Shown here piece by piece: positions 1-64,000 of a DNA stretch of 64,000 nt. The stretch comes from Methanococcus maripaludis C5 (GTDB lineage Archaea; AGJL01; Methanococci; Methanococcales; Methanococcaceae): positions 806,001 through 870,000 of the forward strand of contig NC_009135.1 of the NCBI RefSeq assembly GCF_000016125.1, written 5' to 3'. Positions within the stretch are counted from its first letter, which is position 1; every line of letters starts with the position of its first letter. The translations under genes and the position numbers were made by a program. The notes beneath the pieces were generated by a model, which did no database searches, was not told the origin of the DNA, and saw nothing but the letters and a program-made list of their open reading frames with translations.

Positions 1-801
1 TAAAAATAAATTTACGTTTAAATTATAATAGTTAAACAAATGCAATTTTCGATAACTAAAAAAAGCTTCCCCGAGGATATTTAACTATGTATCTTTACAA
101 TTTTGAATTTATCCATATAACCCGCCCGGGTAATTTATGGATGTTGCATAATTTTTGAGTCACTGAAACATTCCCAATGTCATTGGGATATACGTATTCA
201 AAAATAATTTCCAATTAGCACCTTAAAAAGGTAATAACAATAAAAAAATAATGATAAAAATTCCCAAAGATACAGGAATATTTTTGTTAAGGGAGTTACT
301 AATTTCAACGCCCCAAATAACTCGCATAATAGGCATAATGTATAACAACATTAAATAATACTTTTTTGTATTTTATCGGTATTTCAAATATTTAAAATTG
401 TTAAAATTCATTGTTTTCATTCAATTACTTTTAAACTTTCTAGAATACATAACCAGATTTTCAGACGTATATGCATATAAGTCGTTCCCTACAATATCTC
501 CAAATCTTTACAATAATGTTCATAGGTGCATATAATTAAAAGCTATCAACAACGTAATTTCTTATAAAATATTGAATAAAAGAGTTTATAGATTTTAAAA
601 AAACGCGGAGATCGAGATTTGAAGGTATGTTAAGAAATAAATAACTGGATTGGCAGTCTCATCCTCAAGTTTCACCAACCTGGGCCATAAATTTTGGACA
701 TTCACCAAAATAATTATTTTTGGAACAAGGCATACTGACGGTGTCCCGTGACTTTAGTGATTGTGCCGTTTGTTTTAAAAGTTAATTAAAAAAATAAAGA
801 A
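1..801. other. AT-rich intergenic region, no intact gene
   Basis: No convincing intact gene is seen on either strand. A 17-bp perfect inverted repeat with a one-base centre lies at 172-188 (arms TCCCAATG and CATTGGGA). A second short one lies at 120-131 (arms ACCCG and CGGGT). On the minus strand, 595-733 could hold a broken small reading frame: a 22-residue segment from an ATG at 733 ends at a TGA, and shifting frame by one base gives a further 23 coding-like residues to a stop at 595. None of this matches a family I recognise. The region lies downstream of the minus-strand gene that ends at 802. Confidence 0.6.
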
Positions 802-1923
802 TTAAATCATTTCAACAAATGCTTCGATTCTTGTTTTTATCTGTTCATTATCGCTTTCTGAATAATCCGTTTCTATTCTAATTATTGGAATTCCTAAATT
901 TTTCAGTTCTTTTTCAATTAAAGCGCCTTCCAAGTTAAAGGTATGGCAGTATTGTAATGTGTAATAAACAACTCCATCAGCTTTTTGTTCTTTTACGAGT
1001 TCTTTTATTCTTTCAATTCTGCTGTCATTTTTATATGCGGATGCACAGTTGATTTTAAAGTACCTTTCTGCAAGATCGTCAATTGTGTACCCATTAACTA
1101 AATTATCGAATTTCCTAGTGCCTGTGCATGTTTCTTCGCCAATTACAAGTCCACCAACTTCTTCAATAATATCCACAATTTTAGTATTTCCTGCAACCAT
1201 CGGGCATCCTGCAACCAAAATTCTTTTTCCAGTGTATCCCTCACCGTTTTTAACCCGTTCTTCGAGTTCAGATATTAACTCTTTTAAAGTTGCGATCCTG
1301 TCATTTATATTTAACAAAAATGACCTCTGGAATATCTTCAGTGCATCAGTTCCAGTTATTGGGGAAGGAATATTAGACCTTAATTCGTAAAGCTTGTGTG
1401 ACAGCGTTCTTTCTTCATTTTCTTCGTCAATTGCTTCTTTTAATTTTTCTTCGGTAATTTTATTTCCAGTGAATTTTTCTACGTAATTTTTGAAATCGTA
1501 AACTTCTTTGAGCCATAATCCATACGATCTCTCATCCTTAAAATGAGGAAGATGCATAACATACATTTCTGACATCTCTGCCATGTGTTCAAACATTTTC
1601 TTCTTTCCATCACACGTGGTTTCCCCAACAATAACATCAGCAGCCTCAAAATAAGGGCATTTTTTATCTTTTTTGAACCCATATGAAGATTTGATCAATG
1701 GGCAGATATTTCTCGGTAAATCTTCTTCTGCTGAAGGAATGGTAGACTCTTTTCCGCCACAAAGTCCAACCGGAATTGCATCAGCTGCACATATAATTTC
1801 AGTAGGTACAAATACACAAAATCTACCAAATACTTTCTTTCCTTCGTCTTTTTCTTGATACAATTCATCTTTTCTTTTTGAATAGATTTCGTCGAGTTTT
1901 TTAATACTTTTTAATTCTTCCAA
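802..1923 (-). CDS. Double-cubane-cluster protein, 2-hydroxyacyl-CoA dehydratase D-component family
   Basis: This 373-residue protein belongs to the HgdB/BcrB-like superfamily of Fe-S proteins that use ATP-driven activators to deliver very low-potential electrons. Residues about 35-110 carry the family hallmarks: a CGGKES segment, then [17 protein letters not shown] and [10 protein letters not shown], which together give the cysteines expected for a [4Fe-4S] or double-cubane cluster. A single-subunit gene with no CoA-transferase or second dehydratase subunit beside it fits the stand-alone double-cubane-cluster protein (DCCP) group better than a true hydroxyacyl-CoA dehydratase. The start is a TTG at 1923 preceded by GGTGA. 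The gene is divergent from the MFS carrier and borders a corrinoid methyltransferase cluster that encodes an ASKHA ATPase. No dedicated HgdC-type activator is present. The family is fairly sure; the substrate is unknown. Confidence 0.8.
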
Positions 1924-2173
1924 AGTTTCACCGATTTTTATAGTTTAAACTATCTTCTAAGAGATTATTTAAATTCTTTTTCATTTTTTATTGTACTCAA
2001 TATCTATTAAAATATCTATTAATTCTAAATAAACAGCTAAATTTTAATATATTAATTTATAATCATTTAATCTAATACCATTATCAATATATATTGGGAA
2101 TTAAATAATTCAATGACGGTCTTAGATTTTAAGATACCAAAAAAATTAAAAATAACTATTCTTGAGGTCATAC
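1924..2173. promoter_or_regulatory. Divergent promoter region with palindrome and tandem repeat
   Basis: This 250-bp AT-rich gap separates the divergent double-cubane gene and MFS gene. It contains a perfect 14-bp palindrome, ATAGTTTAAACTAT, at 1940-1953, and a perfect tandem 12-bp direct repeat, AATATCTATTAA, at 1999-2010 and 2011-2022. TATA-like stretches lie around 2047-2065. The palindrome shares its AAACTA half-site with an inverted repeat upstream of the corrinoid operon. A regulatory role is inferred from position only. Confidence 0.45.
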
Positions 2174-3478
2174 ATGTTATCCAAAGACAACATCGGCAAA
2201 ATGATGAAGTATAGATGGGTAATCTTTGCAGTTCTTGCTTTAGTTTACTTCTTCGTATATTTCCACAGAGTATCGCCAGCAGTTATGGCTGGAGATCTCA
2301 TGACAACGTTTGGGGTAGGCGCAACTTCAATGGGTCTACTTGGATCAGTTTACTTTTATGCATACGCATTAATGCAGATTCCTTCAGGTATAATGTCTGA
2401 TAAATTCGGACCAAGAAGGGTCGTTGCTGTTTTTACACTTGTTGCAGCGGCAGGTGCAATTCTTACGGGTATTGCAACTGACTTTAACATGGTTATCATG
2501 GGGAGGCTTTTAATCGGTATTGGTGTAGCTGCAGTATACATTCCGATAATGAAAATGCTTTCGATCTGGTTTAGAAAAAACGAATTTGCCACCCAAAGTG
2601 GTATAATGCTCGCAGTTGGAAACGTTGGGGCATTATCCGCAGCAGCGCCACTTGCTTACCTTAACACGGCATTAGGTTGGCAAACAGTATTCATGGGGCT
2701 TGGTGTAGTATCAATTGCTCTTGCAATTCTTTCATACATAGTTATTAGGGATAGGCCATCAGAAATGGGTCTTCCAAATATTGAAGATATTGAAGCTCAT
2801 GAAAATGGTGAAGCTGTTTCAACAGCAACAAAACCTGCAGAAAATATATCAATCATGGATTCTATTAAAATGGTTTTAGGTAAAAAATCATTTTGGCCGT
2901 TGGCAGTATGGTTTTTCTTCTACTACGGATCATTGATGGCATACCAAGGACTTTGGGCCGGTCCATACTTTAAAGATATCTTAGGTTGGGACAAAGCTAC
3001 ATACGCAGGTCTTTTAACGTTTATCGGGATCGGTTTGATCTTAGGATGCCCTGTTTCAGGATACATCGCAGATAAAGTTTTAAAATCAAGAAAAAAGACA
3101 TTAATTATCGGTACAATAATGTACACCTTGTTATGGTTTGCAGTATGGTACTTTAACGGAATGGACAATCCATTATTCTATAAAATCCTATACATATTAT
3201 TCGGATTCTTTGCAGGATTCTTCGTTGTATGCTACGGACAGGTGAAATCATTATTTCCCATCTCGATAGCGGGAACATCCACATCAATCCTCAACTTCTT
3301 CCCATTCTTTGGTGGTGCAGTACTCCAGCAAGTTTGTGGTTTAGTAATCGCAAGCTACGGGCTTAATGCATTAGGAGGATTTACCAGTGCAGGATACCAA
3401 ATGGCATGGTTATTACTTGCTGTTGGAATGGTTATTGCAACAATCTGTGTTTATTTCTCAGAAGAAAAAGGACTTTAA
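2174..3478 (+). CDS. MFS transporter, probably for the cluster's substrate
   Basis: This is a 434-residue major facilitator protein with about 12 hydrophobic segments in two six-helix halves. The halves are joined by a hydrophilic loop around residues 200-235. The loop between TM2 and TM3 carries DKFGPRR, the usual MFS motif A. The best start is the ATG at 2174, because TTGAGGTCATAC just before it supplies the ribosome binding site; the upstream in-frame TTG at 2162 overlaps that site. The gene sits between a double-cubane protein and a UroD-family protein, so it may import a methylated or other organic substrate for the corrinoid system. Orientation toward organic anions is plausible from the general look of the sequence, but specificity cannot be read. 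Confidence 0.8.
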   Translation: MLSKDNIGKMMKYRWVIFAVLALVYFFVYFHRVSPAVMAGDLMTTFGVGATSMGLLGSVYFYAYALMQIPSGIMSDKFGPRRVVAVFTLVAAAGAILTGIATDFNMVIMGRLLIGIGVAAVYIPIMKMLSIWFRKNEFATQSGIMLAVGNVGALSAAAPLAYLNTALGWQTVFMGLGVVSIALAILSYIVIRDRPSEMGLPNIEDIEAHENGEAVSTATKPAENISIMDSIKMVLGKKSFWPLAVWFFFYYGSLMAYQGLWAGPYFKDILGWDKATYAGLLTFIGIGLILGCPVSGYIADKVLKSRKKTLIIGTIMYTLLWFAVWYFNGMDNPLFYKILYILFGFFAGFFVVCYGQVKSLFPISIAGTSTSILNFFPFFGGAVLQQVCGLVIASYGLNALGGFTSAGYQMAWLLLAVGMVIATICVYFSEEKGL

Positions 3479-3491
3479 ATCCACTAAATTA

Positions 3492-3512
3492 TTTTCTTTT
3501 TTCATTTTTTTT
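3492..3512 (+). terminator. T-rich tract after the MFS gene
   Basis: Two runs of T separated by single C or A residues follow the MFS stop codon by 13 bases. Archaeal termination typically occurs at such U-tracts. The next gene, on the same strand, starts 35 bases further on with its own ribosome binding site, so this would be partial termination at most. Confidence 0.4.
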
Positions 3513-3547
3513 AAGATTTAAAAATCAATTTAAACGTGGTGAAATTT

Positions 3548-4411
3548 ATGAAAAAAACATTTTCATGCATCAGCGACAATTTAGAAAACATTCCAAAAGA
3601 ATTAATTGCATCAAAAAATTTAAAATTTCCAGATATACATGAAAATCTTTCAGATATGGTAGAATTTTCAAAAATAATGAAAGAACATAAAAAAGACCTG
3701 TTCTGTAGAGTTCCATTCTGCATGACTGTTGAAGCAGAATCATTGGGTGCTAAAATTAACATGGGCGATGAAAAATATGGCCCAAGAGCTAAAGAATACG
3801 CTTTTAAAAATTTAGATGAGTTAGAAACCATAAAACCGATTGATCTAACTTCTGGTCGAATCAGAATGGTTCTTGATGCTATTCAGGAGTTAAAAAAGTC
3901 AGGTGAACTCCCAATTCTTACCGTTGAAGGGCCAATTACAATAATTTCCTCATTAATGGAGTCTAGAATTTTTTATAAAGAGCTCAGAAAGAACCCCGAA
4001 AGAATGAATACTTTCTTAAATTTTTTAGAAGATGAAATTGTAAAATATGTCCTCTCGGGAATTGAAAATGGGGCTAAAATTATTTCTTTTGGAGATCCAG
4101 CAGGAAGTATTGATATTGTTGGTCCAAAAGTCTTTAGGGAATACAGCGGAAAGATTGCTAAAAACATTATCGAAAAAGTCAAATCAAAAGAAAAAAACTG
4201 TATTATTCACGTTTGTGGAAAAACGTCTGTTTCACTTGAAAATGAAGGAATGTACGAATTTAACCCAATAAACTGCAATTCTGAAACATATGGAAAAGCA
4301 ATTTATGAACTAATCCGTGAGAACACAAAGACAAAGATTATTGGGCACAACTGCATCAAAAAATCAATTTATAAAATTCCAAAAAATACAATTTGGGAAA
4401 TAAAAGAATAA
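3548..4411 (+). CDS. Shortened MtaA-like UroD-family protein
   Basis: This 287-residue protein resembles the MtaA-like protein encoded at 6216-7244 over most of its length, sharing PFCMTVEAES, an SSLMES/SSLMEP stretch, GDPAGS/SDPSGT, a GPK.F.E.. element and the zinc-ligand HVCG (His221, Cys223). It is about 55 residues shorter. The N-terminus is replaced by an unrelated stretch, and the C-terminus stops before the Cys-containing SPACG segment that supplies the third zinc ligand in MtaA. A cysteine in GHNC (Cys269) might substitute. The start is ATG 3548, chosen because GGTGA lies five bases before it; the upstream GTG at 3536 has no such site. It could be a degenerate or regulatory paralogue, or a methyltransferase with an altered metal site. 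It is probably co-transcribed with the MFS gene. Confidence 0.7.
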   Translation: MKKTFSCISDNLENIPKELIASKNLKFPDIHENLSDMVEFSKIMKEHKKDLFCRVPFCMTVEAESLGAKINMGDEKYGPRAKEYAFKNLDELETIKPIDLTSGRIRMVLDAIQELKKSGELPILTVEGPITIISSLMESRIFYKELRKNPERMNTFLNFLEDEIVKYVLSGIENGAKIISFGDPAGSIDIVGPKVFREYSGKIAKNIIEKVKSKEKNCIIHVCGKTSVSLENEGMYEFNPINCNSETYGKAIYELIRENTKTKIIGHNCIKKSIYKIPKNTIWEIKE

Positions 4412-4437
4412 TAAATTATTATTTTAATTGCTGATTC

Positions 4438-6216
4438 TTAAAAATTTAAGGAATCAACGAACAATTTTTCGTAGTTTTCTTTGGTAGAAAGTTCAAAATA
4501 TTTTATGTCCTTTGAAACTGACTCCATTTCATTTCGTGATTCTTTTGAAAGTAGACACATTAAAGCACCAGTTTTGGAAGAATTTCCAATATATCTCACC
4601 TTTTTACCGAGTTTTTCTGGAATTATTCCACTTCCAACGAGGCTTTCAACAGTTAAATGTTTTCCAAACTGTCCTGCAATGATTACTTCATCAATTTCTT
4701 CCATTGTTAAATTATTTTCATCCAGAAGTGCCAAAAATCCCGAAACAATTGCTGCTTTTGCCAGTTGAACCTGCCGTATATCTTTTTGTGATACCACTAT
4801 TTCTGGACTTTTTGAAATCTGCACGAATTTTTTTGAGTTTTTTTCTATTATCAAATTTGTATATTCATTATTTTTACCATTGGCATTAATTAACCGGCCA
4901 GTTTTACCAACAAGGCCTGTTCTAACAATTTCCGATATTGAATCCAATATTCCACTACCACAAATTCCAACCGGATCTTTATTTCCAATAACTTTTAATT
5001 CAACTCCATTTTCAGTAAATTTAATCCCTTCGATTGCACCGTTCGCAGCCCTCATCCCATGGCTTATATTCATCCCCTCGAGTGCAGGGCCCGCAGCACA
5101 TGAACATGACGAAAGAATGCCTTTTTTTGAAAATATTATCTCCCCATTTGTACCAATATCAATAAAAAGAACATTTTTTTCAGCTTTTAAAAGTTCAGAA
5201 ACTATAACGCCTGCAACAATATCTGCTCCGATATATCCTGAAACTCCAGGTAAACAGTAAATTCTACCAAATGGGGAAATATTTATTCCAACATCTTTCG
5301 AAGGAATGTTTTTTCCAGATAAAAATACGGACAAATAGGGAGATTTTCCAATTGACTCCGCATCAATATTCAATAAAAAGTGCATCATTGTAGTATTTGC
5401 AGCAATTGAAACTTCATAGATATTTTCAACTGAAATGTTATTTTGAGTCGATAAATCAAAAATAAGTTTATTTATACCACCAATTATTGCGTTATTTAAT
5501 AATTCGAGTCCATTTTCATTTTTGTTTGCAAAATCAATCCTTGAAAGTACGTCTGAACCGTATTCTTTTTGAGGATTTATCATAGTTTCAGATGCAATTT
5601 CTACCCCATTTACCATATCTATTAAAGATGCTACAACAGTGGTGGTTCCAATATCAACCGCAATTCCGTATATTTTTTTATTTATCCCATGTTCGATTCC
5701 GATTAATTCATCATTTAAAAAAATCGAAGTCAAATTTCCTGTTTTAAATGATTTTTGCAGAGCTTTTAAACTTTCGATATCCTGTATTTTATCCACATTT
5801 AATTCGGAATTAACAATTTCTTCATAATTATTCTTATTTAATTCACATTCAGATAAATTGATGATTTTTTTTGTGATCGGCGGATTAATTTTTAAGTTTG
5901 GCATATAACCATCGGTTAAAATCTTGTGATTTTCATCCAAATTTAATAATTCAATTGTTACATTTCCTAATGCTTTTGTGAGGCAACTTAAGCGGATTCC
6001 CCCATCAATTTCATCTTTTGATAAATGTTCAAGCTCTTCAGGGGATAATGGTGTGGTTTCCCCACCAACAACCCTTACCTTACATTTTCCGCAAGTTCCA
6101 ACCCCCCCGCAGGGAACTTCTATTTTAATTCCGTTTTCTTGAAGAATTTTGAAAATAAATTCCCCTTCTTCAAACTCAAATTTATTTTTATCGTTATATA
6201 TTTCCAGTACTGCCAT
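4438..6216 (-). CDS. RACo-type corrinoid reactivation protein, [2Fe-2S] ferredoxin plus ASKHA ATPase
   Basis: This 592-residue protein is built as in the RACo/COG3894 family that reduces inactive Co(II) corrinoid proteins to Co(I) at the cost of ATP. An N-terminal plant-type ferredoxin domain (about residues 1-90) has cysteines 36, 42, 45 and 78 in the C-x5-C-x2-C-xn-C pattern. A linker/middle region follows, then a large ASKHA domain from about residue 183, with VDIGTTTVV, IDIGTNGEI, AAGPALEG and VGICGSGILD nucleotide-binding motifs. It does not show the C-terminal 2[4Fe-4S] domain of methanosarcinal RamA, so the acetogen RACo type is the better match. Its ATG at 6216 overlaps the stop of the upstream MtaA-like gene (TAATG), implying translational coupling. 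The likely partner is the corrinoid protein at 8483-9142. Confidence 0.85.
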   Translation of the reverse strand: MAVLEIYNDKNKFEFEEGEFIFKILQENGIKIEVPCGGVGTCGKCKVRVVGGETTPLSPEELEHLSKDEIDGGIRLSCLTKALGNVTIELLNLDENHKILTDGYMPNLKINPPITKKIINLSECELNKNNYEEIVNSELNVDKIQDIESLKALQKSFKTGNLTSIFLNDELIGIEHGINKKIYGIAVDIGTTTVVASLIDMVNGVEIASETMINPQKEYGSDVLSRIDFANKNENGLELLNNAIIGGINKLIFDLSTQNNISVENIYEVSIAANTTMMHFLLNIDAESIGKSPYLSVFLSGKNIPSKDVGINISPFGRIYCLPGVSGYIGADIVAGVIVSELLKAEKNVLFIDIGTNGEIIFSKKGILSSCSCAAGPALEGMNISHGMRAANGAIEGIKFTENGVELKVIGNKDPVGICGSGILDSISEIVRTGLVGKTGRLINANGKNNEYTNLIIEKNSKKFVQISKSPEIVVSQKDIRQVQLAKAAIVSGFLALLDENNLTMEEIDEVIIAGQFGKHLTVESLVGSGIIPEKLGKKVRYIGNSSKTGALMCLLSKESRNEMESVSKDIKYFELSTKENYEKLFVDSLNF

Positions 6217-7244
6217 TAATCTCCCCTTTTAGAGTTTTTGCAAACGTTGACCATTGCCTGAATATTTTCTAACTTTGTTCTAACTCCTATTCCGCATGCG
6301 GGGGACAAAATATCAACCCCGTATTTAATACATGCTCGACTCATTCGTTCAATAGATTTAGGTGTTCCATTTTCAAGAGTAAATGTGCTAACGTTTCCCA
6401 TAATTGCTTTTCTTGATACGTTTTCAACCACCTGTCCAACATCAGTAATTGAATCAAAACTTATCGCATCACTTTTTAACGAATTTATTTCTTCAAATAC
6501 GCTCTTTAACCTGCCACAAATATGGATTATAGTTCCAGTTTCTGCCAGATCTTTTGTTTCTTCAATGATTTTGTTTAAATAGGGAATTGCAAATTCTTTG
6601 AACATTTTTGGACCCAATATCTCGCCAGTTCCACTTGGATCAGATATTGCTAAAACATCTGCACCGGATTTTAACTGTGCTTTTCCAAATTCGATTAAAT
6701 TTTCGGTCACAAAATCCATGAATTCTTTTGCAACTTCGGGTTTTCTCCTAAGTTCTTTATAATAAGTTACAGGCTCCATTAAAGACGATGCAGTGCTAAC
6801 AGGGCCTGTAATATTTGCAATTATTGGAACTTCCGTATGTTTATCTTTTAAAATGTCTATTGATTCTAAAACTGTTTTTCCACGCCCTTCATCAATATTT
6901 ATATGATTTAATTTTCCATATTCTGTAACAGACCCTATTGGATAGTTTGTAACTCTTGGTTCAGTAATATCAGTCCCCATTTTAACTCCTGCACCCATTG
7001 ATTCAGCTTCAACAGTCATACAAAATGGAACTCCGTAATTTTCAAACCCGCCATTTTCATACATTCCAACTGTAAGTTTAGCCATTTTTTCAGCATCAGT
7101 ATGTGCTTCTGGCCAGTATACTCCGGTAATGTCCATGATATCTTTTGTAATCATGTTCATCATGCCACCGGGGCATATGCAAGGGACCCTATCAATTTCT
7201 TCTCCATTGAGGGCTTTTGAAAGCCTTTCTTTTGGCGTAATCAT
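6216..7244 (-). CDS. MtaA/MtbA-like methylcobamide methyltransferase (UroD family)
   Basis: This 342-residue UroD-fold protein closely follows the MtaA/MtbA type, the enzymes that move a methyl group from a corrinoid protein to coenzyme M. It has the WPEAHTDAEKMAKL element near residue 44, PFCMTVEAESMGA near 73, SDPSGTGEILGPK near 201, and the zinc ligand set His241-x-Cys243 plus Cys317 (SPACGIG). Its length is normal for the family. The ATG at 7244 has a GAGTGAT ribosome binding site. It is the third gene of a leftward operon: corrinoid protein, UroD-family protein, this gene, RACo. By similarity it is the best candidate for the CoM-facing methyltransferase, which would feed methyl-CoM to methanogenesis. 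That direction of transfer is inference. Confidence 0.82.
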   Translation of the reverse strand: MITPKERLSKALNGEEIDRVPCICPGGMMNMITKDIMDITGVYWPEAHTDAEKMAKLTVGMYENGGFENYGVPFCMTVEAESMGAGVKMGTDITEPRVTNYPIGSVTEYGKLNHINIDEGRGKTVLESIDILKDKHTEVPIIANITGPVSTASSLMEPVTYYKELRRKPEVAKEFMDFVTENLIEFGKAQLKSGADVLAISDPSGTGEILGPKMFKEFAIPYLNKIIEETKDLAETGTIIHICGRLKSVFEEINSLKSDAISFDSITDVGQVVENVSRKAIMGNVSTFTLENGTPKSIERMSRACIKYGVDILSPACGIGVRTKLENIQAMVNVCKNSKRGD

Positions 7245-7366
7245 TAAATCACTCTTTTTATTTAAATTGTCAAATATAAAATCTATTTTGAAATAAAATT
7301 TAAAAAAATCAAACCAAAAATTTAAAAATTATAAAATCTGGGTGAATAAATTAATAATTTGAATAC

Positions 7367-8458
7367 TTAGTCATTGTATTTATCAATACTAAGTAAATAA
7401 TCTAATTTTTCTTCGGTAATTGGCCATCCGGCTTCCCTTGCAGCATCCATCATTGCATCAATATTTTCAACAGGAACATCTACAGGAAGACTACATCCAG
7501 ACATTATCATGTATCCTTTTTTAGCATTAATTCCCTGTTTAATACATTTTAAGGTAGCTTTTCTAACATCTTCTCTTGAACCAGCATACAATACTCCTGA
7601 AGGGTCGACATTTCCTGCAATAACCATTCTGTCACCAACGGTTTCTGCACAGTTTTCCAGATCTGCAATATCATCAATACTTAAAACATCAACACCCATA
7701 TCCACAAGATCTTCCCAGATAGGATCAGTCTTTCCACAGATATGAATGACCAATTTTCCAGTTCTTGCTTTTATATAGTCTATTAATCGTTTTAAATAAG
7801 GTGCTGAAAATTCTCTGAAATGTTTTGGACTTACAACAGTACATGAAGAAAGTGGTTCTGAAACTGTAACTCCCGTCCCTTTTTCGAGAACTGCATCGGT
7901 TAATGCAATGCAGCTTTGGAGTGAAATTTCACATAGTTTGTGAACTGAGTCTGGGTCTTTTAAAAGCATTTTTGTCATTTTTTCTACGCCAATTAAAAAG
8001 AAAGCGTTTGTAAATGGACCAACAACTGAAGCAGTAACTCCAACGTCACTTGCTATTTCATCTCGTACAATTTCAAGTGCCCTTAAATGAACGGGTATTC
8101 TACCATCCGTGTATGGATCAATGACTTTTAATTTATCAAATTCTGACATGTTATTTATTGCAGGTTCTTCCAAATCTGCAGTATTGTCATAGGGCATGTT
8201 AATTTTTGCACCCATTGCTTCTGAAATCAAAAACAAATCTGTGAAGACTCTTGCACCGTCTGATCCAAATCTTCTGTATGTTTTGATAATTGCATCCGCT
8301 AATGCTTCTGGATCCGTGTTAAATTGTGAAATTTTATAGCCTGCAATTCTTGCCATTCCGTTTCCAATATTTGGGTTACATGCAATTCTATCGATTGGCT
8401 CCCCTTTTGCCTTAGCAGTAGCTCTTTCAACGGGTGTCATTTTGTCTGGGTAATCCAT
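7367..8458 (-). CDS. UroD-family methyltransferase, candidate substrate:corrinoid methyltransferase
   Basis: This 363-residue UroD-fold protein has the zinc ligand pattern His239-x-Cys241 (VIHICGK) and Cys322 (MSGCSLP). It is distinctly less like MtaA than the next gene in the operon. UroD-type proteins are known both as CoM methyltransferases and as substrate:corrinoid methyltransferases, for example in methylthiol/dimethyl sulfide, chloromethane and some O-demethylase systems. No other candidate first methyltransferase (MtaB, MttB, MtmB or MtbB type) is visible nearby, so this protein is proposed to demethylate the unknown substrate. The start ATG at 8458 follows GGAGAGAT. It is second in the operon, directly after the corrinoid protein. 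Family assignment is good; role is inferred from context. Confidence 0.78.
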   Translation of the reverse strand: MDYPDKMTPVERATAKAKGEPIDRIACNPNIGNGMARIAGYKISQFNTDPEALADAIIKTYRRFGSDGARVFTDLFLISEAMGAKINMPYDNTADLEEPAINNMSEFDKLKVIDPYTDGRIPVHLRALEIVRDEIASDVGVTASVVGPFTNAFFLIGVEKMTKMLLKDPDSVHKLCEISLQSCIALTDAVLEKGTGVTVSEPLSSCTVVSPKHFREFSAPYLKRLIDYIKARTGKLVIHICGKTDPIWEDLVDMGVDVLSIDDIADLENCAETVGDRMVIAGNVDPSGVLYAGSREDVRKATLKCIKQGINAKKGYMIMSGCSLPVDVPVENIDAMMDAAREAGWPITEEKLDYLLSIDKYND

Positions 8459-8482
8459 AATAATCTCTCCGTAACATTTAAC

Positions 8483-9142
8483 TTAATTTTTTAATTTTGT
8501 AACTAATTCTTTTGCAATCCTTGCAGATTTTGAGGCTTCCGGTGCATAGCCGTCTGCACCGATTTTATCTGCGAAACTTTGTGAGATTGGACCTCCTCCA
8601 ATCATTACAATTGTTTTTTCCCGCATTCCTTCTTCTTTCAACATGTCAATAACGACTTTCATATTGTCCATTGTAGTCGTCATGAGCGTTGAAAGTCCCA
8701 ATACGTCTGCATTGATTTCTTTAGCTTTTTTTATGAATTCGACAGGTGGAACATCCCTACCCAGATCATAAACTTCAAAGCCTTGTGTTTCGAGCATAAT
8801 TTTAAATAAGTTTTTCCCAATATCGTGAGTATCTCCTTCAACAACACCAACAACTGCTTTAAATTTGCTATCTGAATCAGTATACTTCAAATGAGGTTTT
8901 AATATATCTAAACCAAGGTACATTGCGTCAGAACAGACTAAAAGTTCAGGAATGAAGTATTCTCCTTCTTCATAAAGTATTCCTGCCCTATTCATCCCTT
9001 CCGCGAGACCTTCCGTAATTCCTTCAAATGCATCAAATCCATTTTCAATATACTTTTTAGATAGTTCTTCTGTTTTTTCTTCGTCCATTTCGACAATAGA
9101 GTCGGAAAGTTCTTTTATTAGTCGTTCTTTTAATTCACTCAT
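8483..9142 (-). CDS. Methyltransferase corrinoid-binding protein (MtaC/MtbC-like)
   Basis: This 219-residue protein has the two-part structure of methyltransferase corrinoid proteins: a helical cap domain (about residues 1-90) and a B12-binding Rossmann domain (about 94-219). The cobalt-ligand signature is D104-x-H106-D107-x-G109 in VEGDTHDIGK, followed by SxL at STLMTT and GGGP near residue 182. His106 is the expected lower cobalt ligand. The start is the ATG at 9142, preceded by GAGGTCA; an in-frame codon ten residues upstream lacks a binding site. It is the first gene of the leftward operon and would carry the methyl group between the UroD-type methyltransferases, with RACo keeping its cobalt reduced. 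Confidence 0.88.
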   Translation of the reverse strand: MSELKERLIKELSDSIVEMDEEKTEELSKKYIENGFDAFEGITEGLAEGMNRAGILYEEGEYFIPELLVCSDAMYLGLDILKPHLKYTDSDSKFKAVVGVVEGDTHDIGKNLFKIMLETQGFEVYDLGRDVPPVEFIKKAKEINADVLGLSTLMTTTMDNMKVVIDMLKEEGMREKTIVMIGGGPISQSFADKIGADGYAPEASKSARIAKELVTKLKN

Positions 9143-9202
9143 TTTTGACCTCTTGAGTTTAAAATTTAGCAATGCAAAATTAACAACACAAATATGTAAT
9201 AA

Positions 9203-9263
9203 TATTTTTTATAGTTTTCATGAAGAAAACTAATGATTATTAACATTATGAAGAAAACTAATT
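9203..9263 (-). promoter_or_regulatory. Promoter and candidate operator of the corrinoid operon
   Basis: Read leftward, a TATA-like stretch (TATAAAAAAT) covers about 9204-9213, some 60 bases before the corrinoid gene start. Overlapping its upstream side is an inverted repeat at 9213-9233 with 8-bp arms TAGTTTTC and GAAAACTA around a 5-bp centre. The 15-mer ATGAAGAAAACTAAT occurs at 9221-9235 and again at 9249-9263. A repeat overlapping the TFB/TBP contact site is a classic place for an archaeal repressor or activator. No regulator gene is seen nearby. Confidence 0.5.
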
Positions 9264-9586
9264 GTTAATTAGTATTGTGATTTAAAAATACGACAATTAT
9301 AAAAAGTATAGTTACCCCTGACGGGGCCATAATCAGGTTATTAATTTTATATTTGATTATCTTTTGGTCTTATTGTTACAGGATCACTTGGGGTTTTTTA
9401 GAAAAATGATTCCAAAATGAAGCATTATCGATATTATCTAATGAATATGCTTTTTTAGAGTCATTTTTTATATTTTTTAAAAATTTAATTTCAAAAGAAT
9501 ATATTAAAAATTACGAAATTAATAAGTTATATGAGTACAATTTATCTTAATTTTCAGAGTTCTCAAAAATTTATGAGTGATTTCCT
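9264..9586. other. Intergenic region with a GC-rich inverted-repeat patch
   Basis: No gene is seen. A rightward TATA-like stretch (TTATAAAAAG) lies at 9297-9306. Just after it is an unusually GC-rich patch with nested pairing options: CCCC 9315-9318 with GGGG 9323-9326, or CCTGA 9317-9321 with TCAGG 9333-9337, and a distant GGGG at 9390-9393 followed by six T. A second TATA-like stretch near 9527-9536 could serve the downstream MFS gene. Confidence 0.4.
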
Positions 9587-10815
9587 ATGTTTAATAACTA
9601 CTTCGGTAAATTGGACGAAAATCAAAAAAATGCAATTTTTCTCATAATTCTTTTTGGGATAATTAGTCTTTTAGGGGATGTAATCTATGAAGGTGCTAGA
9701 AGTGTAAATGGTCCATACTTGGAAACACTCTGTGCGAGCGCTCTGATTGTCGGACTTGTTGTAGGTTTTGGTGAATTTTTGGGATATGCTATTCGGTTAT
9801 TATCCGGTTATTTTTCAGATAAAACAAAAGCACACTGGTTTTTTACAATTTTTGGATATGGCCTACTTATTTCTGTACTGCTTCTCGCACTTTCAAATTA
9901 CTGGCAGTTTGCTGCGATATTTATTGTACTTGAAAGGATGGGTAAAGAATTAAGAAGTCCTGCAAGGGATACAATTTTATCATATGCAACAAAACAGGTT
10001 GGAACAGGGCTTGGGTTCGGAATTGCAGAGTTTTTGGATCAGATCGGTGCAGTGATTGGCCCTCTTGTATTTACTTTCGTTTTTATTGGTGCAGGATCCA
10101 TAAAAACGGTAGCTGACTATCAGCAGGGGTATTCTTATTTTTGGATGCCTTTTGTAATGCTAATGTTAGTACTATTCTTTGCTTACTTTAAAGTAAGGTA
10201 TCCTGAAGAGTTTGAAAGTTTAAACTCAAAAAAAGAAGAGTCTGAAAAAATCCCGAAAGTATTCTGGACGTATTCATTATATACATTTATTACAACGATT
10301 GGTTTTGTGAGTTTTGCATTTATTGGATTTCATTTGAAAGTACGGGTATTCTTTTAGATGAAGAGATTCCCTTTTTTTATGCAGTTGCGATGATGGCTGA
10401 TGCGATATTTGGACTCATTATCGGTAAAATATATGATTCTTTCAAATTAAAAGGAGATAACGAAAAAGCAGGGCTCTTAATTTTAGGGATAGTTCCCATA
10501 CTAACTGCAGTGCTTATTCCACTGGTATTTTCCCATGATTTCTTGTTGATATTGGGTGGAATGCTCCTTTGGGGAATTGTTATGAGTTCACATGAAACCG
10601 TAATGAAAGCATCCATTGCAGACATTATTTCAATAAACAAAAGAGGAACTGCATACGGTATTTTTAGCGTAATTTATGGCTTAGCCCTATTTATCGGCGC
10701 CATATTTACAGGATATTTGTACGAGATTTCCATTTTCTTGATGGTTTCACTATTGATTTCCATTGAACTTTTAGCAATAGCTTTGTTTTTTATGCTTAAA
10801 AAACAGATTATGTAA
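9587..10815 (+). pseudogene. MFS transporter interrupted by a frameshift
   Basis: Two adjacent reading frames form one transporter. The first encodes 256 residues (from ATG 9587) with six or seven hydrophobic segments and ends FIGFHLKVRVFF at a TAG. The second frame continues as FESTGILLDEEIPFFYAVAMMADAIFG and runs to 10815 with the remaining membrane helices. Inserting one T in the CATTTG at about 10331-10336 restores a continuous frame of about 409 residues. No other lesion was seen. The N-terminal half has GDVIYEGAR and a DKTKAHWF motif-A-like loop, as in MFS carriers. It may be a recent pseudogene, a phase-variable site or a sequencing error. Its place just upstream of the corrinoid operon (divergent) suggests a second carrier for that system. 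Confidence 0.75.
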
Positions 10816-11367
10816 TTTTAAGCTCATTTTTGGACTATTTTTTAAATTAAAACAGTAATTGATGCTTTTAAATTTTTCAAAAAACTAATCATTTGTGTTT
10901 CTTGTTCCAGAACCTTTTCATGATTAATCTACATAAATAACCAGAAATTAAAAAAGATTGTGTACTTGATTATCCAAAAATGGAGTAAAAATAGTTTGAT
11001 TTCAGCCATAACTTGTTAATTCAGGTCTTTTAAAAAAATAGTAATTTTTAAATCAAAACTACGGTAAATACTGCCAATATTATAGAAAATGTGGTCTTCC
11101 GATGCCAAATACATAAATTCCCATATTCGATCCAAATTTTAAAATGTAGCTTAAATTGTCTAACAGTACTCGCAGCAAATATTACCCTATTTACGTACCC
11201 GATTAGTTTTTCTGTTGGACATACCATTCAAACTAATCATTTAAAGCGTTTTTTAATTACCTACATAAAAAGAATATATACCTCGCTAAATAAACAAAAT
11301 GAAGAAGGTTAGTTAATAGCCAATTAACTAAATTCCCATAATCCATGATAATAAGGGGTTGAATACT
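10816..11367. other. Intergenic region upstream of the chemoreceptor
   Basis: No convincing gene is seen in these 550 bases. A TATA-like stretch (GAATATATACC) at 11272-11282 probably drives the chemoreceptor gene. A perfect inverted repeat with 9-bp arms TTAGTTAAT and ATTAACTAA around AGCCA lies at 11309-11331, between the TATA box and the start codon, so it would be in or near the mRNA leader. The 13-mer AAACTAATCATTT appears at 10882-10894 and at 11230-11242. Confidence 0.5.
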
Positions 11368-13566
11368 ATGAAACTATTGAATACCAAGAAATTGAGTACT
11401 AAAATGCTTATTTTCTCCATTATAAGCGTTTTGATACCGATACTTGTATTTGGTTTCGTTGCAAACGATACCATCGCAGGTATTTTGGATGATAATGCCC
11501 AAAAAAGTATTAATACAGATATAAAAATTGCAGAACAGATGATTGATGCTAGATTTAGTGAATTCAATTCAATTTGTGAATATGCATCAAACAAAGCTGA
11601 TGTTATAACGGCAGTGTCTGATAAAAATTCTGAAAAATTAAGCATTGGTGCTGAAACATTTAGGGAAGCAATTAATGCAGATTGTGTCGCTGTTTTAGAT
11701 TCGAATGGAAATACAATTGCATCTACTGCTGGATCCAATATTCAGATTGGAAGTATAGCACAAAAAATGATAAGTTCAAATACAAAGAATTCTTTTGAAT
11801 CAATTCCTGCAAGTGCGGCATACAAAATAAACAGTGGTTACAAGGTTGAAAATGTAGAAAATGCACTTGGAATGGTTGTTACTTATCCCGTCTATGAATA
11901 TGGTAGAATTGTTGGTTCAATTGTAATAATCGACATATTAAATAACAACAATGGAATGGTGGATGAATTAAAAGCAAATACTGGAGATGAAGCCACCCTT
12001 TCGCTTGGAAAACAGAGAATTACCACAAGTTTAATTACTGATGGAAAAAGACCGGTTGGAACCTCAATTTCAGATGAAGTTTGGAATTACGTGAGAAATC
12101 AAAATGCAGTATACAAAGGAACTGCAGTTGTATTGGGAACTCCGTATATTACTGCTTACGCACCATTACCTGATGCAAACGGTGATGTAATTGGAATGGT
12201 ATTTGTTGGAGCTCCACAAACTGATGCAATTGCTGCTAAAACTGATGCAAGAAACAAAATCATAATGCTTGCATTATTTGGTGTTTTGGTTGCATTTTTA
12301 ATCTCGACTTATTCAAACAGGAGAATAACAAAATCAATTGAAGAACTCAAAAAAGGAACTGATGAGTTTGGAAACGGAAACTACGAATATCAAACCAAAA
12401 TCAAAACTGGTGACGAATTAGAAGAACTTTCAGATTCATTCAATGGAATGGCTGAAAATGTTAAAAATTTAATGAAAACTATGGATATGGATAAAGTTGA
12501 ACTTGCAAATCTCCTTAATAACGTAACCACCGTAATGAACAATGTTGCAAAAGGGGACTTTACAGCAAGGGCTGACGAAAATACTGAAAATAACACACTT
12601 CAAAAAGCAATCAACACTGCAGTTGCAAATGTTGCACAGCTGATTAAAGACTTAAGAGAAGAAGTTGACTTATTAACAATTCAGGTTCAAAAAGTTGAAG
12701 ATGAACTTAAAGGTGCAGAAGAAACTGCAACGCAAGTTACAGAAGCTGCAAATCAGGTTGCAGAAGCATCAAGCGACCAGTCTGCAAAATTACAGGAAGC
12801 TTCAGACGAACTTGAAAATATTTACGGAGCAGCTAAAGGTGCCCATGATGCAGCAGTAGAAACTGTTAAATCTGCGGAAGAAATCAGCGAAAACTCTGAA
12901 AATGGAGTTAAAAAAGTTGAAAATGCAATTACAAGAATGCAGTCAATAACAAACGTAATTGATGAACTGGGAAAGGCAATAAATATGCTTGGTGACGATG
13001 GTAAAAAAATTAACGATGTTACTGGGTTAATTAAAGATATTGCAGAACAGACGGGATTACTAGCATTAAATGCTTCGATTGAAGCTGCACGTGCGGGAGA
13101 TGCTGGAAAAGGATTTGCAGTTGTTGCAAGCGAAATTAAAGCACTCGCAGAAGAAATTAAAAAATCCGTTGAAGATATCAACCATACAATTGATGGCGTA
13201 AATAAAAGAATTGAAGATACGATGGAACTTGGATTAAAAGGAAAAGATGAAGTCGATAAAGGAGTAATTGCAATCGATGAAGTAAATGATGCACTCTTAA
13301 GAATTAAAGAAAGCGTTAATACTGCAACAATCCAGATAAATGGAATTAAAGTTGGTGCGCAGGGTGCTACTGACGATACAGAAAATGCTTTGAAGCATGC
13401 GCAGGATATTGCTGCACTTTCAGAAGAGTTTACTGCAACTGCAGAAGAAGTTACGGCTTCAACTGAAGAATTGAATTCAATTATCGAAGAAATTAGGGGC
13501 ATTGCAGAAGAAGTAACAAACATTGCTGAAAGAGTGACTAAAAAATCAAGTCAGTTTAAAATTTAA
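11368..13566 (+). CDS. Methyl-accepting chemotaxis protein with Cache sensor
   Basis: This is a 732-residue transmembrane chemoreceptor. A TM segment near residues 13-33 is followed by an extracellular Cache-type sensor region of about 260 residues, a second TM near 294-312, a HAMP domain (SNRRITKSIEELKKG onward), a further HAMP-like stretch around LNNVTTVMNNVAKGDF, and a long coiled-coil signalling domain. The conserved hairpin tip reads EQTGLLALNASIEAARAG. Gln/Glu-rich methylation helices flank it. ATG 11368 is preferred to the in-frame TTG at 11359 because AAGGGGT lies eight bases upstream. The gene follows the corrinoid cluster and may sense a related compound, which is inference. The signalling partners CheA/CheW are not in the window. 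Confidence 0.92.
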   Translation: MKLLNTKKLSTKMLIFSIISVLIPILVFGFVANDTIAGILDDNAQKSINTDIKIAEQMIDARFSEFNSICEYASNKADVITAVSDKNSEKLSIGAETFREAINADCVAVLDSNGNTIASTAGSNIQIGSIAQKMISSNTKNSFESIPASAAYKINSGYKVENVENALGMVVTYPVYEYGRIVGSIVIIDILNNNNGMVDELKANTGDEATLSLGKQRITTSLITDGKRPVGTSISDEVWNYVRNQNAVYKGTAVVLGTPYITAYAPLPDANGDVIGMVFVGAPQTDAIAAKTDARNKIIMLALFGVLVAFLISTYSNRRITKSIEELKKGTDEFGNGNYEYQTKIKTGDELEELSDSFNGMAENVKNLMKTMDMDKVELANLLNNVTTVMNNVAKGDFTARADENTENNTLQKAINTAVANVAQLIKDLREEVDLLTIQVQKVEDELKGAEETATQVTEAANQVAEASSDQSAKLQEASDELENIYGAAKGAHDAAVETVKSAEEISENSENGVKKVENAITRMQSITNVIDELGKAINMLGDDGKKINDVTGLIKDIAEQTGLLALNASIEAARAGDAGKGFAVVASEIKALAEEIKKSVEDINHTIDGVNKRIEDTMELGLKGKDEVDKGVIAIDEVNDALLRIKESVNTATIQINGIKVGAQGATDDTENALKHAQDIAALSEEFTATAEEVTASTEELNSIIEEIRGIAEEVTNIAERVTKKSSQFKI

Positions 13567-13596
13567 TTTCTTTCCATTTATTTTTCGAGGGGTATA

Positions 13597-14085
13597 ATGG
13601 AGTGCGATCTTGACTTTGAATCTTCTTTGTATAATTCACTATGTTCAAAAACCATTTCAACATCGTCTGAAATTTTGAGGTATTTTACAACATATTGTGA
13701 AGGTAAAAAGAAAGGATTTGATAAATTAAATCCGCGAGACTATATGAAACTTTTACTGTCTACAATCGTAGTATTGAATGTATTACGGGATGAAATCAGG
13801 GAACTAACTCTGAATTTAGAACAGAAACTGGCCCTTGATGTGTTTAAAAAATATGCCTACAAAGAACTTATTGGAGATTATGAAAAAAACTATCTGAAAT
13901 TCTCATTGTGGCGAAAAAACGACATTTTAAGATATTCCATAGATAAGTACGATATTTTTTTGGAAGAAAGGAATTTAAAATGGAAAAAAATATACGCAAT
14001 TCCCATTCCAAATTACACCCATATGAACACCATTGGAGCTGTTATATTGCGTGTGGCTAATAAATTGGGAGTGTTTGAATTCTAA
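13597..14085 (+). CDS. Hypothetical protein downstream of the chemoreceptor
   Basis: This 162-residue protein belongs to no family I recognise. It has a strong ribosome binding site (GAGGGGT) seven bases before its ATG and starts 30 bases after the chemoreceptor stop, so the two are probably co-transcribed. The sequence is soluble and mixed alpha/beta in appearance, rich in Leu, Lys and Tyr, with cysteines at residues 4, 16 and 34 and no membrane segment. A short T-rich stretch follows the stop. An accessory role in chemoreceptor signalling is possible only by position. Confidence 0.65.
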   Translation: MECDLDFESSLYNSLCSKTISTSSEILRYFTTYCEGKKKGFDKLNPRDYMKLLLSTIVVLNVLRDEIRELTLNLEQKLALDVFKKYAYKELIGDYEKNYLKFSLWRKNDILRYSIDKYDIFLEERNLKWKKIYAIPIPNYTHMNTIGAVILRVANKLGVFEF

Positions 14086-14242
14086 ATTTTTATTATTTTT
14101 TAAAATATTATTTAATTAAAAAAACTATTCTTGAATGCAATTTTTTAAAACATTTCTATTTATCCAATTATTCAAATAGTATCATTATATATCTAAAAGC
14201 ACCCAATTATGAAACAGTTTGAATAGAAACATGGTGAAATTT

Positions 14243-15172
14243 ATGAAAGATGTTACAATAGGGCTATTTGGTGACTTTGCAGATGCGGGGAAAAACATCG
14301 CAAAAAAAGGAACTTCAACAGATATTACACTTTACAATCACAAGAATGGTGACGATTCCGCAGTATTTGTCGAACCTACGAGATACCCTGAAAGAATCCA
14401 ACCATTAATCTACACCATAAATATGATGGATTATGCACTTGTTTTTATCGATGAAATAAAACCTGAAATCGGAGAAACACTATTAACCCTCGATTTATTT
14501 GGTGTCGAAAAAGGATTCATCGTAGTTGGGGAATACGTAGATGTTGAACAGTTAAAAGGAATTATTTCAAACACGTCAATGAAAAATTTCGAAATTTTGG
14601 AAAAAGACTACATCCAAATTCGAGAAAAAATGATTTCAATTCCAGAAGTTGAAAAAAGTAGCGAATTTATAAAAATACCAATAGACCACTTCTTTTCAGT
14701 AAAAAGTGTTGGAACAGTAATCCTTGGAAAAGTGGACAAAGGAAACGTTTCTGTACACGACAATTTAAGAATATACCCTACAAACAATAAAGCTATGGTA
14801 AAAAGTGTTCAAGTACACGATAGGGATGTAAAAGAAGCTAAAACCAATTCAAGAGTTGGTCTTTCATTGAAAGGAATCAGTGTTGAAGACTTAGATAGGG
14901 GAATGATTCTTTCAAACGGGGAATTAGAAGTTTCTGACGTCATTGAACTCGAAATGAAATGGAATCCATACATGAATAAAGAAGTTGCAGTTGGTGAAGG
15001 GTACCAGATTATTGTTGGACTTCAAACTGTAAGCTGTAAAATTGAAGAGAAAAACGGAAATAAATTAAAATTAAAGTTGTTAAAACCTGTTGCATTTGAA
15101 AAAGGCGATACATTTGTAATGCTGGATGGAAGTGCAAAAGTTAGAATCATTGGAATTTCAAAATACGAATAA
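14243..15172 (+). CDS. SelB-like translation-factor paralogue without GTPase motifs (aSelBL type)
   Basis: This 309-residue protein looks like the first half of an EF-Tu/SelB factor whose G domain has lost its nucleotide motifs. The P-loop position reads GDFADAGKNIA, without the normal GK(S/T). No DxxG is seen where VFIDEIKPEIGET aligns with the usual switch II-proximal strand, and NKxD is replaced by VGEYVD. The C-terminal part (from about residue 145) has the beta-barrel domain II pattern, including FFSVKSVGTVILGKV and a LKGIS.EDLDRGM segment. This matches the archaeal SelB-like family reported to lack canonical GTPase residues. ATG 14243 follows GGTGA by five bases, while upstream codons do not. 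Its function is not established. Confidence 0.75.
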   Translation: MKDVTIGLFGDFADAGKNIAKKGTSTDITLYNHKNGDDSAVFVEPTRYPERIQPLIYTINMMDYALVFIDEIKPEIGETLLTLDLFGVEKGFIVVGEYVDVEQLKGIISNTSMKNFEILEKDYIQIREKMISIPEVEKSSEFIKIPIDHFFSVKSVGTVILGKVDKGNVSVHDNLRIYPTNNKAMVKSVQVHDRDVKEAKTNSRVGLSLKGISVEDLDRGMILSNGELEVSDVIELEMKWNPYMNKEVAVGEGYQIIVGLQTVSCKIEEKNGNKLKLKLLKPVAFEKGDTFVMLDGSAKVRIIGISKYE

Positions 15173-15192
15173 AATAAAAAAATAATTGAAAA

Positions 15193-15221
15193 TATTTCTT
15201 TTTTTAAAAAATTTAAAAAAA
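15193..15221. terminator. Bidirectional T/A tracts between convergent genes
   Basis: Between the convergent aSelBL and nadX genes there is a plus-strand T-run ending near 15205. Directly after it comes an A-rich stretch that is a T-tract for leftward transcripts. Both suit U-tract termination in archaea, for one gene on each side. Confidence 0.45.
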
Positions 15222-15227
15222 ATTAAT

Positions 15228-16031
15228 TTAAGTTCCGATTCTTATAGGTTCAGAAAGATCCTTTATTAATCGAATAACAGAATATGCTGCAAGTGCAGAC
15301 GTTTTTGGATTGTCTCTGCAAGGATTATTTTCCACACATGTTTTTATGGTTCCAATTGAACCTTTAACGAATATTTCATGCCTATTCACAACTGCACAAG
15401 GATCTGCAATGATTTTTACTTTTGCAGGATACCGTGATGCGAGAGATAAAACGACTGAGACATTGATATTTTGTGGAAATTTCGAAATTGCTTCGAAAAC
15501 AGTTCCTTCAAAAACTGTTTTTGGCTCTTTTATTTCATCAGTATTCAATCCCTGTTCTTCTAAAGCATTTTTTAAACCGTGGACAGGTTTTGTCGTTGTT
15601 AACGTAACGTCTGAAATTTTACCGAGCGATCCAGATTTTACAGCATCAATACCTGCAACTGCACCAGAAGGTATGTATATTTTCCTTTCAAGTTTTTCTG
15701 CAAGTTTATAAAGCTTTAAAAATAGATCTTTATCTGCAAATGCACCTACACTCATTATTATGACATCTTTGCCATTGTTAAGTGATTTTATAACTGTATC
15801 TTCAACTGCAGTTACTGAAGCACATTCTACAATTAAATCTAAATCTTTTGAAACCAGTTCATCGAGAGATCTGCAAAAATCAGCTCCTGTTTCCATCGCG
15901 AGTTTTTCTGCTTTTTCCAAGTTTCCATCGTAAAAAGCCAGAACTTCTGCCTTGTTAAGTCTATCTGACATTAAAGCTTTAGTGATTAGTGAAGCAATTG
16001 CTCCACAACCTACCACACCTACTTTCAACAT
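15228..16031 (-). CDS. nadX: L-aspartate dehydrogenase
   Basis: This 267-residue enzyme oxidises L-aspartate to iminoaspartate, the first step of NAD biosynthesis in organisms lacking NadB oxidase. The N-terminus is a Rossmann NAD(P) fold, [14 protein letters not shown]. It is followed by IVECAS and the conserved IMSVGAFAD and [11 protein letters not shown] segments typical of the family, then a catalytic domain with [12 protein letters not shown]. Length is usual (about 265). The ATG at 16031 is close to the family start. It stands before a PRC-barrel protein gene, which lies upstream in the same direction, with 24 bases between them. Confidence 0.9.
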
Positions 16032-16055
16032 TATAATCTCGACTTGGTTAATTAA

Positions 16056-16310
16056 TTAAAATCTGCCTGTAATTGGGGGCTTTATCAAAATAATATTTCC
16101 TATAGCTGAAATTAAATTAAATGGCAATACTACTTTTTTCGTAGGATCATCGATATTTTCGCTTAAACATCCGCTTGAAACATCTGTAATAACAATACCG
16201 CTTATTGCAGCCTTATCAGTATCAACCATGGCGTCGTAAACTTTACCAACATATATAGCATCTGTAGTGTATATTTTTTTGTTCAACAAGTCACTAATTT
16301 TAATTGCCAT
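16056..16310 (-). CDS. PRC-barrel domain protein
   Basis: This is an 84-residue single-domain protein. The stretch [20 protein letters not shown], then [16 protein letters not shown], is the PRC-barrel beta pattern found alone in many archaea. The ATG at 16310 is taken as start because a very strong GGGAGGAGT site precedes it; an upstream in-frame start would bury that site. The specific role is unknown; stand-alone archaeal PRC barrels have been linked to cell division and RNA metabolism. It is upstream of nadX in the same direction. Confidence 0.8.
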
Positions 16311-16433
16311 ATTACTCCTCCCGTTAAATTCTTTCAATAATATGAAAAAGGTAATATAAAATCTTTGTTAATCGTTAATATTTTTAATATACTTCATTTA
16401 TATGTTTTATTAATTATTTTTTGAGGTGCGACC

Positions 16434-16604
16434 ATGTTACTCGAATATATCAAATTTTATTTCGAAAAAGATGGAGATATTTGGGAAAAAATAGTTCAAA
16501 ATAGAAATTCTGTTGAAACATTGGAAATTATTCGCGATGCAGTTATGATTGACGGGTACAAACTCATTAAATGGGAAGAATGGGTTTCTGAAGAACATTA
16601 TTAA
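16434..16604 (+). CDS. Small hypothetical protein, 56 residues
   Basis: This short frame begins MLLEYIKFYFEKDGDI and ends with WEEWVSEEHY. It has a good GAGGTG site 4 bases before its ATG and TATA-like sequence (about 16384-16402) at a sensible distance upstream. The composition is acidic and aromatic, like a real soluble protein, with three Trp residues. It is convergent with the Dam-type gene, with 19 bases between stops. I do not recognise a family. Confidence 0.6.
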   Translation: MLLEYIKFYFEKDGDIWEKIVQNRNSVETLEIIRDAVMIDGYKLIKWEEWVSEEHY

Positions 16605-16623
16605 ATTCATACATAAATTACAA

Positions 16624-17544
16624 TTATTTTGGATAATTTTTGATTACTAATTCAGTTATTTTTCGCCTTCCGTTAACCCGTGAATTTATTATTCTTCCAG
16701 CAGAAACTTTATCGATTTTAAATCCTGCATAATGTTCTTCAAAAAAGCGGTCTTTTGGATCCGTGTTTGTTGGATCGGAATTGCTGAGCATTAAATACGC
16801 GCCCATTTCATCCAAATATTTGAACCAGTTGCTGAGTTCGATCTGATCATTTTCAAGAAAGTCTTCTTTGGAATATGATGTAAAACTAACACTTTCTGGA
16901 AGTGGCCTGTAAGGTGGGTCAATATATAAAAAAGTGTTTTCATCAATGTCAACATACTTTTCGACATTCCTGTAATCTTCACACATTATTATTACATTTT
17001 TTAAAGCTTTGTTTACTGCCCTCAATTTTGGTTCATCAAATATTCTTGGGCGAATATATCTCCCAAATGGAACATTAAACATTCCTTTCTTATTTAGCCT
17101 ATAAAGTCCATTAAAACAAGTTTTATTTAAAAAAATAAATTTTGCAACGTTTCCGACCAGGTCTGCAGGCTCATTTTTATCAATTTTTAATTTTTCGATG
17201 TTATATTCTTTCCTTATTCGATAATATTCTACTTTTTGAGATTCAAAATTCATTTTGTTAAAATTTTCTTCAATGGGTTTTAAAATAGAAATCAATTCTT
17301 CGATATTATTTTGAACTACTTTGTAGGAAAGCATTAATTCGTGGTTTATATCATTCAGAACTACTTTTTTGAATTTATATCTACTTTGGAGGCCGAAAAA
17401 AACTGCACCTCCGCCCAAAAATGGCTCCACGTATTTTTTAATTTTTCCAGTTCGTAATTCTTCGGGATAATGATCTTCAAACTGGTTTAAAAGCCGTCTT
17501 TTACCACCGGCCCATTTTAAAAAAGGTTTTGCTTCGTTACTCAT
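16624..17544 (-). CDS. D12-class DNA adenine N6-methyltransferase (Dam/DpnM-like)
   Basis: This protein of about 306 residues transfers a methyl group from S-adenosylmethionine to adenine in DNA. The SAM motif is FLKWAGGKRRLL at the N-terminus, then YVEPFLGGGAVFFGL and VLNDIN; the catalytic DPPY motif is in FLYIDPPYRP. FNVPFGRY is the usual D12-class element. The ATG at 17544 is preferred over the in-frame GTG at 17562 because it leaves the motif at the family's typical distance from the start. No restriction endonuclease gene is recognisable on either side, so it may be an orphan methylase. Recognition of GATC is only a guess from family membership. Confidence 0.88.
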   Translation of the reverse strand: MSNEAKPFLKWAGGKRRLLNQFEDHYPEELRTGKIKKYVEPFLGGGAVFFGLQSRYKFKKVVLNDINHELMLSYKVVQNNIEELISILKPIEENFNKMNFESQKVEYYRIRKEYNIEKLKIDKNEPADLVGNVAKFIFLNKTCFNGLYRLNKKGMFNVPFGRYIRPRIFDEPKLRAVNKALKNVIIMCEDYRNVEKYVDIDENTFLYIDPPYRPLPESVSFTSYSKEDFLENDQIELSNWFKYLDEMGAYLMLSNSDPTNTDPKDRFFEEHYAGFKIDKVSAGRIINSRVNGRRKITELVIKNYPK

Positions 17545-17624
17545 AAAATCATCAGCAGGCACTCATAAAAAATATAAATTTGGAAATATTTATTAGCAAT
17601 GGATCATTATATCGGATCATTTCG

Positions 17625-17942
17625 TTAAATATGATCAGTTAGATCTACATTTGATATATTAATCCCATTATTAAAGTATTCGTAATTTAGTATAAGTACC
17701 ATGTGATCAATTAATCCTTTTTTTTCTGCAGTTAATATTTTTTTTAGATCGCTTCGTATTCTTTCATTTTCGACGTCTTGAAGTAATTTTTCAGCCATAT
17801 TGATAAAATCAATGCCAGATAAAGTCTTTTTTAAAGTCTCTGGAATAATTTCCGATATGTAATTATAATTTTTACTTTCAAGATACTCCATATTTCTAAG
17901 TATTATCTCATTTTCCCCAATACTTCCAGTATATCTTATCAT
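17625..17942 (-). CDS. Hypothetical protein upstream of the DNA methyltransferase
   Basis: This 105-residue soluble, acidic, helix-rich protein begins MIRYTGSIGENEIILRN. A G-rich site (GGGGGGAC) precedes the ATG by a few bases. The gene is in the same orientation as the Dam-type methyltransferase, 80 bases upstream. I recognise no family. It is too small and lacks motifs for a typical restriction enzyme, although a helper role cannot be excluded. Confidence 0.6.
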   Translation of the reverse strand: MIRYTGSIGENEIILRNMEYLESKNYNYISEIIPETLKKTLSGIDFINMAEKLLQDVENERIRSDLKKILTAEKKGLIDHMVLILNYEYFNNGINISNVDLTDHI

Positions 17943-18076
17943 TTATGTCCCCCCACATCTAACATTTATCTAAGTTAAAATTTATAAAAAGAACTATATA
18001 TGTTTTATTAAGTAATATACCCTTCAAAACACATTACTCGAACATAAATTCAATTTACAATGTGAAAAGGCAAGTT

Positions 18077-19420
18077 ATGGAGCAGGTTCGAAAATTAAAA
18101 AGTGAAAATATTAATAAACTCATGTTTTGGTACGTTATTCCTTCAATCGCAGGTACCGTCATTATTGGAATTTACAGCATAATTGACGGGATATTTATTG
18201 GAAGAACCGTCGGAGCTGAAGGCCTTGCAGGAGTAACGTTGGCATTTCCAGTTTTAATTGCAATTGGATCCATTGGAATTATGATTGGAGCTGGAGCTTC
18301 TGCGATAATTTCGATAAATCTTGGAAAAAAAGATTATGAAATGGCTTCCCACATTTTAAAAACTGCATTCTGCTATATCATATTAATAAGCTTCATAATT
18401 ACATTTTTAGGACTATTATTTATTGATCCAATTATTTCGAGTCTGAACCTTGCGAAAAATTTAGAAAACTACGTTTTGCAATATTCAAAAATAATAATCA
18501 TCGGTGCAATTGCACAAATTTTTGCAATATCTCTTGACCCATTACTTCGAAACGATGGATTTCCAAAAAAATCTATGGTAATATTGACTTTAATGTCAGT
18601 ATTTAACATATTACTCGACTATATATTGATAGTTGTATTTAATTTAGGGGTTATGGGGGCAGCTACTGCAACAGTACTTGCACAGGCCCTTGGATCGATG
18701 TTATACCTAAAACATTTTTTAAAAGGTAAATCCAACGTAAAAATTGGGAAAAACAATCCATTTTCTGAATTTTCAATTATCAAACGAATTGTAAAAACCG
18801 GATTTTCACCGTTTATTATGGAACTTGCATTTGGAATACTGATGATAGTACATAATATCCAGTTTATACGGTATGGAAGTTCTTTAGACGTTTCTGCATA
18901 CGGTATTGTAATTTATATCACGTCATTTTTATATATGGTCTATATAGGTATTTCAGAAGGTGTTCAACCATTAATAAGCTATAATTACGGGGCTAAAAAA
19001 TTTAAAAGGGTTTTCGAGATATTAAAAAAAGCAGTATTTGTTAATGCAATAATTGGTATTTGCTCATTTTTAACAATTTTAAAGTTCCCCAACATTTTAA
19101 TAAAAATTTTCAATCCGCACGATACGAATTTAATCGCGACAACCACAGTTGGTCTTGAAATACATAATTTCGCAATTTTAATTCTTGGGATATCCATGGT
19201 TTTGACAATGTACTTTTTAGCTACAGAACAGCCAAGAATTGCAGGTTTTTTGTCCCTTGGAAGAACAATAATATTTATTCTTCCTGCAATCCTCATGTTT
19301 CCAATATATTTTGGAATTAACGGAATATGGTGGGCCACTGTATTTTCAGAGTATATGGGGCTTATAGTTACCATTTATTTCATAGTTAAAGAGATTAAAA
19401 AGATAAAACGAAGAATTTAA
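18077..19420 (+). CDS. MATE family efflux protein
   Basis: This is a 447-residue integral membrane protein with about 12 hydrophobic segments and the duplicated MATE architecture. The N-terminal half has SIIDGIFIGRTVGAEGLAG and the second half has GVQPLISYNYGA, both typical MATE signatures. Such proteins export cationic drugs or metabolites in exchange for Na+ or H+. ATG 18077 has AAGG six bases upstream; the GTG at 18062 has no binding site. The promoter region carries TATAAAAAG near 17980-17990. It shares about the same length and landmarks as the second MATE gene at 49575-50918. Confidence 0.9.
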   Translation: MEQVRKLKSENINKLMFWYVIPSIAGTVIIGIYSIIDGIFIGRTVGAEGLAGVTLAFPVLIAIGSIGIMIGAGASAIISINLGKKDYEMASHILKTAFCYIILISFIITFLGLLFIDPIISSLNLAKNLENYVLQYSKIIIIGAIAQIFAISLDPLLRNDGFPKKSMVILTLMSVFNILLDYILIVVFNLGVMGAATATVLAQALGSMLYLKHFLKGKSNVKIGKNNPFSEFSIIKRIVKTGFSPFIMELAFGILMIVHNIQFIRYGSSLDVSAYGIVIYITSFLYMVYIGISEGVQPLISYNYGAKKFKRVFEILKKAVFVNAIIGICSFLTILKFPNILIKIFNPHDTNLIATTTVGLEIHNFAILILGISMVLTMYFLATEQPRIAGFLSLGRTIIFILPAILMFPIYFGINGIWWATVFSEYMGLIVTIYFIVKEIKKIKRRI

Positions 19421-19514
19421 GATTTTAAAAATAGCGATTTATGTAAATAGTATAAAAGATAAATAGTGTTTCTTAGACTCAATTCGAATTTTAAAATTTT
19501 AAAATGGTCATAAT

Positions 19515-20738
19515 ATGCTTCAATTAACTTTAGAAAGTGCATTTTCAAACACATTAACTGTTTCAGAACTAAATAATTATGTAAAAAGTACTTTAGAAGA
19601 AGATTATTTATTGAAACGAGCATCCATTAAAGGAGAAATTTCAAACTGTACTTTGCACAAATCTGGACATGTTTATTTTACATTAAAAGATGAAAATAGC
19701 TCAATTGACTGCGTAATGTTTAAACCATACGCCAAAAACTTAAATTTCAGTCCGACTGAAGGAATGGGCGTAATCTTAAAAGGAAAAGTGTCATTATATG
19801 CAAAAACCGGAAAATACCAGTTTTACTGTAATTCCATGGAAAAAGATGGGATTGGGGATTTGTTTATAAAATTTGAAAAATTAAAAGAAAAACTTGAAAA
19901 TGAAGGATTATTTAGTGAAAAATACAAACAAAAAATTCCTAAATATCCAAAAAACATTGGAATAATTACTTCCCCAACCGGGGCTGCCATTAAGGACATT
20001 ATCAAAGTTGCGAGAAATAGAAACAGTTCTGTTAATTTAATTATCCATCCTGCAGTAGTTCAGGGTGAATCTGCTGCAAAAACAGTTATTGCTGGACTTT
20101 CAGAACTAAATAAACTTGAAAAAATTGATTTAATAATTATTGCTCGCGGTGGAGGTTCGATGGAGGACCTATGGTGCTTTAATGATGAATCACTTGCAAG
20201 GGCAATTTTTGAATCAAAAAAACCAGTGGTTACAGGAATTGGGCATGAAATTGACTTTACAATTTCCGATTTTGTGAGCGATTTAAGGGCGGCAACACCC
20301 TCGAATGCCGCAGAACTTACCGTTTACAATGAACATGAATTAAAATCAATAATAGATAACTTTGAAAGAATACTAAAACACCGTATAAAAATTGAAATTG
20401 CAAACAGGTCTTATGAATTAGATATTCTTTATTCAAAAATAGAAAAAAATAGCCCTAAATCCAAAATAGAAAAGCAGAAATTACATATCGATAGAATTAT
20501 GACTTTAATGAATCATGAAATTAAAAACAGGATTTCTTACGAATTAAAACGCTTTGAAAAATCATATTCACTTTTGAATGCATATAACCCATTAAATGTA
20601 TTGAATAAAGGTTACAGCATTATACAGGATGAAAATGAAAAGATTATAAGCTCTAAAAATTTGTTAAAGACGGAAAATGATGTAAAAATTACGTTAAAAG
20701 ATGGAACTGTTGATGCACATATTACTTTGAAAGAATGA
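19515..20738 (+). CDS. xseA: Exodeoxyribonuclease VII large subunit
   Basis: This 407-residue nuclease subunit degrades single-stranded DNA into oligonucleotides with the XseB small subunit. An N-terminal OB-fold (about residues 10-100: LTVSELNNYVKSTLE, ISNCTLHKSGHVYFTLKD) precedes the catalytic core, with IGIITSPTGAAIKDI, ARGGGSMEDLWCFNDE and VTGIGHEIDFTISDFV. A coiled coil and a C-terminal KGYSII element follow. Length is near the bacterial norm. It is followed after 25 bases by xseB. ExoVII is a bacterial enzyme seen in only some archaea, which points to an old transfer from bacteria. Confidence 0.95.
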   Translation: MLQLTLESAFSNTLTVSELNNYVKSTLEEDYLLKRASIKGEISNCTLHKSGHVYFTLKDENSSIDCVMFKPYAKNLNFSPTEGMGVILKGKVSLYAKTGKYQFYCNSMEKDGIGDLFIKFEKLKEKLENEGLFSEKYKQKIPKYPKNIGIITSPTGAAIKDIIKVARNRNSSVNLIIHPAVVQGESAAKTVIAGLSELNKLEKIDLIIIARGGGSMEDLWCFNDESLARAIFESKKPVVTGIGHEIDFTISDFVSDLRAATPSNAAELTVYNEHELKSIIDNFERILKHRIKIEIANRSYELDILYSKIEKNSPKSKIEKQKLHIDRIMTLMNHEIKNRISYELKRFEKSYSLLNAYNPLNVLNKGYSIIQDENEKIISSKNLLKTENDVKITLKDGTVDAHITLKE

Positions 20739-20763
20739 ACGAGAAATGATACAGGTGATATTT

Positions 20764-20967
20764 ATGGATAATTATGAAGAATTGATTGAAAAGCTTGAAA
20801 ATATCGTAAATTCAATGGAAAATGACGAATTATCCCTTGAAGAAGCTATGAAAAACTACGAAGAAGGGATAAAATTAAGTAACAAACTCTATAAGATTTT
20901 AAATGAAGCCGAAGGAAAGATAAAACTTCTGACTGAAAACGGCGAAATTGACTTTAAAGACGAATAA
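20764..20967 (+). CDS. xseB: Exodeoxyribonuclease VII small subunit
   Basis: This 67-residue helical hairpin protein starts MDNYEELIEKLENIVN. The LSLEEAMKNYEEGIKL motif is diagnostic of XseB. ATG 20764 was chosen because AGGTGATA precedes it; the ATG at 20746 overlaps this region and would place the site inside the gene. Several copies bind each XseA. The pair is next to uvrA-uvrC-uvrB, separated by one small membrane protein gene. Confidence 0.93.
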   Translation: MDNYEELIEKLENIVNSMENDELSLEEAMKNYEEGIKLSNKLYKILNEAEGKIKLLTENGEIDFKDE

Positions 20968-20976
20968 GGGGATTTT

Positions 20977-21396
20977 ATGTACTATCTCTCAATGATTATC
21001 GTAGTTTTAGCAAGTATACTCTACCACATCTGCCAAAAATCAATTTCAAGCGGTGCAAACCCGTATGTTTCACTTATGATTACGTACCTCGTTTCGATAA
21101 TTTCGACAGTTGTTGCAATTTTTATCCTGAATGGAAAAATTGATATCATAGAATCTGTCAAAAATCTAAACTGGGCAAGCTACGTACTTGGCATTTCTAT
21201 TGTGTTTTTAGAGCTTGGATTTTTACTTGTTTACCGTGCAGGGTGGAATGTAAGCGTTGCAGCACTTACTGCATATGTTGCAGTTGCAGTTTTGTTGATT
21301 CCAACAGGAGTACTTTTATTTAAAGAAAATATCAGTTTTTTAAAAGTTTTAGGAATTTCATTTTGTATATTGGGACTAATTTTAATCAATAAATAA
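20977..21396 (+). CDS. Small EamA/DMT-like membrane protein
   Basis: This 139-residue protein has about five hydrophobic segments and looks like one half of an EamA-type drug/metabolite transporter. It ends FLKVLGISFCILGLILINK, the usual final helix of the family. Half-size members work as dimers. AAGGGGAT precedes the ATG by four bases, and only 9 bases separate it from xseB, so it is probably in the same operon. Substrate unknown. Confidence 0.75.
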   Translation: MYYLSMIIVVLASILYHICQKSISSGANPYVSLMITYLVSIISTVVAIFILNGKIDIIESVKNLNWASYVLGISIVFLELGFLLVYRAGWNVSVAALTAYVAVAVLLIPTGVLLFKENISFLKVLGISFCILGLILINK

Positions 21397-21522
21397 TTAA
21401 AAGTCGGATCAATTCTGTAATTTATATCACTAAATTATCCGATATTCGTACCGTTTTTATTTTATATATCATTACTCATATTTTTATAAAAATTTTAATC
21501 CAATTTAGTCCAAATGATAGTT

Positions 21523-24378
21523 ATGAAAGATATCATCATCAAAGGTGCGAGAGAGCATAATTTAAAAAATATCTCGCTAACACTCCCAAGAAATAATTTA
21601 ATAGTTGTAACTGGAGTTTCCGGCTCGGGAAAATCCACGATAGCATTTGATACGATATATGCCGAAGGTCAAAGAAGATATGTTGAATCACTTTCAGCAT
21701 ATGCAAGACAGTTTTTAGGGCTTATGAATAAACCCGATGTTGATAGTATCGAAGGATTATCCCCTGCAATTGCAATACAGCAAAAAACAACAAGCAAAAA
21801 CCCAAGGAGTACCGTTGGAACAGTTACTGAAATTTACGACTACTTGAGACTGCTTTATGCAAGAATTGGAATTCCATACTGCCCTGAACACAATATTAAA
21901 ATAGAATCACAGAGTCCTGAAAAAATAGCTGAAAAAATCGAAGAAGAATTTTCTGAAACTGTGACGATATTATCCCCTATTGTAAGGCAGAAAAAAGGAA
22001 CCTACCAAAAACTCTTTAAGGATCTAAATTCTGAAGGTTTTGCAAGAATTCGGGTAAATGGCGAAATTTACAGAACTGATGACGAAATAACGCTTGAAAG
22101 ATACAAAAAACATGATATCGAAATTGTTATCGATAGATTGGATCCAAAAGATGACCATTCAAGGCTTGTAGAAGCTTGTGAAAGAGCACTTGAGCGTTCG
22201 GGCGGACTTTTAATTGTAACAGGCCCCAAAAATAACGAAGAAGTTGAAAAAATTTATTCTTCAAATTTGGCATGCCCCATTTGTGGTATTTCATTTGAAG
22301 AACTTCAACCAAGAATGTTTTCGTTTAACAGCCCATTTGGTGCATGTGAATACTGTAGCGGACTTGGAATAAAAATGGAATTTGATGCTGAGTTAATAAT
22401 CCCTGATAAAACCAAATGTATTGCTGACGGTGCAGTTGCACTTTATAGAAACTTCCTTGATGGATACAGGTCACAACATTTAGCAGCAGTTGCAAATCAC
22501 TTTGTATTTACGGTTTTAACGCCGATAAAAGACCTTTCAAAAGAACAGTTTGACATTTTGATGTATGGAAGTCCTGAAAAAATTCATTTTAGAGTATCAA
22601 ACGGAAGTGGAGATACCGAGTGGAGCCAAAATAAACCCTGGGAAGGACTTATCCCCCAATCAATTCGACTTTACAATGAAACCAAATCAGAATACCGAAG
22701 AAAAGAACTTGAAAAGTTCATGAAAGTTAGTTTGTGTCCAAAATGTGGTGGAAAGCGTTTAAAAGATAAAGCCCTTGCTGTAAAAATAGAAGACAAATCA
22801 ATCATCGATTTAACGGATCTTTCGATTTCAAAAGCAGAAGAATTCTTTAATAATTTAAAATTAACTGATAAAGAATATGAAATTGCAAAACAGGTCATAA
22901 AAGAAATAAAATCGAGATTAAAATTCTTAAATGATGTTGGTTTAGGATATTTAACTCTTTCAAGACGATCGGGAACGCTTTCTGGAGGAGAAGCCCAAAG
23001 GATAAGACTTGCAACCCAGATTGGATCAAATCTAACCGGGGTTTTATATGTACTCGATGAACCATCAATTGGTCTTCACCAGCGAGACAATCAAAAATTA
23101 ATCGAAACGCTCCATAAATTAAGAAATTTAGATAATACCCTCGTTGTTGTTGAACATGATGAAGATACAATATTAAATGCAGATTATGTCGTAGATATGG
23201 GCCCAGGTGCCGGAATTCATGGTGGAAATGTTGTTGCAGTTGGAACACCGACAGAAATTTCAAAAAATAAGGATTCCCTAACTGGAAAATACTTATCAGG
23301 GGAATTAAAAATCGAAATACCTGAAAAAAGAAGAAAAAGCGATAAATTCTTAAAACTTTCAAACTGCAAACAGAACAATTTGAAAAATGTGTCGGTTAAA
23401 ATCCCGACAGGAGTATTTAATGTAATTACGGGAGTTTCTGGAAGCGGAAAATCCACGTTAATTTATGAAAACCTGTATCCTGCGTTGAAAGAAAAAATAA
23501 AATCCGAAGAAAGTTCTGAAAAGCTTGATTTTGAAGACCAACTTTACGAAAACACTAAAGAAAAATGCAACCTTGAAATTGATTCAGAAATCGATAAAGT
23601 TGTTGTAATCGACCAGAGCCCGATTGGAAGGACACCTAGATCAAATCCTGCAACTTACACGAAAGTATTTGATAAAATCAGGCAGGTTTTTGCAGAAACT
23701 AAAGAAGCAAAAGTAAAAGGATATGGGCCAGGAAGATTCTCCTTTAATGTGAAAGGGGGACGCTGTGAAAACTGTCAGGGCGATGGAGTTATAAAAATAG
23801 AAATGAACTTTTTGCCAGACGTTTTCGTAGAATGTGAAGAGTGTAAAGGTGCTAGATACAATAAAGAAACTCTTGAAGTAAAATATAAGGGAAAATCAAT
23901 TTCAGATGTTTTAAACATGAGTGTTGAAGAAGCGAGAGATCATTTTAAAAATATTCCACAGATTTCAAATAAATTAAAAACTTTGTGTGATGTAGGATTA
24001 GGATATATTAAATTAGGACAGAGTTCAACAACCCTTTCTGGAGGAGAAGCTCAGAGAATTAAATTAACTAGGGAATTATCAAAAAGAGCGACAGGAAATA
24101 CAATATATCTACTCGATGAACCAACAACAGGACTTCATTTCCACGATGTTAAAAAACTAATTGATGTTTTAAACAGCCTCGTTGAAAAGGGAAACACCGT
24201 GGTTGTAATTGAACATAACCTCGATGTAATAAAATGTGCTGACCATATAATCGACCTTGGACCTGAAGGGGGAGATTTCGGCGGTGAAATACTTGCAACA
24301 GGAACCCCTAAAGAAATTTCAAAATGCAAATCAAGCCATACTGGAAAATTCTTAAAAAACATTCTTTCCAAAAATTAA
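21523..24378 (+). CDS. uvrA: Excinuclease ABC subunit A
   Basis: This 951-residue damage-recognition ATPase has two ABC modules. Walker A motifs are GVSGSGKSTIAFDTIY near residue 30 and GVSGSGKSTLIYE in the second half; signature motifs are LSGGEAQRIRLATQI and LSGGEAQRIKLTREL. Zinc-finger cysteines appear as CPIC...CEYC and CENC...CEEC. ATG 21523 is taken because it gives the family start (MKDIIIKGAREHNL) and has ATGATAG before it; 21514 is an alternative three residues upstream. It opens the uvrA-uvrC-uvrB run, with uvrC eight bases downstream. UvrABC is of bacterial origin and occurs in mesophilic archaea. Confidence 0.96.
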   Translation: MKDIIIKGAREHNLKNISLTLPRNNLIVVTGVSGSGKSTIAFDTIYAEGQRRYVESLSAYARQFLGLMNKPDVDSIEGLSPAIAIQQKTTSKNPRSTVGTVTEIYDYLRLLYARIGIPYCPEHNIKIESQSPEKIAEKIEEEFSETVTILSPIVRQKKGTYQKLFKDLNSEGFARIRVNGEIYRTDDEITLERYKKHDIEIVIDRLDPKDDHSRLVEACERALERSGGLLIVTGPKNNEEVEKIYSSNLACPICGISFEELQPRMFSFNSPFGACEYCSGLGIKMEFDAELIIPDKTKCIADGAVALYRNFLDGYRSQHLAAVANHFVFTVLTPIKDLSKEQFDILMYGSPEKIHFRVSNGSGDTEWSQNKPWEGLIPQSIRLYNETKSEYRRKELEKFMKVSLCPKCGGKRLKDKALAVKIEDKSIIDLTDLSISKAEEFFNNLKLTDKEYEIAKQVIKEIKSRLKFLNDVGLGYLTLSRRSGTLSGGEAQRIRLATQIGSNLTGVLYVLDEPSIGLHQRDNQKLIETLHKLRNLDNTLVVVEHDEDTILNADYVVDMGPGAGIHGGNVVAVGTPTEISKNKDSLTGKYLSGELKIEIPEKRRKSDKFLKLSNCKQNNLKNVSVKIPTGVFNVITGVSGSGKSTLIYENLYPALKEKIKSEESSEKLDFEDQLYENTKEKCNLEIDSEIDKVVVIDQSPIGRTPRSNPATYTKVFDKIRQVFAETKEAKVKGYGPGRFSFNVKGGRCENCQGDGVIKIEMNFLPDVFVECEECKGARYNKETLEVKYKGKSISDVLNMSVEEARDHFKNIPQISNKLKTLCDVGLGYIKLGQSSTTLSGGEAQRIKLTRELSKRATGNTIYLLDEPTTGLHFHDVKKLIDVLNSLVEKGNTVVVIEHNLDVIKCADHIIDLGPEGGDFGGEILATGTPKEISKCKSSHTGKFLKNILSKN

Positions 24379-24385
24379 AGATAAT

Positions 24386-25966
24386 ATGATAAATATTTCA
24401 GATATTCCAAAAAATTCGGGCTGCTATATCTATAAAAATGAGTCTGGAACTGTAATTTATGTTGGAAAAGCAAAAAACTTGAAAAAAAGAGTTAGTAGCT
24501 ACTTTAACAAAAAAAATCACGACCCTAAAACCGAGAGCCTTGTAAAATCAATTTACGAGATGGAATTTATCGTAACAGATAATGAAGTCGAAGCTTTGAT
24601 TTTAGAAAATACTTTAATCAAAAAATACAGTCCCAAATACAATATTGACCTAAAAGACTCGAAAAATTATGCATATATTTATATTAGCGAAGAAGATTTC
24701 CCAAGAATTGGAATATTGAGAAATAAATCAAAAAAAGGAAAATTTTACGGCCCATTTACTTCTGCAAAGGAAAGAGATTATGTTTTAGATGTTTTAAAAA
24801 AGACATTCAAAATCAGATCGTGTAAAAACATGCACAAACGTCCCTGTTTAAGATATCACATAAAAAACTGCACTGCACCATGTAGTGGAGATATAACCTC
24901 CAAAGATTATTTGAATCAGATTAAAAAAGCAGAAAGTGTCTTAAAAGGGCATATTAATTCATTAATTGATGAACTCAGAATTGAAATGGATAACAAATCA
25001 AAAAATCTGCAGTTTGAAGAAGCTCTATTGATTAGAGAAGAAATAAATGCAATTGAAAAATTAAAAATTCGTCAAAACGTTAAAAGAGACGTTAAATACA
25101 ATGAAGATGTAATCAGCATTCTTGAAAAAAGCGGAAAAATCCATATAATGGTTTTTAATGTATTAAAAGGAACGCTTTTTGATAGAAAATACTTTGAATT
25201 TGATTACACAGAAAATTTCTTTGAAGAGTTTTTAATCCAGTACTACTCGGAAAACGAAGTTCCGTCAGAGATCATAATTTCAGAACTGCCAAAAAATATT
25301 GAAGAAGAGTCTTATTATAATTCTGATGCAATTTTAGAATATTTATCTCAAAAGAAAGGCTCAAAAGTTACTTTTAAAATTCCTAAACAAGGAGAAAAAA
25401 AGCAACTTTTAGACCTTGCCATAAAAAATCTTGAAATTTACGTTAATGGAAATGAAATAAAAGTTGAAAGCTTAAAAAACAAATTAATGTTTGATAATAG
25501 TCCAAATGTAATAGAATGCTTTGATATATCGCACCTTTCCGGAACTTCTACTGTTGCGTCAATGGTCCAGTTTAGAAATGGAAAACCTGACAAAAAAAAT
25601 TATCGCAGATTTAAAATAAAAACAGTTTCTGGGATAGATGACTTCAAATCAATTTCTGAAGTAGTAGTTAGGCGATACAGTAAATTAATTGAAGAAAATT
25701 TGGAATTGCCTGATTTAATAATCATTGATGGGGGAAAAGGCCAGCTTTCATCGGCATTTAAAGAACTTCAAAAATTAAAACTTAAAATCCCATTAATTTC
25801 GATTGCAAAACGTGAAGAAGAAATTTACGCTCCAGGAATTGAAAATCCACTTCCAATAAAGAAAAATGAAAAAGCATCACTTTTTATTCAAGAAATTCGT
25901 GATGAAGCGCACAGATTCGCAATAAATTACAATCGATTACTTAGAAAAAAGGAATTGATAAAATGA
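24386..25966 (+). CDS. uvrC: Excinuclease ABC subunit C, lacking the C-terminal HhH domain
   Basis: This 526-residue nuclease makes both incisions in nucleotide excision repair. An N-terminal GIY-YIG domain begins at GCYIYKNESGTVIYVGKAK. The cysteine region CKNMHKRPCL and CTAPC follows, then a UVR interaction motif (about 200-235) and the RNase H-like endonuclease domain (ECFDISHLSGTSTVASMV, LIIIDGGKGQLSSA). The protein ends at HRFAINYNRLLRKKELIK. Bacterial UvrC of about 600 residues continues here with a tandem helix-hairpin-helix DNA-binding domain, which is absent. The stop overlaps the uvrB start by four bases (ATGA), so there is no hidden extension in this frame. Confidence 0.94.
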   Translation: MINISDIPKNSGCYIYKNESGTVIYVGKAKNLKKRVSSYFNKKNHDPKTESLVKSIYEMEFIVTDNEVEALILENTLIKKYSPKYNIDLKDSKNYAYIYISEEDFPRIGILRNKSKKGKFYGPFTSAKERDYVLDVLKKTFKIRSCKNMHKRPCLRYHIKNCTAPCSGDITSKDYLNQIKKAESVLKGHINSLIDELRIEMDNKSKNLQFEEALLIREEINAIEKLKIRQNVKRDVKYNEDVISILEKSGKIHIMVFNVLKGTLFDRKYFEFDYTENFFEEFLIQYYSENEVPSEIIISELPKNIEEESYYNSDAILEYLSQKKGSKVTFKIPKQGEKKQLLDLAIKNLEIYVNGNEIKVESLKNKLMFDNSPNVIECFDISHLSGTSTVASMVQFRNGKPDKKNYRRFKIKTVSGIDDFKSISEVVVRRYSKLIEENLELPDLIIIDGGKGQLSSAFKELQKLKLKIPLISIAKREEEIYAPGIENPLPIKKNEKASLFIQEIRDEAHRFAINYNRLLRKKELIK

Positions 25967-27903
25967 ATTCTCCAAATTTCAAATTAAAAGCAGATTTTGA
26001 GCCAAAAGGATCCCAACCAGAAGCAATTGCAGAGCTTGTAAATGAGCTTGAAAAAAATCCTGAAAAAAGTAAGCAGACTCTGCTCGGTGTTACAGGTTCT
26101 GGAAAAACTTTTACTATTGCAAATGTGATTGAAAAAGTTCAAAAACCAACACTGGTAATTGCGCACAATAAAACACTTGCGGCACAACTTTATAATGAGT
26201 TTAAAGAGTTCTTTCCTGAAAATCGAGTAGAATACTTTGTTTCATACTATGATTACTACCAGCCAGAATCATATATTCCACAAAGAGATCAATATATTGA
26301 AAAGGATGCACAAATCAACCCGAAAATTGAGCAAATGCGTCTTCGTGCAACTTCTGCAATTCTTTCGAGAAGGGACGTGATAATTGTAGCATCGGTTTCC
26401 TGTATATACGGTCTTGGAAATCCTGAACTCTTTAAAGAAATGGGTTTTGAGCTAAAAGTCGGAGAAAAAATCAAAAGATCCGACATTATTGAAAAATTGG
26501 TGGATATTCAATACGAAAGAAACGATATGGAATTAGTTCCGGGAAGATTCAGGGTAAAAGGAGATACTTTGGATATTATTCCAGGATATCAGGACGATAT
26601 TTTAAGAGTTGAAATGTTTGGGGATGAAATTGATAGAATGTATGAATTGGATCCAAAAAACATGACCAAAAAACATGAACTGGATTCATTTTATATGTAC
26701 CCTGCAAAACACTTCGTAATTCCTGAAGAAGATAAGAAAAATGCGATAACATCCATTTTAAAAGAACTCGATGAATGGCTTCCACATTTAGACATGTTAA
26801 AATCTCACAGATTAAAGCAGAAAACCCTGTATGATATTGAAATGATCGAAGAAACTGGAAGCTGTAAGGGAATTGAAAATTATTCGAGACATTTTGAAAA
26901 TAGAAAAGAAGGAGAGCCTGCATACTGTCTTTTAGACTATTTCCCAGATGATTTTTTGATCGTAATTGATGAAAGCCATCAAACCATCCCTCAAATTCGC
27001 GGAATGTACAAGGGCGACAGATCAAGAAAACAGTCATTAATTGATTATGGATTCAGATTGCCAAGTGCATATGACAACCGACCCCTTAGATTTGAAGAAT
27101 TTAAAAAATACATGAACAATGTAATTTTTGTGTCAGCTACCCCTGGGGACTACGAGTTAGATAAATCTAACCAGGTTGTGGAACAGATTATTAGACCAAC
27201 AGGATTACTTGACCCTGAAGTTGAAATAAGGCCGATTGAAAATCAGGTTGAAGATATCATAAAAGAAACCGAAAAAATGGTCGAAAAAGGAGAAAGAGTA
27301 TTAATTACGACTCTTACAAAACGTCTTGCGGAGGAATTAACTGAATATCTTGCAAAACGAAATGTTAAAGCAAGATATCTGCATTCTGACATAGATACTA
27401 TTGAGAGAACCGAAATTATTCGAAATTTAAGGCTTGGAAAATTCGACTGCCTCGTTGGAATAAATTTGTTGAGGGAGGGTTTAGACATTCCCGAAGTTGG
27501 GTTCGTTGGAATACTCGATGCTGACAAGGAAGGGTTTTTGAGAAACGATAAAAGCTTGATTCAAACAATCGGTCGTGCTGCAAGAAATGCAAATTCGAAA
27601 GTCGTGCTTTATGCTAACAAAATGACCGATTCAATTAAAAAAGCAGTTTTCGAAACTGAAAGAAGAAGAAACTTGCAAAAAGAATATAATGAAAAACACA
27701 ATATCGCACCAAAAACCATTGTAAAACCAATAAGAGAAAAGGTAGTTGATATTTCTGATGTAAAACATATACCTGTAGCAGATATTCCAAATGTCGTCAT
27801 AGAACTTGAAGCTGAAATGTATGAAGCCGCAGAAGCGCTCGAATTTGAAAAAGCAATAAAAATAAGAGATACAATTGCAAAATTGAAGAAAAAAATTAAA
27901 TAA
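25963..27903 (+). CDS. uvrB: Excinuclease ABC subunit B
   Basis: This 646-residue helicase-like protein verifies damage and loads UvrC. Walker A is GVTGSGKTFTIANV, the beta-hairpin region reads YYDYYQPESYIPQRDQYIEK, the DEAD-like box is VIDESH, and the C-terminal helicase motif is QTIGRAARN. The last 35 residues form the UVR motif (ALEFEKAIKIRDTI) that binds the matching motif in UvrC. Length is normal. Translation is coupled to uvrC through the ATGA overlap. A T-rich stretch at 27906-27920 follows. Confidence 0.97.
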   Translation: MNSPNFKLKADFEPKGSQPEAIAELVNELEKNPEKSKQTLLGVTGSGKTFTIANVIEKVQKPTLVIAHNKTLAAQLYNEFKEFFPENRVEYFVSYYDYYQPESYIPQRDQYIEKDAQINPKIEQMRLRATSAILSRRDVIIVASVSCIYGLGNPELFKEMGFELKVGEKIKRSDIIEKLVDIQYERNDMELVPGRFRVKGDTLDIIPGYQDDILRVEMFGDEIDRMYELDPKNMTKKHELDSFYMYPAKHFVIPEEDKKNAITSILKELDEWLPHLDMLKSHRLKQKTLYDIEMIEETGSCKGIENYSRHFENRKEGEPAYCLLDYFPDDFLIVIDESHQTIPQIRGMYKGDRSRKQSLIDYGFRLPSAYDNRPLRFEEFKKYMNNVIFVSATPGDYELDKSNQVVEQIIRPTGLLDPEVEIRPIENQVEDIIKETEKMVEKGERVLITTLTKRLAEELTEYLAKRNVKARYLHSDIDTIERTEIIRNLRLGKFDCLVGINLLREGLDIPEVGFVGILDADKEGFLRNDKSLIQTIGRAARNANSKVVLYANKMTDSIKKAVFETERRRNLQKEYNEKHNIAPKTIVKPIREKVVDISDVKHIPVADIPNVVIELEAEMYEAAEALEFEKAIKIRDTIAKLKKKIK

Positions 27904-27999
27904 TCTATTTTTCATTTTTTCAGTTTGATTAGTCGAAAAACATAAAACTTTTTAAAATAAAGATTATTGTAAGTTATATCTTGTTGTACGAGGTTGGTT

Positions 28000-28557
28000 A
28001 TGGGAAAATCAAATAAACTTAAGAAAAAATATGGAATTAAAGATATTAGTGAACAGGGTTTTTTTGAACATTTTTTTGAACTCGCACTCTGGAATTCCAG
28101 ATTTGTCGTAGTTTTAGCAGTTATTTTTGGAACTCTTGGATCAATCATGTTATTCTTAGCAGGATCTGCTGAAATATTTCATACAATCATAACGTATATT
28201 TCAGACCCGTTGAGTAGTGAACAACACAATCAAATTTTAATCGGGGTTATCGGTGCTGTTGACCTTTATTTAATTGGAGTTGTACTTTTAATATTTAGTT
28301 TCGGGATATACGAATTATTTATCTCAAAAATTGATATTGCAAGAGTAGATGATGATGTTTCAAACATACTAGAAATATATTCTCTAGATGAATTAAAAAG
28401 TAAAATCATAAAAGTTATAATAATGGTTTTAGTAGTCAGCTTTTTCCAGAGAGTTCTCTCAATGCACTTTGAAACATCGTTAGATATGATATATATGGCA
28501 ATATCCATATTTGCAATATCACTTGGAGTTTATTTCATGCACAAACAAAAAGTGTAA
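28000..28557 (+). CDS. UPF0114 family membrane protein
   Basis: This 185-residue protein has about four membrane segments. FELALWNSRFVVVLAVIF and the GAVDLYLIGVVLLIFSFG / YELFISKID region match the UPF0114 (YqhA-like) family. ATG 28000 is preferred, with GAGGTTGG upstream; the TTG at 27994 lies inside that site. The family is widely conserved but its function is not established. It stands alone after uvrB and is convergent with the next gene, with only 5 bases between stops. Confidence 0.82.
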   Translation: MGKSNKLKKKYGIKDISEQGFFEHFFELALWNSRFVVVLAVIFGTLGSIMLFLAGSAEIFHTIITYISDPLSSEQHNQILIGVIGAVDLYLIGVVLLIFSFGIYELFISKIDIARVDDDVSNILEIYSLDELKSKIIKVIIMVLVVSFFQRVLSMHFETSLDMIYMAISIFAISLGVYFMHKQKV

Positions 28558-28562
28558 TACAA

Positions 28563-29003
28563 TTATTCTAAAATCTTGCATTTTTTTAATTTATTCAATA
28601 TTTCTAGGTATTTATTGGACTCATTGCAGATATACCCAATAAATAATTCATGCCTATTTAGTGGAGCTTTTTCCACATTTAATTCATAATGATAAAAATT
28701 TTCTGATTCCTGCATATCTACGTCTAAACATTTCTTGCAGTATATATTATACAAGATATTTTCTCGTAAATAATTAAAATAACCCAAAGCATACTTGCTA
28801 GATTTCGGTATTTCAAATCTAGACTGTTTATTGTGATATAATAGCAACATATTTTCTGCAATTGAAATTTCCTGACCTACTACCTCGAGTATTTCTGGAA
28901 TTTTTAGAACTATTTCACAGTTATTTTTGACACATTCTTCAAAACTTTCTGAATTTTCAATTAAATACAGATAATAGCGGTATTCATGATTATATCTGTC
29001 CAA
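28563..29003 (-). CDS. Hypothetical protein
   Basis: This protein of about 146 residues is rich in Glu, Asn, Tyr and Cys and helical in appearance, with no membrane segment. Cysteines include CKKC and a C near residue 135. The start is uncertain. A G5AT ribosome-binding-like run covers 29007-29013, and either a TTG at 29003 just after it or a TTG at 29015 just before it could initiate; no ATG is available nearby in frame. I recognise no family. Confidence 0.55.
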   Translation of the reverse strand: MDRYNHEYRYYLYLIENSESFEECVKNNCEIVLKIPEILEVVGQEISIAENMLLLYHNKQSRFEIPKSSKYALGYFNYLRENILYNIYCKKCLDVDMQESENFYHYELNVEKAPLNRHELFIGYICNESNKYLEILNKLKKCKILE

Positions 29004-29242
29004 AGTATCCCCCAATAATTAAAAATAATTATATGGCCAAATATGGGAAATTTGGATTAATACACAAATGGGATTAATCATTAATAATTCTGTTTTCATT
29101 CCAATATTAATACCTTTTTAAAATTTTAAAGGAAAAATAACATCTAATTGCTTCTTTTGGATTCCTGAGTTTTTTGTTCTTTCATATTTAGTTTTCACAG
29201 AAACCCTTCTTGATAAAAAAATAATTAAAATTTAAAAAAGTA

Positions 29243-29593
29243 TTATCTCGGCATTAATAAATACCAAGCCTTATCATCATGTTCCTGATATCTAACAGCC
29301 ATAAATTCAGTTTTAGACTTTTTTGACATTTCATGGGTGAAAGTTATAAATGGACATTTTTGTTCACTAACTTCCCCCCTCATTTGTTTTAGTATAGAAT
29401 AGAGTCGCTTAAAATAAGTTATACTATCGTCTTCATCAGGATAAATAGCATCATAAACATTTCTAGTTATGTACACAGGTTCGATAAAACCCCTTCTTTT
29501 CGCATATCGAGAAACATTTATGACCTCGGCCCCAGGCTTTATTACTGGCTCGATTTCTTCTAATTCTTCAGGTATTTCAAAATTGCCCCTCAT
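29243..29593 (-). CDS. Hypothetical protein
   Basis: This 116-residue soluble protein begins MRGNFEIPEELEEIEPV. ATG 29593 has a strong GGAGGGGAT site six bases upstream, so the longer frame from 29638 is rejected. It has an acidic N-terminus, a basic middle (SRYAKRRGF) and a mixed alpha/beta look, with no motif I can name. It is flanked by AT-rich gaps of 240 and 390 bases. Confidence 0.6.
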   Translation of the reverse strand: MRGNFEIPEELEEIEPVIKPGAEVINVSRYAKRRGFIEPVYITRNVYDAIYPDEDDSITYFKRLYSILKQMRGEVSEQKCPFITFTHEMSKKSKTEFMAVRYQEHDDKAWYLLMPR

Positions 29594-29980
29594 CAAAAAT
29601 CCCCTCCAAAGGAAGTAAATTAATATATGGGTTAACATTGCATTTAAATATATGGGTAGAATGGATATTCTTACTTTTTTTAAAAATAGGAATACATTTA
29701 GGGGAAATAATAAAAATTAAAGCTATTTTTACACATTTGTGATAAAGCATATAATTAATCATAATTCAAAAATACCTCCAATAAATGCCCTTTTAAAATC
29801 AACATATAAAAAATCAAAATCAGTAAAAAGTAATTTATAGGTTAAATGACATTGTAGAATCTAAATTTTAGAAAAATAATCGATTTTATAGATTTAAACC
29901 CTATTTTCATCCAAAATTCTTAAAAAAGTATTTAATGGAAGAAATATATATTCTGTAGATTAAATCAGGAACGGAAAAAC
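29594..29980. other. AT-rich intergenic region
   Basis: No gene is seen between the divergent hypothetical gene (minus) and the winged-helix gene (plus). A TATA-like GAAATATATATTC at about 29940-29952 lies some 30 bases before the winged-helix gene start and probably belongs to its promoter. The rest shows only low-complexity A/T. Confidence 0.5.
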
Positions 29981-30517
29981 ATGGTATCCCAAGACGACAT
30001 ACTTTACGAATTTTACAATAACGATGGAATACTCACTACTGAAGAGTTAAAAGACCTATCTGGAATTCCAAGAGAAGAAAGTATAAGGAGTATTTCAAAA
30101 TCTATGAATTCTCTGATTCAAAAAAAACTGATTGGAAAGGTAAAGGGGCCAAAAAACAGCACGATTTATTTCCTAACAAATCCGTACTATTTCCTGTGTG
30201 ATGATGATGAAAGATTGAGGCATGAAAAAACGCACTGTTTAAATGTCATAAAAAAGGTCATGGAACACCATGATGAATGCAAAATTTTTGAACAACAGGA
30301 CATGCTTATCCTAAAATTCAATGCAACGTACCAGATTCGAAATCATCTTAAATTGATAAAATCAGTCATAGAACTTTTTGGAAACTGCTTAAAATATGTT
30401 TTACATGACAATTACATCATAGTAACTGGAAAAACACACTTGGAAATAGATATGTTTAATATCAACCGATTTTTAGGGCAGGAAAAAGAAATTAACTTTA
30501 AAAATAATATAAAATAA
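29981..30517 (+). CDS. Predicted winged-helix DNA-binding protein
   Basis: This 178-residue protein has an N-terminal region of about 70 residues that reads as a winged helix: DGILTTEELKDLSGIPREES, a recognition-like helix SISKSMNSLIQKKLI, and a wing with GKVKGPKNSTIYFLT. The C-terminal part (about 75-178) is a mixed alpha/beta domain with several Cys and His residues and no recognised family. It may be a transcription regulator that senses something through the C-terminal part. It is monocistronic, convergent with the ACT-domain gene. Confidence 0.6.
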   Translation: MVSQDDILYEFYNNDGILTTEELKDLSGIPREESIRSISKSMNSLIQKKLIGKVKGPKNSTIYFLTNPYYFLCDDDERLRHEKTHCLNVIKKVMEHHDECKIFEQQDMLILKFNATYQIRNHLKLIKSVIELFGNCLKYVLHDNYIIVTGKTHLEIDMFNINRFLGQEKEINFKNNIK

Positions 30518-30519
30518 AT

Positions 30520-30945
30520 TTAAATGCAGTATATTTCTTCTGCTTCTAAAACTTCAGTATTATGATCTTTTAATACTTCAATTCCTTTTTTAACGTCTTC
30601 AGTTCTTAAAACTGCTAGTGCTTTATCACCCATTGAAAATGCGTAGACATAATCAATGCTGATATTTTCTTTTGAAAGAATATCGAGAGTTTTTGAAAGA
30701 GCACCGATTTCGTTTGGAATGCATATACATATAACGTCAGTTAAGCTAACTGAAAATCTATTTTCTTTTAAAACTTTTAATGCAAGATCTGGATTTGAAA
30801 CAACCATTCTTAAAATTCCATAATCAGAAGTGTCTGCAACGCTGAGTGCTGAGATATTTATTCCTGATTTTTCGAGGATTTCGGTTACTTCTTTTAGTCT
30901 TCCGGATTTATTTTCTAAAAATACTGATAATTGTTTGATAATCAT
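30520..30945 (-). CDS. Tandem ACT-domain protein
   Basis: This 141-residue protein has two ACT domains: IKQLSVFLENKSGRLKEVTE and, from about residue 70, CIPNEIGALSKTLDILSKE. ACT pairs bind amino acids and regulate metabolism. ATG 30945 follows GGAGGGGTTAAT; the upstream start at 30978 is inside the paaK end. It is the last gene of the iorA-iorB-paaK operon, 13 bases after paaK, so it may respond to an aromatic amino acid. Confidence 0.85.
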   Translation of the reverse strand: MIIKQLSVFLENKSGRLKEVTEILEKSGINISALSVADTSDYGILRMVVSNPDLALKVLKENRFSVSLTDVICICIPNEIGALSKTLDILSKENISIDYVYAFSMGDKALAVLRTEDVKKGIEVLKDHNTEVLEAEEIYCI

Positions 30946-30958
30946 ATTAACCCCTCCA

Positions 30959-32257
30959 TTAAAGTTTTCTTTTGTCAATTACTCTTTTAGCCTTTCCTTC
31001 GGTTCTTTCGATAGTTTTTGGCTCTACAAGCTTAATTTTAACACTTATTCCTAAGGTACTTTCAATATTATGCTTGATTTTTTTGCTTAACTGTTCAAGC
31101 ATGCTAATTTTGTCTGAGAAGAACTGATCTTCAACTTCCACCCAAACTTCAAGAACGTCTAAATTATTTATTCTATCTACTATTAATAAGTAGTGTGGCT
31201 TTGTTTCGCTCATTTCTAAAAGAACGCTTTCGATTTGTGATGGGAAAACATTAACTCCCCTTATAATTAACATATCGTCGCTTCTTCCAGTACACTTGTT
31301 CATTCTAACAAGAGTTCTTCCGCATTCACATTTTTCATAATTTAATGAAGTTAAATCTCTTGTTCTGTACCTTAAAAGAGGCATTCCTTCTTTTGTAATT
31401 GTGGTAAACACGAGTTCACCCTCACTTCCAGCTGGGAGTGGTTTTAAGGTAACTGGATCAATAATTTCAGGAACAAAATGGTCTTCGTTTACGTGTAAAC
31501 CTGCCTGATATTCACAATCACATGCTACACCAGGGCCCATTACTTCACTTAAACCGTAAATATCCATTGCTTTTATTCCAAGTTTAATTTCAATTTCTTT
31601 TCTCATGCCTGGAGTCCAAGGTTCCGCACCAAAGATTCCAACCCTTAAACTGATGTCATCGGTGGTCATTCCTGCTTCTTCAAGAGATTCTGCCAAATAA
31701 AGAGCGTATGACGGAGTACATGCAAGAACTGTTGTTTTAAAATCAGCCATTAATTGAACTTGTTTTTGGGTATTTCCACCAGAAATTGGAATTACGGTTG
31801 CACCCAATTTTTCACTTCCGTAGTGCAATCCAAGACCTCCAGTAAAAAGGCCGTATCCATAAGCAATCTGAATAAAATCCTCTCTTGAAGCTCCTGCACA
31901 GTTTAATGCCCTTGCAACAACTTCAGACCACATTGCAATGTCTCTTCTTGTATATCCGACAACAGTTGGCTTTCCAGTGGTTCCTGATGAAGCGTGAACT
32001 CTCACGATTTCGCTCATTGGAACTGAAAATATTCCAAAAGGATAGTTATCCCTTAAATCCTGTTTTGTTGTAAATGGTAATTTTGAAAGATCGTCAATAC
32101 TTTGAATATCTTCAGGGTAAACGCCCATCTCTTGCATCTTTTTCCGGTAAAACGGAACATTGTGGTAAACACGATTAACAGTTTCTGAGAGTCTTTTGCT
32201 TTGAAGTTCCCTCATTTCTTCTCGATCCATGCATTCAATAGTTTCATTCCAAATCAT
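30959..32257 (-). CDS. paaK: Phenylacetate-CoA ligase family (aryl-acid:CoA ligase)
   Basis: This 432-residue adenylate-forming enzyme activates phenylacetate or related aryl acids to CoA thioesters. The AMP-binding loop is [16 protein letters not shown] and the A5 region is [12 protein letters not shown]; the C-terminal domain follows [19 protein letters not shown]. Length is standard. It lies 10 bases after iorB. In methanococci, aryl acids are taken up, activated and reductively carboxylated by indolepyruvate oxidoreductase to the 2-oxo acids of Phe, Tyr and Trp, and this gene fits the activation step. Confidence 0.9.
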
Positions 32258-32267
32258 TATATCCCTT

Positions 32268-32834
32268 CTATTCTAGATTGTAACCCAATTCAAAAGCTTT
32301 TAAATTCAATTCCAGAAACTTTTCAGGAACGGTATCTTTTATAGCTTTTATCCATTCTTCTTTTTTAATGTTGCTATTTTGTGCGAGAACCCCTATTAAG
32401 GCAACATTAACCGCTTTTATCGTTCCTGCATTTTTTGCAAGAGATAGTGCATCTACCGGAATATATCCAATGTTTAATTCTTCAAGTTTTTCACCTAAAT
32501 CAGCAGGATACTCCATATCCCCCGTTATCACCGGCATTGGATCTATTCTTTGAGTATTTACTACCAATTTTCCATTTTCTTTTAAATAATCTACGTATCT
32601 TGCACCTTCGAGCATTTCAAAAGCCAAAACTATGTCTGCGGTTCCTTTTTCAACTACAGGGGAATAAACTTTGTCGCCAAATTTAACATATGCAACTACA
32701 CTACCGCCCCTTTGAGACATTCCGTGAACTTCTGAAACTTTTACGTCTTTTCCGAGATTTTGTGCAAGCGTTCCTAAAATTTTAGAGGTTAAAACTGCGC
32801 CCTGCCCACCAACTGCTGCGATGACGATATTCAT
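32268..32834 (-). CDS. iorB: Indolepyruvate:ferredoxin oxidoreductase, beta subunit
   Basis: This 188-residue gamma-type pyruvate-oxidoreductase domain starts [20 protein letters not shown] and has [19 protein letters not shown], both signatures of the IorB subunit. Its ATG overlaps the iorA stop by one base (TAATG), implying coupled translation. With IorA it interconverts aryl pyruvates and aryl acetyl-CoA with ferredoxin. Confidence 0.93.
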
Positions 32835-34570
32835 TATTTTACCACCTCAACTATTGCTGAAAATTTACATAAGTCTTTACAAAGCCCGCATCCAACGCAT
32901 AATGAATCGTTTATCTTTGCAACTTTTCCGTCAAATGAAATTGCTGGACATCCTATTTTTAAACATAATTTGCAGCCAGTACAAAGTTCAGGATCTATTC
33001 TATAATCTTTAAAATCAAATTTGGCGCCTTTTATCAATACACAAGGTCTTTTTGTAATGATTAACGAAGGTTCTTCTGCATTTACTTCTTCTTTTATCGT
33101 TTCTTCGAGTGATTTTAAATCGTACGCGTCAACCACTCGAATTCTGTTTATTCCAATTGCTCTTCCAAGTGTTTCAAAATCAATTGCAGGAACACTTTCT
33201 CCAGAGAGTGTTTTTCCAGTTGAAGGGTTTTCTTGGTGTCCCGTCATTGCAGTGATTGAATTATCTAAAATTATCACGGTACTGTGTCCTTTGTTGTATA
33301 CAATATCCATTAAACCAGTAACTCCAGAATGACAGAATGTAGAGTCTCCGATAACCGCAACAGATTTTTTAGCGAAATCTTTTCCTCTTGCTTTTTCAAA
33401 TCCGTGTGCCATTCCAATACTTGCGCCCATACAGATTGTGGTATCGATTGCATTTAATGGCCCAAATCCCCCAAGGGTGTAACAGCCAATGTCTCCAGCA
33501 ACATGGAGTTTTAATTTTTTAAGAACATAAAATGGACCCCTATGGTGGCATCCAGGACACAGGACTGGTGGCCTTTGAGGTAACTCATCAAATTTATCAA
33601 TAACTTCTTTTGATTCGTTTAAAAGCGCATTTCTAATTATTTCGCTGCTTAATTCTCCGATAATTGGGAATATTTCTTTTCCAATTACGTTTAATCCCAT
33701 TGATTTAATTTTTTGCTCAAAAATGGGTTCCAATTCTTCAAAAACATAAACTTTATCGCAATTTTCAACGAATTCTTTAATTTTTTCTTCTGGAAGAGGG
33801 TAGCTCATTCCAAATTTCAAAAAAGATGCATCGGGAATAACTTCCTTTGCGTAATTGTATGCAATTCCGCTCGTAATAATTCCGATTTTTTTATTCCCAT
33901 ATTCAATTTTGGTTAAATCTGATGAATCTGCAAAAGTGGATAGTTCTTCTAATCTTTCTTCGATGAAAACTCTTCTTTTTTTCGCATATGCAGGTGCTGA
34001 AATATATTTCGAAGGATTTTGATCATATGGTTTTAGTTCAATTGATTCTTTTTCTTCCAATTCAACCAGACTTTGTGAGTGAGATACTCTCGTGCTGAGT
34101 CTCAATATTACTGGAGTATCAAATTTTTCACTGATTTCAAAACCCAATTTAACAAAATCTTTACATTCTTGACTGTCCGAAGGTTCTAATACCGGTATTT
34201 TTGCAAACATTCCATAATATCTTGTATCTTGCTCGTTTTGGGAACTGTGCATACTAGGATCATCTGCAACAACTATCAAAAGTCCTGCATTAATTCCTGT
34301 ATATGCGACAGTCATCAATGGATCTGCTGCAACGTTTAATCCCACGTGTTTCATTGAAACTATGGTTCTAGCGCCTGCAATTGCTGAACCGATACCTACT
34401 TCAAGAGCAACTTTTTCATTTACAGACCATTCCGAATTAATTTCAGAATATTTTGAAATATATTCGGTAATCTCAGTACTAGGGGTTCCGGGATACGCTG
34501 TTGCCACAAGAACCCCTGCTTCGTAAGCGCCTCTCGCCACTGCCTCGTTTCCAAGCATTAATTTTTTCAT
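32834..34570 (-). CDS. iorA: Indolepyruvate:ferredoxin oxidoreductase, alpha subunit
   Basis: This 578-residue thiamine-diphosphate enzyme starts MKKLMLGNEAVARGAYEAG and has VATAYPGTPSTEI, the ThPP-binding GDIGCYTLG and GDSTFCHSGVTGL motifs, and a C-terminal 2[4Fe-4S] ferredoxin domain (CTGCKLCLKIGCP and CVGCGLCKDLCK). It is the first gene of iorA-iorB-paaK-ACT. A GAGAGGCTGATC site directly precedes the ATG. In this setting it probably runs in the reductive direction to make aromatic amino acid precursors. Confidence 0.94.
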   Translation of the reverse strand: MKKLMLGNEAVARGAYEAGVLVATAYPGTPSTEITEYISKYSEINSEWSVNEKVALEVGIGSAIAGARTIVSMKHVGLNVAADPLMTVAYTGINAGLLIVVADDPSMHSSQNEQDTRYYGMFAKIPVLEPSDSQECKDFVKLGFEISEKFDTPVILRLSTRVSHSQSLVELEEKESIELKPYDQNPSKYISAPAYAKKRRVFIEERLEELSTFADSSDLTKIEYGNKKIGIITSGIAYNYAKEVIPDASFLKFGMSYPLPEEKIKEFVENCDKVYVFEELEPIFEQKIKSMGLNVIGKEIFPIIGELSSEIIRNALLNESKEVIDKFDELPQRPPVLCPGCHHRGPFYVLKKLKLHVAGDIGCYTLGGFGPLNAIDTTICMGASIGMAHGFEKARGKDFAKKSVAVIGDSTFCHSGVTGLMDIVYNKGHSTVIILDNSITAMTGHQENPSTGKTLSGESVPAIDFETLGRAIGINRIRVVDAYDLKSLEETIKEEVNAEEPSLIITKRPCVLIKGAKFDFKDYRIDPELCTGCKLCLKIGCPAISFDGKVAKINDSLCVGCGLCKDLCKFSAIVEVVK

Positions 34571-34992
34571 GATCAGCCTCTCAAACGAATAGTTGATAAA
34601 ATATTTGCGTGATTTTTATGAAAATAACGATTAATCCAATATTTGATAAGGATTTAAACAATATCAAATCTTTCCGGTTTGAATATGGAATGACTGTTAT
34701 TTATGCATATTGTAAATTGTTGAAATAAAAAAGCCGCAAATACGTTAAAATAATAAGTTTGAAAATACTAAAAAAAAGAAATTCTGGATGAATATCCAGT
34801 AATTTATAGTCAAAACCCCTATTTCTTAAATTACCCTTCCGATTATTCAAGCAATTGATGAATGTATCCCTATATTTTGGGACAATTAACTATTTTTGAA
34901 TGGAACACCATATAAAAATTGTTACCTAGATTTATTAGATAAGATTGTATCAAAATTAAAATAAAATTGAAAAAAAATGCAATTGATTAAGT
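34571..34992. other. Intergenic region between the solute-binding gene and iorA
   Basis: No protein gene is seen. On the minus strand a hairpin plus T-tract lies at 34771-34799 (listed separately). Upstream of it on the same strand there is a TATA-like TTTTTATATGG at about 34909-34919 and a weak TCCC/GGGA pairing at 34868-34883. A transcript of about 100-120 bases between these points is possible. The iorA promoter must lie in the 150 bases before 34570. Confidence 0.4.
34771..34799 (-). terminator. Hairpin followed by T-tract (leftward)
   Basis: Read on the minus strand, arms CTGGAT and ATCCAG around a 4-base loop (34784-34799) are followed by TTTCTTTTTTTAG. This resembles a bacterial intrinsic terminator and is the clearest such structure in the window. 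It lies about 190 bases past the solute-binding protein stop and 200 bases before iorA. Confidence 0.5.
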
Positions 34993-35739
34993 TTACTCGA
35001 TTTCAAAATATTTTACTCTTAATTTAGTATATGTTCCATCATCACACATATCCAGCAAGTATTCATTTATACTTTTCATCAAATCTTCATTTTCAAGTGG
35101 GAAAACTATTCCAAAGTAGTGAATATCGGTATTTTCTAGAATATTTAAATCAGTTCCATTTTTTTTTAAATATTTACAAATGAAATAATCAGCAAGTATT
35201 CCATCCACTTCACCAGATACTAGTGCCGAATTTAAATCATAATAATCATAATATTTTACAATTTCAAAATTGACGCTTTTTTTGTATGATTCCGTATGAT
35301 CCACATAAACCGTATCGCCGACGACCCCTATTTTTTTACCTTCAAAATCCGTTAAACTTGAATAATCCAAATCTAAGCATGCTAGGGAAGAATATGAGTA
35401 CATGTACAATTGTGAAAATAATGAATCTTCCTCTCTTGAAGCCGTTTTAGTTATCGCCGAAATTGAACAATCTACATTTCCAGAACGGGCTGCAATATAA
35501 TTTCCATATTTATAATCGGTTTCAACAAACTCAACTTTTTTATTCATCCTTTTGGCAATTTCTGAAATTAATTCTATTTCAAAACCTTTTAATTCACCTT
35601 TTTCATAATACTGATATGGGGGGATATATGGATATATACCAACCACCAATTTATCAGATTCAAAATACTCTTTAGAGGTAATGCATGCACTTGTTAATAC
35701 TAACATACTAAAAAGTATTAATATTGCAGTTTTTTTCAA
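34993..35739 (-). CDS. Solute-binding lipoprotein, family 3 (amino-acid ABC type)
   Basis: This 248-residue exported protein begins MKKTAILILFSMLVLTSAC, a lipoprotein signal with an LTSAC lipobox. The mature part has VVGIYPYIPPYQYYEKGELK and GFEIELISEIAKRM, typical of periplasmic-binding family 3, plus DCSISAITKT and GKKIGVVGDTVY. The start is a TTG at 35739 with AGGTGA upstream. No ABC permease or ATPase gene is adjacent, so it is an orphan binding protein, perhaps a sensor partner or one using a distant transporter. Confidence 0.85.
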   Translation of the reverse strand: MKKTAILILFSMLVLTSACITSKEYFESDKLVVGIYPYIPPYQYYEKGELKGFEIELISEIAKRMNKKVEFVETDYKYGNYIAARSGNVDCSISAITKTASREEDSLFSQLYMYSYSSLACLDLDYSSLTDFEGKKIGVVGDTVYVDHTESYKKSVNFEIVKYYDYYDLNSALVSGEVDGILADYFICKYLKKNGTDLNILENTDIHYFGIVFPLENEDLMKSINEYLLDMCDDGTYTKLRVKYFEIE

Positions 35740-35834
35740 ATAGTCACCTTTTTTTACCGAGTACGTATTAAATTGTTAACTAATTATCGTTTTAATATTA
35801 AATATACTTTTTGTGTAGGGCATTTGTAGAAACC

Positions 35835-36893
35835 CTAAATCCACTTTTTTCGTCTGAAAAACATTACCATTGAAGTTAAAATCAACCCCATTACAATAAG
35901 AACATAAAAATATCCAAAATTCCATTTTAATTCAGGCATATTCTCAAAATTCATCCCATAAAGTCCTGCAACAAATGAAAGTGGAATAAAGATTGTGGAA
36001 ATTATTGTAAGTACCTTCATAATTTCGTTCATGTTATTGCCCATTACAGAAAGATGTATTTCCGCAATATTTGACGTATTGTCCTTTAAAACATCAATCG
36101 TTTCAATTAAATGGACTGTGTGGTCGTATAGGTCATGAATGTATAATAAATTACGTTTTTCGATAAATTCATACTCATCCCTACTGAATTTATGAAATAT
36201 TTCTTTAAATGGCCCTATATTTTTCCGTAACACCACCAATATTTGTCTTATTTGCTTTACACGTACAATTTCTTCATTTTCAATTTCTGAAAACAGTTTT
36301 GAATCATATTTTTCAATTTCATCTTCAATATGTGAAATTATTTCAAAATAATGGTCAATTATAGAATCGAGTAGTGCATAGAACAAATAATCCAGTCCTT
36401 TTTCACGAATTGATCCTTTTTTGTTTGAAATCCTATCGAGTAAATGTTCAATAATATGAATATCCTGTTCAAAAAATGTAATCAATATATTGTTTTTCAA
36501 AAGTATGCTGAGCTGTTCTGATTCGAGTGGTTTTTTTGGATCTTCTTGGTGGATTATCCTTGTTACAAGGTATTTGTATTTCCCATAAACTTCGAATTTA
36601 GTTCTTTGACTTGTATTGAGTATATCTTCAAGGGTTAATTTGTGAAGTTCATATTTTTCACCAATCAACCTCATTTCTTCGGCATTTGGAATCCCCGAAA
36701 ATATAATCCAATTTACACATGAATGGTCAATAATTATCTCATCTAGACTTTTTACCTGTTTTTTCAAAAAATTATCCATATTATAACTGATAAATAGTAT
36801 TTCAGTCTCTTTTAAATCAATTTCACCAGTATATACCAAATCTCCTGGGGGCAACCCTGCTTTTTTTGAATAAGTACTTCCAATTTTTCTCAT
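35835..36893 (-). CDS. corA: CorA-type Mg2+/divalent cation channel
   Basis: This 352-residue protein has a long cytoplasmic N-terminal alpha/beta and helical region and two C-terminal membrane helices. The pore signature YGMNFENMPE sits between them (GMN at about residue 317). It ends in a basic FFRRKKW tail. Length is as expected. The start ATG at 36893 has GGTGGGAGT overlapping the end of the P-type ATPase gene, so the two form an operon for cation homeostasis. Confidence 0.92.
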   Translation of the reverse strand: MRKIGSTYSKKAGLPPGDLVYTGEIDLKETEILFISYNMDNFLKKQVKSLDEIIIDHSCVNWIIFSGIPNAEEMRLIGEKYELHKLTLEDILNTSQRTKFEVYGKYKYLVTRIIHQEDPKKPLESEQLSILLKNNILITFFEQDIHIIEHLLDRISNKKGSIREKGLDYLFYALLDSIIDHYFEIISHIEDEIEKYDSKLFSEIENEEIVRVKQIRQILVVLRKNIGPFKEIFHKFSRDEYEFIEKRNLLYIHDLYDHTVHLIETIDVLKDNTSNIAEIHLSVMGNNMNEIMKVLTIISTIFIPLSFVAGLYGMNFENMPELKWNFGYFYVLIVMGLILTSMVMFFRRKKWI

Positions 36894-36902
36894 ACTCCCA
36901 CC

Positions 36903-39683
36903 TTAAGCCAAAACTTCGGTTAAAACTGTTACATGCTTACTTGACTTTTTATGACGTTTATATACCTTCAAAAGTTCGTGTGCTCCCAAGAATACAAATG
37001 AAGCAAGTATCACATACGCCCAATCAATAAGCCCCATCGGTGCAAAACCAATTGTTTTGTTTATTGGAGAAACATATATTGCAGTAAACGTAAAAACTAT
37101 TGAAATCAGTATTGAATAAATCATATTTACATTTCTAAAGATTGTTCTGCTAAATAACGTTTCGTAAGAGTATCTTCGCGAAAGAATATTCATAAACTGG
37201 CAGAATGCAATTGTAGCATAGCTTATCGTGGTTGCAAGCGGATATAATTCATGAATTGTAGTTAGTTCAAGGTTATTCCTAAATATAAACAGTCCAAAGT
37301 TTAAAAATGCTAAAAAACCCATTAAAAATCCGAAAAATAAGATTTCTGAGATTACATATTTATTTAAAATGTGTTCTTCTTTTCTTCTTGGTCGTGCATT
37401 CATTATATCTTTTGATGCAGGATCAAACGTAAGTGCCGTTAATGGCAAAATTTCTGCGAGAAGGTCGATTGCAAGTATTTGAATCGTTAATATTGGCATT
37501 GGCCAGCCCATATACGCTACAGCAAGTAATCCTATTAAAACTATTGTCAATTCTCCCCCATTACTTGTAAGAGATGCGATAATTGTTTTTGTAAGATTAT
37601 TGTAGATTGTACGCCCCTCTCGAATTGCATAAACTAGTGTTGAAAAGCTATCATCCAATAAAATAAGTTCAGATGCCTCTTTTGATACATCAGTTCCAAT
37701 TTTTCCCATTGCAACCCCGATATGGGAACTTTTTAGGGCAGGAGCATCATTTACACCATCCCCCGTTACTGCAACGATTTGTCCTTGCTCTTTTAGCGTT
37801 TTTACGATTCTAAGTTTATTTTCAGGCGAAGTTCTTGAAAATATCAGTGCATCATTTTCAGACATTTTTTGTTTTAATTCTTCATCAGACATCGAATCGA
37901 GTTCTTTTCCAGTTATAACATTTACTTCTCGACCACCATCTGCTAAAAATATCTGTTTTCCAACCGCCTGTGCAGTTATCGCATGATCCCCAGTCATGAT
38001 GTAAGTTTTTATGTGTGCTTCGTGTGCTTTTTTTATTGCATCTTTTACACCTTCTTTTGGAGGGTCACTCATAGCCATTAATCCTAAAAAAACCATATCT
38101 TTTTCAGTATTTTCAACCGAATATTCTCCTTCATTGTTTTCTAATTCACGATATGCAAATGCAAGAATCCTCATTGCTTTTTTTGAATATTCCATATTTA
38201 ACTCATTTATCATTTCAATGTCTTCTTTTTTTAATTCAAAAATTTTTCCATCCTTATAAATATATTTACTAACTGAAATAACACTATCAATTGCTCCTTT
38301 CATCATTAAAGTCTTTTTATCCTTAAAAAGCCGAATAGAACTCATTCTTTTTCGAACAGAATCAAAGCTAAATTCTTGAATTTTGGGATATTCTTCATCC
38401 TCATTTAATGACATAATGACTAATTTTCTAGCAACAGTTATCAAAGCTGCCTCTGTTGGATCCCCAATTGGATACCATCCATAATGATTTTCATCCGGTT
38501 CGTGAATTTCTGCATTTGAAGCCATTGTTGCGGCATTAAAAATTAATTTCATTTTTGAAAGATTTGTTTCATCCATTTCATTTCCTGTCATGTCATAAAT
38601 AGTACCCTTTGGTTCATATCCAACACCCGTTATTTCATACTCGTTTCCATCAAACCAGATGTTTTTAACAGTAATTTCATTTTTAGTTAATGTTCCGGTT
38701 TTATCGGTTGTAATTACGTTTGTTGAACCGAGTGTTTCGACTGCTGAGAGTTTTTTTATTACTGCATTTTTCTTTGCAAGTTTAGAAACTCCATTTGCAA
38801 GTGCAACTGTAATTTGCATTGGAAGGGCCTGCGGAACTATCGCAACTGCAATTCCGAGACCATAGATTAAACCAAATTTTAAACCTAAACCCTGATTTAA
38901 ACTTATTAAAAAAATAATTGAAGCAATAATTATCGCAAAAAACGTAATTTTATTTGCAATATTACTCAGTTCAATTTGTAACGGAGATTTTGCAAGTTTT
39001 TCTTCTCGCGTAAGATTCGCAATTCTCCCAAGTTCAGTATTCATTCCTGTTGCTACAACAATTCCTTTGGCATTTCCTGTCGCAATATTCGTTCCAAGAT
39101 AAACCATATTTGTACGGTCAGCAACCCCAACTTCTGAATTAATTATTTCAGTATCTTTTTCTTGAGGCATTGATTCTCCAGTGAGTGAAAAGTCATTGGT
39201 GCTCAAATTGTAAGATTCGATCAATCGGATATCCGCAGGTACTTTGTCACCCTCATCAAGATGCACGATATCCCCGACAACCAACAACTCCTGTGAAATT
39301 TCCTGTAGTTCACCGTCACGATAAACTTTTGAAGGGGACTTTATCAATTTTTTTAAAGAATCCATTATATTTTCGGCCTTATTCTCTTGATAATATCCAA
39401 TTATTGCATTGATTATCACAATTAATGCCATTATGGTTCCATCCCGATAATTGCCAATCGAAAAAGAAACTGCCGATGCAAAAATTAAAACTGCCGCAAA
39501 AACGTCTTTAAATTGAAATAAAAATTTTAGCCATTTTGGAAGCCTAAGTTCCACATTTAATTCATTTTTTCCAAAATTTTTCAGCCTTTTTTCAGCGTTT
39601 GTTTTGGAAAGTCCTGTTTTTTCAGATTCTAATCTTTCAAATACTTCTGAAATTGGCATCAAATAATAATCGGTATCTGGCAT
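36903..39683 (-). CDS. P-type cation-transporting ATPase (P2-like) with altered M4 motif
   Basis: This 926-residue ion pump has the actuator LTGES (about 167), the phosphorylation loop TTDKTGTLT (Asp327), MKGA in the nucleotide domain, TGDHAITA, and the hinge VTGDGVNDAPAL. About ten membrane segments and a cytosolic N-terminal domain are seen. The M4 motif, normally VPEGLP in Ca2+ and Na+/K+ pumps, reads VPQALPMQI, so the ion-binding Glu is Gln. It is followed after 9 bases by corA. The ATG at 39683 abuts a G-rich run (G7AGGGG), which must serve as ribosome binding site. Transported ion unknown. Confidence 0.88.
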   Translation of the reverse strand: MPDTDYYLMPISEVFERLESEKTGLSKTNAEKRLKNFGKNELNVELRLPKWLKFLFQFKDVFAAVLIFASAVSFSIGNYRDGTIMALIVIINAIIGYYQENKAENIMDSLKKLIKSPSKVYRDGELQEISQELLVVGDIVHLDEGDKVPADIRLIESYNLSTNDFSLTGESMPQEKDTEIINSEVGVADRTNMVYLGTNIATGNAKGIVVATGMNTELGRIANLTREEKLAKSPLQIELSNIANKITFFAIIIASIIFLISLNQGLGLKFGLIYGLGIAVAIVPQALPMQITVALANGVSKLAKKNAVIKKLSAVETLGSTNVITTDKTGTLTKNEITVKNIWFDGNEYEITGVGYEPKGTIYDMTGNEMDETNLSKMKLIFNAATMASNAEIHEPDENHYGWYPIGDPTEAALITVARKLVIMSLNEDEEYPKIQEFSFDSVRKRMSSIRLFKDKKTLMMKGAIDSVISVSKYIYKDGKIFELKKEDIEMINELNMEYSKKAMRILAFAYRELENNEGEYSVENTEKDMVFLGLMAMSDPPKEGVKDAIKKAHEAHIKTYIMTGDHAITAQAVGKQIFLADGGREVNVITGKELDSMSDEELKQKMSENDALIFSRTSPENKLRIVKTLKEQGQIVAVTGDGVNDAPALKSSHIGVAMGKIGTDVSKEASELILLDDSFSTLVYAIREGRTIYNNLTKTIIASLTSNGGELTIVLIGLLAVAYMGWPMPILTIQILAIDLLAEILPLTALTFDPASKDIMNARPRRKEEHILNKYVISEILFFGFLMGFLAFLNFGLFIFRNNLELTTIHELYPLATTISYATIAFCQFMNILSRRYSYETLFSRTIFRNVNMIYSILISIVFTFTAIYVSPINKTIGFAPMGLIDWAYVILASFVFLGAHELLKVYKRHKKSSKHVTVLTEVLA

Positions 39684-39844
39684 CCCCTCCCCCCCGACAA
39701 AATACTAATAGTTATCCATTTAAAAACAATTCATCATTTAATTAATTTTTAATATGTAAAAGAACTGATTTAAACATTTTCAAAATAGGGACTTTAAAAA
39801 TACATTGTTGATAGAATTTATAAAAAAATAAAAAAATTTGTTAG

Positions 39845-40441
39845 TTATTCCATTGTAAATACAAGAGTTACTTCTTGATCCACCAATCTTAAGTAGTATT
39901 GACCAGCACCTGTTCCCGCACTCATCTGGAAGTTAAATTCATCACATCCTTCTGGTGCAGTAATTTCAAAACAGCTTGATTCCAACGTTACATTCTCGCC
40001 ATTTATGGTGCATACATAATCTGACTTCATTCTTAGAACGATATTTGATGCCGTAAAATTTTTCCAAGTTTCGTTTAATGGAACATATATAACAGTACCG
40101 TCAGCATAATTTTTAATTAAATTTGTTTTTACATTATCAAGGGAATAGGTTACCACACTATTATCCGTAATGTTAGTGTATGATGCATTAAATTCATTGT
40201 TTGTTACCGCATCGTTAGGGTTAATGTTAATTACGCCAGTAGTAAGTTTTACTATTGCATTATTGATTACATCGACGTCAAATCCTGAAGTAAACCCGCA
40301 ATAAGATGTTTCCTGAACATCGTTAACAGTAGTCGTTTCAAAAGCGCCTTTAGACATTTCTAAAGCCACATATGAACCAGAAACTAAAACTGCGAGGATC
40401 AATATTACCATTTCTATAGATAATTGCCCTTTGTTAGACAT
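39845..40441 (-). CDS. Prepilin-like protein with class III signal peptide
   Basis: This 198-residue exported protein begins MSNKGQLSIEMVILILAVLV. G-Q-x-S-x-E-x-x-x-L matches the archaeal class III signal processed by EppA, with cleavage expected between Gly5 and Gln6; the hydrophobic helix then forms a pilin-like core. The rest is Asn/Thr-rich with several N-x-S/T sequons (for example NAS, NIT, NET, NFT) and four cysteines that may pair. ATG 40441 is chosen because GGCGGTGATTAT precedes it. It could be a minor pilin or other type IV pilin-like surface protein. Confidence 0.82.
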   Translation of the reverse strand: MSNKGQLSIEMVILILAVLVSGSYVALEMSKGAFETTTVNDVQETSYCGFTSGFDVDVINNAIVKLTTGVININPNDAVTNNEFNASYTNITDNSVVTYSLDNVKTNLIKNYADGTVIYVPLNETWKNFTASNIVLRMKSDYVCTINGENVTLESSCFEITAPEGCDEFNFQMSAGTGAGQYYLRLVDQEVTLVFTME

Positions 40442-40481
40442 ATAATCACCGCCGTTAAGACATATATGGATCATAAATATG

Positions 40482-40493
40482 TATTGATCAATA
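40482..40493. promoter_or_regulatory. 12-bp palindrome upstream of the prepilin-like gene
   Basis: TATTGATCAATA is a perfect palindrome 41 bases before the start codon, next to a TATA-like ACATATTTATG at about 40472-40482 on the minus strand. The position suits an operator. With AT-rich DNA, chance is a real alternative. Confidence 0.3.
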
Positions 40494-40633
40494 TAATTAA
40501 AATATATCCATTCAATAATATTAATCTTACGTATTAGTTAAGTAAATTAATTAAAACCTAAATAAATGGGCTTAATTAAAAAATATTCTCAAAAAAATAT
40601 TTCTAACATAAAATTATAAAATAGATTTAAAAA

Positions 40634-40707
40634 CGCCCCCATCGGGATTTGAACCCGAGTCCACGGATCCGCAGTCCGCGAGGATATCCTACCTACCCCA
40701 TGAGGGC
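40634..40707 (-). tRNA. tRNA-Arg (anticodon GCG)
   Basis: The 74-base minus-strand sequence folds as a cloverleaf. The acceptor stem pairs GCCCTCA with TGGGGGC, the T arm is CGGG-TTCAAAT-CCCG, the D stem GGGT/ATCC, and the anticodon stem GCGGA/TCCGT encloses loop CTGCGGA with anticodon GCG. The discriminator is G. No CCA is encoded and no intron is present. It reads CGC/CGU codons. A TATA-like stretch about 50 bases upstream suits a tRNA promoter. Confidence 0.93.
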
Positions 40708-40864
40708 ATATGCAATGATAATTACGGGATTTTGATTAATCCTTTTAACATACTCATAAAAAATATATTAATAGTTTTTGGTTGTTTTAAGATTTTAATC
40801 TATTTATTTAAACAATAAAACTTATTTTAAAATATTTTTATAATTTTAAAATAATTATTCTATT

Positions 40865-41575
40865 TTATTCCTTGCATACTTTCACAATTTCTTTAACCAG
40901 ATCTTTTTGAATTCTTCCTTCATTTCTGTCACCCTTGGTGCATGCAGCACCCCTAACACCAACGATGTCACAACCAATTTCTTTTAACATTGGAATTTCT
41001 TCAATTTTAATTGAACCTGCAAGAGCACATTTCATTCCATATTTGTGTGTTTCTTCGACAAATTCCTTTAATAATTCAATGCTCATGTGGTCAAACAATG
41101 TTTTTCCATCTTTTACAGCCGTATCTAACATTGCAACGTCGCATCCTGCATCTCTTGCAACTTTAGGGATAACTAATGGATCAACTCCACCAATTCTGTA
41201 TGCATCCGCATATCCTGCAGCTACAACAATTTTGTCTTCCCCAACATATTTTACTGCTTTTGTAACATTTTTCATTACGTCCACGGCTTCTTGGTATGAC
41301 CTTGTACCGTAAAGTCCAACCTTTATATAATCAGCACCACTTACTGTTGCCCCCAAAGCTGCAAGTGTAACAGTTCCCGGTTTATATGGAACATCCCCTA
41401 TTGCAGCACTCACAAGCCTTCCTTCTGGCGTTGCTTCTCTTATTTCTTTAATTACCCATGGAAAGTTTGCACCCAATGAACCTTCAGGAGGATTTTTGAC
41501 ATCAATTATATCGGCACCACCTTCGATTGCTTCGTAGGCTTCAGCAACATCTTTAGGACTTACAAGTAATATCAC
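40865..41575 (-). CDS. mfnB: (5-formylfuran-3-yl)methyl phosphate synthase
   Basis: This 236-residue TIM-barrel-like enzyme condenses two molecules of glyceraldehyde-3-phosphate to make the furan precursor of methanofuran, the C1 carrier of methanogenesis. [17 protein letters not shown] and [18 protein letters not shown] at the N-terminus and [18 protein letters not shown] with a conserved Lys are family landmarks, as is CALAGSIK. The start is the GTG at 41575 four bases after GGTGA, which gives the family's usual N-terminus; the TTG at 41587 is rejected. Confidence 0.92.
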
Positions 41576-41779
41576 AATTTCACCCAATAATTTCCGTAGT
41601 TTACCTAAGATTATAAATATGTATTCGTAGTTATTCTATCTGATTTATAATATCCAAAATTATTTAATGTATAAAAATTTAACGATTTGTATAATGTATT
41701 AAATCCATAATTAGTAAAATTTACAAATAACTATGAGTTAACCTACGGGCAAACTATATCATACGTACTGGGTGTTAGG

Positions 41780-43033
41780 ATGGAAATCTCCCTTGCAATA
41801 GGGTACATATCCCTTTTATTTATCATTGGATCATTTATCGCTAAATTAGCGGATAGAATCGGAATTCCAGATATTCCTCTTCTATTAATTGTTGGTTTAC
41901 TTATTGGCCCAGTATTTGGATTGATATCTCCAATTTATGCCCAGACAATTTTTTCTTTTGTGGGAACTGTTGGTCTTATAATTCTTTTGCTCGTTGGAGC
42001 CTTTGAAATGAGATGGATTGTTTTAAAAAGAGTTTTAAAAACAGTTTTAAAACTTGATACAATCGGTCTTGTTATTTCACTTTTAATTTCTGGACTCGTG
42101 TTCAGTTTTGTATATGCACTACCGTTTACAAACCCGATTGGATTTATCTACGGTGCAGTAAACTGTGCGACTGATCCTGCAACCCTTATTCCAATATTTT
42201 CAAAATCAGATATTGACCCAAAAATTGCAGTTACTTTAGAAGCAGAAAGCGTATTTAACGATCCATTGGGTATCGTTGCAACAACATTAACCCTTTCAGC
42301 AATAGGCCTTAGCAAAAGTGCAAATCCAATTCTTGATTTTATTATGTTGGCATTTGGTGGCCTCGCTTTAGGTTATGTTGGAGGAAAAATATTTGAATTT
42401 GTAGTTTCAAAAGATGAATTTGGAGAATACATTGCACCACTTGGCGTTGGGGCTGCAATGGCACTATGGTATTTTGGAGAGGAAATTGCCCCCCATTTCC
42501 TAGGACATGGATTAAGCGGCTATATGGCAGTTGCCATTATGGGACTTTATATTGGGAACGTGGTAACTAAAAACCCCAAAAATACAAAAGACATGCATAA
42601 AATGGCAGAATTTTGTACAGATCTATCGTCACTTACTAGAATTTTAATATTCGTATTTTTAGGTGCGAGCATAAGTTTACCGCTCCTTACGCACTTTGGG
42701 TTTTACGGACTCCTTTGTGCAATTGGTTCTGTATTCGTTGCAAGACCAATAGGGGTTTTTATTGCGACCGCAATTCCTCCAGTAAATTCACTAAAAGAGC
42801 GAATCTACTTTGCACTTGAAGGTCCAAGAGGGGTAGTTCCTGCAGCACTTGCAGCAATGATATATTCAAATATTATGCACCATCCTAGTGTGATACCTCC
42901 TGCGGTAACCCAATATATGCCTCCGGAAATGATTGCAGGTTCAATCCTTGTTGCAACATTCCTTACGATACTCTTAAGCGTTATTGTTGAGGCTTCTTGG
43001 GCATACCCCCTTGCAAATAAACTTTTTAAATAA
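41780..43033 (+). CDS. nhaP: Na+/H+ antiporter, CPA1/NhaP type
   Basis: This is a 417-residue membrane protein with about 12-13 hydrophobic segments. NCATDPATLIPIF and ESVFNDPLGIVATTL contain the conserved TDP and ND motifs of CPA1 antiporters; EGPRGVVPAALAA is a C-terminal family element. It exchanges Na+ for H+, important for methanogens that build a sodium gradient. The ATG at 41780 follows GGGTGTTAGG. The downstream wecC begins 12 bases after the stop, so the genes may be co-transcribed. Confidence 0.88.
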   Translation: MEISLAIGYISLLFIIGSFIAKLADRIGIPDIPLLLIVGLLIGPVFGLISPIYAQTIFSFVGTVGLIILLLVGAFEMRWIVLKRVLKTVLKLDTIGLVISLLISGLVFSFVYALPFTNPIGFIYGAVNCATDPATLIPIFSKSDIDPKIAVTLEAESVFNDPLGIVATTLTLSAIGLSKSANPILDFIMLAFGGLALGYVGGKIFEFVVSKDEFGEYIAPLGVGAAMALWYFGEEIAPHFLGHGLSGYMAVAIMGLYIGNVVTKNPKNTKDMHKMAEFCTDLSSLTRILIFVFLGASISLPLLTHFGFYGLLCAIGSVFVARPIGVFIATAIPPVNSLKERIYFALEGPRGVVPAALAAMIYSNIMHHPSVIPPAVTQYMPPEMIAGSILVATFLTILLSVIVEASWAYPLANKLFK

Positions 43034-43045
43034 TCCGGTGATTTA

Positions 43046-44329
43046 ATGGAGAAACATGGCAATTACAATATTAATAAGATCTGTGTTATAGGATTAGGAT
43101 ATATTGGTCTTCCCACAGCCTCAATGCTTGCAAATCATGGCTACGAAGTTGTCGGTGTTGATGTAAACGAAAAACGAGTAAACCAGATCAAAAACGGCGA
43201 ATTAAAAATTGAAGAACCCGGACTTTTAACGCTTGTAAAGGGTGCGATAAATTCAAAAAACTTAAATGTTCAGACATCTGCAACAGAAGCGGATGCATTT
43301 ATCATCTGTGTTCCAACCCCTGCACTGGAAAACGAAGATGGATCTAAAAAGTGTGATTTAACCTACGTGATGGGTGCAGTCCAAAATATCATTCCATTTT
43401 TAAAAGAGGGAAACTTAATTGTAATTGAAAGTACAATTCCGCCGGAAATCACTAAAAAAATTTATGAAACTATCGATAAAAAAATATACGTTGCCCACTG
43501 CCCAGAAAGAGTTCTTCCAGGAAAAATTTTAAAGGAACTCGTTGAAAACGACCGTATTATTGGTGGAATAAATAAAAAATCTGCGGAAATGGCAAAAGAA
43601 ATTTACAAATCATTTGTAGAAGGAAAAATATATATTACCGATTCAAACACTGCGGAAATGGTAAAATTAATGGAGAATACCTATAGGGACATAAATATTG
43701 CACTTGCAAACGAATTTGCGAAAATTTGTGATGAAATAGGGGTTAACGTATGGGATGCAATAAAAATTGCAAATAAACACCCTCGTGTAAACATATTAAA
43801 TCCGGGGCCCGGAGTTGGGGGCCACTGCATTAGTATTGACCCGTGGTTTATCGTTGAAAAAACAAATAATGCAAAATTCATACGTGCTGCAAGAGAATTA
43901 AACGATAATATGCCTGCATACGTTTGTAAATCTGTGCTTTCTGAATTAAAAAAACATGGCATTAAAAAACCAAAAATATCGGTATTTGGTGCAACTTACA
44001 AGGGAAATGTGGAAGATACAAGGGAAAGTCCTTCTAAAAATGTTATTGAAATGCTTTTAAAGAATGGAGTAACAGTTTCCACGTTTGATCCCCATGCAAC
44101 TTGTTTTGAATATCCATTAAGTACGTTAGATGAATGTATTTCTGGTTCAGACTGTATTGTTGTATTAACTGACCATGATGCATTCAAAAATATTAAAAAA
44201 GACGATATTGACGAGATATGTCCAAAACTTAAAAACAAAATCGTATTCGATACGAAAAATATACTTGAACATAATTTATGGAAAAGGGCAGGGTTTACTG
44301 TTAAATTGCTTGGTAATGGGGCATGGTGA
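43046..44329 (+). CDS. wecC: UDP-N-acetyl-D-mannosamine dehydrogenase
   Basis: This 427-residue enzyme oxidises UDP-ManNAc to the uronic acid with NAD+. The N-terminal NAD-binding motif is [19 protein letters not shown]; the catalytic cysteine lies in [15 protein letters not shown] (about residue 260); the C-terminal domain includes [15 protein letters not shown]. The start has GGTGATTTA before ATG. It pairs with wecB, four bases downstream. In methanococci the product feeds N-glycans of archaellins and S-layer. Confidence 0.94.
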
Positions 44330-44333
44330 ATAA

Positions 44334-45434
44334 ATGGTAAAAGTAGGAGTAATTCTAGGAACTAGGCCTGAAATAATTAAAATGTCCCCGATAATTCGGG
44401 AACTAAAAAATAAAAATTTCTTTTTGATTCATACAAATCAGCATTATTCCAAAAATATGGATAAAGTCTTTTTTAAAGAACTAAACCTTCCAAAACCAGA
44501 TTATAATCTAAATATTGGTTCTGGTAGTCATGGGGGCCAGACTGGAAAAATGTTGATTGAAATTGAAAAGGTTCTTTTAAAAGAAAAACCTGATTTTATA
44601 CTTGTTCAAGGAGATACAAACACTGTTTTAGCAGGAGCTCTTGCTGCATCAAAATTATGCATAAAAATCGGGCATATTGAAGCAGGTCTTCGAAGTTTTG
44701 ATAGAAAAATGCCTGAAGAAACAAACAGGGTTCTTACAGACCATATTTCAGAATTTTTATTTGCACCAACCGAAATTGCTGCAAAAAATATTCTAAATGA
44801 AGGAATTTCTAACGAAAAAATCCATATTGTGGGAAATAGTGTTGTAGATGCAACCATTCAAAACTTAGAAATTGCAGAAAACAATGAAAATATTTGTAAA
44901 TTTTTATCAAAAATAACTGGAAATAAAAAATACTTTTTATTAACACTCCATAGGGCCGAAAACACAGATAACTTCGAAATTTTATCAGACCTTGTAACTT
45001 CAATAAATAAATTATCTGAAAACTATGGAAAAAACATTATTTTTCCAATTCATCCAAGAACATATAAAAAATTAAGTGAATTTAATTTAATTGATAAAAT
45101 TAAAAGTAATTCATTGATAAAAATCATTGAACCTGTTGGATACCTTGAATTTTTAATTTTAGAAAAAAATGCCGAACTTATTGTAACAGACAGCGGCGGA
45201 CTTCAAGAAGAGGCGTGTATCTTAAATGTTCCTTGTGTAACATTGAGGGAAAATACTGAAAGACCCGAAACAATTCACGTCAATTCAAATATTTTAGCAG
45301 GTAGTGACCCTAAAAACATTTTGAATTCAGTTGAAAAAATGTTAAAATCAGATAGATCCTGGAATAACCCATTTGGATGTGGAAATTCCGGAAAACTTAT
45401 TGTTGATATTGTTTTGGGCGAAAAAAAGTATTAA
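44334..45434 (+). CDS. wecB: UDP-N-acetylglucosamine 2-epimerase (non-hydrolysing)
   Basis: This 366-residue enzyme interconverts UDP-GlcNAc and UDP-ManNAc. GTRPEIIKMSPIIREL, then QGDTNTVLAGALAA, HIEAGLRSFDRKMPEE and TDSGGLQEEACIL are standard motifs. GGTGA overlapping the wecC stop serves as binding site. It supplies the wecC substrate, although its gene is second. Confidence 0.95.
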   Translation: MVKVGVILGTRPEIIKMSPIIRELKNKNFFLIHTNQHYSKNMDKVFFKELNLPKPDYNLNIGSGSHGGQTGKMLIEIEKVLLKEKPDFILVQGDTNTVLAGALAASKLCIKIGHIEAGLRSFDRKMPEETNRVLTDHISEFLFAPTEIAAKNILNEGISNEKIHIVGNSVVDATIQNLEIAENNENICKFLSKITGNKKYFLLTLHRAENTDNFEILSDLVTSINKLSENYGKNIIFPIHPRTYKKLSEFNLIDKIKSNSLIKIIEPVGYLEFLILEKNAELIVTDSGGLQEEACILNVPCVTLRENTERPETIHVNSNILAGSDPKNILNSVEKMLKSDRSWNNPFGCGNSGKLIVDIVLGEKKY

Positions 45435-45464
45435 ACTAAAGCTATATTGACAATATGTGTAGTA

Positions 45465-45476
45465 TTTTTATATAGT
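45465..45476 (+). promoter_or_regulatory. TATA-like promoter element for the NBP35 gene
   Basis: TTTTTATATAGT lies about 50 bases before the ATG and 30 bases after the wecB stop, with a GGTGAG binding site close to the start codon. The spacing to a start of transcription near 45500 suits an archaeal promoter. Confidence 0.4.
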
Positions 45477-45526
45477 ATGTTATTCATTGTATAAGTGATA
45501 TTTATTTAACATCCCGCGGTGAGATT

Positions 45527-46396
45527 ATGGCAGAAGAATGCTCTGGAAATTGCGATAGTTGCAGTTCAAGTTCCGACTGTTCAGACACTAAAAAAATGAT
45601 GGAACAGCAGAATGCACAAATTAGAAACAATATGTCAAAAATTAAGCATAAAATAGCAGTCATGAGTGGTAAAGGTGGAGTTGGGAAATCCACAGTTACC
45701 GTAAACCTTGCTGCAACCCTTAAAATGATGGGATACAAAGTCGGAGTTTTGGACGGGGATATTCACGGCCCAAATATTCCACAAATGCTTGGAGTAGGTC
45801 AAATTCAACCAATAGCTGATGAAAATGGAATTTACCCAGTATCTACCCCGCAAGGAATTAAAACAATGTCTATTGGCTATTTTTTACCAGATACAAATAC
45901 TCCAGTGATATGGAGAGGTCCAAAAGCAAGCGGTGCCATCAGACAGTTCTTAAGCGATGTTAATTGGGGAGAACTCGACTTTTTATTAATAGATACTCCT
46001 CCAGGATCAGGAGATATTCAAATAACAACCTTACAGGCAATTCCGGACATAGATGGAATTTTAATCGTCACAACCCCTGAAGAAGTTTCAGTATTGGATG
46101 CAAGAAAATCAGTATCTACTGCAAATACTCTTGAAATTCCAATAATTGGACTTGTTGAAAACATGGGCGGATTTGTATGTCCAGAATGTGACAAAGTTAT
46201 CGATATATTCGGAAAAGGCGGCGGTGAAAAAGCTGCGAAAGAATTAAACGTATTTTTCCTTGGAAGAATCCCTCTCGATATTAAAGCAAGAGTTGCATCT
46301 GACAGAGGAGTTCCAATGGTTACAATGGACTGTAAAGCGTCAGAAGAATTTAAAAAGGTTGTTGAATCAGTCCTTGAAAGAATTAAAAAAGAATAA
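45527..46396 (+). CDS. Mrp/NBP35-type iron-sulfur cluster carrier ATPase
   Basis: This 289-residue P-loop ATPase has a Cys-rich N-terminus (CSGNCDSCSSSSDC) like NBP35 and the deviant Walker A motif VMSGKGGVGKSTVTVNL. DGDIHGPNIPQML and the C-terminal FVCPECD CxxC, which bridges a cluster between two subunits, follow. It assembles and donates [4Fe-4S] clusters, a heavy demand in methanogens. Promoter at about 45465. Length and motifs are full. Confidence 0.93.
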   Translation: MAEECSGNCDSCSSSSDCSDTKKMMEQQNAQIRNNMSKIKHKIAVMSGKGGVGKSTVTVNLAATLKMMGYKVGVLDGDIHGPNIPQMLGVGQIQPIADENGIYPVSTPQGIKTMSIGYFLPDTNTPVIWRGPKASGAIRQFLSDVNWGELDFLLIDTPPGSGDIQITTLQAIPDIDGILIVTTPEEVSVLDARKSVSTANTLEIPIIGLVENMGGFVCPECDKVIDIFGKGGGEKAAKELNVFFLGRIPLDIKARVASDRGVPMVTMDCKASEEFKKVVESVLERIKKE

Positions 46397-46436
46397 CTTA
46401 AATTTTTTTATTTTTATCCCTGATTTAGGTGTATGT

Positions 46437-47459
46437 ATGCTTCCAAATAAAAAAGCACTCGATTTGATCAAAATTTACATGAAAAAAGAGTTTACTTCGG
46501 AAAATTTAAAAGAACTAACTAAAAAATTAATAGAATTAGATTTACTTGTAAAAACAGAGGATGGAACATTCACTGTTAGGTCAGAAGATCCTGAAGAATT
46601 GATGCATTCTAGAGTTGGTGCATTAACCGAAGGAATTGAAAAATTTGCAGTTCCTTCAAAAGTTGAAAGTATAAAAAATCCAAAAATTTTGGATCTATGT
46701 AGCGGCATGGGATACAATGCAGTTTCCGCACTTCATTACAATATAAATTCTGAAATAGATATGGTGGAATACAGCAAAGAAATGCTTTTTTTATCCCTTG
46801 CACTCGATATTCCCATGACTGAACATTTAATAGTGAAAAATGCAATATCTGACTTTTTTAAAGGAAATTTGAATCAAAAAATTAGAATTTTTAACGAAGA
46901 TGCAAGAATTACACTTTTAAGAAAAGACTTAAAAAAATACGATTGCGTGTTTCATGACGCTTTTTCGCCGGCAAATGACCCCGTATTGTACACCGTTGAT
47001 TTTTTAAACTTAATTTATACAAATATGGCTGATTCGGGTGTTTTAATATCCTACTCTTCATCAATACCATTTAGAAGTGCACTTATAAATTGCGGATTTA
47101 TAATTTCTGAAGGGCCGTCAGTTGGAAGAAAAAGGGGCGCCACATTAGCTTACAAAAATCCAACCGAAATCCAAAAAAAGGAAATAAAAAGAATTCCTGA
47201 AGCTGATGAGCGATTAATCGCACTATCTGGTGTTGGAGTTCCATTTTACGATAAAAATCTAGATTTAGATTCTTCTGAAATTATTAAAAATAGGGAACTC
47301 GATAGGGAAAACTTGAAAAATTTACTTGGAAATAAATGTTATTCGACTACAAAAATTAAAAGCGGAAAAATAGATGAAAAAATTCTGAATATTCAAAAAG
47401 AAAATTTAAATTCATCCGAAATTATTAAAAAAATGAAAAAAGTATATCTTGAAAATTAA
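46437..47459 (+). CDS. MnmC-like SAM-dependent methyltransferase (COG4121)
   Basis: This is a 340-residue protein. After about 90 N-terminal residues comes a SAM-binding fold, KILDLCSGMGYNAVSAL, with the acidic IDMVEYSKEM and then FHDAFSPANDPVLYTVDF, the COG4121/DUF752 signature shared with the methyltransferase domain of MnmC. ATG 46437 is chosen because AGGTG lies five bases upstream; the long frame from 46260 runs into the NBP35 gene. The MnmE/MnmG partners are bacterial, so a tRNA wobble role is not assured. Its stop overlaps the convergent ligase gene by four bases. Confidence 0.82.
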   Translation: MLPNKKALDLIKIYMKKEFTSENLKELTKKLIELDLLVKTEDGTFTVRSEDPEELMHSRVGALTEGIEKFAVPSKVESIKNPKILDLCSGMGYNAVSALHYNINSEIDMVEYSKEMLFLSLALDIPMTEHLIVKNAISDFFKGNLNQKIRIFNEDARITLLRKDLKKYDCVFHDAFSPANDPVLYTVDFLNLIYTNMADSGVLISYSSSIPFRSALINCGFIISEGPSVGRKRGATLAYKNPTEIQKKEIKRIPEADERLIALSGVGVPFYDKNLDLDSSEIIKNRELDRENLKNLLGNKCYSTTKIKSGKIDEKILNIQKENLNSSEIIKKMKKVYLEN

Positions 47460-48334
47460 TACTCTTTTGAATAATTTAAAGCTTCATCAATCAAGCTTTG
47501 AGCAATATCTGCATCAGAAATTCTTGAGAGTCCTTCCCATGAAGGGCATGCATTTACTTCGATAACTTTCAGTCCTTCGCTGCTTTCAAGAATATCTACA
47601 CCACCATAAACGAGTCCAACAGCATCTTTTGCAGCAAGAACGATTTCAGTTAATTCGTCAGTTATTTCGCATTTTTCAGGAACTCCATTTTGGCGTATAT
47701 TTGTAATCCAGTTGTCAGATGTCCGATACATTGCAGAAACTACCTTGTCGCCAACTGCAAATGCCCTAATATCCCGGTAGACATTGTTTGGATTATTTAC
47801 AAATTCCTGCATGTAAATTACGCCATGACTGCTTTTAAAAGTATTTAGTGCTTTTAATTTAGCAACGGTTGATCTTCCCTTAACTCTTACAAGGCCTTTT
47901 CCCTGATTTCCAAAAAGAGGTTTTAAAACAACGTCTTCAAATTTATCAGCTGCGATTAACGCTTTATTTACATCTTCTGCAACGATTGTTTTTGGATGTG
48001 GAATTTTGTGAACTTCCATTAAAAACGAGGTTCTGAATTTATTTCCTGCATTTTCAATTCCATCCATCGGGTTTATTATCGGGATGTAATTTTCAAGGTA
48101 CTTTAACATGTCAAACCTGTGAAACATTTCAACTCCTTCACCGATGTTTCTAACAAAAGCGCATTTTAAATCGAGTATACTTCTATTATTCTGTTCAAAT
48201 TTAACGTCTGATCCAATAGATGAAATTATTTTTGATGGCTGTATAATAACCGGATCGATATCATTTTTTTCCATTTTAGACTTCAATTCATCGGTTACCC
48301 AGTCTCTTTCTTCAGAAATTATTCCCATTCTCAT
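47456..48334 (-). CDS. mptN: RimK-type ATP-grasp glutamate ligase, probably MptN
   Basis: This 292-residue ATP-grasp ligase has VVLKPLFGNQGKGLVRVKG, then YMQEFVNNPNNVYRDIRAFAV, and the metal-binding VIEVNACPSWEGLSRI. Methanogens have two close relatives, MptN, which adds glutamate to tetrahydromethanopterin to make tetrahydrosarcinapterin, and CofF, which caps coenzyme F420. The overall sequence favours MptN, but the choice is from memory. The ATG at 48334 follows CGGTG. It is after the DUF1890 gene in the same direction. Confidence 0.65.
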   Translation of the reverse strand: MRMGIISEERDWVTDELKSKMEKNDIDPVIIQPSKIISSIGSDVKFEQNNRSILDLKCAFVRNIGEGVEMFHRFDMLKYLENYIPIINPMDGIENAGNKFRTSFLMEVHKIPHPKTIVAEDVNKALIAADKFEDVVLKPLFGNQGKGLVRVKGRSTVAKLKALNTFKSSHGVIYMQEFVNNPNNVYRDIRAFAVGDKVVSAMYRTSDNWITNIRQNGVPEKCEITDELTEIVLAAKDAVGLVYGGVDILESSEGLKVIEVNACPSWEGLSRISDADIAQSLIDEALNYSKEY

Positions 48335-48373
48335 ATTAACACCGTAAAAAATTATTAAGGTAATAATGGTAAT

Positions 48374-48817
48374 TTAGAACTCTGAAAACATTTTTTTAAG
48401 TTTAACATTTAGTGGCGTTGGGTTGTGGAACGCTCTTGCCATTTGTGCATTAACTCCGTTTTCAGTTAAAAGTTGGACTAATTCATCTTTAAATTCTTTT
48501 CCGAAAACGATTGCTGACGTATCCACATTATGTGTCATTTTATACGTTATAATATAATTAACTGCTGCATCGTTGTGCGCGAAACCAAAAATATGATCAA
48601 CTTCAGCCTTAATTTTAAAACCTTCGTCAATTGGTTGAAAACCGATTCCTTTTAAGTAATGCTTTTCAGGATCCGCAGATTCGATTAATTTCAATGCTGC
48701 AGGGTTTGCTGAAACTATGATTTCATGTCCTTTGTTTTTAAGCATGTTCAATAAAAACATGAACGAAGGTATCAAAACTGGGGGCTCAGGACATCCCAAA
48801 ATTATCATTATTCTCAA
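48374..48817 (-). CDS. DUF1890 family protein
   Basis: This 147-residue protein begins at a TTG (48817) five bases after GGTGG. MIILGCPEPPVLIPSFMF and VSANPAALKLIESADPE are typical of the DUF1890 family, which is largely restricted to methanogens. It has a Rossmann-like alternation and no membrane segment. Function unknown. A gap of 39 bases separates it from the ligase gene downstream. Confidence 0.8.
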   Translation of the reverse strand: MRIMIILGCPEPPVLIPSFMFLLNMLKNKGHEIIVSANPAALKLIESADPEKHYLKGIGFQPIDEGFKIKAEVDHIFGFAHNDAAVNYIITYKMTHNVDTSAIVFGKEFKDELVQLLTENGVNAQMARAFHNPTPLNVKLKKMFSEF

Positions 48818-48920
48818 AAATACCACCAAATTATATTAAAAGCATATAATTCTATCCATAAAAGATATTAATATTTTCCGATATTTCAAAATCTCAGAAT
48901 ACATCTTGTTCACCGTTTAG

Positions 48921-48964
48921 TTTATATAATATTATAGTGATAGGATATCAGATACATATGATAT
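48921..48964 (+). promoter_or_regulatory. Promoter and candidate PadR operator
   Basis: A TATA-like TTTATATAATATT lies at 48921-48933. Downstream at 48945-48964 is an inverted repeat with arms ATATCA and TGATAT around eight bases, at the expected transcription start. PadR regulators usually bind such spaced palindromes and repress their own operon with its exporter. Confidence 0.4.
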
Positions 48965-49012
48965 TGATATTTATCGATCTAAATTGGAAATAAATAAGAG
49001 ACTGGTGCTTTA

Positions 49013-49552
49013 ATGGATGGTAACATCGAAATTTCGAATGTAGAATCTGCAATTTTAGGTTTGCTCCTTGAAAAACCAATGTATGGTTATGAAATTGAAA
49101 AAATAATCGAAGAACGAAAAATGAGGCAGTGGACAGAAATTGCATTTTCCTCGATATATTATGTTTTAAAAAAATTGGAAGAAAAAGAGCTTGTTGAATG
49201 CGAAACTGAAAATAAACACGGAAGAGCTAGAAAAATTTATTTTGCAACAGATTCAGGACAAAAAGCAATGCGTGCAAAAGTAAAAGACCTTATTTCAAAT
49301 TATGAAAAGATAATATCAGGTTTTGACCTTGGAATGAGCAATTTAGAAATTTTATCAAAAGAAGAAGCGTTGGAATGTTTTGAAAATTATCTATCCTCCG
49401 TTGAGGAAATGATAAATCATATAAGCGGTATAAATAAAAGCCTTGAAAACGATTGCCCCAAACATATTTTGGCACTTTCAAATAGATGTTTAGCACATTT
49501 AAACGCTGAAAAAGAATTTATTATGGAATTTAAGGATAAATTTAAAGATTAA
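49013..49552 (+). CDS. PadR-family transcriptional regulator
   Basis: This 179-residue protein has an N-terminal winged helix (ESAILGLLLEKPMYGYEIEK, SSIYYVLKKLEEKELV, GRARKIYFATDSGQ) and a C-terminal helical dimer domain of about 80 residues with several Glu/Asn-rich helices, the PadR-s2 layout. It lies 22 bases before the MATE exporter gene, an arrangement typical of a drug-responsive repressor and its exporter. Confidence 0.9.
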   Translation: MDGNIEISNVESAILGLLLEKPMYGYEIEKIIEERKMRQWTEIAFSSIYYVLKKLEEKELVECETENKHGRARKIYFATDSGQKAMRAKVKDLISNYEKIISGFDLGMSNLEILSKEEALECFENYLSSVEEMINHISGINKSLENDCPKHILALSNRCLAHLNAEKEFIMEFKDKFKD

Positions 49553-49574
49553 TAATTTAAAAATTTGTGATAGT

Positions 49575-50918
49575 ATGGCATATAAAAGTGAATTTTTAGG
49601 AACTGAAGACGTTAAAACACTATTAGTTAAACTGTCAATTCCTGCAATAATTGGAATGCTAATAATGGCACTTTATAACGTAGTCGATGGATTTTTTATC
49701 GGCAGATGGGTTGGAACAGCCGCATTTACGGGAATAGCGTTGATATTTCCATTCCAAATGATAATTATGGCATTTGGTGTAACTTTTGGAATTGGTGGAT
49801 CATCCCTTTTATCAAGAAAACTTGGTGAAGGAGATTTAGACTCTGCAAGAAAAGCTGGAGGAAATTCAATCAGCAGCGTTTTAATTTTATCTGTATTGAT
49901 AACAATTATCGGAATTATATTCATGGTTCCAATATTAAACATTCTTGGAACTTCTGCCGATATATTCCCTTACGCAAAAGATTACTATGAAATAATACTC
50001 TACGGAACAGTATTTAACAGCTATTTGGTTGCTGCAAACAACCTTGTTCGTGCAGAAGGAATGGCTAAAGTTGCAATGTTTGCAATGGTTGTCCCTGCAA
50101 TAATAAACATAATCCTTGATCCAATTTTAATCATAGTATTTAATATGGGAATAAGTGGTGCAGCAATTGCAACAGTGCTATCTCAAATCATCGGTGTAAT
50201 TTACATATTAAAACACCAATTTGGAAAAAATACGAGCATTAAATATGCAATGAATGATTTCTTTATCAATATTAAGATTTTAAAAGAAACTGTATTTATA
50301 GGAGCTTCTGAATTTGCGAAATTGATTATAAGCAGTATCCTTTTGATCGTTGGAAATAATTTGCTTGGAATATATGGTGGAGATATTGCAATTGCAATTT
50401 ATGGGGTGATCATGAGAATTGCAATGATTTTACTAATGCCTGTTCTTGGAATCGTACAGGGCTTACAGCCAATTGTTGGATATAACTACGGAAAAGGACA
50501 GTTAAATAGAGTCAGTGAATCAATAAAACTTGCTTTAGTTGGAACTACAGGTCTCTGTTTACTCGGATTTACACTTGTAATGATATTCCCTGAAATGTTT
50601 ATACAGATATTCATAACTGATCCAGAAGTAATCTCACAAGGCGTTTTTGCAACAAGAATATTCTTCATGTTCTCGTTCCTTATCGGTGCTCAAATGACAA
50701 TAGGTGGATTATACCAATCACTTGGTAAAGCAAAACCTGCATTCATTATTTCTTGCGCAAGACAGACTTTGTTTTTAATGCCTGCCCTGCTTATTCTTCC
50801 ACTATTCTTTGGATTGAACGGAATATGGTTTTCATTTCCAATAGGGGATTTGTTAGGCTTCACTCTTGCAAGCGGTATTATATATAACGATAGAAAATCA
50901 TTAAACCTATCTTCTTAA
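49575..50918 (+). CDS. MATE family efflux protein
   Basis: This 447-residue exporter has about 12 membrane segments. NVVDGFFIGRWVGTAAFTGI and VQGLQPIVGYNYGKGQ are the two MATE signatures. It shares length and layout with the MATE protein at 18077-19420 but differs in much of the sequence. It is co-transcribed with padR, GTGATAG preceding the ATG. Probably exports a toxic cation; substrate unknown. Confidence 0.92.
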   Translation: MAYKSEFLGTEDVKTLLVKLSIPAIIGMLIMALYNVVDGFFIGRWVGTAAFTGIALIFPFQMIIMAFGVTFGIGGSSLLSRKLGEGDLDSARKAGGNSISSVLILSVLITIIGIIFMVPILNILGTSADIFPYAKDYYEIILYGTVFNSYLVAANNLVRAEGMAKVAMFAMVVPAIINIILDPILIIVFNMGISGAAIATVLSQIIGVIYILKHQFGKNTSIKYAMNDFFINIKILKETVFIGASEFAKLIISSILLIVGNNLLGIYGGDIAIAIYGVIMRIAMILLMPVLGIVQGLQPIVGYNYGKGQLNRVSESIKLALVGTTGLCLLGFTLVMIFPEMFIQIFITDPEVISQGVFATRIFFMFSFLIGAQMTIGGLYQSLGKAKPAFIISCARQTLFLMPALLILPLFFGLNGIWFSFPIGDLLGFTLASGIIYNDRKSLNLSS

Positions 50919-50986
50919 GTTCTTAAAAAATTATTTTAAATTTTTATTTTTAAAAAAAGTATTTGAAAAAATTTTGAAATTTAGAA

Positions 50987-51304
50987 CTACCAAAATTTCA
51001 ATTTTGAAAGTAGTCCCCTCTTTTCTTCATTCTCTTTAATTTTTTCCTGTGATTTCATGTACTGATTTAATGGAACCCTGAGTACGTGACTTCCGTAGCA
51101 AGGTTTTGTAAAAGGAAAAATTACAAAATCATCATCGTAAGCAACTGGAATCGGTGGAAGCCCTATAAGCATGACTCCCTCCAGTAATTCATCTCCCGGG
51201 TTAAACTCACGAATATTTTTGTAATTTTTTTTAATATAATCACTACATTCCTTAAATGATCCTTTTAACAAAATTTCGTGATTATAATTATCAATACAGG
51301 ACAT
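50987..51304 (-). CDS. Hypothetical protein
   Basis: This 105-residue protein starts MSCIDNYNHEILL. The ATG at 51304 has GGGTGAT just upstream, so the longer TTG start is rejected. It contains GDELLEGVMLIGLPPIP and KPCYGSHVLRVPL, with a basic, charged C-terminal tail. No family recognised. It follows leuS in the same direction by 27 bases and may be co-transcribed. Confidence 0.6.
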   Translation of the reverse strand: MSCIDNYNHEILLKGSFKECSDYIKKNYKNIREFNPGDELLEGVMLIGLPPIPVAYDDDFVIFPFTKPCYGSHVLRVPLNQYMKSQEKIKENEEKRGLLSKLKFW

Positions 51305-51331
51305 AAAATCACCCAATAAAAAAATTAAAAG

Positions 51332-54199
51332 TTATTCCATATATATTGCAGGTTTGTAAGGTATTGCAAATTTCTTTTTGCCTTTGACATCCTCACCATT
51401 TACAATAACCTCGCAATCGAATTCACTTTCAATAAATGTTTTGGCATTTTCTAGTATTTCTACTTCAGCTATTGCCTTTTTGACACCTATTTTCATTATT
51501 TCATTGATTAATTTCATCACTTCTTTTCCGTGTCTTTTAAATTTATCTTCTTTCATGACCATTGGAATAAGTGCTTTTACGTTTTTTTCAGAGTTTTCGT
51601 TCATAAATTCAAGGAGATCGTATTTCCAGTCGTCTGCAGTGTATAAATACATTTTTTCAGGGTTGATTTTTGCAACTCCGTTAATATTTCTGATATCTTC
51701 CATTGCAGATTTGATAAATTCTTCTCCAAGTTCTAAATCTTCATTAACCATTTCTAATTTAATTTCAGGATACAGTTCTTGTGAAATAAATCCAGCATAT
51801 CCTAATTTTTCCCAGATTTCTTCACAGAGGTGAGGGGTTACTGGAGAGAGTAATTTCGTCCAGATTTCAACAACTTCTTTTAAAACGTTGTTATTTTCTC
51901 CGCCCCTTCTTTTGTACCATCTTAAATCGTTAATGAGTTCATAAAACATCAAACCAATTTTTCTAAGCTGGAATTCTTCGTATGCAGTTTCAGCACCATT
52001 TATTGAACTATAGGTTTTGTGTAAAAGCCATTTATCAATTAAAGATAATTCTTTTTCAGTTTTTTCTTCTTCCATGACGGATACTGCAAGTTCATACAAT
52101 TTTATTAAATTATCTCTTGCTTTTTCCATTTCTTTGAATTTAACGTCTGCATCTTGCGGAAGTTCAGCACATGTTGTGATGTAAAACCTTGCAACGTCTG
52201 CACCAAAGTTTTCTGCAACTTCTGAAACTGGTAAAACCGGACCTTTTGATTTTGAAAGTTTTTTACCCTCAATTGTAACATATCCGTTTATTTCAATTCC
52301 TCTTGGCCAGTGTTCTCTTCCAAATAGTGCAACGTGGTTGAATATCATGAATGTGAGGTGATTTGGAATTAAATCTTTTGCAGAACATCTCCAGTCAAGC
52401 GGATAGTAATATAAGAACTCTTTTCTCATTTCTTCAATCGTTTCTTTTGAAATATTTGAATTTTTAGTTATTTCTTCAACATTTCCATTTCCAAGATATA
52501 CATACTCGAATAATTCTGGAATAAGCTGTTCGGGAGTTAATCCCTCATTTATAAATCTTGCAATCGTGTAATATGCCATGTAAATTGTACTATCAGACAG
52601 TGATTCGATAATCCAGTTTTCGTCAAACGGCAGTATTGTTCCAAGCCCTTTTTTCCTTGCACAGGCTTTATCCTTCATCCAATCGACTTTGTTGTGGAAT
52701 TCCTGCCTTATGTTTTCAGGTGCAAAGTTCATATTGTCAATACATTCGTGTGCAAGTTTCTTCCAGTTTTCGTCAGAATAGTTAATAAACCACTGTCCTT
52801 TCACGGTTTTTATAATACACTTTTCACCGCACCTGCAAACAACTTTCTGCTCTGAAAATTCGTACATTATTTCTGCAATGTTTGAATTTAGGTAATCTTT
52901 TGTTAATTTTTCTTTAATGTCTTTTACAGAGATTCCTGCGTATTCTCCGCAGTTTTCATTTAATTTTCCCTTGTGGAATTCGTCCTTATAGATTTTACTC
53001 GTTGCTTGCTCGAGTAATTCATCATCATTTTGGTCTTTAACTCCCAATTTTTCCACAATTTCTTTTGCAGGGTATTTATCGTATCCTTCAATTTCGATCA
53101 ATGGAATAAGGCCCACTTCTTCGATTTTTCCAAGATCCCTTAAAGCAACGTAGTCGTATGGAGCGTGTGCTGGAACACTCATTACCCATCCCGTTCCAAT
53201 TCCCATTTCAACAAAATCTGCTGGTAGAAGAGGAACTTCTTTTTTAGTAACAGGATTTTTGATTTTTAAACCAAGTAATTCGTTTCCTTTGATTTCTTTT
53301 AAAATTTCAATTTTTCTATCTTGTTCTTTTAATTTATCTGCACATTCTTTTCCAACAATCCAGATTCCGTTGTATTTTAACTCAACGTCTTCACCATCTA
53401 ATTTTTGGATTTCATCGTGTACTTTAGCCATTACATAAATTTCATTTGGATTAACCCAAGCATTAGTTACACCAAAAAGTGTTTCAGGCCTTAAAGTTGC
53501 CATTGGCATTATTATTTCTTTTCCGTCAAATTCAGAAGTAAATTTGATTAAGCTGTATTCTACAGTTGTTGATTCTTCACCGTGGAGTAAATCGTGGTCT
53601 TCTACAGGGTTTTCACATTTAGGGCAGTACCTTACAGGGTGTGATCCTTTTGTAATGTGCCCCATTTCTTTTAATTTATAAAACTGCCATTCTATGAATT
53701 TACTGAAAACTTTATCGTCAGTTTTAAAGTTTCTTCTCCAGTCGAGTGAAAATCCCATTCTTTTAAAGGCTTCTGTTGCTTTTTTTGAAAAGCATTCAAC
53801 TATTGCCTCAGGAGTTTTCAATTTTAAGAGTTCGTCCATTGGAATGTTGTGTAAATTGTTGTAAGCCCAGATAATATCTTCTTTTCTATCTTTGATCTGG
53901 TTTGCAAGTCCCAAAATTGGAGTTCCTGTAACGTGGAATCCAAAGGTCCAGAGCACGTTTTTATTTTTCATCCTCTGGTATCTTGCAATTGTTTCTGGAA
54001 TTGTAAATGTTCTTAAGTGTCCTGCATGAAGTACCCCATTAAGGTATGGAAATGCAGCAGTTATGAAAAATTTGTCCCTTAAATCGTGTTCAGCTTCAAA
54101 AATTTTAGCTTCCGTCCATTTTTTCTGCCATTTATCCATTATTTGAATTAAATCAACAGATTTATGTCCTGTTCCCTCGTTTACTCCATTTTGATCCAT
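51332..54199 (-). CDS. leuS: Leucyl-tRNA synthetase (archaeal type)
   Basis: This class I synthetase of about 955 residues charges tRNA-Leu. The HIGH motif is HAGH (about residues 58-61, in YLNGVLHAGHLRTF); KMSKS is KLSKSKGPVLPV. The insert with TLRPETLFGVTNAWV and WVMSVPAHAPYD is the CP1 editing domain. Cysteine pairs CPKC and CRCG may bind zinc. ATG 54199 is taken (GAGTGA upstream) over GTG 54208. It is divergent from proS. Confidence 0.95.
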   Translation of the reverse strand: MDQNGVNEGTGHKSVDLIQIMDKWQKKWTEAKIFEAEHDLRDKFFITAAFPYLNGVLHAGHLRTFTIPETIARYQRMKNKNVLWTFGFHVTGTPILGLANQIKDRKEDIIWAYNNLHNIPMDELLKLKTPEAIVECFSKKATEAFKRMGFSLDWRRNFKTDDKVFSKFIEWQFYKLKEMGHITKGSHPVRYCPKCENPVEDHDLLHGEESTTVEYSLIKFTSEFDGKEIIMPMATLRPETLFGVTNAWVNPNEIYVMAKVHDEIQKLDGEDVELKYNGIWIVGKECADKLKEQDRKIEILKEIKGNELLGLKIKNPVTKKEVPLLPADFVEMGIGTGWVMSVPAHAPYDYVALRDLGKIEEVGLIPLIEIEGYDKYPAKEIVEKLGVKDQNDDELLEQATSKIYKDEFHKGKLNENCGEYAGISVKDIKEKLTKDYLNSNIAEIMYEFSEQKVVCRCGEKCIIKTVKGQWFINYSDENWKKLAHECIDNMNFAPENIRQEFHNKVDWMKDKACARKKGLGTILPFDENWIIESLSDSTIYMAYYTIARFINEGLTPEQLIPELFEYVYLGNGNVEEITKNSNISKETIEEMRKEFLYYYPLDWRCSAKDLIPNHLTFMIFNHVALFGREHWPRGIEINGYVTIEGKKLSKSKGPVLPVSEVAENFGADVARFYITTCAELPQDADVKFKEMEKARDNLIKLYELAVSVMEEEKTEKELSLIDKWLLHKTYSSINGAETAYEEFQLRKIGLMFYELINDLRWYKRRGGENNNVLKEVVEIWTKLLSPVTPHLCEEIWEKLGYAGFISQELYPEIKLEMVNEDLELGEEFIKSAMEDIRNINGVAKINPEKMYLYTADDWKYDLLEFMNENSEKNVKALIPMVMKEDKFKRHGKEVMKLINEIMKIGVKKAIAEVEILENAKTFIESEFDCEVIVNGEDVKGKKKFAIPYKPAIYME

Positions 54200-54450
54200 G
54201 TTTTTCACTCTTTTGTCTTAAAATATATCTTCCATATTCTGTACAAACATTAACAACATTTTTAGAAATAAAATTAAATATTTATCAAATACTCTTCAAT
54301 CTAGCAATATTTTCACAAATTATATAAATATATTTTATAAATAGTCTGTCATGTTAGATGTATATGCATGAAATACTTATGTAAGTTATTTTACTGCTTA
54401 TTTTATATTAAAAATATTAAAACACGTCAATTATTATTTACGGTGAAAAA

Positions 54451-55833
54451 ATGGAATTTTCTGAATGGTATAGCGACATACTAGAAAAAGCCGGAATTTA
54501 CGACTTAAGATACCCTATAAAAGGATGCGGGGTTTATTTGCCATATGGTTTTAAAATCAGAAGATATTCCTTTGAAATCTTAAGAAAATTACTCGATGAA
54601 ACAAATCACGATGAAACACTCTTTCCAATGTTAATCCCTGAAAATTTACTTGCAAAAGAAGGAGAACACATCAAAGGATTTGAAGATGAAGTTTTCTGGG
54701 TAACTCATGGTGGAAAAACTCCATTGGAAGTAAAACTTGCTTTAAGGCCCACTTCTGAAACTACAATGTACTACATGATGAAACAATGGATTAAAGTACA
54801 CACTGACCTTCCAATGAAACTGTACCAAGTTGTAAACACATTCAGATACGAAACGAAACATACAAGGCCATTAATCAGATTAAGAGAAATAATGAGCTTT
54901 AAAGAAGCACACACCGCTCATGCAACAAAAGAAGATTGCGATGCCCAAATTACAGAAGCATTAAATCTCTACGGGGAATTCTTTGACGAAATCTGTGTAC
55001 CGTATATTATTTCTAAAAGGCCAGAATGGGATAAATTCCCAGGAGCGGACTACACAATGGCATTTGATACCATCTACCCCGATGGAAAAACAATGCAGAT
55101 TGGAACTGTTCACAATCTTGGCCAGAACTTTGCAAAAACTTTCGAACTTGAATTTGAAACGCCAGATGGCGAAAAAGATTTCGTGTACCAAACATGCTAC
55201 GGAATTTCTGATAGGGCGATTGCATCATTAATTTCAGTCCACGGAGACGAAAAAGGTCTTGTAATCCCTGTAGATGTTGCACCAATCCAAATTGTTCTCA
55301 TTCCGTTATTATTCAAAGGAAAAGAAGAAATTGTAATGGACAAAATTAAAGAATTAAACAATACTTTAAAATCAGAATTTAGAGTACATCTTGATGATAG
55401 AGATATTAGGCCAGGAAGAAAATACAACGACTGGGAAATAAAAGGAGTTCCATTGAGAATCGAACTTGGACCAAGAGATATCGAAAACGGACAAGCTTTA
55501 ATCGTTAGAAGAGACACTGGCGAAAAAATAACCGTTGAATATTCAAATATTTTAGAAGAAGTTGAAAAAATAGTTTCAATGTACAAAGAAAACTTAAAAA
55601 TTAAAGCTGATGAAAAAATTAAAAATTTCTTAACAGTTGTTAACTTTGAAAGCGATGTAAATGCACTTTCAGAAAAAGTTAAAGCTGCACTTTTAGAGAA
55701 CAAGGGAATAATACTCATTCCATTTGATGAATCAGTGTACAACGAAGAATTTGAAGAATTGATCGATGCATCAGTTTTAGGTCAGACTGCCTATGAAGGA
55801 AAAGACTATATTTCAGTTGCCAGAACATACTAA
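54451..55833 (+). CDS. proS: Prolyl-tRNA synthetase (archaeal/eukaryotic type)
   Basis: This 460-residue class II synthetase has motif 2 as [18 protein letters not shown] and motif 3 around [18 protein letters not shown]. The C-terminus ends in ARTY, with the conserved terminal tyrosine of this family. Methanococcal ProRS is known to also form Cys-AMP, but charges proline in vivo. Two TATA-like stretches lie at about 54319-54340, giving a leader of roughly 80-100 bases. GGTGAAAAA precedes the ATG. Confidence 0.95.
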
Positions 55834-55856
55834 TAATTTTCAAAATTCAAGCCAAA

Positions 55857-55871
55857 TTTCTTTTATTTTTT
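55857..55871 (+). terminator. T-rich tract after proS
   Basis: TTTCTTTTATTTTTT lies 24 bases past the proS stop. It fits the U-tract type of terminator used in Methanococcus. A TATA-like element for psmB starts shortly after. Confidence 0.45.
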
Positions 55872-55883
55872 AAAATCGATGAG

Positions 55884-55891
55884 TATATAAA
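55884..55891 (+). promoter_or_regulatory. TATA box of the proteasome beta gene
   Basis: TATATAAA lies 40 bases before the ATG. A transcription start about 25 bases downstream would leave a short leader that includes the GTGGTGATAAG binding site. Confidence 0.5.
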
Positions 55892-55930
55892 GCATTTATT
55901 ATAAATTGATTTATATTAAGTGGTGATAAG

Positions 55931-56590
55931 ATGATATCCAACAGCGAATACCATAAAGAGTATATGAAAGGAACGACCACCGTAGGATTACTTTGTAAGG
56001 ATGGCGTCGTTTTAGCTACTGATAAAAGGGCTACAATGGGCAATCTTATCGCGGATAAAGAAGCGAAAAAGTTATATAAGATTGATGACTACATAGCAAT
56101 GACTATAGCTGGAAGTGTTGGGGATGCTCAGTCACTCATCAGGATCATTTCTGCAGAAGCAAAAATTCACAAGATGAGAACTGGAAACAATATGACTCCG
56201 CTTTCATGCACTACATTAATAAGTAACGTCTTGCATGGTAACAGACATTACCCTCTTTTAACACAATTAATACTCGGTGGATATGACCTGATTAACGGAG
56301 CTAAACTGTTTTCACTCGATCCAGTTGGGGGCATTAATGAAGAATCTTCATTCACTGCCACAGGATCAGGCTCACCTACTGCTTACGGAGTACTCGAAGC
56401 AGAATACCGATCTGATGTCACAATTGACAAGGGATTATTAGTTGCCGTAAAAGCTCTCTCGTCTGCTATGCAAAGAGATGCATACTCTGGAAATGGTATT
56501 TCCTTAGCTCATATCAATAAAGATGGAGTAAAATTATACTCGGACGCAGAAATTGAGGGTTTTTTGAAAAAAATCAACAAAAAAAGATAA
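55931..56590 (+). CDS. psmB: Proteasome beta subunit
   Basis: This is the 219-residue catalytic subunit of the 20S proteasome. A 14-residue propeptide ends ...EYMKG and cleavage exposes Thr15 ([11 protein letters not shown]) as the nucleophile. ATDKRATMG has the conserved Lys, and [12 protein letters not shown] and [10 protein letters not shown] are further family motifs. GGTGATAAG precedes the ATG. Confidence 0.95.
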
Positions 56591-56631
56591 ATTACAAAAA
56601 TATATTACCTTAACATATACTATTGAAAAGT

Positions 56632-56652
56632 ATTCTTTTCAAATTTTTTTTA
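56632..56652 (+). terminator. T-rich tract after psmB
   Basis: ATTCTTTTCAAATTTTTTTT, 40 bases past the psmB stop, could serve as a U-tract terminator before the aCPSF1 promoter. No stem is seen. Confidence 0.35.
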
Positions 56653-56726
56653 AGATTTAACACAAATTAATCAATTTTATAGGCGTTTCTAAAATTTAAA
56701 CAGACATATTAATAGGAGGGACTATT

Positions 56727-58634
56727 TTGTCAGCTGAAGATATATTAAACGAGATAAAGGCGGCGGTTATAAACAAAGCCCCAGGAAATGCGGTTATTAC
56801 TGACGTCGAATTTGAAGGTTCAGAAGTAGTTATCTATGCAAAAAACCCAGAACTTTTTTCAAACAATCTTATCAAAGAATTTGCAAGAGATTTTAGAAAA
56901 AGACTTGCAATTAGACCGGATCCATCTGTTTTAGTCGAACCTGATATCGCGAAAGATAAAATTTTAAAAATAGTTCCAGAAGATGCTGAAATTACAAACT
57001 GTATTTTCGATGCAAACACAGGTGAAGTAATTATCGAATCTAAAAAACCTGGACTTGTAATTGGAAAAGAAGGCTCAACTCTTGAAGATATTAAAAAAGC
57101 AATTCAATGGGCCCCAAAACCAGTTAGAACCCCCCCAATTCCATCAGATACCATTAAAGCGATTAGAGCTACAATGTATCGAGAAAGAGCGGATGTAAAA
57201 GATATTTTAAGAAGAATTGGAAGAAGAATCCACAGAGACGTAAGACTTAGAGATGATTCATGGATTAGAACTTCATTTTTGGGTGGAAGTAGGGAAGTTG
57301 GAAGAACCTGTCTTTACCACCAGACTCCTGAAAGCAGGATTTTAGTTGATTGCGGTATTAACATTGCTGTTGATGATGAAAAAGCATTCCCACATTTTGA
57401 TGCACCGGAATTTTCAATCGAAGAAATAGATGCAGTTGTAGTAACTCACGCACACCTTGACCACTGTGGATTTATTCCAGGATTATTCAGATACGGTTAC
57501 GATGGGCCAGTTTACTGTACAAAACCTACAAGAGATTTAATGACCCTTTTACAGAAAGATTATGTAGACATTACTGAAAAAGAAGGTAAAAATGTTCCAT
57601 ATTCGTCAAAAGATATTAAAAACTGTATCAAACATACAATACCTCTTGATTACGGAGTTACTACAGACATTGCACCTGCAATCAAATTGACACTCCACAA
57701 TGCAGGGCACATTTTGGGTTCAGCAATTGCACACTGCCACGTTGGTGAAGGATTATATAACGTTGCATACACAGGAGACATTAAATTTGAAGCATCAAGA
57801 TTGTTAGAACCTGCAGTATGCCAGTTCCCACGACTTGAAACTTTGATTATTGAATCTACTTACGGAGGATACGATGACGTACTTCCAGAAAGAGATGAAA
57901 CAGAAAAAGAATTCCTAAGAGTAATTGCTGAAACCATTGCAAGAAAAGGAAAAGTAATAATTCCAGTATTCGGTATCGGAAGAGCTCAAGAATTGATGCT
58001 TGTTTTAGAAGAAGGATACAATCAGGGAATGTTTAATGCTCCAGTATATTTAGATGGGATGATCTGGGAAGCAACTGCAATACACACCGCATATCCAGAA
58101 TATCTCTCTAAAAATATGAGAAATAGAATTTTCCACGAAGGAGACAACCCATTCCTTTCAGAAGTATTTAAAAAAGTTAAAAATACAAACGATAGAAGAA
58201 ACATTATCGACAGTGACGAACCAAGTATTATTTTAACAACTTCTGGTATGCTTAGCGGTGGACCGAGTGTTGAATACTTTAAAAATCTCGCAGATAACGA
58301 GAAAAACGCAATTGTATTTGTAGGTTACCAATCCGAAGGAACATTGGGTAGAAAAATCCAGAAAGGATTTAAAGAAATCCCATTGATGGGTAAAAACGGA
58401 AGAAGTAAAGCGGTTAAAGTAAACCTGTCAGTCCATACATTGGAAGGATTTTCGGGCCACAGTGACAGAAAACAGCTCATAAAATACCTTAGAAAATTAA
58501 AACCGATCCCTGACCGCATATTAACAGTTCACGGGGAAGTTTCAAAATGTATCGACCTTGCAAGTACTGCATACAAATTATTTAAGAAAGAAACAAAAGC
58601 TCCAATGAATCTCGATTCAATAAGATTGAGATAA
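56727..58634 (+). CDS. aCPSF1/FttA, archaeal transcription termination ribonuclease
   Basis: This 635-residue protein has N-terminal KH domains (about 1-145, with GLVIGKEGSTLEDIK), a metallo-beta-lactamase domain with HxHxDH in VTHAHLDHCGFIPG, and a beta-CASP domain. NAGHILGSAIAH, STYGG and the C-terminal FSGHSDRK and VHGE motifs supply the other metal ligands. In Methanococcus this ribonuclease cleaves at U-tracts to end transcription. The start is a TTG (56727) with GGAGGGAC upstream. Confidence 0.95.
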   Translation: MSAEDILNEIKAAVINKAPGNAVITDVEFEGSEVVIYAKNPELFSNNLIKEFARDFRKRLAIRPDPSVLVEPDIAKDKILKIVPEDAEITNCIFDANTGEVIIESKKPGLVIGKEGSTLEDIKKAIQWAPKPVRTPPIPSDTIKAIRATMYRERADVKDILRRIGRRIHRDVRLRDDSWIRTSFLGGSREVGRTCLYHQTPESRILVDCGINIAVDDEKAFPHFDAPEFSIEEIDAVVVTHAHLDHCGFIPGLFRYGYDGPVYCTKPTRDLMTLLQKDYVDITEKEGKNVPYSSKDIKNCIKHTIPLDYGVTTDIAPAIKLTLHNAGHILGSAIAHCHVGEGLYNVAYTGDIKFEASRLLEPAVCQFPRLETLIIESTYGGYDDVLPERDETEKEFLRVIAETIARKGKVIIPVFGIGRAQELMLVLEEGYNQGMFNAPVYLDGMIWEATAIHTAYPEYLSKNMRNRIFHEGDNPFLSEVFKKVKNTNDRRNIIDSDEPSIILTTSGMLSGGPSVEYFKNLADNEKNAIVFVGYQSEGTLGRKIQKGFKEIPLMGKNGRSKAVKVNLSVHTLEGFSGHSDRKQLIKYLRKLKPIPDRILTVHGEVSKCIDLASTAYKLFKKETKAPMNLDSIRLR

Positions 58635-58640
58635 TTACTA

Positions 58641-58652
58641 TTTATTTTTTTT
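58641..58652 (+). terminator. T-rich tract after aCPSF1
   Basis: TTTATTTTTTTT lies 7 bases past the aCPSF1 stop, one of the longest T-runs in the window and a likely terminator for the termination-factor gene itself. Confidence 0.5.
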
Positions 58653-58715
58653 AATTTCGAATCATTGATATACCCCTTTTTCCAAAAAATTATATGGGAA
58701 TAAAGGGGTGGTATA

Positions 58716-59582
58716 ATGAACTATTTTAAAATATTCGCTATTTTTTTAGTTTTGATTATTCCTGCATCTGCAAGCAATGTCGTACTTGTAAGTGACACGG
58801 TTTCAGACTGTGCGAGTGCAAATATTATTCCAACGATTAACGATTCATATATTGTTATAAATACATCGTGGGGAGTTTATGATGACGATGTGCTTGATCA
58901 GATCCTAAATGAATACCCTCAAAACGTGATTATTGTTGGTGGAACTGTAGCAGTTCCTTCGGAATATGATACACAATTAGAAGAAACAGGAATAAATGTC
59001 GAAAGAATATATGGTATTGATAGATATCAAACAAATAAAAACGTAATTTTAAAATTTAAAGATCAGATCCAAAATAGAAATATATGGATAGTTTATGGGG
59101 ATGATGATAGGCCAGAATTTTGTAATACTGGACGAAATATCGTAATTTTATCAAATGGTACTGCATTATCTTTTGATGATGAGGATTTAGAAGATTTTGA
59201 GCCAGGAAGAGTTACAATTATGGAAAATCCATTATTTAATTCAAACAATGTAATGGCGTGACTTCAAAATCAAGGATTTTACGTAAGTACGCAATCAATG
59301 CCTCAAAGCGTGTTGAATAGAACCGTTTACAGAAAAATGGAACAGATACAACTCCAAATTGAAACTATGGAGCAGCTTGGAATAAACTGTACTCCACTTC
59401 GGAATGATTTAACTTCGATAAATAATTCAATAAGATACCAAAACCTAGAACAGGCCTATGCTGGAGAAATAGTTCTTGAGAGAAATATCTTAAGTTACAA
59501 ACACCAAAACCGTCAGGCTTACTGGAATGGACCTAAACTCAAATATAATCCTAAAAATAATAGTCCTAACTATAACAATTAA
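58716..59582 (+). pseudogene. CWB2-like exported protein interrupted by in-frame TGA
   Basis: The reading frame continues across a TGA at 59259-59261 without a shift. The first part (181 residues) has a signal peptide (FAIFLVLIIPASA) and a cell-wall-binding repeat 2-like core: VVLVSDT, NVIIVGGTVAVPSEYD and INVERIYGIDRYQTN. After the TGA the frame resumes LQNQGFYVSTQSMPQSVLN and runs to 59582 with a helical C-terminal part. The neighbour at 59648 shows the same structure uninterrupted and has Arg (AGA) where the TGA falls. The simplest reading is a nonsense mutation of an Arg codon. Methanococcus does use TGA for selenocysteine, but no Cys occurs at this position in the paralogue and no SECIS-like stem is seen downstream. 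GGGGTGGT precedes the ATG. Confidence 0.75.
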
Positions 59583-59647
59583 ATAATTTAATATATAATA
59601 AACAATAATACTTTTTTATTGCCTTTAAAACTTTTAGAGGGATTATT

Positions 59648-60586
59648 ATGGACATTTTTAAGAAATTAGCACTATTAATGATCGTATTAATGCCAGTTTC
59701 ATTTGCAAGCGACGTTATATTGGTTAGCGACAATTTTGCAGATAAACTTGTAGCTCAAACTATTGCCGATGAACTCGATGGATTCGTACTTATTGAGTCA
59801 CCATGGGGAAATTTCAGCAATGATACATTAAATGAAATATTAAATCAAACTCCCAAAAATGTAGTAATAATTGGTGGGCTGGTAGCAGTTCCTGAAAATT
59901 ATACCGATGCACTAGAAAATGAAAATATTACTGTTGAAAGAATCAACGGTTCCGATAGATATGAAACAAACAACTTAACAATAAACCGGTTTAAAGACCT
60001 ATTTGTTAACAAAACAATTTTAATCGTTTATACTGAAGGCGAAAACGACACATATGGAAATATCACAAACGTAACCTTCGTATTAACCGATGGTGAAAAC
60101 ATATCAGTTAGTGAAGAAGATATGCAAAAAATGTCTGACAACATTACTGTTTTAGAAGATGCTGCATACAACTACAGCGGACTTTTAAAAAGACTTCAAA
60201 ACCATGGATTCCAAGTAAGTACTGCTTCGATGCCTGGAAATGTTTTAAAAGCAAAAATCGAAAGAAGAATGAATACTATTCAGACGACGCTTCAAGCGTT
60301 AGAACAGAATGGAATCAATATCTCAGAAATTGATACAAAATATGGTGCATTGAATGAAGCATACAATGGCGGAAATTACAATTATGCATACGCTCTTGCA
60401 ATCCAATTGGAAGACGATTTAAAAGCTAAACAGTACAAAACTACAGGCAATACAAAAATCGAAAAAACCGTTAAAGTGAAAACAAATAACGTTAAACCTT
60501 CGAATGATGATTCTGATGACGACGAAGAAGAAATAGAATATGAAAATGAAACTGAAGAAGATGATATCAACGAAACTTCAGAATAA
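59648..60586 (+). CDS. CWB2-like exported surface protein
   Basis: This 312-residue protein is a paralogue of the preceding interrupted gene. It has a signal peptide (LALLMIVLMPVSFA), then VILVSDNFADKLVAQTI, KNVVIIGGLVAVPENY and VERINGSDRYETN, which is the cell-wall-binding repeat 2 pattern, and a helical segment near residues 205-265. The C-terminal 40 residues are very acidic (Asp/Glu-rich), with no membrane anchor seen. Several N-x-S/T sequons suggest surface exposure and N-glycosylation. GAGGGATT precedes the ATG. Probable cell-envelope protein; exact role unknown. Confidence 0.72.
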   Translation: MDIFKKLALLMIVLMPVSFASDVILVSDNFADKLVAQTIADELDGFVLIESPWGNFSNDTLNEILNQTPKNVVIIGGLVAVPENYTDALENENITVERINGSDRYETNNLTINRFKDLFVNKTILIVYTEGENDTYGNITNVTFVLTDGENISVSEEDMQKMSDNITVLEDAAYNYSGLLKRLQNHGFQVSTASMPGNVLKAKIERRMNTIQTTLQALEQNGINISEIDTKYGALNEAYNGGNYNYAYALAIQLEDDLKAKQYKTTGNTKIEKTVKVKTNNVKPSNDDSDDDEEEIEYENETEEDDINETSE

Positions 60587-60669
60587 CGTTTGTGAAAAAT
60601 AATAATCAAATTTACTTTTTTCAGTTACTTTTTTTAAATCCGTTTCACAATATTATACACATTGGTGAA

Positions 60670-61221
60670 ATGATGAAAATGCAAATTTTAGTTCTAAGTT
60701 TATTATTCATTTCAATTTTAACGGTTTATGCATGGGACGACTGCCCATTTGGAGTTACGGATTCATCTTGTGAGTTTCCAGGGGCATGTGGAAGATACAT
60801 AGATACAAATAATAATCAGATATGTGACCATTCTGAACCGGCACCCGAAAATCTAAAAGAAACAGTTTCAAATTCTGAAAATATAAGCTATGATGAGCTA
60901 GTTGAAACTTATGTTTCAATGTCTGGAAAAGAATTAAAAACATATACTATTAAAGAAATTTGCGATTATTATGGCATATCTACTGAATCTTTGAAAAATA
61001 AACTTAATATTGATGTAGACGACAGCATTACAATTGATCAAGTCCGTTCAACCTATGGTTTCGCAGTTATAGACATAAAATACGCAATATATGACTGCAT
61101 GGTTGAAGAAGGCATCGTAAATACCACTACAGAATATACCATTTCAGAAGGAAACAAGTCATTTTCAGAGAAAATAATTGATTTTTTATTTACCTGGATT
61201 GATTTGAGAAGTTTTTGGTGA
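60670..61221 (+). CDS. Exported Cys-motif protein paired with a NapH-like ferredoxin
   Basis: This protein of about 184 residues has an N-terminal signal/anchor (ILVLSLLFISILTVYA). Next come a motif with CPFGVTDSSCEFPGACGRY and a D-x-N-x-N-x-x-CDHSEP stretch, which has calcium-loop-like acidic residues. The C-terminal half contains IKEICDYYGISTESLKNKL, a motif I associate with membrane ferredoxin-type proteins. ATG 60670 (or 60673) is preferred because GGTGA precedes it; the long frame from 60592 has none. Its stop is five bases from the next gene, so they form an operon and likely one electron-transfer unit. Confidence 0.65.
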   Translation: MMKMQILVLSLLFISILTVYAWDDCPFGVTDSSCEFPGACGRYIDTNNNQICDHSEPAPENLKETVSNSENISYDELVETYVSMSGKELKTYTIKEICDYYGISTESLKNKLNIDVDDSITIDQVRSTYGFAVIDIKYAIYDCMVEEGIVNTTTEYTISEGNKSFSEKIIDFLFTWIDLRSFW

Positions 61222-61226
61222 ATTAA

Positions 61227-61928
61227 ATGAAAATTAGTTTCCAATTAATAAGAAATCTGATTAAAACATCCTTTTTAGGATTTTTTTTAGCAACTAATAA
61301 TTTTTGTCTCTGTATTGTAGGTTATGTTCAAAAATTCCTCTTAAAAATTAATTTAAACGAAATTACACCACAACTGATCGTAATTCCTGCAATTGCAGTT
61401 GTATTTGGAAGATTATTCTGCGGATTTATATGCCCCTTTGGAATAATCTTTGAATGGACATACAAACTAAGAATGAAAATAAATAACTCAAAAATACTCC
61501 CAAAAGTAAATCCAAAAATCCATGAAAAATTGATTTATTTAAAATATATTCTCTTGATAATTGGACTTTATTTAACTTTCAAATATGGATCTTACGTTAT
61601 TTGCACAGTATGTCCAATAGGATCATTTGTTGGACTAAGTGGGACAGTGATTTCATTTATATTGCTTGGATTATTATTAATTGGTGGATATTTTATACCG
61701 ATGTTTTTTTGTAGGTATTTCTGCCCGATTGGAGCATTTCTTGGAATTTTTTCAGCAAAACCGGTTTTTAAAATAAAATCCAATGATAAATGCAATAAAT
61801 GCAGGCTTTGTGAGATGAAATGTCCAATGCAAATTGATATACTTGATAATATGGATGAAAAAGAATGTATCAGATGTTTCCAGTGCGTAACAGCTTGTAA
61901 AAAAGGCGGATTAAACTACGGAAAATAA
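61227..61928 (+). CDS. NapH/NosR-like membrane ferredoxin
   Basis: This 233-residue protein has about five membrane segments, two membrane-edge CxxxCP motifs (CGFICPFGI and CRYFCPIGAF, with a further CTVCPIGSF), and a C-terminal 2[4Fe-4S] ferredoxin domain (CNKCRLCEMKCP and CIRCFQCVTACK). Such proteins pass electrons across or along the membrane in NapGH, NosR and related systems. It is downstream of the exported Cys-motif protein. The electron donor and acceptor are unknown. Confidence 0.85.
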   Translation: MKISFQLIRNLIKTSFLGFFLATNNFCLCIVGYVQKFLLKINLNEITPQLIVIPAIAVVFGRLFCGFICPFGIIFEWTYKLRMKINNSKILPKVNPKIHEKLIYLKYILLIIGLYLTFKYGSYVICTVCPIGSFVGLSGTVISFILLGLLLIGGYFIPMFFCRYFCPIGAFLGIFSAKPVFKIKSNDKCNKCRLCEMKCPMQIDILDNMDEKECIRCFQCVTACKKGGLNYGK

Positions 61929-61949
61929 TTTTTACATATTATTTTTTTT
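61929..61949 (+). terminator. T-rich tract after the NapH-like gene
   Basis: TTTTTACATATTATTTTTTTT directly follows the stop and lies before the convergent permease gene, consistent with U-tract termination. Confidence 0.4.
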
Positions 61950-61995
61950 AATTTCAAAATAAAAAAATAGAAAAAAGATTTACGATTTTTTTAAT

Positions 61996-63297
61996 TTATC
62001 CAATGTATACAAATCTTGCTGCAAAGACGATTGCAAGTAAATACACGATTGGGTGTACTTCTTTTCCACGTCCCGCAATTAATTTAATTAATGGGTAGAA
62101 AATAAACCCTAGTTGAAGTCCTGTTGCAATACTGTACGTTAATGGGATCGTAATCAATGCAATAAATGCAGGAACTGATTCTGTAATATCATCTAAATCA
62201 ATTCTTTTTATTGCAGAAATCATTAAAGCTCCAACAATCACCAGTGCAGGTGCTGTCGCGTATGCCGGAATTGATGCAACAAATGGTGAGAAGAATATCG
62301 AAAGCACAAACAGTGCAGCCACCACAACTGAAACAAATCCTGTTCTTCCCCCAAGTCCGATACCTGAAGCTGATTCAATGTAGCTTGTAACTGTCGAAGT
62401 ACCTAAAGCTGCCCCAACAGCAGTTGCAACTGAATCGGACATTAATGCTTTTTCTGCTTTTGGCAGTTTTCCATCTTTCATGTATCCTGCCTGTGAACTC
62501 AGTGCACTTAATGTTCCAAGTGTATCAAATAAATCCACAAAAAAGAATGCCAAAATTATGTTTATAAGACCAAAGTTAAGAGCCCCCATAACATCCATTT
62601 GCATCAGAGTTGGTGCTAAGGAAGGAGGCATTGAAACTAAACCTGCAGGAAGTGCTGAAACACCAAGTCCCATACCGATTACTGCTGTTAAGATAATGCC
62701 CCAGAGAATTGCACCTGTTACTTTTCTGGCCATCATTGCAGCAGTTGCAAATAAACCAAAGAGTGCCAAAAATGTTGCAGGTGAAAGCACGTTTCCAAGG
62801 CCCACCAATGTAGATTCATTTGCAACAATAACTCCTGCGGATTTTAAACCAATAAATGCAATAAATAACCCGATACCAACTGCAGTACCGTATTTTAAAG
62901 AATCAGGTATTGCATCAAATATCCAGGTTCTAATTTTGGTTAATGTTAACAAAATAAATAAAATACCAGAAATAAAAACAGCGCCAAGAGCAGTTTGCCA
63001 GCTTAGGCCCATGCCCATAACCACCCCAAATGTAAAGAATGCGTTTAAACCCATTCCCGGTGCAAGTGCAAACGGATATTTAGCATAAACACCCATTATA
63101 AAAGTACCAAGTGCAGCGGAGATACATGTTGCAACCATAACTGCCCCAAAGTCCATTCCCGCTAGACTCAAGATCGACGGATTTACAAATATAATGTACG
63201 CCAGGGTCATAAAAGTTGTAACTCCAGCCATGGTCTCTACTTTGAAGTTTGTGTTATGTTCTTCAAACCCAAAGTACCTAGCCAAAAAATTTGCCAT
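61996..63297 (-). CDS. NCS2 nucleobase permease, AzgA-like
   Basis: This 433-residue permease begins MANFLARYFGFEEHNTNFK and has about 13 membrane segments. AGVTTFMTLAYIIFVNPSIL, APGMGLNAFFTFGV and FVDLFDTLGTL are typical of the AzgA branch, which imports adenine, guanine or hypoxanthine with protons. GGGGTGAAG precedes the ATG. It is divergent from sepS, with a 94-base gap containing TATA-like elements for each. Confidence 0.9.
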   Translation of the reverse strand: MANFLARYFGFEEHNTNFKVETMAGVTTFMTLAYIIFVNPSILSLAGMDFGAVMVATCISAALGTFIMGVYAKYPFALAPGMGLNAFFTFGVVMGMGLSWQTALGAVFISGILFILLTLTKIRTWIFDAIPDSLKYGTAVGIGLFIAFIGLKSAGVIVANESTLVGLGNVLSPATFLALFGLFATAAMMARKVTGAILWGIILTAVIGMGLGVSALPAGLVSMPPSLAPTLMQMDVMGALNFGLINIILAFFFVDLFDTLGTLSALSSQAGYMKDGKLPKAEKALMSDSVATAVGAALGTSTVTSYIESASGIGLGGRTGFVSVVVAALFVLSIFFSPFVASIPAYATAPALVIVGALMISAIKRIDLDDITESVPAFIALITIPLTYSIATGLQLGFIFYPLIKLIAGRGKEVHPIVYLLAIVFAARFVYIG

Positions 63298-63391
63298 AAC
63301 TTCACCCCAATTTATTAATATATAATATAAGCAACTATAATGATATAAAGATTACATTTTAATCATATAATTTAGAAATTTAGTGATAATG

Positions 63392-64000
63392 ATGTTTAAG
63401 AGAGAAGAAATCATTGAAATGGCCAATAAGGACTTTGAAAAGGCATGGATCGAAACTAAAGACCTTATAAAAGCTAAAAAGGTAAACGAAAGTTACCCAA
63501 GAATAAAACCAGCTTTTGGAAAAACACATCCTGTAAATGACACTATTGAAAATTTAAGACAGGCATATCTTAGGATGGGTTTTGAAGAATACATAAATCC
63601 CGTAATTGTAGATGAAAGAGATATTTATAAACAGTTCGGCCCTGAAGCAATGGCAGTTTTAGATAGATGCTTTTATTTAGCAGGCCTTCCAAGACCTGAC
63701 GTTGGTTTGAGCGATGAAAAAATTTCCCAAATTGAAAAACTTGGAATTAAAGTTTCTGAACACAAAGAAAGTTTACAGAAAATACTTCACGGATACAAAA
63801 AAGGAACTCTTGATGGTGACGATTTGGTTTTAGAAATTTCAAATGCACTTGAAATTTCAAGCGAGATGGGTTTAAAAATTTTAGAAGAAGTTTTCCCAGA
63901 ATTTAAGGATTTGACCGCAGTTTCTTCAAAATTAACTTTGAGAAGCCATATGACTTCAGGATGGTTCCTTACTGTTTCAGACCTCATGAACAAAAAACCC
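63392..64000 (+). CDS. sepS: O-phosphoserine--tRNA(Cys) ligase, N-terminal part
   Basis: The gene runs off the window end, and 203 residues are visible. MFKREEIIEMANKDFEKAW, AFGKTHPVNDTIENLRQAY, EEYINPVIVDERDIYKQFGP and TLRSHMTSGWF (the class II catalytic region) identify SepRS, which charges tRNA-Cys with phosphoserine in methanogens; SepCysS then converts it to Cys-tRNA. ATG 63392 gives the family start, with GTGAT upstream; an adjacent ATG at 63389 would add one residue. A TATA-like ATGATATAAAG is at about 63339-63349. Confidence 0.95.
   Translation, partial: MFKREEIIEMANKDFEKAWIETKDLIKAKKVNESYPRIKPAFGKTHPVNDTIENLRQAYLRMGFEEYINPVIVDERDIYKQFGPEAMAVLDRCFYLAGLPRPDVGLSDEKISQIEKLGIKVSEHKESLQKILHGYKKGTLDGDDLVLEISNALEISSEMGLKILEEVFPEFKDLTAVSSKLTLRSHMTSGWFLTVSDLMNKKP

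Follow-up and report, generated by a model that had tools for sequence, protein, structure and literature searches.

In Methanococcus maripaludis C5, the leading gene of a tandem CWB2-like pair likely carries a recent nonsense mutation, a C-to-T change in a CGA codon, with truncation of its putatively exported product and tolerance of the loss. The gene lies in a 64,000-nucleotide stretch of DNA (the window), taken from a host genome that totals 1,789,046 bases over two contigs, with 1,780,761 in the larger one. The gene and its surroundings are laid out as follows:

58716..59582, + strand: interrupted gene, 867 nt, 289 codons, with an internal TGA at codon 182 and a terminal TAA
58716..59258, + strand: part 5' of the TGA, 181 aa, with a signal-like hydrophobic N-terminus (judged by eye) and a weak CWB2-like (PF04122) region
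59259..59261, + strand: in-frame TGA, codon 182 of 289; CGA (Arg) in the sister genomes G001 and G002, AGA in the paralogue
59262..59582, + strand: in-frame part 3' of the TGA, 106 codons and the TAA, holding the rest of the motif RLxNxGFxVST and then a predicted helical segment
59583..59647, + strand: intergenic stretch up to the paralogue, without a SECIS-like element
59648..60586, + strand: intact tandem paralogue, 312 aa, CWB2-like, with PF04122 above the cut-off

As the original prediction had it, the TGA sits inside an otherwise intact gene. It is the single internal stop in 289 codons, and the frame at 58716-59582 aligns without gaps with the orthologues in G001 and G002. The 106-codon remainder after the TGA is free of stops, and only 2 of 20,000 base shuffles of this stretch were equally open. 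The codon difference from the two orthologues, the open remainder and the absence of other lesions are all directly observed.

The state of codon 182 in relatives was followed through seven genomes of the genus (G000-G006), the host genome G000 included. Both tandem genes were present in G000, G001 and G002, and one family member each in G004-G006, while in G003 the match was no more than partial and fell on a larger open frame, of 677 aa; the family therefore seems dispensable in G003. The orthologues in G001 and G002, each full length at 867 nt, both carry CGA (Arg) at codon 182, so that a sense codon stands in the orthologues (2/2) and a stop only in C5, the pattern of a nonsense allele. 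In a nine-row alignment, Arg occupied the site in all eight other genus rows; the ninth row, the interrupted gene itself read with TGA as R, was excluded from this count. In L075, a distant protein from a Methanococci MAG (31% identity), the site is Gln by eye, and Arg is thus not universal there. Cys was absent from the site in the eight aligned genus members and in L075. Alignment with 59648-60586 also bore out the AGA that had been predicted at the paralogue's aligned codon. The original prediction had further proposed a single A-to-T or C-to-T change, of which the one-base change and the C-to-T alternative stand; since both orthologues have CGA, C-to-T is the simplest change and A-to-T is not. 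Judged from these alignments, the simplest account would be one C-to-T transition in the C5 lineage or, alternatively, an equivalent base-call error. Beyond the genus, a search of genome contigs with a single protein as query returned no relatives, and a profile search of the contigs confirmed 6 of 56 stretches, namely one Methanococci MAG and five distant bacterial CWB2-like proteins.

Selection on the remainder was assessed from changes unique to C5, counted only at codons where G001 and G002 agree, with codons differing between them excluded. There were 14 synonymous and 3 nonsynonymous changes before the TGA and 8 synonymous and 5 nonsynonymous after it, a difference that is not significant at these small counts (Fisher P 0.24). 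Neutrality of the remainder over the whole branch was rejected (5 or fewer nonsynonymous changes of 13, P 0.0015-0.011 depending on the assumed transition bias), and as a crude one-sided bound the untranslated time amounts to at most about 0.34-0.69 of the branch. Selection therefore acted on the remainder during much of the branch, and the stop is either young, or not really there, or read through. The original prediction had kept read-through, a fresh nonsense mutation and sequencing error as options, which proved apt, as the selection downstream fits a recent event or an error. No erosion is visible after the TGA, a point that counts against the nonsense reading; it fits a young mutation, but equally an error or a translated remainder.

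The interrupted gene matched Pfam CW_binding_2 (PF04122) with an E-value of 6.1e-5 and 23.9 bits, just under the cut-off of 24.9 bits, which the paralogue exceeded with 30.2 bits; the part after the TGA had no family match over a cut-off. All nine family rows, one of them the read-through row of the interrupted gene, matched PF04122 at E 0.01, and the family profile matched the clostridial CWB2 structures 5j6q, 9f8e, 5j72 and 7acy (E 5.8e-11 to 4.8e-8), with Cwp8, SlpA and Cwp6 among the proteins found. Among the matches listed, eight of ten chains were CWB2/S-layer proteins, and the remaining two were weak and unrelated. Together with the signal-like N-terminus, this family assignment points to a putative role at the cell surface. 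Open frames of 675-677 aa in G003, G000 and G002 (L007, L011 and L012, respectively) matched the paralogue in their N-terminal part (E 1.4e-9 to 1.8e-6) and appear to be larger surface proteins that share an origin with the CWB2-like paralogue. An AlphaFold model of the read-through form, built from a two-row alignment, was poor (mean pLDDT 49.1). It suggests that strands alternate with helices as far as about residue 191 and that helices follow at 197-264, with a block at residues 211-240 of pLDDT 81-87. On this model, truncation at 181 would cost the protein its helices and the last portion of the alpha/beta part.

We infer that the base is real, and propose that a recent C-to-T transition converted Arg CGA to TGA at codon 182. 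The ribosome would stop at the TGA and release a protein of 181 residues, without the conserved RLxNxGFxVST motif or the helical segment at the C-terminus. Such a truncated protein is probably unstable or inactive, and its loss is probably tolerated, with the adjoining intact paralogue covering its role.

A second nonsense codon in the same genome counts in favour of the nonsense reading at codon 182. The gene for the Cys-type formylmethanofuran dehydrogenase subunit B (fwdB; L045/L059), which lies outside the window at about 630120-631430 of G000:C1, is interrupted in frame by a TAA whose counterpart in G001 and G003 is AAA, again a single-base nonsense change. It also carries H118R, G129W and L135P at sites common to G001 and G003, near the Cys that aligns with the Sec of fwuB. 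Besides the stop, its unique changes comprise 41 synonymous and 7 nonsynonymous, with no clear decay. A Sec-type fwdB homologue with an in-frame TGA is present at about 1667 kb, and the Cys-type gene, too, may therefore be dispensable.

The main rival to a nonsense allele is a base-call or assembly error, with a real sense codon and an intact gene, which we consider unlikely though worth serious weight. It would account for the one-base difference, the lack of any other lesion and the constrained remainder. A survey of the window bears on it from both sides. Here, 73 non-overlapping G001 open reading frames (ORFs) of at least 60 aa, from a 73-kb syntenic region, were compared with the window, a match being at least 60% identity; the longest of overlapping ORFs was kept, and stops or two-frame matches, not coverage, were flagged. 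Matches were obtained for 44 of the 73, three with an in-frame stop and none in two frames. The two other flagged stops, at 17943 and 63352, lie near the N-terminal end of their ORF and are read as start extensions, which leaves the TGA at codon 182 as the only clear internal stop in the survey. In favour of an error, the 44 matched ORFs hold no other stop deep within a shared coding portion; against it, these ORFs (15,371 aa) show no frame change, and the assembly, in two contigs, is 99.85% complete. The C-to-T transition is, moreover, a common natural mutation. An earlier version of the survey, which flagged 12 of 52 matched G001 ORFs of at least 100 aa, was rejected, as it counted antisense frames that overlap others, together with ORFs that run off the end of the window.

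Read-through without Sec, whether at a low level or programmed, would yield some full-length protein, and we regard it as improbable. The remainder is open and largely conserved, and the nucleotide directly after the TGA is C, a context that is often leaky in other organisms. Residual UGA suppression does exist in M. maripaludis, but in the published work describing it (PMC9622424), UGA reporters without a SECIS in strain JJ gave less than 1% of wild-type activity. At this level a trace of read-through product is possible, which would hardly sustain function. A sense codon stands in both orthologues, and nothing therefore suggests an inherited read-through system; a review (PMC8211752) names Sec and Pyl insertion as the archaeal read-through that has been demonstrated. 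A more far-reaching version, in which UGA is read without a SECIS in the interrupted gene to give short and long forms of a surface protein, and which would explain the conserved remainder, appears more improbable still. If true, an archaeon that decodes Sec would also have functional UGA read-through that needs no SECIS, which, if shown, would bear on the understanding of archaeal translation termination.

Insertion of Sec at codon 182 appears very unlikely, with a chance that we place close to nil, as the relatives compared have Arg at the aligned position, apart from a distant one with Gln, and never Cys. The host genome is Sec-equipped, with matches over the cut-offs for SelB (selB) and tRNA-Sec, and has in-frame TGA codons in two fdhA genes, selD, vhuD (two TGA) and two fwdB-type genes. 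According to PMC11881835, a SECIS can act from the 3' UTR or, as for fdhA1, from the 5' UTR; both A of its GAA are indispensable and the first base is variable, the partner of the GAA is usually an opposite A, with an A-to-G variant partly functional in M. jannaschii, and the motif is usually flanked by G-C clamps. No SECIS had been evident in the original prediction, and our motif scan agrees: 58640-60700, which includes 59583-59647, gave no match, in strict form or with the opposite A and G-C clamp relaxed, at a sensitivity of three of six control loci. The closest strict match, at 58443, lies within the upstream gene and scores 13.5, compared with 18.5-21.5 for the three accepted controls. 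Over the whole window, the strict scan gave two matches on the + strand and three on the - strand, with a best score of 16.5, and a looser scan (opposite A or G, no clamp) gave four and five on the two strands.

The scan had been loosened twice, since its first strict version recovered no control SECIS, and the controls were six TGA-bearing loci of the same genome, picked after their loci had been seen. SECIS-like elements were found in three of them: before fdhA1, after vhuD (34 nt after the stop codon) and at selD, where the element lies at about the expected gene end. The element at 1397-1429 of L042 belongs to the first fdhA gene and falls within its 5' UTR, agreeing with the description of fdhA1 in PMC11881835. 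Three loci were counted as missed: the second fdhA (L043), where a strict match scoring 21.5 lies within the coding sequence; the second fwdB-type gene with a TGA (L044, scored in a later run than the other five), with matches of 18.0 and 16.5, one coding and one upstream; and fwuB (L046), without a match in the scan. The scan is therefore not exhaustive, and the score of the coding match in the second fdhA locus means that chance matches within genes can equal the controls and that a SECIS is not proven by score alone. Rfam gave no relevant match in the test region, a negative that is uninformative because it was equally blind to the four control selenoprotein loci L042, L043, L044 and L046.

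Separate production of the remainder by restart at the in-frame ATG at 59298 (94 aa), 36 nt after the TGA, was rejected as having virtually no likelihood, since by eye the 20 bases before it hold no G-rich ribosome-binding sequence, the product would lack a signal-like stretch, and this ATG is an ordinary internal Met codon in both intact orthologues.

Two other frames in the window were observed. At 14219-15172 (+ strand), a 317-aa frame matches positions 64-342 of the SelB model, although by eye the GTP-binding motifs usual at the N-terminus are missing; a TAA flagged in this frame is simply its normal stop codon, and the product is perhaps a degenerate elongation-factor-like protein. Immediately 3' of the paralogue, 60673-61221 (+ strand) encodes a 182-aa, Cys-containing, exported-looking protein that matches nothing in NCBIfam and no Pfam model above its cut-off.

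In a methanogen that decodes Sec, an in-frame TGA readily prompts annotation as a selenoprotein. The interrupted gene does resemble the Methanococcus selenoprotein genes fdhA, vhuD, selD and fwuB in having a TGA in frame with coding sequence on both sides. It differs in that the TGA of the fwdB-type selenoprotein genes aligns with Cys, whereas codon 182 aligns with Arg; the TGA positions of fdhA, vhuD and selD are presumably redox sites. A SECIS-like motif was found in three of the six selenoprotein loci, whereas none was found around 58716-59582. With the clostridial CWB2 proteins SlpA, Cwp6 and Cwp8, the C5 family shares the pattern GG.vavP and eRi.G.dRyeTN; the clostridial proteins have an array of three CWB2 modules, whereas the C5 family is archaeal and short, with a C-terminal helical segment. 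Comparison with the sister genomes indicates that the better annotation is a CWB2-like gene for an exported protein, present as a nonsense allele or affected by a base-call error, and the preferred reading is an ordinary nonsense allele, probably recent, in one of two tandem CWB2-like genes. Although it shows no decay yet, the interrupted C5 gene is otherwise like single-nonsense strain pseudogenes: a lone stop interrupts a frame that is intact apart from it, the sister genomes have unbroken orthologues, and a related partner gene is present.
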